DNA of 32,332 bases from an uncultured Myxococcales bacterium (lineage in GTDB: Bacteria > Myxococcota_A > UBA9042 > DTJE01): assembly GCA_903847405.1 (NCBI GenBank), contig CAINDP010000263.1, positions 1 to 32,332 of the forward strand, given 5' to 3'. Positions 1 to 32,332 of this stretch are shown piece by piece (position 1 is the stretch's first letter; each line of letters opens with the position of its first letter). The position numbers and the translations under genes were made by a program. The notes beneath the pieces were generated by a model. It made no database searches, was not told the origin of the DNA, and was given only the letters and a program-made list of their open reading frames with translations.

Positions 1-253
1 GGGCCAGCAGGACGACCACGACCGCCAGGCCCCGGTCCGCCAGGTGCCGTGCCGCCACGAACCCGTCGCCGCCGTTGTTCCCGGGGCCGCACAGGACCAG
101 GGCGGACGGACGTCCGGACCCGCGCGCCATCGCCTGGGCCCGATCCGCCACGGCGAGGCCCGCCCGTTCCATCAGCACGATCCCCGGGATGCCCACGACG
201 TCGATCGTGTGGCGATCCAGGGCGCGCATCGTCGCGGCAGTGACCAGACGCAT
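1..253 (-). CDS. nnr: NAD(P)H-hydrate epimerase domain of Nnr (YjeF-type), 5' part only
   Basis: The frame starts at the ATG at 253-251 and runs off the left edge of the window, giving 84 residues. The N-terminus (MRLVTAATMRALD) is followed by a helix with the GIPGIVLMERAG segment and then by GPGNNGGDGFVAARHLA. That glycine/asparagine-rich loop is the hallmark of the YjeF N-terminal domain, which epimerises damaged NAD(P)H hydrate. In many bacteria this domain is fused to the C-terminal ADP-dependent NAD(P)HX dehydratase. The dehydratase part, if present, lies outside the window, so whether the protein is bifunctional cannot be seen. A weak GGCGGGA precedes the start. The gene diverges from the AMIN-like gene at 408. 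Identification is strong because the loop motif is unmistakable; only the full length is unknown. Confidence 0.88.
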   Translation of the reverse strand, partial: MRLVTAATMRALDRHTIDVVGIPGIVLMERAGLAVADRAQAMARGSGRPSALVLCGPGNNGGDGFVAARHLADRGLAVVVVLLA

Positions 254-351
254 TCCCGCCAACCATGGTGCCAGGCGCCCGAAGCATAGCCCGCGGCGCG
301 CGCGAGGGGAAGGTTCCTGCCTGCAAACCAATCCCGATCCTGTCATGGGTT

Positions 352-380
352 TTGCGCCGACCGGGAGGGGGAGGTATGAT
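352..380 (+). promoter_or_regulatory. Sigma-70-type promoter of the AMIN-like gene
   Basis: A -35 hexamer TTGCGC (352-357) and a -10 hexamer TATGAT (375-380) are separated by exactly 17 bp, about 28 bp before the ATG at 408. The 254-407 interval between the divergent nnr and AMIN-like genes holds this and no other structure that I can see. Confidence 0.55.
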
Positions 381-407
381 CACGCGGGTATCGAGCGCGA
401 GGTCGTG

Positions 408-1040
408 ATGCTCCGCAAGGTTCTTCCGGTTGCTCTCGCCGTGGTCCTCTGGACCGCGACGTCGGCGGCCCAGAACTCCTCCAGGAACCAGGACCAGAAG
501 CCGGCGGCCATCACCGAATCCGCGCCGCGCAGCGCCGCGGACGCGAAGAAGTCCAAGACGGGCGTCGTCGTGCTGGCCCCGGTGGAGGACGGCTTCCAGG
601 TGGCGGACGAGGGCGGGCAGATCTACACGGCCCGTGGCTACCGTGGCGTCGTACCGGGTGTCCGGGACCAGTCGGACGTGGCTGCCAAGCGGCCCGAGAA
701 CGAGGCGTTCGCCGCCACTCGCGCCATCGTCGAGTGGGTCGGCTTCCAGCCGTTCCCGACCTACTCCCGCGTGTTCATCCAGGTGTCCGGGCGGTTCGCC
801 TTCGCCGTCACCCGTCCCCGGCCCGACCGCATCGAGGTTCGCATTCCGGGCGCCGACATGTCGACGCCGAACGATTCCCGCCGCCTGGTGACCCGCGACT
901 TCCCGACCAGCGTCGACCTGGTGGAGATTTCCGAGGACGCCACCGACGGCGCCATCGTCGTGACGATTTCCCTGAAGCGGCCGGTCGGCTACCTGTATCG
1001 CCAGGAAGGCCGGTACGTTTTCATCGACATCGAGCCCTGA
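408..1040 (+). CDS. Exported AMIN-domain-like protein
   Basis: This 210-residue protein begins with a classical signal peptide (MLRKVLPVALAVVLWTATSAAQ, cleavage likely after Ala-Ala), then a polar linker of about 35 residues. The C-terminal half (about 115-210) is a beta-rich segment with YSRVFIQVSG, RIEVRIPGA and the terminal GRYVFIDIEP. This matches the pattern of the AMIN domain, a periplasmic beta-sandwich that in AmiC amidases and PilQ secretins binds peptidoglycan or targets proteins to the envelope. No amidase or secretin domain follows, so it is a stand-alone AMIN-like protein. The ATG at 408 was chosen because it opens the signal peptide and is preceded by GCGAGG; a GTG directly before it is an alternative. 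It ends 46 bp from the convergent spoVR stop. Domain assignment is moderate; the partner is unknown. Confidence 0.7.
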   Translation: MLRKVLPVALAVVLWTATSAAQNSSRNQDQKPAAITESAPRSAADAKKSKTGVVVLAPVEDGFQVADEGGQIYTARGYRGVVPGVRDQSDVAAKRPENEAFAATRAIVEWVGFQPFPTYSRVFIQVSGRFAFAVTRPRPDRIEVRIPGADMSTPNDSRRLVTRDFPTSVDLVEISEDATDGAIVVTISLKRPVGYLYRQEGRYVFIDIEP

Positions 1041-1066
1041 TATGCACGCACCGTCGCAGCCTTGAC

Positions 1067-1084
1067 GTACCCGTACCCGTACCC
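1067..1084. repeat. (GTACCC)x3 hexamer tandem repeat
   Basis: Three perfect copies of GTACCC lie in the 46-bp gap between the convergent AMIN-like and spoVR genes, ending 2 bp before the spoVR TAG. Possible slippage tract; no function can be inferred. Confidence 0.6.
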
Positions 1085-1086
1085 GC

Positions 1087-2568
<1,482 letters not shown>

Positions 2569-2570
2569 GG

Positions 2571-3692
<1,122 letters not shown>

Positions 3693-3709
3693 ACGTCACG
3701 TTGGAGTGC

Positions 3710-3782
3710 GCCCGAATCGACTCCGCCTCCGCCAGCGAGTTTCCCTTCTGGAAACCCGCCGGCTCCGTCTCCGTGTTCGGGC
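3710..3782. repeat. Palindromic dispersed element, copy A1
   Basis: A 73-bp element with ends GCCCGAA and TTCGGGC. It matches copy A2 at 72 of 73 positions. On the minus strand (the prkA transcript) the centre forms a 14-bp stem, GCCGGCGGGTTTCC against GGAAACTCGCTGGC with two G-U pairs and a 5-nt loop AGAAG. Between this and the 7-bp terminal stem lie purine-rich GGAG-containing arms. Confidence 0.88.
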
Positions 3783-3801
3783 GAGCTCAACCTTTCAATG
3801 C

Positions 3802-3873
3802 GCCCGAATCGACTCCGACTCCGCCAGCGAGTTTCCCTTCTGGAAACCCGCCGGCTCCGTCTCCGTGTTCGGG

Positions 3874-3874
<1 letters not shown>
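3802..3874. repeat. Palindromic dispersed element, copy A2
   Basis: The second 73-bp copy, 92 bp downstream in phase with A1 and separated from it by 19 bp. Its last base (3874) is also the third base of the prkA TAG stop, so the element abuts the end of the coding sequence exactly. It has the same ends, the same 14-bp central stem and a single substitution relative to A1. Confidence 0.88.
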
Positions 3875-5916
<2,042 letters not shown>

Positions 5917-5953
5917 TCCCGGTTCCTCCGAGAGGGTTTCCCCGATTGATTGG

Positions 5954-5961
5954 AGTGTAGC
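5954..5961 (-). promoter_or_regulatory. Extended -10 promoter element upstream of prkA
   Basis: On the minus strand the sequence reads GCTACACT, 38 bp before the prkA ATG, with no recognisable -35 box. This matches the KCTAYACT extended -10 preferred by sigma-S in enterobacteria, and yeaG is sigma-S dependent in E. coli. Whether this organism has a sigma-S is not visible here. The remaining 5962-6139 stretch between divergent genes holds no other structure I can support. Confidence 0.4.
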
Positions 5962-6139
5962 ACCTCGCCCCCCGGGGACCCGGAATGACGGGGGAAATAC
6001 GTCGGAAAAACAACGGGATGCGAGGGAGCCAGGGCCCCTGCGAAACCCCGGTTCATCGGGGGGTCAAAGGTCGTTGGATCGGGTAGGGGACGAACGATGG
6101 TAGGATTGCCCGCCGGCACCTTTCAAGCGGAGTCGCCAG

Positions 6140-7105
6140 TTGCGTCCTGGACCCGCCTCCTTTGTCGCGGTCGCGGTCCTCGTGGCCGTCGCTTCGAACG
6201 CTGCCGCCCGGGATCCGTCCGTGGACGCCGCCCTGGCGATGCTGGGGGGCGACCGCAGCCCGAAGGTCCGTGCCCAGGCGGCGTTGACCCTCCGGGCGGC
6301 GGGCGAGGAGCCGGACGTGCGGACCGGGCTGCTGGCGGCCCTGGGTGACGGGGATGCGATCGTTCGCGCTGCGGCGGCCAATGCCCTGGGCGCGGTGCCG
6401 CACACGGATGCCTTCGAGGCGCTTTCCCGGGCGGCCCGGGACCGGGATCCCCTGGTGGTGAAATGGGCCGGCTGGGCGTTGCGGCGGACGATGGCGTCCG
6501 CGCCGACCGTCCGCGTGGCCGACGTGAAGGTCGAGGTGACGGCGCCGGGTCGATCCGAGGAACTGGCCCGGGTCTTCGAGGGGGCGCTGCTGGGTGTCCT
6601 GCTGGCGAACGGCGGCCGGTTCGAAATCGATCGTGCGCGGTTGACGATGGACTTTTCGTCCGAGGGCGAAAAGTCGCCGCAGAAGGAACCGGAAGACGAA
6701 TCCCCCGACGATCGGAAGATGCTGGAACTGATGCGGCAGGGGAAGTTCGACGCCGCGGCGCTGGCTGCGGGCGAGGGCGAAAGCCTGGATGCGGCGCCGG
6801 TGACGGTGCGCCTGCTGGCCGATATCGACGCCAGGGACGCGGCGAACGGGGCGCTGGCCCGGGCCCGCCTTCGCGCGACCACGACCGATGGCGTCGTGGC
6901 CTGGGAGGTCACCGCCGAAGGCGCGGGACGGCCGCCCGTCATCCCGGAAGGCGAACGGGACGAGTACACGACGGACCCGAGGCCCGAGGACCTGAGGAAG
7001 GACGCCGTGGACGCGGCGGGCCTGGCCGCGGCGAGGGCCCTGGTGGCCGGCATGAAGGCTCCGGAGAGTCCGCCGGGAAGCGTCGGTGGTCGGACGGCGC
7101 GGTGA
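6140..7105 (+). CDS. Exported HEAT-repeat protein of unknown function
   Basis: This 321-residue protein starts at a TTG (6140) preceded by GGAG at 7 bp spacing. A signal peptide (FVAVAVLVAVASNAAAR) is followed by two or three HEAT-like helical pairs at about residues 27-120 (DRSPKVRAQAALTLRAAGEE, DGDAIVRAAAANALGAV, DRDPLVVKWAGWALRR). The rest is an alpha/beta region with VRVADVKVEV and GAL-LGVLLANGGRFEIDRA, and an acidic linker. HEAT repeats usually mediate protein-protein contacts; nothing indicates an enzyme. It is followed after 13 bp by the HAMP-like membrane protein gene, with which it probably forms an operon, so the two may act together at the envelope. I do not recognise the C-terminal two-thirds. 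Confidence 0.78.
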   Translation: MRPGPASFVAVAVLVAVASNAAARDPSVDAALAMLGGDRSPKVRAQAALTLRAAGEEPDVRTGLLAALGDGDAIVRAAAANALGAVPHTDAFEALSRAARDRDPLVVKWAGWALRRTMASAPTVRVADVKVEVTAPGRSEELARVFEGALLGVLLANGGRFEIDRARLTMDFSSEGEKSPQKEPEDESPDDRKMLELMRQGKFDAAALAAGEGESLDAAPVTVRLLADIDARDAANGALARARLRATTTDGVVAWEVTAEGAGRPPVIPEGERDEYTTDPRPEDLRKDAVDAAGLAAARALVAGMKAPESPPGSVGGRTAR

Positions 7106-7118
7106 AGGGGGAAACGTG

Positions 7119-7739
7119 ATGAACGATCGATCGGGCAAGGAACAGCGCCATCGCGTGATGGTGAACGCCGGTTTCCAGTTGAAGTACACCGTGCTGCTGG
7201 TGGGAGTGGCGGTGGCGCTGTGCACCGTGCTTGCCGTGCTGTACCGCGAGGTGCTCCGGGAGGAGCAGGCGCTGCTGGGACTGCGCACCTCGCCGGCGCC
7301 GACGTCGATGGAACTGGGCGCGTCCGACCGGGAGTTCGACGACGACCTCCAGGGGCGCGTCGAGATGGACGACCAGCGACGGATCCTGGCGCTGGCGGTG
7401 GCGGCGGCGGTCCTGGTGATCGTCCTGGCCTGGCTGGGCATCCACGTGACCTTCCGGGCGGCCGGGCCGACGCTGGCGGTTTCGCACATGCTGCGCGACA
7501 TGGCCGCGGGGGAGTTCGCCGGCCTGCGGCGCCTGCGGGACAAGGACTACTTCCGATTCCTGGAGGAGGATCTGTTCGCGCTGCGGGACGCCCTGCGGCG
7601 GGAGGCCGAGGAGGACGTGGCGGCGCTGGATGGCGCGCTGGAGGGCCTGGCGGCGGACGCCGATGGGGCGCGGCGTGCGGTTGCCCGGGATGCCCTGGCG
7701 GCCGTTCGGCAGCGGAAGGCGACCCGGTTCGGGCTGTAG
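7119..7739 (+). CDS. Membrane protein with two TM segments and HAMP-like domain
   Basis: This 206-residue protein has a first transmembrane helix at about residues 22-42 (KYTVLLVGVAVALCTVLAVLY). An extracytoplasmic stretch of about 45 residues follows, rich in Arg and Glu, then a second helix at about 88-110. A short HAMP-like segment (GPTLAVSHMLRDMAAGEF then LRDKDYFRFLEED) leads into a coiled coil to the end. The topology is that of the sensor-linker part of chemoreceptors and histidine kinases, but no signalling output domain follows, so this may be a stand-alone adaptor. ATG at 7119 is preceded by AAGGGGGAAA; an adjacent in-frame GTG at 7116 is an alternative. It sits between the HEAT protein gene and ribF with gaps of 13 and 18 bp. 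Confidence 0.75.
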   Translation: MNDRSGKEQRHRVMVNAGFQLKYTVLLVGVAVALCTVLAVLYREVLREEQALLGLRTSPAPTSMELGASDREFDDDLQGRVEMDDQRRILALAVAAAVLVIVLAWLGIHVTFRAAGPTLAVSHMLRDMAAGEFAGLRRLRDKDYFRFLEEDLFALRDALRREAEEDVAALDGALEGLAADADGARRAVARDALAAVRQRKATRFGL

Positions 7740-7757
7740 GCGGACGAGGCGGGCGCC

Positions 7758-8726
7758 GTGCCGGTGCACCGCCGTGATCGGATGACGATGCGATTGTACA
7801 GGGGGTTCGGGGCGCTGCCGGACGGCTTCGGGCCTTCGGTGGTCGCCATGGGCAATTTCGACGGGGTCCACCGGGGGCACCAGGCGGTCATCCGGGGCAC
7901 CCTGGCCTCGGCCCGCGCCCGGGGCGTGCTGGCGACGATCGTCACGTTCCACCCGCATCCCCTGCGAATCCTGGCGCCCGAGCGGGCCCCGGTCCTGATC
8001 CAGTCCCTGGAGGATCGGCTGGCCTGCCTGGATGCCTCGGGTGTGGACGCCGTGGTGCTGGTGCCGTTCAGTCGGCAGTTGGCCGAGGTGGGCGCCCAGG
8101 CGTTCGTCGAGGAGTTCCTGGTGCGCCGGTTGCGGTGCGTCGAACTGCGCGTGGGCGGCGATGCCCGCTTCGGGAAGGGACGCGCGGGCGACGTGGACCT
8201 GCTGCGCCATTACGCGGCGACCGGGGCGTTCGCGCTGAACGTGGCCGACGCGGTGGTGGACGGGGGCATTCGCGCGTCGTCCTCCGAGATCCGGCGACGG
8301 GTCCTCGCGGGGGACATGGAAGGCGCTGCGGCCCTGCTGGGCCGGCCGTTCTCCCTGGCGGGGGAGGTGGTGTCCGGCGCCGCCCGCGGGCGAGGCATGG
8401 GGTTCCCCACGGCCAACCTGCTTCCCGACGCGGCCATCCGTCCGGTGCCGGGGATCTACGCCGCGGTCGCTTCGGGTCCGGGGATCCGGGCCGTGGCCGC
8501 GGTGCACGTGGGGCCGATTCCGACCTTCCACGTCACGGCGCCGAAGGTGGAAGCGCACCTCCTCGATTTCCAGGGGGAACTGCTGGGGACGCGCCTGCGG
8601 TTGGAGTTCCGGACCCGCCTGCGGGGCGTGGTCACGTTCGCGAACGTCGAGGACCTGAAACGCCAGATCGCGACGGACGTCCAGGCCGCCCGGGATGCGG
8701 TCGGTGAATTGGAAGGTAGTCGTTGA
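7758..8726 (+). CDS. ribF: Bifunctional riboflavin kinase / FMN adenylyltransferase
   Basis: RibF phosphorylates riboflavin to FMN and adenylates FMN to FAD. The N-terminal nucleotidyltransferase domain shows GNFDGVHRGH (about residues 32-41, the HxGH-like signature) and ASSSEIRRRV (the SSTxIR motif). The C-terminal flavokinase domain shows GRGMGFPTANL with the PTAN motif, PGIYA, and KVEAHLLDF, which carries the catalytic Glu. Total length of 322 residues is normal. The GTG at 7758 has GAGG 8 bp upstream; in-frame ATGs at 7782 and 7788 are equally plausible, and the family usually begins near the latter (MRLYRG). The stop codon lies inside the -35 box of the rpsU promoter. It is likely co-transcribed with the two preceding membrane/export genes. 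Confidence 0.95.
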   Translation: MPVHRRDRMTMRLYRGFGALPDGFGPSVVAMGNFDGVHRGHQAVIRGTLASARARGVLATIVTFHPHPLRILAPERAPVLIQSLEDRLACLDASGVDAVVLVPFSRQLAEVGAQAFVEEFLVRRLRCVELRVGGDARFGKGRAGDVDLLRHYAATGAFALNVADAVVDGGIRASSSEIRRRVLAGDMEGAAALLGRPFSLAGEVVSGAARGRGMGFPTANLLPDAAIRPVPGIYAAVASGPGIRAVAAVHVGPIPTFHVTAPKVEAHLLDFQGELLGTRLRLEFRTRLRGVVTFANVEDLKRQIATDVQAARDAVGELEGSR

Positions 8727-8751
8727 CATCCGATCGGGCCTCGGCTATAAA
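8723..8751 (+). promoter_or_regulatory. Consensus sigma-70 promoter of rpsU
   Basis: TTGACA (8723-8728), a 17-bp spacer and TATAAA (8746-8751). This is the closest match to consensus in the window. The ribF stop codon TGA (8724-8726) is contained in the -35 hexamer. It gives a leader of about 30 nt to the rpsU start. Confidence 0.8.
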
Positions 8752-8789
8752 CCGCGTGCCCTGATACCCGGGAAGGGGGTGAGTTCACC

Positions 8790-9008
8790 TTGAATCCGAA
8801 GCAGTTGGAGTTCCGCCCGCTGGAAGTCACCGTTGCCGAGGGAGACGTGGGTCGTGCCCTGTCTGCCTTGAAGCGCAAGATGGCCAACGAGGGCCTGTAC
8901 AAGGAACTGAAGAAGCGTCGCTTCCACGAGAAGCCCAGCGTGCGTCGCAAGCGCAAGCAGCGCGAGGCAGACCGTCGCCGCAAGAAGTTGGTGGCGTTCG
9001 GCAGGTAG
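8790..9008 (+). CDS. rpsU: 30S ribosomal protein bS21
   Basis: This 72-residue basic protein carries the bS21 core: ALSALKRKMANEGLYKELKKRRFHEKPSVRRKRKQRE, split here into VGRALSALKRKMANEGL and KKRRFHEKPSVRRKRK. Helix, RR-F-EKP signature and C-terminal Arg/Lys tail are all present. bS21 binds the 30S platform near the anti-Shine-Dalgarno region. The start is the TTG at 8790. It is supported by an almost perfect ribosome site AAGGGGGTGA ending 7 bp upstream, and no ATG is available in frame nearby. A strong promoter directly upstream gives it its own transcript, and the cytochrome P460 gene follows after 43 bp. Confidence 0.95.
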   Translation: MNPKQLEFRPLEVTVAEGDVGRALSALKRKMANEGLYKELKKRRFHEKPSVRRKRKQREADRRRKKLVAFGR

Positions 9009-9051
9009 TGCCCCGCGGCGCGCCCCACCGTGTTGACGGAGGTGCTCCACA

Positions 9052-9552
9052 GTGCGCTGGCTCCTCGCGGCTCTTCTCCTCGTCCCCACCATCACTACGG
9101 CAAGTCTTTGTGGTTGCTCCGGTCCGCAGGATCGCAGGGCCGAAAACCGTGCCGAAACCTCGCCCTGGCCCGAGGACTACACGACCTGGACCCGCCTGAA
9201 CGACGCGCCAATCTTCCTGGAATCCGAACGCACCGCCAGGAACCTGTATGTCAACGCCACCGCCCTGGCCCGTTCCGGGGGCGACGGGGCCTCCTTCCCG
9301 GTCGGGTCGATCCTGGTCAAGGAAGAGCACCGGTTGGTGGCGAACCCCCAGGGGCGGCTGAAGGTGGGGGACGTGTTCCGCGTGTCGGTGATGTTCAAGG
9401 TGGGACGGGGCGAAACCAGCGGATGGGCCTTCAAGGCCTTCGATCCCCAGACCCGCCGCGAGTTCCCCCGGGACCGCGTGGACCCGGACGGCTGCTACTT
9501 CTGCCACGCCGATGCCTCGGCGCGGGACTACGTGTTCAGCAGGATTCGTTGA
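9052..9552 (+). CDS. Cytochrome P460-family lipoprotein (c-type haem motif)
   Basis: This 166-residue protein has a signal sequence with lipobox-like SLCGC at about residues 18-22, suggesting outer-membrane or periplasmic anchoring. It ends with GCYFCHADASARDYVFSR, a CxxCH haem-attachment site close to the C-terminus. The P460 pattern is visible: a beta-rich central part (FPVGSILVKEEH, FRVSVMFKVGRG, GWAFKAFDP) and a C-terminal CxxCH. Characterised P460 enzymes oxidise hydroxylamine or detoxify nitric oxide through a Lys-crosslinked c-type haem, but most homologues have no known activity, so only the family is claimed. The GTG start at 9052 is chosen on a clear GGAGGTG 7 bp upstream. It lies 43 bp after rpsU and ends 7 bp from the convergent merR gene. 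Confidence 0.82.
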   Translation: MRWLLAALLLVPTITTASLCGCSGPQDRRAENRAETSPWPEDYTTWTRLNDAPIFLESERTARNLYVNATALARSGGDGASFPVGSILVKEEHRLVANPQGRLKVGDVFRVSVMFKVGRGETSGWAFKAFDPQTRREFPRDRVDPDGCYFCHADASARDYVFSRIR

Positions 9553-9559
9553 CGCTGGA

Positions 9560-10222
9560 CTAGCCTTCCTCGGATTCGACGGCATCCAGGAACTCGCGCA
9601 GGGCGTGGCGGGTTTCGTCCAGGCAGCCGCGGGCCTCGGCCAGGCGGCTGCGGGCCGCGGCCAGTTCCTGCTCGACGGCATCGCGCCGCGAGCGGGCATT
9701 GTCGCGCTCCTGGGTCACGTCGGTCAGTTTCGCCTGCATCAGTTCGCGGTGACGCTCCGAGGCGTTCGCCCGGTCCCTCAAGGCTTCCCGCTCGCGCTCC
9801 AGCAGGGCGATGCGTTCGGCCAGGGCGTCGATCTCGGCAGGGGAGGGGCCCGCGGGAGCAACGCGTGCGGGCGGTGCGGCCAGATCCAGGTCCAGGAGGC
9901 CCTGCTCGGCGGCCACCCGCCCTTCCGCGGCGGCGTCCTCGGCTTCCATCAACCCCGGCAGGCGCTCCCGGGCCTCGCGCGCCGTCTGTCCCTCGACGTG
10001 CAGCAGGTGCCGGATGAGGCCCAGGGCCCGGACGTCACGACGCGAAAAGACGTGCTGGCCGGCGCGGGTCCGGGTGGGGCGTACGAAGGCCGCGAACTCC
10101 GCCTGCCAGTAACGAACGGCGGACGGGGCTACGCCGATGATGCGCGCCGCCTCACCCAGCTTGTAGAAGTGGGGTTCGGAAGTGGTTTCCGGAGGATCCT
10201 GTGGCCGGGAGGCGTCGCCCAT
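9560..10222 (-). CDS. MerR-family transcriptional regulator with long C-terminal coiled coil
   Basis: This 220-residue protein has an N-terminal MerR winged helix (about residues 18-88: FYKLGEAARIIGVAPSAVRYW, then GQHVFSRRDVRALGLIRHLL). After an Ala/Pro linker, a predicted coiled coil at about 130-215 is rich in Glu, Arg and Ala. No effector-binding domain or metal-binding Cys is visible, so a ligand cannot be proposed. A MerR gene directly after ihfA is a common arrangement in deltaproteobacteria-like genomes. The ATG at 10222 has GAGG a few bases upstream, and the gap to ihfA is 36 bp, so it is probably the last gene of the infC operon. Target genes are unknown. Confidence 0.87.
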   Translation of the reverse strand: MGDASRPQDPPETTSEPHFYKLGEAARIIGVAPSAVRYWQAEFAAFVRPTRTRAGQHVFSRRDVRALGLIRHLLHVEGQTAREARERLPGLMEAEDAAAEGRVAAEQGLLDLDLAAPPARVAPAGPSPAEIDALAERIALLEREREALRDRANASERHRELMQAKLTDVTQERDNARSRRDAVEQELAAARSRLAEARGCLDETRHALREFLDAVESEEG

Positions 10223-10258
10223 CCGACCTCGCCTTCAGTCTGGTTGAGGCACGGCGAC

Positions 10259-10537
10259 CTAGGAGTTGAGGATCGAGCGCAGCACCTGGCTGGGCTTGAA
10301 CGTCAACACCTTCCGGGCCGTGATCTCGAGGGGCCTGCCCGTCTTGGGGTTGCGACCCATGCGGGGACGCTTCGCCCGGACGGTGAAGGAACCGAACGAG
10401 GAGATCTTGACCTTCTCGCCGGTGACCAGGGCTTCCTTGATGACCTCGAGGATCGTTTCAACGATGGAGGCCGCTTCCTTCTTGGAAAAGCCGCCCAGCC
10501 GCTCGTACACGCCCTCGACGATGTCCGCCTTCGTCAT
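10259..10537 (-). CDS. ihfA: Integration host factor subunit alpha
   Basis: This 92-residue DNA-bending protein has the HU/IHF fold: MTKADIVEGVYERLGGFSK at the start, FGSFTVR, and the diagnostic GRNPKTGRPLEITARKV arm and core ending in TFKPSQVLR. The ITAR-V-TF-P form favours the IHF-alpha subfamily over HU. The ATG at 10537 is preceded by GGGAGGGA at 6 bp spacing. A GTG 21 bp further upstream would overlap the rplT end and is less likely. It lies 17 bp after rplT. In many relatives pheS and pheT sit between rplT and ihfA; they are absent here. Confidence 0.94.
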   Translation of the reverse strand: MTKADIVEGVYERLGGFSKKEAASIVETILEVIKEALVTGEKVKISSFGSFTVRAKRPRMGRNPKTGRPLEITARKVLTFKPSQVLRSILNS

Positions 10538-10554
10538 GGCCGATCCCTCCCTGC

Positions 10555-10905
10555 TCACGCCGTCGCCGTCTGCTGCACGATCCGGGCGAAGCCCTCGGGG
10601 TCGTGAACAGCGATATCCGCCAGGACCTTCCGATCGACCGTGACGTTCTTCAGCAGCAGCGCATGAATGAAGTCACTGTACCGCGTGCCGTTCATGCGGC
10701 AGGCCGCGTTGATGCGGACGATCCACAGGTTCCGGAAATTGCGCTTGTTCAGCTTGCGGTGCACGTAGGCGTAGGCCCACGAACGGTGGACCTGCTCGAC
10801 CGTGCGCCGCCATGTAGTGCGCCTGCGATCCCGGTATCCCTTCGCAAAGGCGAAGATCCGGTTCGTTCGCCGCCGCCGCTTGAAACCGCGTTTTACTCGT
10901 GCCAT
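10555..10905 (-). CDS. rplT: 50S ribosomal protein bL20
   Basis: This 116-residue protein begins MARVKRGFKRRRRTNRIF and contains AKGYRDRRRTTWRR, NFRNLWIVRINAACR and YSDFIHALL, the standard bL20 sequence blocks. It is an early assembly protein of the large subunit and in several bacteria represses the infC-rpmI-rplT operon. The ATG at 10905 has GGAGGAA 7 bp upstream. An in-frame extension further upstream has no family support. It lies 16 bp after rpmI. Confidence 0.97.
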   Translation of the reverse strand: MARVKRGFKRRRRTNRIFAFAKGYRDRRRTTWRRTVEQVHRSWAYAYVHRKLNKRNFRNLWIVRINAACRMNGTRYSDFIHALLLKNVTVDRKVLADIAVHDPEGFARIVQQTATA

Positions 10906-10921
10906 GACCAGCTTCCTCCAA

Positions 10922-11119
10922 TCAACCGCTCGGCAGAAGCCGGCGCACCTTCCCAAGATCGGCCGGGGACACCATGGACGTCTTCCCGAGGCGTGCCTTC
11001 CGCTTGGCGGATTTCTTCGTCAGGATGTGGCTCTTGAACGCGTTGCCGCGCTTGAAGCCGCGCCCGCCCGTCTTCATGAGCCGCTTTGCAGCAGCCCTAT
11101 TCGTCTTGATCTTCGGCAT
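10922..11119 (-). CDS. rpmI: 50S ribosomal protein bL35
   Basis: This 65-residue protein ([20 protein letters not shown], then [18 protein letters not shown]) is a full-length bL35. Its start codon lies inside the 3' end of infC with a 23-bp overlap in a different frame, so the two are probably translationally coupled. The ribosome site AGGGGGA lies within infC. Confidence 0.97.
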
Positions 11120-11672
11120 CCTCGTCCCCCTCTGCGTCCTTCTTCTTCGCGACCGGACCCTTGGAGGCCAGGTACATCGCCAGGAGCCGCCCTTCCATGC
11201 GGGGCGGGCGCTCCAGGGTCGCGACCTCCATCATTTCAGCGGCGATCTTCTCCATCGTCTGCAGGCCCAGGCCGGCAAACTGGACCTCGCGGCCCTTGAA
11301 GAACATCACGTACTTGACCTTGTGCCCTTCCATCAGGAATTCCTTGGCCTGCCGGGACTTCGTCGCGAGGTCGTGATCGTCCGTCTTGTAACGGATCTTC
11401 ACTTCCTTCAGCTGGACGATGAACTGGCGCTTCCGGGCCTCCTGCTGGCGCTTCTTCCGCTGGTACTTGAACTTGCCGTAGTCCATGATGCGGCAGACGG
11501 GGGGAACCGCCTGGCCGCCGACCTCGACGAGGTCGAGGCCCGCCTCCTCAGCCATCTTGAGCGCGTCCCACGTCGGGACGATCCCAACCTGCTGGCCTTC
11601 GGCACCGATGAGCCGTACCTCCCGGGCACGGATACGGTTGTTGATGCGGACCTCTTTATCCTCTACGACCAC
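11097..11672 (-). CDS. infC: Translation initiation factor IF-3
   Basis: This 191-residue protein contains [15 protein letters not shown] at the N-terminus, then the linker and C-domain blocks [26 protein letters not shown] and [14 protein letters not shown]. It controls start-codon fidelity and 30S recycling. The C-terminus carries an acidic tail (ending EDAEDQDE) beyond the normal end. The start chosen is the GTG at 11672, preceded by GAGAGGAG. The frame stays open upstream to a TTG at 11735, which would add 21 residues without family support. Rare start codons are usual for infC, which autoregulates through its own start; here the codon appears to be GTG. A tRNA-Val lies 72 bp upstream on the same strand. 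Confidence 0.94.
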
Positions 11673-11727
11673 GCACTCCTCTCGTTCCAGTGTTTCATGT
11701 GCGACCCACCCGAGGGCGACCGCTGCA

Positions 11728-11741
11728 AGGTTCAAGAACCT
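11728..11741 (-). other. Small hairpin between tRNA-Val and infC
   Basis: A perfect palindrome, AGGTTC-TT-GAACCT on the minus strand, folds as AGGTT/AACCT with a CUUG tetraloop. It starts 3 nt after the tRNA 3' end. It has no T-run, so it is more likely a processing or stability structure in the tRNA trailer than a terminator. Confidence 0.4.
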
Positions 11742-11744
11742 CTG

Positions 11745-11816
<72 letters not shown>

Positions 11817-11836
11817 GGAGCCCCAAAGCCGGAGTG

Positions 11837-11864
11837 AGGATACGCGAAGACGCAGGGCTGTCAA
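11837..11864 (-). promoter_or_regulatory. Sigma-70 promoter of the tRNA-Val/infC operon
   Basis: On the minus strand, TTGACA (11864-11859), a 16-bp spacer and TATCCT (11842-11837), ending 20 bp before the tRNA 5' end. No second promoter is evident between the tRNA and infC. Confidence 0.7.
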
Positions 11865-11921
11865 GTGAAATTTGGTTTTCGGGTCGGTGGACCGGGGCAG
11901 GATCCCAGCGGAACTCAGTCG

Positions 11922-11951
11922 TTGACGGTCATCGCCGGGCGATGCTACCCT
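11922..11951 (+). promoter_or_regulatory. Sigma-70 promoter of the PEGA/kelch operon
   Basis: TTGACG (11922-11927), an 18-bp spacer and TACCCT (11946-11951), about 87 bp upstream of the ATG at 12038. The 11865-12037 interval otherwise shows only the divergent tRNA promoter. Confidence 0.55.
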
Positions 11952-12037
11952 TCCGCGAAACCCGGTACGCGCGCGCAGTCCGTTTGCCCTGGGTGATGGA
12001 CGACGCGATCCTGGCATGACGCGAGGAGGTTCCGACG

Positions 12038-13663
12038 ATGCTGGTCCGACTGAAGCGTTACGGCGGCGCAGTGAGCCTGCCGGTGCTGGTCGCCTTCGGC
12101 CTTTCGGTGGCGGGCCTTCCCGCCCCTGCCCTGGCCCAGGCGCCCGCCCGCACGGCCAAGATCCTCTACGTGCCCGTGCAGCGGGCCGAGTCGGTGCCGG
12201 AGGGCGTTCCGACACGGGTGGAGGAGTACTTCCGCGCGCTGATCGAAATCGAGCCCCGGATCAAGCTGGTGACGCTGCCGTCGGAACTGGCGCCCCTGCA
12301 GGGGATGGCTCCGGCCCCCGAGGCGTCGCGGCCCGAACCCGCGGTCATGCTGCCCCCGCTGGCGCCCCACCCGGATCTGGATCGGGCGGCCCGGCTGGCC
12401 GGCGAAGGCCGTGACCTTGCGAAGGCGGGCAAGCTCGAGCGCGCGCTGACCACCCTGATGCAGGCCCAGGAACTGTATGGCAAGCGCATCGGCGAACTGG
12501 AGGACTTCGAACGCTACGTCGACGTCCTTGTATGGATCGCCGCGTCGTTCCTGAACGGCGGGTACGCCGAGGAAGGGAACGCCGCCCTGGGGAACGTGCT
12601 GACGCTGCGTCCCAACCTGTCCGTGGACGCGGGCGAGTTCGGCGCGAAGTTCGTGGCGGCGGTCGATGCCGCGAAGAAGCGCACCGCCGAGGGACCGGCG
12701 ATCACCGTGGTGGCCGATCCGCCCGAGGGCGCGATCTACGTGGACGGCCGCCTGGTCGGCACCGGAACGCAGGTGGTGTCGGACCTTCCCCGCGGCAAGC
12801 ACTTCGTCCGGGTCGTCGCGGACCTGCACTATCCCGCCGCCGCCACCGTGACCACCCGCGGCACCGCCGCGTCGAAGGTGACGGTGACCCTGAAGTCCCG
12901 GGTGGCCCGCGTGGCCAAGGGCAAGCCCGCGGTCGCGGCCGAGCCGAAGTCCCGTCCGCTGACCGAGTATGCCCGTACCGGCGCGTACCTCGAGTCGGGT
13001 TTCGTGAAGGAATCCCAGGCGGCGGCCGGCAAGACCCTGTCCGACTACGTCCTGTACTCCTACCTCGGGCGCTCCGAGTCGGCGTTCCAGTTGGGCCTGT
13101 TCCTGCTGGACGCCCGGAACGGGGAACTCGTGGCCATCGATCCGGCGATCATCGATACGGACCTGGGCAACCTGCAGATCGCGCTGCTGGACCTGGAGTC
13201 GCGGCTGGCCAAGGCCCTGGGCGACTTCCCGCGCGACCGGCTGGTCCGCGCCCGTCCTGCGCTGTACGACCTGAAGGGTTCCCGGCCCGCCCCGACGCCG
13301 ACGCCGGTGGCCGTCGCGGTCCCGGTCCCGGTGCCCGCGCCGCCGCCCGTTGTCGCCCAGCAGCCGCCCGCCCCGGTCGCCCGGGCGACCCCCGCGCGGA
13401 CCTACGGCACGCAGCAGCCCGCACCCCGGCAGGCCCTGCCTCCCGCGGCTCCGGCGGCCCCTTCGGGCGGGTTCGACGAGCTTCCGACGGACTTCCCGAT
13501 GGAGGACCTGGCGCCGGCCCCGGCCAAGGTCCCGGTCTACAAGAAGTGGTGGCTGTGGACCATCGTCGGCGTTGCCGTGGTCGGCGGCGCCACGGCGGCC
13601 GGCGTGGTGCTCGGCACCAAGAGTTCGAAGGCGGCCAGCGTGACGGGCCGGGCCCAGTGGTGA
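12038..13663 (+). CDS. PEGA-domain envelope protein with C-terminal TM helix
   Basis: This 541-residue protein has a signal peptide ending near ALAQA (about residue 34) and a helical, TPR-like region at about 115-195 (ARLAGEGRDLAKAGKLERA, YVDVLVWIAASFLNGGYAEEG). A PEGA domain follows at about 222-295 (VVADPPEGAIYVDGRLVGTG). A low-complexity Pro/Val/Ala linker lies at about 415-480, and one hydrophobic helix at about 504-528 follows KKWW. PEGA domains are surface or periplasmic beta domains that often sit beside TPR-like helices in Myxococcota-like bacteria. The Pro-rich linker plus terminal helix suggests a protein spanning the periplasm, with its C-terminus in a membrane. ATG at 12038 has GAGGAGG 9 bp upstream. 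It is followed 11 bp later by the kelch lipoprotein gene, so the two are a likely functional pair. Exact role unknown. Confidence 0.83.
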   Translation: MLVRLKRYGGAVSLPVLVAFGLSVAGLPAPALAQAPARTAKILYVPVQRAESVPEGVPTRVEEYFRALIEIEPRIKLVTLPSELAPLQGMAPAPEASRPEPAVMLPPLAPHPDLDRAARLAGEGRDLAKAGKLERALTTLMQAQELYGKRIGELEDFERYVDVLVWIAASFLNGGYAEEGNAALGNVLTLRPNLSVDAGEFGAKFVAAVDAAKKRTAEGPAITVVADPPEGAIYVDGRLVGTGTQVVSDLPRGKHFVRVVADLHYPAAATVTTRGTAASKVTVTLKSRVARVAKGKPAVAAEPKSRPLTEYARTGAYLESGFVKESQAAAGKTLSDYVLYSYLGRSESAFQLGLFLLDARNGELVAIDPAIIDTDLGNLQIALLDLESRLAKALGDFPRDRLVRARPALYDLKGSRPAPTPTPVAVAVPVPVPAPPPVVAQQPPAPVARATPARTYGTQQPAPRQALPPAAPAAPSGGFDELPTDFPMEDLAPAPAKVPVYKKWWLWTIVGVAVVGGATAAGVVLGTKSSKAASVTGRAQW

Positions 13664-13674
13664 TGGAGGACGTG

Positions 13675-15378
13675 ATGCGGATTCGTGCGACGACCCTGTT
13701 CCTGGCGCTCGCCTTCGGCGCCACGGTCTCCGGATGCGGCAGCGACGGCGCGGCGACCTCGGCCCTGGTGGCGCAGGTGATCCCGGTCGAGGCCGTGAAG
13801 GTGATCACCGATGCCCCGACGCTGCCCTTCGAGGGCGCCCAGGTCATCAAGTTCACGGTATCGGGTCCCGGGATGTCCGACGTTTCGACGTCCTACGATT
13901 TCACCGCGGGCGGCGGGGATCTCCCGGCCTTCCCGGAAGGCTACGAACGGCAGTTGACCGTCGAGGTCTGCCGGAACACCTGTGACGTGGCGGCGGGCAA
14001 CGACATCATCTCGCGCGGCCGCTCCGTGCCCCTGACCGTGTTCAAGGGCGACACCCGCACGGCGACGGTGTTCGTGGCGACCCGGAACGCCTTCGTTCCG
14101 CCCAGCGTGATCGGCGAGAACGGCACGGAACCGTCGGTGATCACGAACAAGTACCGCGTCGGCGCCACGGTCACGACGCTGGACGACGGCCGGATCCTCA
14201 TCGCCGGCGGGGCCAAGATCAAGACGAGCGCGACGGGTTGGAACCGTGCCGAGGACCTGGAATCCGTGACGGCCGATGCGGAAATCTTCGACCCGCGGAC
14301 CGGGACCTACACGGCCGTTTCCGCCATGAACATGCCCCGTGCGCACCACGTCGCGGTCAAGCTGGGCGGCCCCAACCGCGCCGACCGCCGCGTGGTCCTG
14401 ATGGGCGGGTTCACGACCGGCGGCGAAATCACCAGCACGGTGGAACTGTTCGATCCGGACACCAACGCCTTCGTGCAGGAGCCTCAGGATCGCTCGCTGG
14501 CAGGCGCCGGCCGCGCCCTGTTCACGGCGGCCCTGGCGTACCCGGACCAGAACGTGGTGTTCCTGGCCGGCGGGATCGCGAATCCCTCGGGGGCCAGCGG
14601 CTCCTGGCAGTTGTACATGGTCGGGGCCGGCACGGTCGCGGCGGGGGCCCTGACTCCCGGGCCCACCGGTGACCAGAGCGCCACGGGGACCGCGCGCTGG
14701 AACCAGACGATGACCTTCGTGCCGGCCTTCGGCAAGGACGCCGACGGGAAGGACGCAGGCGCCTTCCTGCTGCTGGGCGGCGAAAACAACGACGGCACCG
14801 TGGACATCGCCGAGGCCTACCTGGTGGATCCGTTGAACGGCGGCCAGTTCTCGATCCGCCGCGACGAGTCCGCGACCACCACGATGCCCCTGGGGGGCCG
14901 CACCGGGCACTCCGCCGTGTACGTGGCGCGCCAGGGCATCGTCTACGTCGTCGGTGGCTTCCTCCAGAAGGGCCAGTCGGGGCCCATCGACCGCATCGAG
15001 GTCTATCGACAGGGCGCCAAGGGGTTCCACAAGAACGACGAGGGGGCTTTCGACGAGTACCTCCCCATGGCGGGCGCCCGGGGTGGCACCACGGCGACCC
15101 TGCTGGATCCCACCACGATCTTCATCGCCGGCGGCTTCAGCGACAGCGGCCCGACGTCGCGGACCGAGGTCATCGTGGAAACGGTCGAGTGCCAGGACGC
15201 GAACGGCACGCCGCCGTGCTACCGGGTGCCCCGGCTGTTCACGGGACGCACCCCGGACATGGACGCGCCCCGGGCGGGCCAGACGGCCGTCCTGGACTCC
15301 ACGCGCCGCCTGTTCCTGCTGGGTGGTGTGGGCGATACGAACGTGACCCCGGATCCGATCCTCTACAACCCCGAGTAG
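13675..15378 (+). CDS. Kelch-repeat lipoprotein
   Basis: This 567-residue protein has a lipoprotein signal (TVSGC, Cys at residue 21), then an Ig-like or beta region to about residue 140 containing a CRNTC pair. Seven kelch-like motifs follow: DGRILIAGGA, RRVVLMGGF, QNVVFLAGGI, AFLLLGGENN, GIVYVVGGF, TTIFIAGGF and RLFLLGGVGD. Seven repeats suggest a complete seven-bladed propeller, as in galactose-oxidase-like kelch proteins. No copper-ligand set of an oxidase is evident, so a binding role is more likely. The start at 13675 is chosen because GGAGG lies 5 bp before it and it opens the signal peptide; another ATG 12 bp upstream overlaps the PEGA stop. It ends 16 bp before the convergent oxidoreductase gene. 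Confidence 0.85.
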   Translation: MRIRATTLFLALAFGATVSGCGSDGAATSALVAQVIPVEAVKVITDAPTLPFEGAQVIKFTVSGPGMSDVSTSYDFTAGGGDLPAFPEGYERQLTVEVCRNTCDVAAGNDIISRGRSVPLTVFKGDTRTATVFVATRNAFVPPSVIGENGTEPSVITNKYRVGATVTTLDDGRILIAGGAKIKTSATGWNRAEDLESVTADAEIFDPRTGTYTAVSAMNMPRAHHVAVKLGGPNRADRRVVLMGGFTTGGEITSTVELFDPDTNAFVQEPQDRSLAGAGRALFTAALAYPDQNVVFLAGGIANPSGASGSWQLYMVGAGTVAAGALTPGPTGDQSATGTARWNQTMTFVPAFGKDADGKDAGAFLLLGGENNDGTVDIAEAYLVDPLNGGQFSIRRDESATTTMPLGGRTGHSAVYVARQGIVYVVGGFLQKGQSGPIDRIEVYRQGAKGFHKNDEGAFDEYLPMAGARGGTTATLLDPTTIFIAGGFSDSGPTSRTEVIVETVECQDANGTPPCYRVPRLFTGRTPDMDAPRAGQTAVLDSTRRLFLLGGVGDTNVTPDPILYNPE

Positions 15379-15394
15379 CCTGTACCCCGCGCCG

Positions 15395-16399
15395 TCAGGC
15401 CGGGGCAACCCTCATGGTCCTGCCGCTTCGTGCCGCCTCGAACAACGCGTCCATCGCCGCCAGGCCTGCCACGGCGTCCGAAATCGGCCACCGGGGCGCC
15501 GTTCCCGTGGCCACGGCCCGGGCGAAGTCCAGCGTTTCCAGGCCGTAGGGGTCCGCACCGGGAACCTCGAAGCGTTCCTCGCGGTCGCCCTTTCGCAGGA
15601 TCCAGTGGGCGGATTCCGTCCCCGGGAACCACGGGTCCGGGAACCGGATGGTGCCGTCGGTGCCGGTGATCTCGGCCTCGTGGCGCTCGTGGTTTTCGAT
15701 GCTGCATTCGAACTGGGCCAGGAACGGGCCCGGAAACTCCAGGATGCCCACCATCGTCCAGTCCACCTGGTCCCGGCGCTCGACGGCCGTGGCCCGGATC
15801 GGCTCGGCGCCGGCCAGCAGGCGCGACAGGCTGACGGAATAGCAACCGACGTCGCGCAGGGAGCCGCCGCCCAGGCTGGGGGAGGTCGGGGTGGCCGCGT
15901 CCTCGTCCTGCAGGAAGGTGAAGACGCTGCGCATCGTGGAGGGGCGCCCGATGACGCCCCGGGCGATGGCGGCCCGGACCGCGTCGAACACCGGGTGGAA
16001 CCGGTACATGAAGGCCTCGGCCACGGGGAGGCCCGCCCGCCGGGCCGCGTCGGCGATGGAACGGCCCTCGGAGGCGTGCAGGGCCAGCGGCTTTTCGCAC
16101 AGGACCGGAAGGCCGGCTTCCAGGGCCCTCACGGTCCATTCCGCGTGCAGCGTGTTGGGCAACGGGTTGTAGATCAGGTCCACGGCGCCCGAGTCCAGCA
16201 ACTCGGCGTAGCCGCCGAAGGACAACGGGATCCCCAGATCGTCGGCCCAGGCCCGCCCCTTCGCCGCGTCCCGGCTGGCCACCGCCTGGACGTGTCCCGC
16301 CCCTGCGGCCCGGATGCCGGCAATCACCGTCCGGGCGATGCCGGCGGTCCCCAGAACGCCCCAGCGCAGATCCTCGATGGCTCGTCCCCCGGTCGGCAT
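15395..16399 (-). CDS. Gfo/Idh/MocA family NAD(P)-dependent oxidoreductase
   Basis: This 334-residue enzyme has an N-terminal Rossmann fold (LRWGVLGTAGIARTVIAGIR) and the family motif CEKPLALHASEG at about residue 100. The C-terminal alpha/beta domain has AFMYRFHPVFDAVR and GGGSLRDVGCYSVSLSR. The pattern is that of dehydrogenases acting on sugars or inositol-like rings, for example xylose or glucose-fructose oxidoreductase relatives; the substrate cannot be deduced. The ATG at 16399 follows GGGGGA. Its gene starts 20 bp downstream of the stop of the interrupted glycosidase gene, so it is probably the last gene of that transcript. This suggests a role in metabolism of the sugar released. No cytosol-export signal is present, so it is expected to be cytoplasmic. 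Confidence 0.9.
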   Translation of the reverse strand: MPTGGRAIEDLRWGVLGTAGIARTVIAGIRAAGAGHVQAVASRDAAKGRAWADDLGIPLSFGGYAELLDSGAVDLIYNPLPNTLHAEWTVRALEAGLPVLCEKPLALHASEGRSIADAARRAGLPVAEAFMYRFHPVFDAVRAAIARGVIGRPSTMRSVFTFLQDEDAATPTSPSLGGGSLRDVGCYSVSLSRLLAGAEPIRATAVERRDQVDWTMVGILEFPGPFLAQFECSIENHERHEAEITGTDGTIRFPDPWFPGTESAHWILRKGDREERFEVPGADPYGLETLDFARAVATGTAPRWPISDAVAGLAAMDALFEAARSGRTMRVAPA

Positions 16400-16419
16400 G
16401 GAGTCCCCCTTGGCCACTC

Positions 16420-17931
16420 TCAACGGATGGTCCAGCGGCACGAGGCGCCGGGCTCGGTTCCGACATCGCAGTCGGGCATCCGAACCACGGCGGTCTGGAA
16501 GTGCGTTTCGATCCCGAGGTCGGCGGGCGGCACCACCGCGCCGCCCACGGTCACCGCAGGGGTCGCGCCGTCGTACGCGTCATGGACCAGCGTGACCGTG
16601 ACCTTCGGGCCCGCAAGGTGCCGGACCTCCACGGACACGCCGTCCGTTTCGCGACGCACGTCCAGGGACACCCGGGTATCGCCGATCCGCAGCGGCGACG
16701 CGGCCAGGGAGGGCCATCCGGCCGGCAGGTGGGGCCGCAGGTACAGACGGGCAGCGGGCGCGTCGGGGCGGTACCCCGTCAGGTAGTGGTACAGCGCTTC
16801 CAGGTTGATGCCGCCCTCCCAGGGGCGATAGCGCGCCGTGAAGTCCCCGATCGCCCCGGTCCCGTCGTACAGGGCCTCCAGGGCGGAAAAGTCGTCGGCG
16901 ATCGAGTACTCGGGGTAGTTGCCCGACGGCGACATCGAACGCCGCAGGTTTCCGAAGGCGGCCTCGGCCTGCGGGTGGCCCGCGTCGGTCATCGCCCGCA
17001 GCGTGTAGCCCGGCAGCATCCCCGTGTAGACGCCCTTTTCGATCGGGATGCCGAAGATGTCGATGTACTGCGGATCTATGGGGCTCTGGATGGCGCCCGG
17101 GCCGAAGGCGAAGCGATCCAGCAGGCACTTCAGCGGCAGATCCAGGTCCGGCCCCGCGTCCCACGGCGGGCCGCCCCAGGTGCCGGTCAGCAGCGCGTCC
17201 TCGTGGGGCGGCCACACCTTGCCGTCGGCCTTGGTCACGAACGCCGACAGGCAGCCGTCGTCCATGCCGAACGTCTGGTGGGTGGCGACCTCGACGTTGG
17301 TGGCCAGGGTCCGCGCCTCCAGGGACTTGTCCGTGTTGCCCAGGGCGTCTTCCAGGTCCGCCAGGGCCCGGGCGCCCGTGGCCATCAGCATCCCCGACGA
17401 CAGGGACCACGACTTCTGGTGGTGTTCGTACTCGAGGTCCAGGCCGACGGCCATGTTCATGGAGGCCCGGTATGTTTCGTCCCCCGAGAAGGGCAGGAGG
17501 AAGTCGGCGCTGAGAGCCTGGCCATGGATCGCGTGGCGCAGGTACCCGATGCGGCCCTGGACCCGATCCTTCGCGCCCGTCGTCGCCCGCAGCCAGGAAT
17601 ACATGATCGGCAGGTACGCCGGCCCCTCGGCCTGGGCCTTCTTGGCCAGCGGGGCCAGGGATTCCCAGTCGACCGCCGGCGGATTCACCAGGTCCACCGC
17701 GATGTCGGCCTCGTAGGCATCGGTCAGCCAGCCGGCCTGGGCGCCCACGGCGTAGTAGTAGTCCATGACCCGTTCGGCCAGGGGCACCGCACCCAGGGCC
17801 AGCAGGGGCCGGACGACGCCCGACAGGTCCCGGGTCCACGCCATCGCGTAGCGCGACAGGGGCGAGGAGGCGCCCTGGGCGGACACCTGGACCCACAGCA
17901 TGCGGCGCAGGTTCACGATGGAATCGTTCAC
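16420..17931 (-). CDS. Six-hairpin glycosidase-like domain: 3' part of an interrupted gene
   Basis: 503 residues when counted from the GTG at 17931. The reading frame is continuous with the lipoprotein fragment at 17953-18954, apart from one TAG. The sequence has paired helical hairpins with motifs such as SRYAMAWTRDLSGVVRPLLA, GWLTDAYEADIAVD and WEGGINLEALYHYLTGY. It ends in a small beta domain (RRETDGVSVEVRHLAGPKVT). This looks like an (alpha/alpha)6-barrel glycosidase of the six-hairpin superfamily (GH15/GH65/GH78-like); I cannot pick a family. No Shine-Dalgarno sequence precedes the GTG, and the segment just upstream (VTTPDPL) reads as family sequence, so independent translation is doubtful. 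Without the upstream half it would also lack a signal peptide. Confidence 0.62.
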   Translation of the reverse strand: MNDSIVNLRRMLWVQVSAQGASSPLSRYAMAWTRDLSGVVRPLLALGAVPLAERVMDYYYAVGAQAGWLTDAYEADIAVDLVNPPAVDWESLAPLAKKAQAEGPAYLPIMYSWLRATTGAKDRVQGRIGYLRHAIHGQALSADFLLPFSGDETYRASMNMAVGLDLEYEHHQKSWSLSSGMLMATGARALADLEDALGNTDKSLEARTLATNVEVATHQTFGMDDGCLSAFVTKADGKVWPPHEDALLTGTWGGPPWDAGPDLDLPLKCLLDRFAFGPGAIQSPIDPQYIDIFGIPIEKGVYTGMLPGYTLRAMTDAGHPQAEAAFGNLRRSMSPSGNYPEYSIADDFSALEALYDGTGAIGDFTARYRPWEGGINLEALYHYLTGYRPDAPAARLYLRPHLPAGWPSLAASPLRIGDTRVSLDVRRETDGVSVEVRHLAGPKVTVTLVHDAYDGATPAVTVGGAVVPPADLGIETHFQTAVVRMPDCDVGTEPGASCRWTIR

Positions 17932-17952
17932 CAGCGGATCGGGGGTCGTGAC

Positions 17953-17955
17953 CTA
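17953..17955 (-). other. In-frame TAG splitting the glycosidase-like lipoprotein gene
   Basis: On the minus strand the frame reads ...YQAFETATT, TAG, VTTPDPLVNDSIVN... with no shift. The two flanking frames belong to one gene from 18954 to 16420 (844 sense positions including the TAG codon). TAG serves as the normal terminator of about eleven other genes in this window, so genome-wide recoding is unlikely. Nonsense mutation, assembly or base-call error, or local readthrough remain possible. Confidence 0.8.
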
Positions 17956-18954
17956 CGTGGTCGCGGTTTCGAAGGCCTGGTAGACCGCCGTGGTGTCGGC
18001 GACCAGGGTGTCGAACACCTCGCCGTCCACGGCGGCGCGGACCGCGGCCGGCGCGGTTTCCGGCGTCCCGTGGGCCAGCATCAGGTCGGTCGTCCACTCC
18101 CCGCCCGCCGGGATCGACGGAAGGGGCAGCACCAGGCCGCCCGCCGACGCCACCGCGTTCGCCGCGGTGAACCAGGCCACCTGGACCCCGTCCTTGGTGG
18201 TTTCGACGACGGCATCCGCGACCGGGGTCTGGGGCTGGTTGGCGGTCAGGACCAGGCTGGCCGGGGCCGACGCGGCGGTTCCGTCGTTGTGCACGACCAC
18301 GACGCGCCAGATGGCCGCGTGGACGCCCCGGGCGGGCTCGCCGTCGGGCGGCAGGGGGGCCAGATCGATCGTGGCCAGGCGCAGGTCGCCCAGGCGACCG
18401 ACCGTCAGGACGCCCGGGAGGGTGCGGAAGGCGCCGATCCACTCCTCCTGGAAGGACCGGGGCGCACCGGCAGCATCGCCAATCTGCAGGGCAAGGTCGC
18501 CGAAGGACCCCTGCCGGCGGGCGTAGGTCGGCCCCATCATCCCGTGCAGCGTGTTCAGGGGGAAGGCCAGCCCCAGCAGCGTGAAGGCGCGGCCGTTTCC
18601 GATCGCGAAGTCACCCAGGTGACCCGCGTCCGCCTGTGGCGTGCCCGGGCGCCAGTGGTAGGCGAAGGGCAGCAGCGCCCGAAGGCCGGCGCGGTCGTTG
18701 AACCAGGCGAAATCCGTGGCGGGCGGATCGTCGAAGGCGGCCCAGGCGTCGAAGCCGGGCCCCGGATCGGACGTTTCGGCCAGGTCGTCGGAATCCGGCA
18801 GCGGCACGTCCATGGAATCGGTGACTTGCGTCGTGTCCCCGACGTCGGCCACGTCGGCGGGGCCCGTCCCCGTGTCGGACGCGCTGGAACTGCCGCACCC
18901 CGGCAGGACCGCCGCCAGGACCACGGCCGCCATTCCCAATGTGATCCGTCGCAT
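17953..18954 (-). CDS. Lipoprotein N-terminal part of the interrupted glycosidase-like gene
   Basis: This 333-residue fragment starts at the ATG at 18954 (GAAGGG upstream). It has a lipoprotein signal with lipobox LPGC at about residue 21, then an Asp/Thr/Pro-rich spacer of about 45 residues typical of myxobacterial-type surface lipoproteins. A beta-rich domain follows (DFAIGNGRAFTLLGLAFPLN, MMGPTYARRQGSFGDL, IWRVVVVHNDG). This resembles the N-terminal beta-supersandwich domain that precedes (alpha/alpha)6 barrels in several glycosidase families. It ends at a TAG exactly where the barrel should begin, and the barrel continues in the same frame. An upstream promoter is present. As it stands, the fragment would make a secreted domain without its catalytic half. 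Confidence 0.66.
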   Translation of the reverse strand: MRRITLGMAAVVLAAVLPGCGSSSASDTGTGPADVADVGDTTQVTDSMDVPLPDSDDLAETSDPGPGFDAWAAFDDPPATDFAWFNDRAGLRALLPFAYHWRPGTPQADAGHLGDFAIGNGRAFTLLGLAFPLNTLHGMMGPTYARRQGSFGDLALQIGDAAGAPRSFQEEWIGAFRTLPGVLTVGRLGDLRLATIDLAPLPPDGEPARGVHAAIWRVVVVHNDGTAASAPASLVLTANQPQTPVADAVVETTKDGVQVAWFTAANAVASAGGLVLPLPSIPAGGEWTTDLMLAHGTPETAPAAVRAAVDGEVFDTLVADTTAVYQAFETATT

Positions 18955-18981
18955 CGCATAACCCTTCGACTGGCCGGTGGG

Positions 18982-19011
18982 AGAATAGGCCGCGCCTCCC
19001 GGGGCCGTCAA
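18982..19011 (-). promoter_or_regulatory. Sigma-70 promoter of the glycosidase-like lipoprotein gene
   Basis: On the minus strand, TTGACG (19011-19006), an 18-bp spacer and TATTCT (18987-18982), 27 bp before the ATG at 18954. Confidence 0.6.
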
Positions 19012-19029
19012 CCAATCCTCATTGATCGG

Positions 19030-19099
19030 GCCCGAGGCGACTCCGGCTGCGGCGAGAGTTTCCTGCGGAAACCCGTCGCCTGCGCCTGCGTGCTCGGGC
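19030..19099. repeat. Palindromic dispersed element, copy B
   Basis: A 70-bp element with ends GCCCGAG and CTCGGGC and a central GTTTCC/GGAAAC hairpin. It sits between the divergent promoters of the glycosidase-like gene and murB. Its reverse complement matches copy C (inside the amidase gene) at nearly all positions, with one gap. It differs from A1/A2 mainly in the arms (GCAGGCGCAG in place of GGAGACGGAG). Confidence 0.88.
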
Positions 19100-19117
19100 G
19101 GCCCCGGACGAGGACGG

Positions 19118-19146
19118 TTGACTGCGGTAGGCGCCGATGCTCCAAT
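19118..19146 (+). promoter_or_regulatory. Sigma-70 promoter of murB, placed for a leaderless transcript
   Basis: TTGACT (19118-19123), a 17-bp spacer and TCCAAT (19141-19146). Transcription would start about 7 bp later, at or next to the GTG start codon at 19153. Confidence 0.5.
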
Positions 19147-19152
19147 GCGCCC

Positions 19153-20172
19153 GTGGACATCCTGCGCGACCAGTCCCTGCGGGACCTGAACACCTTCGGC
19201 CTGCCCGCGGTGGCGCGGTGGTTCGTCCGCGCGTCGTCATCGGCGGACCTCCTCGAATCCCTCGACTTCGCCCGTGGGAACGGCCTGCCCGTCCTGCCGC
19301 TGGGCGGAGGCAGCAACCTGGTGCTGGCGGGCGATCCGCCGGGCCTCGTGCTCCAGGTGGGGCTTCCCGGGTTCGACGTTGCGGACGCCGGACCGCAGGG
19401 TGTCCTGGTCCGTGTCGGCGCGGGGGAGGACTGGACCGGCCTGGTCGACCGCTGCCTGGGCCTCGGGTTGTACGGGCTGGAGAACCTGGCCCTGATACCG
19501 GGCACTGCCGGCGCGGCCCCGATCCAGAACATCGGCGCCTACGGAGTGGAAGTCCGGAACGTCCTGGAGGGTGTGGAGGCGGTGGAAATCGCGACGGGCG
19601 CGGTCCGGACCTTCGACAACGGGGAGTGCGCCTTCGGGTACCGGGACAGCGTGTTCAAGGGCGTCCTGAAGGACCGGTTCGTGGTCGCGGCGGTCACCCT
19701 GCGCCTGTCCCGCCTGCCGGTGGTGAGCGCGTCCTACGGGGCCCTGGCGACCGAACTGTCCCGCCGGGGCGTCGCGGAACCGACACCGATCGACGTGGCC
19801 GAGGCCGTGCGGCACCTGCGGCGGACGAAACTGCCCGACCCCGCCGTGACCGGGAATGCCGGGTCGTTCTTCCAGAATCCGGTGGTCGCCCCCGGGATTG
19901 CAGGCGCGCTGCGGTCGGCCCATCCGGGCCTGCCGACATTCCCGTCGGAGGACGGGCGCGTCAAGCTGGCCGCTGCCTGGCTGATCGAGCAGTGCGGCTT
20001 CAAGGGGGCCCGGCGAGGGGCGGCCGGCGTTCACCCGTCCCATGCCCTGGTCCTGGTGAACCACGGCGGCGCCACCGGCAGGGACATCCTGGCGCTGGCG
20101 GACGAGATCCGGTCTGCCGTGTTCGGCCGGTTCGGCGTTTCCCTGGCGATCGAGCCGCGGATCGTCGGGTAG
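19153..20172 (+). CDS. murB: UDP-N-acetylenolpyruvoylglucosamine reductase
   Basis: This 339-residue FAD enzyme reduces UDP-GlcNAc enolpyruvate to UDP-MurNAc in peptidoglycan synthesis. It starts with LRDLNTFGLPAVARWFV. It has the FAD loop LPLGGGSNLVLAG, then IPGTAGAAPIQNIGAYG, GYRDSVFK with the substrate-binding Arg, and NAGSFFQNPVV with the catalytic Ser at about 238. A terminal AIEPRIVG carries the catalytic Glu at about 334. The presence of the Tyr-loop region and overall length indicate a type I (E. coli-like) MurB. The GTG at 19153 is the only sensible in-frame start; it has no Shine-Dalgarno sequence, which fits the leaderless promoter just upstream. It is isolated from other mur genes and ends 2 bp from the convergent patatin gene. 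Confidence 0.96.
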   Translation: MDILRDQSLRDLNTFGLPAVARWFVRASSSADLLESLDFARGNGLPVLPLGGGSNLVLAGDPPGLVLQVGLPGFDVADAGPQGVLVRVGAGEDWTGLVDRCLGLGLYGLENLALIPGTAGAAPIQNIGAYGVEVRNVLEGVEAVEIATGAVRTFDNGECAFGYRDSVFKGVLKDRFVVAAVTLRLSRLPVVSASYGALATELSRRGVAEPTPIDVAEAVRHLRRTKLPDPAVTGNAGSFFQNPVVAPGIAGALRSAHPGLPTFPSEDGRVKLAAAWLIEQCGFKGARRGAAGVHPSHALVLVNHGGATGRDILALADEIRSAVFGRFGVSLAIEPRIVG

Positions 20173-20174
20173 GG

Positions 20175-21179
20175 TCAGGCGGACGCGGGTCGGGCCGGAG
20201 CGGCGTTTCCGAAGGATCCCTGGCCGAACTCCCAGTGCGCCAGCGCCTCGCGCGTCGCGTCGTACCCGGCCGCGATCGCCTCCCGTCCCCGCGTGAAGTC
20301 CAGGAAGGGGATGTGCCCGACGCGGGGCCGGATCAGCAGGTCCGGCGGGTCGGCCCGCAGGCGCAGGTCGCTGAGGGTCACCTCGCTGATCGCCACCGCC
20401 GACAGCAGAACCTCCCGCAGGTTGGGCGTCGCGGGGATCGACGAGGTCCTCTTCCGGAAGGGCAGGCCGGCCGCGGGGAGGAATTTCGCCGCCCATGCCG
20501 GCAGGGGGCGTTCGGCCTCGGCGACCGGTTCCTCCGTGTCGTCCACGCGGACCAGGTAGGGCCCGTCCTCGACGATGTGGTGGGTGATGTCCACGGCGAT
20601 CACGCGGTCCGCGCCCATGTCCCGGGCCACGGTCACCGGCACCGGGTTCACCAGGCCGCCGTCGATCAGGAAGCGGCCGTTCCGCCGCACCGGACGGAAC
20701 ATTCCGGGCACGCCGCAACTGGCACGGACGGCCTGCAGAAGATCGCCTTCACGCAGAACGACCTCCTGGCCGATGGACAGGTCCGTGGCCACTGCCGCCA
20801 GGGGCACGTCCAGGTCCGCGAAGTCCCGGACCCGGATATAGCGACCGATCACCGCTTCCAGGAAGCGGCCATCCATGCGGCCCGAAGCCGGCAAGGCGAC
20901 ATTCAGGAAGGTCATGAGGGTCCGGCGGTCCAGGGCTTCGACCGCGGTTCGCAGATCCGCCAGCCCGCCCGAGGCCCAGGCCGCCCCGACCAGGGACCCG
21001 ATGCTGGTCCCGGCGATGAAGTCGGGGCGGATGCCGGCCTCCTCCAGCGCCTGCAGCACGCCCAGGTGGGCCCAGCCGCGCGCCGCGCCGCCGCCCAGGG
21101 CAAGGCCCAGCCGCGGACGCCGTGCGCCGGTTCGGACCTTCCGGGGCATCTTCGTGGTGGATGGGGTTTCTGGTTCCAT
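20175..21179 (-). CDS. Patatin-like phospholipase (RssA/NTE-type)
   Basis: This protein of about 334 residues has the patatin catalytic set. The oxyanion loop is LGLALGGGAARGWAHLG, the nucleophile elbow is GTSIGS (Ser at about 59), and the second dyad residue is the Asp of DGGLVNPVPV (about 173). A VRASCGVPGMFRPV segment lies between. Such proteins are serine acyl hydrolases of membrane lipids. There is no signal peptide; the first 20 residues are polar and basic, so it is likely cytoplasmic or membrane-associated. Two in-frame ATGs exist. The one at 21179 has GGAG 9 bp upstream and is preferred over 21194, which has no ribosome site. The C-terminal domain after residue 200 is poorly conserved. 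It diverges from the GH28-like gene. Confidence 0.92.
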   Translation of the reverse strand: MEPETPSTTKMPRKVRTGARRPRLGLALGGGAARGWAHLGVLQALEEAGIRPDFIAGTSIGSLVGAAWASGGLADLRTAVEALDRRTLMTFLNVALPASGRMDGRFLEAVIGRYIRVRDFADLDVPLAAVATDLSIGQEVVLREGDLLQAVRASCGVPGMFRPVRRNGRFLIDGGLVNPVPVTVARDMGADRVIAVDITHHIVEDGPYLVRVDDTEEPVAEAERPLPAWAAKFLPAAGLPFRKRTSSIPATPNLREVLLSAVAISEVTLSDLRLRADPPDLLIRPRVGHIPFLDFTRGREAIAAGYDATREALAHWEFGQGSFGNAAPARPASA

Positions 21180-21224
21180 GCTCGTGTTCTCCATTCCCGG
21201 GAGCGAAGGTGAGTGTAACGCAAA

Positions 21225-21239
21225 TGACGCACAGCGTCA
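21225..21239. promoter_or_regulatory. Inverted repeat TGACGC-N3-GCGTCA, candidate operator
   Basis: A perfect 6-bp dyad with a 3-bp centre (ACA) in the only notably less GC-rich stretch of the divergent region between the patatin and GH28-like genes. The position fits a regulator acting on either promoter; the binding protein is unknown. Confidence 0.4.
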
Positions 21240-21262
21240 AATGGCAGAGGCTGACATTCGCC

Positions 21263-21291
21263 TTGCGTCCGTGGAAGGGCTTCAGTACGCT
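21263..21291 (+). promoter_or_regulatory. Possible promoter of the GH28-like gene
   Basis: TTGCGT (21263-21268), a 17-bp spacer and TACGCT (21286-21291), 26 bp before the ATG. Both hexamers are weak matches. Confidence 0.35.
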
Positions 21292-21317
21292 CGCCTCGGG
21301 TCCCAGGGAGCGCGGGG

Positions 21318-22796
21318 ATGACGATGCGATCGGGGTTCGTTCCGGTGGTGCTTTCGGCGCTGGCGCTGGCGCTGGCCTGTGGCGCGGGTGGCGGGGGCGC
21401 CGATGCCGGCCCCGACGTCCCGGACGTTATCTCCGGCGATGCCGTCCCCGATGCCGAAACGGCCGCGCCGAAGGTCTGTTCTGTCCGGGCTCGCGGCGCG
21501 ATCGGGGACGGCACGACGGTCGATACCGTGGCGATCCAGGCCGCGGTGGACGAGTGCGCCGGCACCGGCGGAACCGTCCTGCTGGAGGAAGGCACCTACG
21601 TGTCGGGCACGATCTGGCTGAGGTCCGGCCTGACGTTCCACCTGGACGCCGGGGCCCGGTTGCTGGGGTCCGAGGCCCGTTCCGACTGGACCGGCCCCGG
21701 CCTGGTCAGCGCCGAGGGCGTCGAGGACCTGGTGATCGAGGGACCCGGGACGCTGGACGGCAACGGCCAGTACTGGTGGAACAACTGGCTGGCGGGCGAG
21801 GACAACTGGCGCCCGGAGCGGCTGGTCCGCCTGACCGACTCCCGGCGCGTCACCGTGCGGGACCTGTTCCTGACGCAATCGCCCAAGTGGACGCTGCACC
21901 TGCTGGCGTGCGACGACGTGCTGGTGGACGGGGTCCGGATCCGGAACACGGTGGGCGACACGATCCTCAGTCCCAACACCGACGGCATCGACGTGGACGC
22001 CTGTCGCCGCGTCGAGATCCGGAACGCCGACATCGAGACCGGCGACGACTGCATCGTGGTGAAGAACGGCACGCCGGGCTGGCGTCGCGAGTCCTACGAC
22101 ATCAACGTGCACGACTGCACCTGCGCGGCCTGGGCCAACGGCTTCAAGATCGGGACGCGCCCGGGTGCCGACGTGCACGGCGTGGTGTTCCGGGACTCCG
22201 TCGTGCAGGCGTCGGTGGACTCGGCGCCGGGGACCCGGGTGCTGGGCGGCCTGACGCTGGTGTCGGACGACGGGGCGTCCGTGTACGACATCCTCGCGGA
22301 CAACCTCCACATGAAGGCGGTGCAGGCACCGTTCTTCCTGCGCGTGCAGGAGCGGGACCTGGGCGACGAGGAGGGCGGGCGGATCACGGCGGCCGGACGA
22401 CTGTACGGCGTGACGATTCGCAACCTGACCGCGGACGACACGACGCTCCCGGGCATGATCATGGGCATCCCGGGCCACGCCGTGGAGGACGTCACGCTGG
22501 AGAACGTGTCCATCACCAACAGTCGCGGTGGCACCTTGTCGGACCGGGACGCGACGCCCTCCGAACGGAACCTGGAGTACCCGGATGCCCCGTATTTCGG
22601 TACGCTGCCCGCATACGGCCTGTTTGCCCGCCACGTCACCGGCCCGCTGGTGACCCGGGGGACCGTGGAATTCCACGGCTCGGCGGCGGTCGAGGAGCGG
22701 GCGGCGGTGGTGCTGGAGGACGTGGGGCAGAAGGACCTGTCGGGAACCGTTTTGGGGACCGAGGTCGTGGATCGCGACCAGCCTGCCGGGCCCTGA
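21318..22796 (+). CDS. GH28-like parallel beta-helix lipoprotein (polygalacturonase superfamily)
   Basis: This 492-residue protein has a lipoprotein signal (LALAC, about residue 21) and an Asp/Pro-rich spacer. The GH28 opening is GAIGDGTTVDTVAIQAAVDEC, then GGTVLLEEGTYVSGTIWL. Catalytic-core motifs are PNTDGIDVD (Asp at about 222) and ETGDDCIVVKNG (Asp-Asp at about 243-244). The 21-residue spacing matches classical polygalacturonases. The downstream GHG histidine motif is replaced by AAWANGFKIGT, and the RIK motif is not recognisable. The specificity may therefore differ from pectin hydrolysis; related KIGT-type members are annotated only as GH28-like. ATG at 21318 has GGGAG 7 bp upstream. 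It would act at the cell surface on plant or microbial polysaccharide, consistent with the nearby glycosidase-like lipoprotein and oxidoreductase. Confidence 0.88.
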   Translation: MTMRSGFVPVVLSALALALACGAGGGGADAGPDVPDVISGDAVPDAETAAPKVCSVRARGAIGDGTTVDTVAIQAAVDECAGTGGTVLLEEGTYVSGTIWLRSGLTFHLDAGARLLGSEARSDWTGPGLVSAEGVEDLVIEGPGTLDGNGQYWWNNWLAGEDNWRPERLVRLTDSRRVTVRDLFLTQSPKWTLHLLACDDVLVDGVRIRNTVGDTILSPNTDGIDVDACRRVEIRNADIETGDDCIVVKNGTPGWRRESYDINVHDCTCAAWANGFKIGTRPGADVHGVVFRDSVVQASVDSAPGTRVLGGLTLVSDDGASVYDILADNLHMKAVQAPFFLRVQERDLGDEEGGRITAAGRLYGVTIRNLTADDTTLPGMIMGIPGHAVEDVTLENVSITNSRGGTLSDRDATPSERNLEYPDAPYFGTLPAYGLFARHVTGPLVTRGTVEFHGSAAVEERAAVVLEDVGQKDLSGTVLGTEVVDRDQPAGP

Positions 22797-22877
22797 AGAC
22801 CCCCCACGCCCGCATGTTCGACTTCACGGGACGGCCGATGGCGGGCTGGGTGTGCGTCGCGCCGAACGGCCGGGGAA

Positions 22878-24290
22878 TCAGGGCTTCCCGCCCCCGATGA
22901 CGCCCAGCAGTTCGGCGGTCCGTCGTTCCAGCAACCCCCGGTCGCCGCGGGTTTCGACGTTCAGGCGCAGCAGGGGTTCGGTGTTCGACCCGCGCAGGTT
23001 GAAGCGCCACTCGTCGAACGTCAGCGACAGGCCGTCGGTATGGTCCTCGGACAGGGCCCGGGCGCCGAAGCGGGCGCGAACGGCGTCGATCGCCGTGGTG
23101 ATGTCCTGGACCTCGCGGTTGATTTCCCCGCTGCAGGGGAACTCGTCCATGCGGTCGCCGATGGCCTCGTGCAGGCTGCAGTTCTCGATGCTCAGGTGCT
23201 CGGCGACCAGCAGCCACGGGATCATCCCGGAGTCGCAGTACCCGAAGCGCCGGAAGTAGTGGTGCGCGCTCATCTCGCCGCCGTAGGCAGCGTCCTCGGC
23301 CCGCATGCGCTCCTTGATGAACGCGTGGCCCGTCTTGCTGCAGATCGGGGTGCCGCCGGCCGCGGTGACCACGTCGATCGTGTTCCAGGTCAGGCGCGGG
23401 TCGTGGACGATCCGGGCGCCGGGGGCCTGTCGCAGCGCCTGGGCGGCCAGGAGGCCCACGAGGTAGTAGCCCTCGACGAAATCGCCGTGGCCGTCGAAGA
23501 AGAAGCACCGATCGAAGTCGCCGTCGAAGGCCACCCCGAAGTCGGCATCCTCCTCCCGCACGGCCTCGGCGCAGAAGTCCCGGTTCTCGGGCAGCAGCGG
23601 GTTCGGAACGCCCGTGGGGAAGGTGCCGTCGGGCACGAAGCGCCGCGGGATGATCGTGAACGGCAGTTCGCGGGCCAGGCGCTCGATGACGGGGCCGGCG
23701 CAGCCGTTGCCCGCGTCCACGACGATCTTCAGGGGGCGCAGCGCCTTGCGATTCACCCACGTCAGCAGGTGCGCGATGTAGTCCTCCAGGATGTCCGTCT
23801 GCGTGACGGTCCCGGGCATCGCGGCGTCGGATTGCCCGCCTGCGACGGCCGCCAGCCCGAGGGCGTGGAGCCCGGTGTCGCCGCTGATCGGCCGCGCCCC
23901 GACGCGCACCAGTTTCAACCCGTTGTATCCCTTGGGGTTGTGGCTGGCGGTGACCATGATCCCGCCGTCCAGGCCGCGATCGAACGTCGCGAAGTAGATC
24001 ATTTCCGTGCCGCAGAGCCCGATGTCCAGCACGTCGGCGCCGCCGCGGACGAGCCCCCGGGCCAGGGCCGAAGCCAGGCTCTGGGACGATTCCCGCACGT
24101 CCCGACCCACGGCGACGACGATGCGGTCGCCCGTCTTGCGTTCGCCCGCGCCCAGTCCCGCGGCGCGATCCGCCGCCAGCAGGTCCGCGAGTGCGCGTCC
24201 GACACCTTCCGCCAGGTGCTCGTCCAGGTCCTGGGGAACCCGTCCCCGGACGTCATAGGCCTTGAAGCATGCGGGCAATGGCCCTTCCAT
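22878..24290 (-). CDS. manB: Phosphomannomutase/phosphoglucomutase
   Basis: This 470-residue alpha-D-phosphohexomutase has all four family signatures. AYDVRGRVP is at the start. The active-site loop is MVTASHNPKGYNGLK with the phosphoserine at about 116. The metal loop is DGDFDRCFFFDG, the sugar loop is GGEMSAHHYF, and the phosphate loop is RGSNTEPLLRLN. The GEMSAH form is typical of PMM/PGM enzymes that accept mannose and glucose phosphates. The product feeds GDP-mannose or glycan precursor synthesis. A 20-residue insertion around AAGLGAGERKTGDR lies near the N-terminus. The ATG at 24290 has GGGAGGA 6 bp upstream. A TATTCT -10-like hexamer lies at 24347-24342, but no convincing -35 is seen. 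The 81-bp convergent gap to the GH28-like gene holds no clear terminator. Confidence 0.93.
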   Translation of the reverse strand: MEGPLPACFKAYDVRGRVPQDLDEHLAEGVGRALADLLAADRAAGLGAGERKTGDRIVVAVGRDVRESSQSLASALARGLVRGGADVLDIGLCGTEMIYFATFDRGLDGGIMVTASHNPKGYNGLKLVRVGARPISGDTGLHALGLAAVAGGQSDAAMPGTVTQTDILEDYIAHLLTWVNRKALRPLKIVVDAGNGCAGPVIERLARELPFTIIPRRFVPDGTFPTGVPNPLLPENRDFCAEAVREEDADFGVAFDGDFDRCFFFDGHGDFVEGYYLVGLLAAQALRQAPGARIVHDPRLTWNTIDVVTAAGGTPICSKTGHAFIKERMRAEDAAYGGEMSAHHYFRRFGYCDSGMIPWLLVAEHLSIENCSLHEAIGDRMDEFPCSGEINREVQDITTAIDAVRARFGARALSEDHTDGLSLTFDEWRFNLRGSNTEPLLRLNVETRGDRGLLERRTAELLGVIGGGKP

Positions 24291-24396
24291 CGAAATTCCT
24301 CCCTGACCCTTCGTCTGCGCCTTGGCACTTGGACCGGGGCTAGAATACCCGAGGCGGGTCCGGTTGGGGAGGTTTCGCATCCGCCCCCTCCCAGGA

Positions 24397-24425
24397 TTGC
24401 CCCCCGCCGCCTCCTGTCCTACGAT
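24397..24425 (+). promoter_or_regulatory. Sigma-70 promoter of the amidase gene
   Basis: TTGCCC (24397-24402), a 17-bp spacer and TACGAT (24420-24425), 28 bp upstream of the ATG at 24454. Confidence 0.45.
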
Positions 24426-24453
24426 GCCCGGGTCACGCAGTCGTGAGGGGGGT

Positions 24454-26190
24454 ATGGGGTACGATTCGAAGCCGGTTCGTGCGCCCCGGTCGGCGGGCAG
24501 GCTGCTGAGGACCCTGGCGCGGATCGTGGAAAGCCCCGCGGGCGCGGCCCTGCTGGGGAAAACGCTGCTGGAAAGCGCCGGAATCCCCGCCTTCCGGGCG
24601 ACCCTGGCCGACGACCCGCCCTGGCCCCTGGCGTCCCCGCGGCGTGTCGATGCGCCGACGCCGGCGGGTGCCCCCCTGGCCGACCTGGCGCCCCTGGGGC
24701 CGCCCGAGCACGCAGGCGCAGGCGATGGGTTTCCAAAGGAAACTCTCGCCGCTGCCGGGGTGCCGTGGGCGACGTCCGCGGACTATGCGGCCGCGTACCG
24801 GGAGGGGCGTGCCGACCCCGAGGGCGTGGGCCGCGCGGTCCTGGAGGCGTGCGCGGCGTCCGAGCGTTCGACCCCGCCCCTGCGCGCCATCATCGCCCAG
24901 GATGCCGACGACCTGATGGCCCAGGCCCGGGCCAGCGCCCTTCGGTGGAAGGCGGGCAACCCCCTGGGCCCGCTGGACGGCGTGCCGGTGGCGATCAAGG
25001 ACGAACTGGACCTCACCCCCTACCCGACCACGGTGGGCACCGCGTTCCTGCACGACGTGCCGGCCGTGGATGCCACCGTCGTGTCCCGTTTGCGGGCCGC
25101 GGGCGCCCTGCTGATCGGCAAGGCCAACATGCACGAGATCGGCATCGGCGTGACGGGCGTGAACCCGCATCACGGCGCGGCCCGGAACCCCTACGACCCG
25201 CAGCGGGCCACGGGCGGTTCCTCCAGCGGGCCCGCGGCGGCGGTGGCCTCGGGGCTGTGCCCGATCGCCATCGGCGCGGACGGTGGCGGTTCGATCCGGC
25301 TGCCGTCGGCCCTGTGCGGCGTTGCGGGGCTGAAGCCCACCTTCGGCCGGGTCAGCGAGGCCGGTGCGGCGCCCCTGTGCTGGACCCTGGCCCACGTGGG
25401 GCCCCTGGGCGCGACGGTGCGGGACGTGGCGCTGGCCTACGGGGTGATCGCCGGTCCGGACCTGAAGGACCTGAACTCGATGCCCCAGCCGCGCCCCTCC
25501 CTGGAGGGGTTCGGGCAGTCCGACCTGCGGGGCGTGCGTGTCGGCGTGTACCGCCCCTGGTTCGAGGATGCGGACCCCGCGGTGGTCGCGTCGTGCCGAT
25601 CGTCGCTGGAAATCCTGGCGGCGGCGGGCGCCCGGATCTGCGAAATCGAGATCCCCGAACTGGTCCTGCTGCGGGCGGTGCACCTGGTGACCATCGTCAG
25701 CGAGATGGCCACGGCCCATGACCGGTACCAGGCCGAACACCGCAGGTACTACGGGGCCGACACGCGCGTGTCGCTGGCCCTGGCCCGGATGCTGACCGCC
25801 CGGGACTACATCCACGCCCAGCGCCTCCGGACGCGCCTGCTGCGGCACTTCGACAACGCCCTGGCCGAGGTCGACGTGATCGCCACGCCCACCTCGGCGT
25901 GCACGGCGCCGCTGATCCCCGCCGACGCCCTGGCCACCGGCGAGTCGAACCTCGAGGTCACCGCGCAGATCATGCGGTTCGCCCAGCCCGGGAACCTGAC
26001 CGGCCTGCCCGCGCTGACGGTTCCGGCAGGCTACGACGACGGCGGGATGCCCGTGGGCTTCCAGATGATGGGACGGGCCTGGGACGAGGCCCTTCTGCTG
26101 CGCCTGGGCCGCGTCATCGAAGCGTCCGTCGAGCGCCGCGCGCCCCGGGTCCGGTTCACGCCGCTGGCCGATGCCGGCAGCAGGGCGTAG
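24454..26190 (+). CDS. Amidase-signature enzyme with repeat-encoded insert in its N-terminal region
   Basis: This 578-residue protein belongs to the GatA/fatty-acid-amide-hydrolase superfamily. The Ser-cisSer-Lys triad is visible: Lys182 in VAIKDELD, Ser256 in TGGSSSGP, Ser280 in DGGGSIRLPSAL. The spacings of 74 and 24 match FAAH (75 and 24). The N-terminal 125 residues precede the conserved core and contain residues of about 83-105 encoded by palindromic element C (PPEHAGAGDGFP... to ...LAAAGV). There is no signal peptide. With no gatB or gatC nearby and an N-terminal helical extension, a stand-alone amide hydrolase is more likely than the tRNA amidotransferase; the substrate is unknown. The ATG at 24454 follows AGGGGGG. 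It ends 23 bp from convergent gerW. Confidence 0.92.
   Translation: MGYDSKPVRAPRSAGRLLRTLARIVESPAGAALLGKTLLESAGIPAFRATLADDPPWPLASPRRVDAPTPAGAPLADLAPLGPPEHAGAGDGFPKETLAAAGVPWATSADYAAAYREGRADPEGVGRAVLEACAASERSTPPLRAIIAQDADDLMAQARASALRWKAGNPLGPLDGVPVAIKDELDLTPYPTTVGTAFLHDVPAVDATVVSRLRAAGALLIGKANMHEIGIGVTGVNPHHGAARNPYDPQRATGGSSSGPAAAVASGLCPIAIGADGGGSIRLPSALCGVAGLKPTFGRVSEAGAAPLCWTLAHVGPLGATVRDVALAYGVIAGPDLKDLNSMPQPRPSLEGFGQSDLRGVRVGVYRPWFEDADPAVVASCRSSLEILAAAGARICEIEIPELVLLRAVHLVTIVSEMATAHDRYQAEHRRYYGADTRVSLALARMLTARDYIHAQRLRTRLLRHFDNALAEVDVIATPTSACTAPLIPADALATGESNLEVTAQIMRFAQPGNLTGLPALTVPAGYDDGGMPVGFQMMGRAWDEALLLRLGRVIEASVERRAPRVRFTPLADAGSRA
24702..24770. repeat. Palindromic dispersed element, copy C, inside the amidase CDS
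   Basis: A 69-bp copy starting GCCCGAGCACGCAGGCGCAG, with hairpin GGTTTCC-AAA-GGAAACT. It is about 90 percent identical to copy B in reverse orientation. The right end has decayed: CTCGGGC has become GTGGGC and one base is missing. It reads through in the amidase frame without a stop. Confidence 0.87.
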
Positions 26191-26213
26191 GGCGTTGCCC
26201 GCGGTGCGTCCCG

Positions 26214-26567
26214 TCAGTGCTTCTTCGACGCCAGGATTTCGACCGGCAGGGCGATGGGGCAGAACTCGACGCGCCCGTCGTCCTCGCGCAGGTAGCCCAC
26301 CGGGACCACGCGCACGTCCATCGCGAAGCCTCCGCCCACGCCCGTCGGGATCATGCGCTTCACGCGGCTCACCAGGCCCTTGTCGCCGGATGCCGGGGGC
26401 GCGCTGTAGGCGCCGCCGCCCCCGATGTCGATCAGGACCGCCGACACCGGGATGATCTTGTGGGAATCCAGCATGACGGGTTCGCCGAAAACGGTGCGGA
26501 CGTTCCCCTCGGCCTGCAGGGTCCGCGCGATTTCGCCCGCGATCGTGCTCATGACCTTGGGGTCCAT
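26214..26567 (-). CDS. GerW/YtfJ family protein
   Basis: This 117-residue protein resembles the small GerW (YtfJ) family: EGNVRTVFGEPVML, HKIIPVSAVLIDIGGGGAY, the Gly-rich GVGGGFAMDVRVVPVGYL, and a C-terminal beta strand VEFCPIALP. In Bacillus the homologue is needed for normal spore germination, but the family also occurs in Actinobacteria and Gram-negative bacteria that do not form endospores, where its role is unknown. The ATG at 26567 has GGAGGCCCC just upstream. It stands alone between the convergent amidase and the divergent asnB gene. It is the second sporulation-named gene in the window, besides spoVR, but the two are unlinked. Confidence 0.85.
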   Translation of the reverse strand: MDPKVMSTIAGEIARTLQAEGNVRTVFGEPVMLDSHKIIPVSAVLIDIGGGGAYSAPPASGDKGLVSRVKRMIPTGVGGGFAMDVRVVPVGYLREDDGRVEFCPIALPVEILASKKH

Positions 26568-26683
26568 GGGGCCTCCGGGTTCGGTTGTGGGTTCGACGAC
26601 TAGTCTATCAGGGTCGGGGCCGGGGGGCAGCGGAGGACAGCACGGGCGAACCCCGGCGCAGCGACGCCCACCGGGCCGATCGC

Positions 26684-26712
26684 TTTACTTGCCCCTCCGC
26701 GGCCGCAACAAT
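26684..26712 (+). promoter_or_regulatory. Sigma-70 promoter of asnB
   Basis: TTTACT (26684-26689), a 17-bp spacer and AACAAT (26707-26712), 26 bp before the asnB ATG. Each hexamer matches consensus at four of six positions. Confidence 0.5.
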
Positions 26713-26738
26713 GGTTCCGCCCGACAAGGAGGCGATCC

Positions 26739-28403
26739 ATGTGCTCGATCCTGGGGATCCTGGACATCCGGTCCGACGTCGAGGCGTTGCGGCGCCGGGC
26801 GCTGGAACTGTCGCGGCTGCAGCGCCACCGCGGGCCCGACTGGTCCGGCATCTATGCGTCCGATCGCGCGATCCTGGCCCATGAGCGCCTGTCGATCGTG
26901 GACCCGGAAAGCGGGGCGCAGCCCCTGTACAACGCGGCCCGCACCCACGTCCTGGCCGTCAACGGCGAAATCTACAACCATCGGGAACTGGCCCGCGGCC
27001 TGACGTGCGGCTACCAGTTCCAGACGGCGTCGGACTGCGAAATCATCCTGGCCCTGTACCAGGAAAAGGGGCCGGACTTCCTGGACGATCTGAACGGGAT
27101 CTTCGCGTTCGTGCTGTACGACATCCAGCAGGATCGCTACGTGATCGGCCGGGACCACATGGGCATCTGCCCGCTGTACACCGGTCGCGACGCCGCCGGG
27201 AACCTGTATGTCGCGTCCGAACTGAAGGCCCTGGTGCCCGCCTGCGAGACCGTCGAGGAGTTCCCTCCGGGGCACGTTCTCGTAGGACCCCACGGCACTC
27301 CGACGCGCTGGTACCGGCGGGCCTGGGAGTCCTATGACGCGGTCGTCGGCGGGCCCACGGATCCCTCCGTCCTGCGGGAGGCCCTGACGGCCGCGGTGCA
27401 CCGCCAACTGATGTCGGACGTGCCGTACGGGGTGCTGCTGTCGGGCGGGCTGGACTCGTCGATCATCACGGCCGTCGCCAACCAGTTGGCGCCCCGACGC
27501 GTCGAGGACGACGATCGCAGCCCGGCGTGGTGGCCCCGCCTGCACTCCATTTCCATCGGGCTGGCGGGCGCCCCGGACCTGGCGGCGGCTCGCCTGGCCG
27601 CGGCGCACATCGGGACCGTCCACCACGAGTTCCACTTCACGGTCCAGGAAGGCCTGGACGCCATCCGGGACGTCATCCACCACATCGAGTCCTACGACGT
27701 CACGACGGTCCGGGCGTCGACGCCGATGTACCTGATGGCCCGGCGCATCAAGGCCATGGGCATCAAGATGGTGCTGTCGGGCGAGGGCGCCGACGAGATC
27801 TTCGGCGGGTACCTGTACTTCCACAAGGCGCCCGACGACCGGTCGTTCCACGAGGAAACCGTCCGCAAGCTGTCGCGGCTGCACTGGTACGACTGCCTGC
27901 GGGCCAACAAGTCGATGGCCGCCTGGGGCGTCGAGGCCCGTGTTCCCTTCCTGGACAAGGAGTTCATGGACGTCGCCATGGGCATGGATCCGTCGGTCAA
28001 GCGCCCCGGGAACGGCCGCATCGAAAAGCACGTCCTGCGGCAGGCGTTCGCGGACCTGCTGCCGCCCTCCATCGCGTGGCGCCAGAAGGAGCAGTTCAGC
28101 GACGGCGTCGGGTATGCCTGGATCGACTCGCTGAAGGCCTCGGCCGAGCGCGAGATCAGCGACCGGCAGTTGGCCGATGCGGCGACGCGGTTCCCCTTGA
28201 ACCCGCCCGCCACGAAGGAGGCCTACCTGTATCGCCGGATCTTCGAGGAGCACTTCCCCCTGTCGTCCGCGGCGGCCTGCGTACCCAGCGTTCCGTCGGT
28301 TGCGTGCAGCACGCCGGAGGCCCTGGCCTGGGACCCGGCCCTGCGGGCGGTCACCGATCCGTCGGGGCGCGCGGTCCTTTCGGTCCACAAGGACAGCTAT
28401 TAA
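26739..28403 (+). CDS. asnB: Glutamine-hydrolysing asparagine synthetase (class II)
   Basis: This 554-residue enzyme makes asparagine from aspartate, ATP and glutamine. The class II glutaminase domain starts with the nucleophile Cys2 (MCSILGI) and contains HRGPDWSGIY, LAHERLSIVD and NGEIYNHREL. The synthetase domain has the PP-loop LLSGGLDSS at about 234-241 and VLSGEGADEIFGGYLYFH, with RVPFLDKEF in its C-terminal half. Length and motifs match E. coli AsnB. The ATG at 26739 follows AAGGAGG at ideal spacing. The C-terminus after about residue 510 is variable in the family. The TAA stop, the only TAA seen here, is followed 4 bp later by palindromic element D. Confidence 0.96.
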   Translation: MCSILGILDIRSDVEALRRRALELSRLQRHRGPDWSGIYASDRAILAHERLSIVDPESGAQPLYNAARTHVLAVNGEIYNHRELARGLTCGYQFQTASDCEIILALYQEKGPDFLDDLNGIFAFVLYDIQQDRYVIGRDHMGICPLYTGRDAAGNLYVASELKALVPACETVEEFPPGHVLVGPHGTPTRWYRRAWESYDAVVGGPTDPSVLREALTAAVHRQLMSDVPYGVLLSGGLDSSIITAVANQLAPRRVEDDDRSPAWWPRLHSISIGLAGAPDLAAARLAAAHIGTVHHEFHFTVQEGLDAIRDVIHHIESYDVTTVRASTPMYLMARRIKAMGIKMVLSGEGADEIFGGYLYFHKAPDDRSFHEETVRKLSRLHWYDCLRANKSMAAWGVEARVPFLDKEFMDVAMGMDPSVKRPGNGRIEKHVLRQAFADLLPPSIAWRQKEQFSDGVGYAWIDSLKASAEREISDRQLADAATRFPLNPPATKEAYLYRRIFEEHFPLSSAAACVPSVPSVACSTPEALAWDPALRAVTDPSGRAVLSVHKDSY

Positions 28404-28407
28404 GGGC

Positions 28408-28467
28408 GCCCGAGGCGACTTCGTCTCCGGCGCGATTGGGACCGCGCCTCCGCCTGCGTGCTCGGGC
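28408..28467. repeat. Palindromic dispersed element, copy D (variant centre)
   Basis: A 60-bp element with GCCCGAGGCGACT at one end and GCCTGCGTGCTCGGGC at the other, as in copy B. The centre is different and shorter: GGCGCG-ATTGGGAC-CGCGCC, a 6-bp stem. It lies 4 bp after the asnB stop and 22 bp before the kup promoter. Confidence 0.75.
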
Positions 28468-28488
28468 GGGGGCAGGAGAGGGGTGGGG

Positions 28489-28517
28489 TTGACGCAACCC
28501 CCCGAATCAACGATACT
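28489..28517 (+). promoter_or_regulatory. Sigma-70 promoter of kup
   Basis: TTGACG (28489-28494), a 17-bp spacer and GATACT (28512-28517), 39 bp upstream of the kup ATG at 28557. Confidence 0.6.
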
Positions 28518-28556
28518 CCGCCACCGCAAAAGGCGGTTCGGCCGGAGAACTCCAGG

Positions 28557-30548
28557 ATGGAACCCACGGAACAGGACGCATCGCACGGTCCCCACCGTCC
28601 CCACCGCGGGACCGTCGGGCGGCTGGCGTCGGCGGGCCTGCTGGTCGGGGCCCTGGGCGTCGTATACGGCGACATCGGAACGTCCCCCCTGTACGCGATG
28701 AGCGAGGTCTTCTTCGGTCGTCGCGGCATCGATCCCAGCGAAGCCCACGCCCTGGGCACCGTTTCGCTGATCTTCTGGGCCCTGGTCCTGGTGGTGATGC
28801 TGAAGTACGTCGTCCTGATCCTCCGGGCCGACAACGACGGCGAGGGCGGCATCTTCGCCCTGCTGGGCCTGCTGGTTCGGCGCAACCGTGCCCTGGGCGC
28901 GGCGGGCGGGACCCCGGAGGCCCTTCCCAAGTGGCTGATGATATCGGTCCTGATCGGGGCGGCGCTGCTGTATGGCGACGGCATGATCACGCCGGCCATC
29001 TCGGTCCTGTCGGCGGTCGAGGGCCTGAAGGTCGTCAGCCCCCACTTCGAATCGCTGGTCGTGCCCTTCACGGTGGCGATCCTGGCGTTCCTGTTCATGA
29101 TCCAGAAGCGCGGAACCCACCGGATCGGCTGGCTGTTCGGTCCCGTGATGATGGTCTGGTTCGTGTGCATCGGCGCGCTGGGCATCTGGCACATCCTGCG
29201 CGAACCGTCGGTGCTGCGGGCGATGAATCCCTACTACGCCTTCCTGCTGTTGAAGGATCAGGGGTTCCACTCGGCGCACCTGCTGGGTTCGGTGGTCCTG
29301 TGCGTGACCGGCGTGGAGGCCATGTACGCGGACATGGGCCATTTCGGGCGCCCGGCCATCACCCGGGCCTGGGTGGCCCTGGTGTTCCCGTGCCTGGTCC
29401 TGAACTACTTCGGGCAGGCGGCGTACCTGCTGGGCGGCAACCCGGTTCCGAACGGCCACCTGTTCTATGCCCTGGCCCCGGCCTGGGGCATGGGAGCGCT
29501 GGTCGGCCTGGCGACCGTTGCCACCGTGATCGCCAGCCAGGCCCTGATTTCGGGCGCGTTTTCGCTGACCCAGCAGGCCACGTCCATGGGCCTGTTCCCG
29601 CGCCTGAAGGTCGTCCACACGAATCCCGACGTGCCCGGGCAGATCTACCTGCCGTTCATCAACTTCCTGCTGTTCGCCGGCTGCGTCAGCCTGGTGCTGA
29701 TATTCAAGAACTCGTCGGCGCTTGCCGCGGCGTATGGCCTCGCGGTCACCGGGACGATGGTCGTGACCACGATCGCCTTCGCCAAGGTCGCCATGAAGGT
29801 CTGGAACTGGCGCCTGCGCTACCTGGTGCCGGTCCTGCTGTTGATCGGGGCCGTGGACCTGGCGTTCTTCGCGTCGAACCTGCTGAAACTGCCGGACGGC
29901 GGATACATCCCGCTGGCAATCGGCTTCGTGTTCTTCGCGGTCATGGACACCTGGCGCTGGGGGCGGCAGTGGATCGGCCTGGCGTACCAGAGGCGCTCGA
30001 ACGCCTATCACCTGACCGTCGGGGACATGATGCAGAAGCGGGGCGGAAGCCTGGACCCCGAGCACTCGATGTCGCTGGTCGTCATGGCGTCGCGGCCCAT
30101 CTGCCGGCCGGACGACCTGGTTCCGCCCGTCCTGGCGGTGCACTTCCGCAACTGGAACCGGCTGCCGAAGCACCTGGTGTTCTTCTCGGTGGTGCCCGTC
30201 GGGTCGCCCACGGTCAACGACACGGAGCGCTTCCGCGTGACCACGTTCTGCGAGGACGAAAGCGGCACGGTCGTTTCGATCCAGGCCCAGTACGGATACA
30301 TGGAGCAGCCCAACATCCGGAAGGCGCTGGTCCGGCTGAAGAAGGAGCATCGCCTGCGCATCCCGGAGAAGCCGGTGAAGTGGCTGATCCTGATCGGCGC
30401 CGAGCGCTTCGTGACGCCGGGACACAGCGTCTTCGAGCGCTTGCGCATCTCGCTGTTCAGCCGCATGAACCGCCTGGCCAAGCCGGTCACCGACTACTTC
30501 GGCCTGCAATCCGACGCGGGCCTGACCATCGAAACAATCAACGTCTGA
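28557..30548 (+). CDS. kup: Low-affinity potassium transporter Kup
   Basis: This 663-residue inner-membrane protein belongs to the KUP/HAK/KT family of K+/H+ symporters. The first transmembrane segment carries the signature GALGVVYGDIGTSPLYAMSE. Others follow through about residue 460, for instance LLYGDGMITPAISVLSAVEG, VEAMYADMGHFGR and SLTQQATSMGLFPR. The hydrophilic C-terminal domain of about 200 residues holds the conserved EERFRVTTFCEDE-like region (here TERFRVTTFCEDESG). Length (usual 620-660) is complete. The ATG at 28557 has GGAG 9 bp upstream; an in-frame upstream extension to 28458 runs into element D and is not supported. It is the only gene of its transcript. Confidence 0.96.
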   Translation: MEPTEQDASHGPHRPHRGTVGRLASAGLLVGALGVVYGDIGTSPLYAMSEVFFGRRGIDPSEAHALGTVSLIFWALVLVVMLKYVVLILRADNDGEGGIFALLGLLVRRNRALGAAGGTPEALPKWLMISVLIGAALLYGDGMITPAISVLSAVEGLKVVSPHFESLVVPFTVAILAFLFMIQKRGTHRIGWLFGPVMMVWFVCIGALGIWHILREPSVLRAMNPYYAFLLLKDQGFHSAHLLGSVVLCVTGVEAMYADMGHFGRPAITRAWVALVFPCLVLNYFGQAAYLLGGNPVPNGHLFYALAPAWGMGALVGLATVATVIASQALISGAFSLTQQATSMGLFPRLKVVHTNPDVPGQIYLPFINFLLFAGCVSLVLIFKNSSALAAAYGLAVTGTMVVTTIAFAKVAMKVWNWRLRYLVPVLLLIGAVDLAFFASNLLKLPDGGYIPLAIGFVFFAVMDTWRWGRQWIGLAYQRRSNAYHLTVGDMMQKRGGSLDPEHSMSLVVMASRPICRPDDLVPPVLAVHFRNWNRLPKHLVFFSVVPVGSPTVNDTERFRVTTFCEDESGTVVSIQAQYGYMEQPNIRKALVRLKKEHRLRIPEKPVKWLILIGAERFVTPGHSVFERLRISLFSRMNRLAKPVTDYFGLQSDAGLTIETINV

Positions 30549-30589
30549 CCGCGTGGACGGCGAGTCTTCGACTCGCCGCCGCGCGGTCA
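30546..30589. terminator. Long palindrome at the end of kup
   Basis: A hairpin with outer stem TGACCGCG/CGCGGTCA and inner stem GGCGAGTC-TTC-GACTCGCC starts at the kup stop codon itself (30546). No T-run follows on either strand, so it is not a textbook intrinsic terminator. Its place between the convergent kup and lipoprotein genes suggests bidirectional termination or mRNA end protection. A second dyad, GTGCGG...CCGCAC around 30600-30620, follows. Confidence 0.5.
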
Positions 30590-30674
30590 GGCTCGCGTGG
30601 TGCGGAACGTTCCGTCCGCACACGCTCGCCACGCGTGTCATGAAGGTATCGAGGGAAAGCGAGGCGGCAGCGGG

Positions 30675-31514
30675 TCAGATCTCCGCGGTGTCGCCGCCGG
30701 GGAGGTCCTCCATCGGCAGCTCGCCGCCCGACGCGTCGGGGCCGTCCGGGACCGACACCCGGCAGGAATCGGGATGCAGCGCCACCAGCGGACACGACGC
30801 CTGGTCGGTGAGGTCGTCCTGGCCCGGGCGGCAGGCGGAAGGCCGGGGTTCCGCGTCCGGCGCCATCAGGCAGCCCCAGCACAACTCGACCGGGAACGTG
30901 AATTCGTTCGATGCGTCGGAACCGCCGCCGCTTGCCACCGCATGGATCGTCAGCGTGGCGACGACCACGACCTCCGGTGCGTACGCCGACACCGGATGCG
31001 TCTCGGCAAGTTTCATCATCTTGGTCGCCAGCAGGGTACCGACCTCCTCGGGCAGGATCGGGATCTCCACGACGCCCCACTCGTTCGGCAGGACGCCACC
31101 GGACACGGGGATCTGGACGCCCTCGGTCGCGTACTTGTACCCCAGGGCCAGGCTGGAGGGCTTGTCCGCCGGCAGGCCCGGGAGGATGGCCTTCGCCGAC
31201 GGGGTGAACTTGCCCAGGTCCAGGTGCAGGGTCGCCGTGCGCAGGGACTGGTCGTCGCCGGTGCCGTTGCGGTAGCGCAGCAGCAGCCGGTACTGGTTCG
31301 TGATGGCCAGGTCCATCACCCCCCGGCTGAACGCCGGCAGGCCCTGGATGTCCGCCTCGACCACGGCACAGGTCTGGCCCGCCTGCAATTTCACGCCGTC
31401 CGACAGGAACAGCAGCCCGGCTGCACCGTCGCTGCAGGCCGCGAGCCCCAGGACGACCGTGGCGGCGACGAGCCCGATGGACCGAAGGGCGCGCACGGAT
31501 CGCAGCTTCATCAT
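30675..31514 (-). CDS. Putative lipoprotein of unknown function
   Basis: This 279-residue protein has a type II signal peptide (VLGLAAC, Cys at about residue 27), then a beta-rich domain with LQAGQTCAVVEADIQGLP, MDLAITNQYRLLLRYRNG and NEWGVVEIPILPEEVG. A C-terminal Cys-rich tail follows, with six Cys in the last 70 residues (FPVELCWGCLMAP, SACRPG, SCPLVALHPDSC), which may form disulfides in an exported protein. I recognise no family; similar short lipoproteins are common in Myxococcota-like genomes. The double ATG at 31514 is preceded by AGGAG at 5 bp. It lies 113 bp downstream of the OmpA/TSP3 gene on the same strand and has its own promoter. Confidence 0.78.
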   Translation of the reverse strand: MMKLRSVRALRSIGLVAATVVLGLAACSDGAAGLLFLSDGVKLQAGQTCAVVEADIQGLPAFSRGVMDLAITNQYRLLLRYRNGTGDDQSLRTATLHLDLGKFTPSAKAILPGLPADKPSSLALGYKYATEGVQIPVSGGVLPNEWGVVEIPILPEEVGTLLATKMMKLAETHPVSAYAPEVVVVATLTIHAVASGGGSDASNEFTFPVELCWGCLMAPDAEPRPSACRPGQDDLTDQASCPLVALHPDSCRVSVPDGPDASGGELPMEDLPGGDTAEI

Positions 31515-31544
31515 CGTTCTCCTGCAAGAGGGACCATGCCGTCC

Positions 31545-31574
31545 ATTGGGCGCCCGATCCGGGGGGGGAGTCAA
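31545..31574 (-). promoter_or_regulatory. Possible promoter of the lipoprotein gene at 30675
   Basis: On the minus strand, TTGACT (31574-31569), an 18-bp spacer containing a C8 run, and CCCAAT (31550-31545). The -10 is weak. Confidence 0.35.
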
Positions 31575-31627
31575 GGCGGGAAAGTGCATGCGGGGCGGCA
31601 GATGCCGGACCGGGGCCGATCCGGGCC

Positions 31628-32332
31628 CTACCGTTCGACGATGACGAATTCGACGCGGCGGTTCTTGAAGCGGCCGTCCTCGGTGGCGTTGTCGGCGATC
31701 GGCCGGGTCAGGCCGTAGCCCTTCGCCTCCAGCCGCGTCGCCGCCACCCCGTGGTCCGCCAGGTACTTCAACACGGCCTGGGCGCGCCGTTCGGACAGGG
31801 GCAGGTTGTACTCGGCGCTGGCCGTGTTGTCGGTGTGGCCCTCGATGCGGACCTTCTTGATTTCGGGGTGCGCGACCAGCGCCTTCGCCACGGCGTCCAG
31901 GATCGGGAACGCCTCGGGGCGCAGCGTGGCCTGATCGACGTCGAATTCCACGCGGTCGTTCAGTTCCAGCCGCGTTTCCTGGACCTTCACCTCGGGGGGC
32001 GGGCACCCCTGCCAGACGGCAAGGCCCTTCACGTCCGGGCACCGATCGTCCCGGTCCCGGATGCCGTCCCCGTCACGATCCGGGCAGCCCTTGAACGCGG
32101 GCCCGCCGGGTGCGTCCGGGCATTCGTCGTCGGGGTCCGCGAACCGGTCGCCGTCCCGATCGGGGCACCCCCGGAATGCGGCCGTGCCGGCGGCGTCCGG
32201 GCACCGATCGTTCCGGTCGGGAATGCCGTCGCCGTCCCGGTCGGGGCAGCCGGCCAGGGCTGCGAGCCCCGGGTCGTCGGGACACTCGTCCAGGGCATCG
32301 CGGACGCCGTCATGGTCGCGGTCGCGGGTGCA
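31628..32332 (-). CDS. OmpA-family outer-membrane protein with thrombospondin type-3 repeats, 5' end missing
   Basis: 234 residues of the C-terminal part; the frame enters from the right edge of the window. The first 100 residues are five Asp-rich TSP3-type calcium-binding repeats of the form CPDRDGDGIPDRNDRCPD with regularly spaced Cys. An OmpA C-terminal peptidoglycan-binding domain follows: VEFDVDQATLRPEAFPILD, IEGHTDNTASAEYN, the NLPLSERRAQAV motif, and RFKNRRVEFVIVER at the end. The combination is that of an outer-membrane protein with a beta-barrel or other N-terminal domain, a stiff TSP3 spacer and a cell-wall anchor. The N-terminal domain lies outside the window. The stop is TAG at 31630-31628. 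A start inside the visible part (for example at 32032) would lose the repeats and is not credible. Confidence 0.93.
   Translation of the reverse strand, partial: CTRDRDHDGVRDALDECPDDPGLAALAGCPDRDGDGIPDRNDRCPDAAGTAAFRGCPDRDGDRFADPDDECPDAPGGPAFKGCPDRDGDGIRDRDDRCPDVKGLAVWQGCPPPEVKVQETRLELNDRVEFDVDQATLRPEAFPILDAVAKALVAHPEIKKVRIEGHTDNTASAEYNLPLSERRAQAVLKYLADHGVAATRLEAKGYGLTRPIADNATEDGRFKNRRVEFVIVER

Follow-up and report, generated by a model that had tools for sequence, protein, structure and literature searches.

The window, by which we mean the whole stretch of 32,332 nucleotides that was analysed, is contig C263 of the 5.65-Mb source genome (G000) of an uncultured Myxococcales bacterium. The closest relatives compared are uncultured Myxococcales metagenome bins, including CAIOFV01 (G001); the genomes are metagenome-assembled, and misassembly of repeats is possible at single loci and unlikely for many. 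The window holds a gene for an amidase-signature enzyme of 578 amino acids, inside which lies one copy of a short palindromic element that recurs elsewhere in the window, as follows.

3703..3787, + strand: copy A1, from a divergent subfamily; it lies between a DUF444 gene and prkA as the first unit of a head-to-tail pair
3795..3879, + strand: copy A2, second of the head-to-tail pair, abutting the prkA stop codon
11745-11816, - strand: tRNA gene (RF00005; Rfam)
19023..19104, + strand: copy B (repeat match), intergenic between divergent genes (a lipoprotein-like gene on the - strand and murB on the + strand)
24454..26190, + strand: gene for the amidase-signature enzyme (CDS 24454-26187; Pfam, phmmer and orthologue alignments)
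24697..24778, - strand (the gene is on +): copy C, in frame within the amidase gene (nhmmer and covariance model)
28401..28472, + strand: copy D, a weak, divergent relative that shares the terminal arms (nhmmer, 28 bits; inverted repeat I3 with copy C)

The amidase coding sequence matches Pfam family PF01425 (Amidase; E 1.4e-104), and its closest solved relative by phmmer is the plant fatty acid amide hydrolase FAAH (6dhv, E 2.2e-119). The first-pass annotation had described copy C as about 90 percent identical to the intergenic copy B and as sitting in frame, without disruption, between the start and the catalytic core of the enzyme, and these points were borne out. Over 66 nt, positions 24696-24761 share 92% identity with 19040-19105 at copy B read as the reverse complement, 67 of 82 positions match across the full element, and in a genome-wide search the covariance model recognizes copy C as a family member (71 bits, E 3.4e-10), which excludes chance. 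The DNA hairpin of copy C has a folding energy of -28 kcal/mol (z -3.5), and the outer arm opposite its conserved end has diverged strongly. Copy C encodes approximately residues 82-105 of the amidase, reading G82-PPEHAGAGDGFPKETLAAAGV-103. Upstream, the start M-G-Y-D-S-K-P-V-R-A-P-R is conserved among orthologues, so translation does not begin downstream of the element. Downstream, all 25 aligned orthologues retain K182, S256-S258 and S280 unchanged, in keeping with the catalytic triad that the annotation described as intact.

The amidase is not the simplest place in which to see what the element does to a gene. The annotation expected orthologues to lack 20-25 residues at this position. Residues 89-99 are indeed absent from 69-70 of 70 orthologue N-termini, the exception being a single residue in one sequence, and the alignment found the insert motif in none of the 70, but the amidase has a net gain of 12 residues over its closest orthologue (G001, 83% identical). 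Across all orthologues both the length and the sequence of the linker are hypervariable, and the query linker is the longest of the set. Judged from these alignments, copy C is not a clean 84-nt addition and is the least clean of the cases. The most economical reading is insertion of the element together with loss of part of the old linker. The element seems to have taken the place of some of the ancestral linker or to have been cut back along with it. Persistence of a remnant of the insert in the closest orthologue is not favoured, since the 12-residue linker there resembles the 12-14 residues of distant relatives. The insert would make up the bulk of a disordered linker preceding the catalytic domain, and its effect on activity is probably near neutral, both activity and translation being predicted.

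The family to which copy C belongs has a unit of about 82-84 bp with sharp ends that forms an imperfect palindrome, TGGATCGTCCCGAGTCGGCTTCGGCTCCGGCGAGAGTTTCCTGCGGAAACCCATCGCCTGCGCCTGCGCGCTCGGGAGGAAC. Its arms are imperfect inverted repeats ending in CCCGAG and CTCGGG, and the loop carries the stem GTTTCC-N3-GGAAAC. The outer stem pair 8-77 covaries (TA/GC/CG/AT) and stem pair 18-69 alternates between GC (78 copies) and AT (25 copies), which indicates that the hairpin is maintained. The loop of copy D differs in having no GTTTCC/GGAAAC, which suggests that this copy represents a second subfamily. Rfam found only the tRNA in the window and no RNA family for the element. In alignment A1, stem variation falls at every third base (columns 15, 18, 21, 24 and 27, with 60, 66 and 69, in 82-nt ungapped coordinates), and the unpaired T/C flanking the variable columns stay invariant. 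On one and the same strand each arm has the form (CGN CTN)n, so that RLRLR is encoded twice, in a frame other than the one used in genes, and the every-third-base pattern is accounted for neither by base-pairing nor by the frames that genes do use. Several copies exactly abut the stop codon of the upstream gene (window 3877-3879 at copy A2; L215, L256 and L054).

In a census capped at 150 scored candidates per genome, covariance model R1 places at least 125 copies in G000 and at least 120 in G001, both of them lake myxobacteria, and 2 in G002, and the search found none in the other 49 of the 52 genomes of the class. By these searches, the family is restricted to a single Myxococcota genus among the 52 genomes. 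The core pattern of the element was absent from the viral contigs searched, and carriage by phage was rejected on that ground. Insertion sites differ between G000 and G001 at orthologous loci, and thus the family has moved since the two species split. One orthologous locus (L051/L257) has two mutually exclusive insertions about 500 bp apart, and one insertion site (L046/L262) is common to both species.

Most of the copies are intergenic, and a subset lies within genes. When the coding potential of the flanks only was scored, with the element ignored, 16 of the 141 inspected copies proved to be in frame inside genes, with an open frame and same-frame coding on both sides. The host genes identified by Pfam encode the amidase, DnaE2, TatD, an HlyD-like protein, YdjM-like and PMT-like membrane proteins, two radical SAM proteins, an APH-like kinase, a PLD-domain protein, transketolase, an Omp85/POTRA protein, a TgpA transglutaminase, RecD2 and RecC; the product of L188 had no Pfam match. 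The RecC gene of G001 (L255, C76:9643-9805) contains two tandem head-to-tail copies in frame, amounting to about 55 added residues. Four of the genes form clean pairs of filled and empty orthologues, each differing by 84 nt or 28 residues. DnaE2 has 28 additional residues in G000 that are absent from G001 (flanks 96% and 90% identical), and TatD has 84 additional nucleotides in G000 relative to the empty orthologue; conversely, the 28 residues in transketolase of G001 are absent from 11 relatives including G000, and those in RecD2 of G001 are absent from G000 and G002. With some 15 further genes, four of them forming these exact pairs, the Rickettsia-like behaviour postulated for copy C, a palindromic repeat in frame in a protein gene, extends beyond the amidase. 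Insertion is not restricted to the N-terminal linkers that the annotation proposed; in transketolase, RecD2, DnaE2 and TatD the insertions are mid-protein or mid-domain.

Where both flanks are coding on one strand, the frame is kept in 15 of 19 cases, among them L256, where a stop at the edge of the element means that the copy is not intragenic. The four frame-shifted cases (L054, L199, L215 and L236) were considered as broken genes and rejected, because on inspection they read as neighbouring genes or have a boundary between genes at the element; among the copies inspected, none that lies inside a gene breaks the frame. At L199, the element supplies a response regulator with a C-terminal tail in the Pro-Glu frame described below.

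How might a mobile palindrome come to be tolerated inside conserved genes? Some genic insertions probably survive purifying selection because the length of the unit is divisible by three and stops are rare in it. The annotation pointed to an open frame conserved in all copies. Half of the copies (50%) are open in all six frames, compared with about 27% of simulated sequences of the same composition and 15-17% of genomic 82-mers; openness in all frames is not exceptional for the composition and was rejected as a special property. The frame that is used is another matter of observation: in 14 of the 16 in-frame copies the terminal CCCGAG is read as Pro-Glu, in a single palindrome-symmetric frame and in either orientation (P 1.2e-5 against equal use, 1/3 each, of the three palindrome-related frames). 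The peptide is PPE(R/H)AGAGDGFPQETLAGA in one orientation (n=9) and RPESASAPARVSxGNPSPAP in the other (n=5). The remaining frames would yield peptides that are rich in Arg or more hydrophobic. Surviving insertions are probably confined, with few exceptions, to the frame whose product is a soluble peptide rich in Pro, Gly, Ala, Glu and Ser, PPERAGAGDGFPQETLAGA or its counterpart in the second orientation, and we infer that selection keeps those whose peptide is soluble and disordered. Survival would also be expected where the extra peptide is a flexible surface loop. In an AlphaFold2 model of the amidase (25 sequences; mean pLDDT 90.4) the sole segment under 50 is residues 86-98, which lie within the insert, and in the model of the G001 transketolase residues 151-180, covering most of the insert, fall below 50; low pLDDT is to be expected wherever the alignment offers no homologues and is weak evidence for a flexible loop.

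Two explanations would leave the protein untouched by a mobile element, and both fit the data poorly. The amidase segment might be an ancestral, fast-evolving, low-complexity linker that came to resemble the repeat by convergence, the repeat family being irrelevant to the protein. The hypervariability of the linker among all orthologues and the net gain of just 12 residues accord with such an origin, but convergence does not account for the nucleotide identity to copy B, the conserved loop and stem and the covariance model score, nor for a motif present in 0 of 70 orthologues and a peptide that recurs in unrelated proteins with clean empty sites. We regard convergence as refuted by the DNA-level family match and the other genes, and its residual probability as negligible. 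It is also conceivable that in-frame copies are removed from the mRNA or bypassed in translation, as a tiny intron, a bypass element or a mini-intein, such that the peptide never appears. A strong hairpin in the mRNA would suit this, and the idea is compatible with sequence alone, but there are no intein or intron hallmarks, Rfam finds nothing for the element and most copies are intergenic. Moreover, the intragenic copies are open in the frame used, and the bias towards a soluble peptide is sensible only if it is translated, which makes removal or bypass very improbable. Copy C is instead very probably one copy of a genus-specific, non-autonomous mobile palindrome, some members of which lie in frame in conserved genes; the dispersal of the family, its species-specific sites, the 84-nt gains and the preservation of frame are all observed directly.

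The element probably inserts as a folded single strand that is handled by some enzyme, leaving no evident target duplication; a hairpin that leaves no such duplication would be consistent with single-strand transposition. One possibility is that the element is a REP or REPIN of the GTAG/CGTC type moved by a RAYT (HUH tyrosine) transposase. The imperfect hairpin and the lack of an evident target duplication and of coding capacity all agree with such a route, as do the copies abutting stop codons and the preference for DNA repair genes, both reported for REPs (PMC3733652), the CGTC near one end of the main subfamily (columns 6-9) and the single Y1_Tnp gene of G000. That gene (L001, G000:C82:33545-36883), however, is flanked by its own, unrelated repeat, GTGGGACAGTCACCCTTTC / AAAGGGTGACTGTCCCAC, and on this sequence evidence appears to be a separate REP-like system, whereas G001, with some 120 copies or more, has no Y1_Tnp gene; a RAYT was accordingly rejected as mobiliser insofar as the only Y1_Tnp of G000 is concerned, and no mobilising enzyme was found in G000 or G001. 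In addition, the element is twice the length of a REP, older copies differ in the tag, and 17 of 17 close pairs are head-to-tail (spacing mostly 80-85 bp) rather than inverted. On balance, movement as a REP is doubtful. An alternative is that the family consists of classical MITEs, descended from a DDE insertion sequence that has since been lost or sits outside the assembled contigs. The imperfect terminal inverted repeats (CCCGAG...CTCGGG), the fixed length and the head-to-tail tandems are MITE-like, and the transketolase copy has ATGCT on both sides, the single candidate for a target duplication. Against this, no 2-9 nt k-mer was significant at any offset around 105 isolated copies, except for matches within the element's arms; the conserved internal stem extends beyond the termini, and no parental element was present in the sequences read. 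A MITE origin is possible, if rather unlikely.

Whichever enzyme moves it, the family behaves much like several known systems. Rickettsia (RPE) and Wolbachia palindromic elements are dispersed, non-autonomous hairpins that occur both in intergenic regions and in frame in conserved genes, to which they add a surface peptide (PMC2229807, PMC10969869, PMC3767692), and genes with RPE-1, -2 and -3 have elements at similar sites in rickettsial orthologues (PMC3767692). The new family is likewise palindromic, non-autonomous and multi-copy (at least 120), with a covarying stem, and is in frame in 16 genes with the frame kept and four clean 28-residue pairs; compared by description, it differs from the RPEs of Rickettsiales (105-146 bp; PMC2229807) in its length of 82-84 bp and its host, a free-living Myxococcota genus. 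Intragenic GTAG/CGTC REPs, for example in Opitutus terrae, Thauera and Xanthomonas, are in frame, supply 20-30 residues as dimers and favour DNA repair genes including recBCD and DnaE2 (PMC3733652). The family described here shares with them short in-frame palindromes, hits in DnaE2, RecD2 and RecC and copies at stop codons, but its 82-bp unit contrasts with their 20-40 bp, it appears to have no conserved GTAG tag and has CGTC in the main subfamily only, its neighbours are not mostly in opposite orientation, and it does not flank the Y1_Tnp gene as REPs flank a RAYT. An amidase gene and an HlyD gene both carry in-frame fusions to RU-1 elements (PMC2759123), a parallel to the amidase and HlyD-like genes found here. 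As described, RU-1 (ERIC), RU-2, RU-3 and the Neisseria Correia/NEMIS elements are MITE-like repeats whose open frames continue those of protein genes (PMC2759123), with terminal inverted repeats and target duplications in several; they are longer (103-168 bp; PMC2229807) and occur in unrelated hosts. The new family thus acts like RPEs and intragenic REPs yet is a separate family, set apart by these descriptions. As an example outside Rickettsia, copy C is not the novelty that the annotation suggested, since intragenic REPs, RU-1/ERIC and the Correia element came before it (PMC3733652, PMC2759123, PMC2229807); what is unusual here is how clean the filled and empty pairs are.

Two free-living sister species carry different insertion sets, and for every filled gene that was examined there is consequently a close orthologue without the insert. 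Transketolase, TatD, RecD2 and DnaE2 are therefore ready-made before-and-after pairs of enzymes for the effect of an inserted 28-residue peptide, and the strong frame bias directly shows which peptides selection tolerates. It is also conceivable, though we think it improbable, that protein-level selection has moulded the element itself, the 84-bp unit and symmetric frame making it a "translation-compatible" mobile element. If so, it would spread through coding sequence with little harm, adding a soluble, disordered peptide led by Pro-Glu in either orientation, and would constitute a standing source of new protein linkers.
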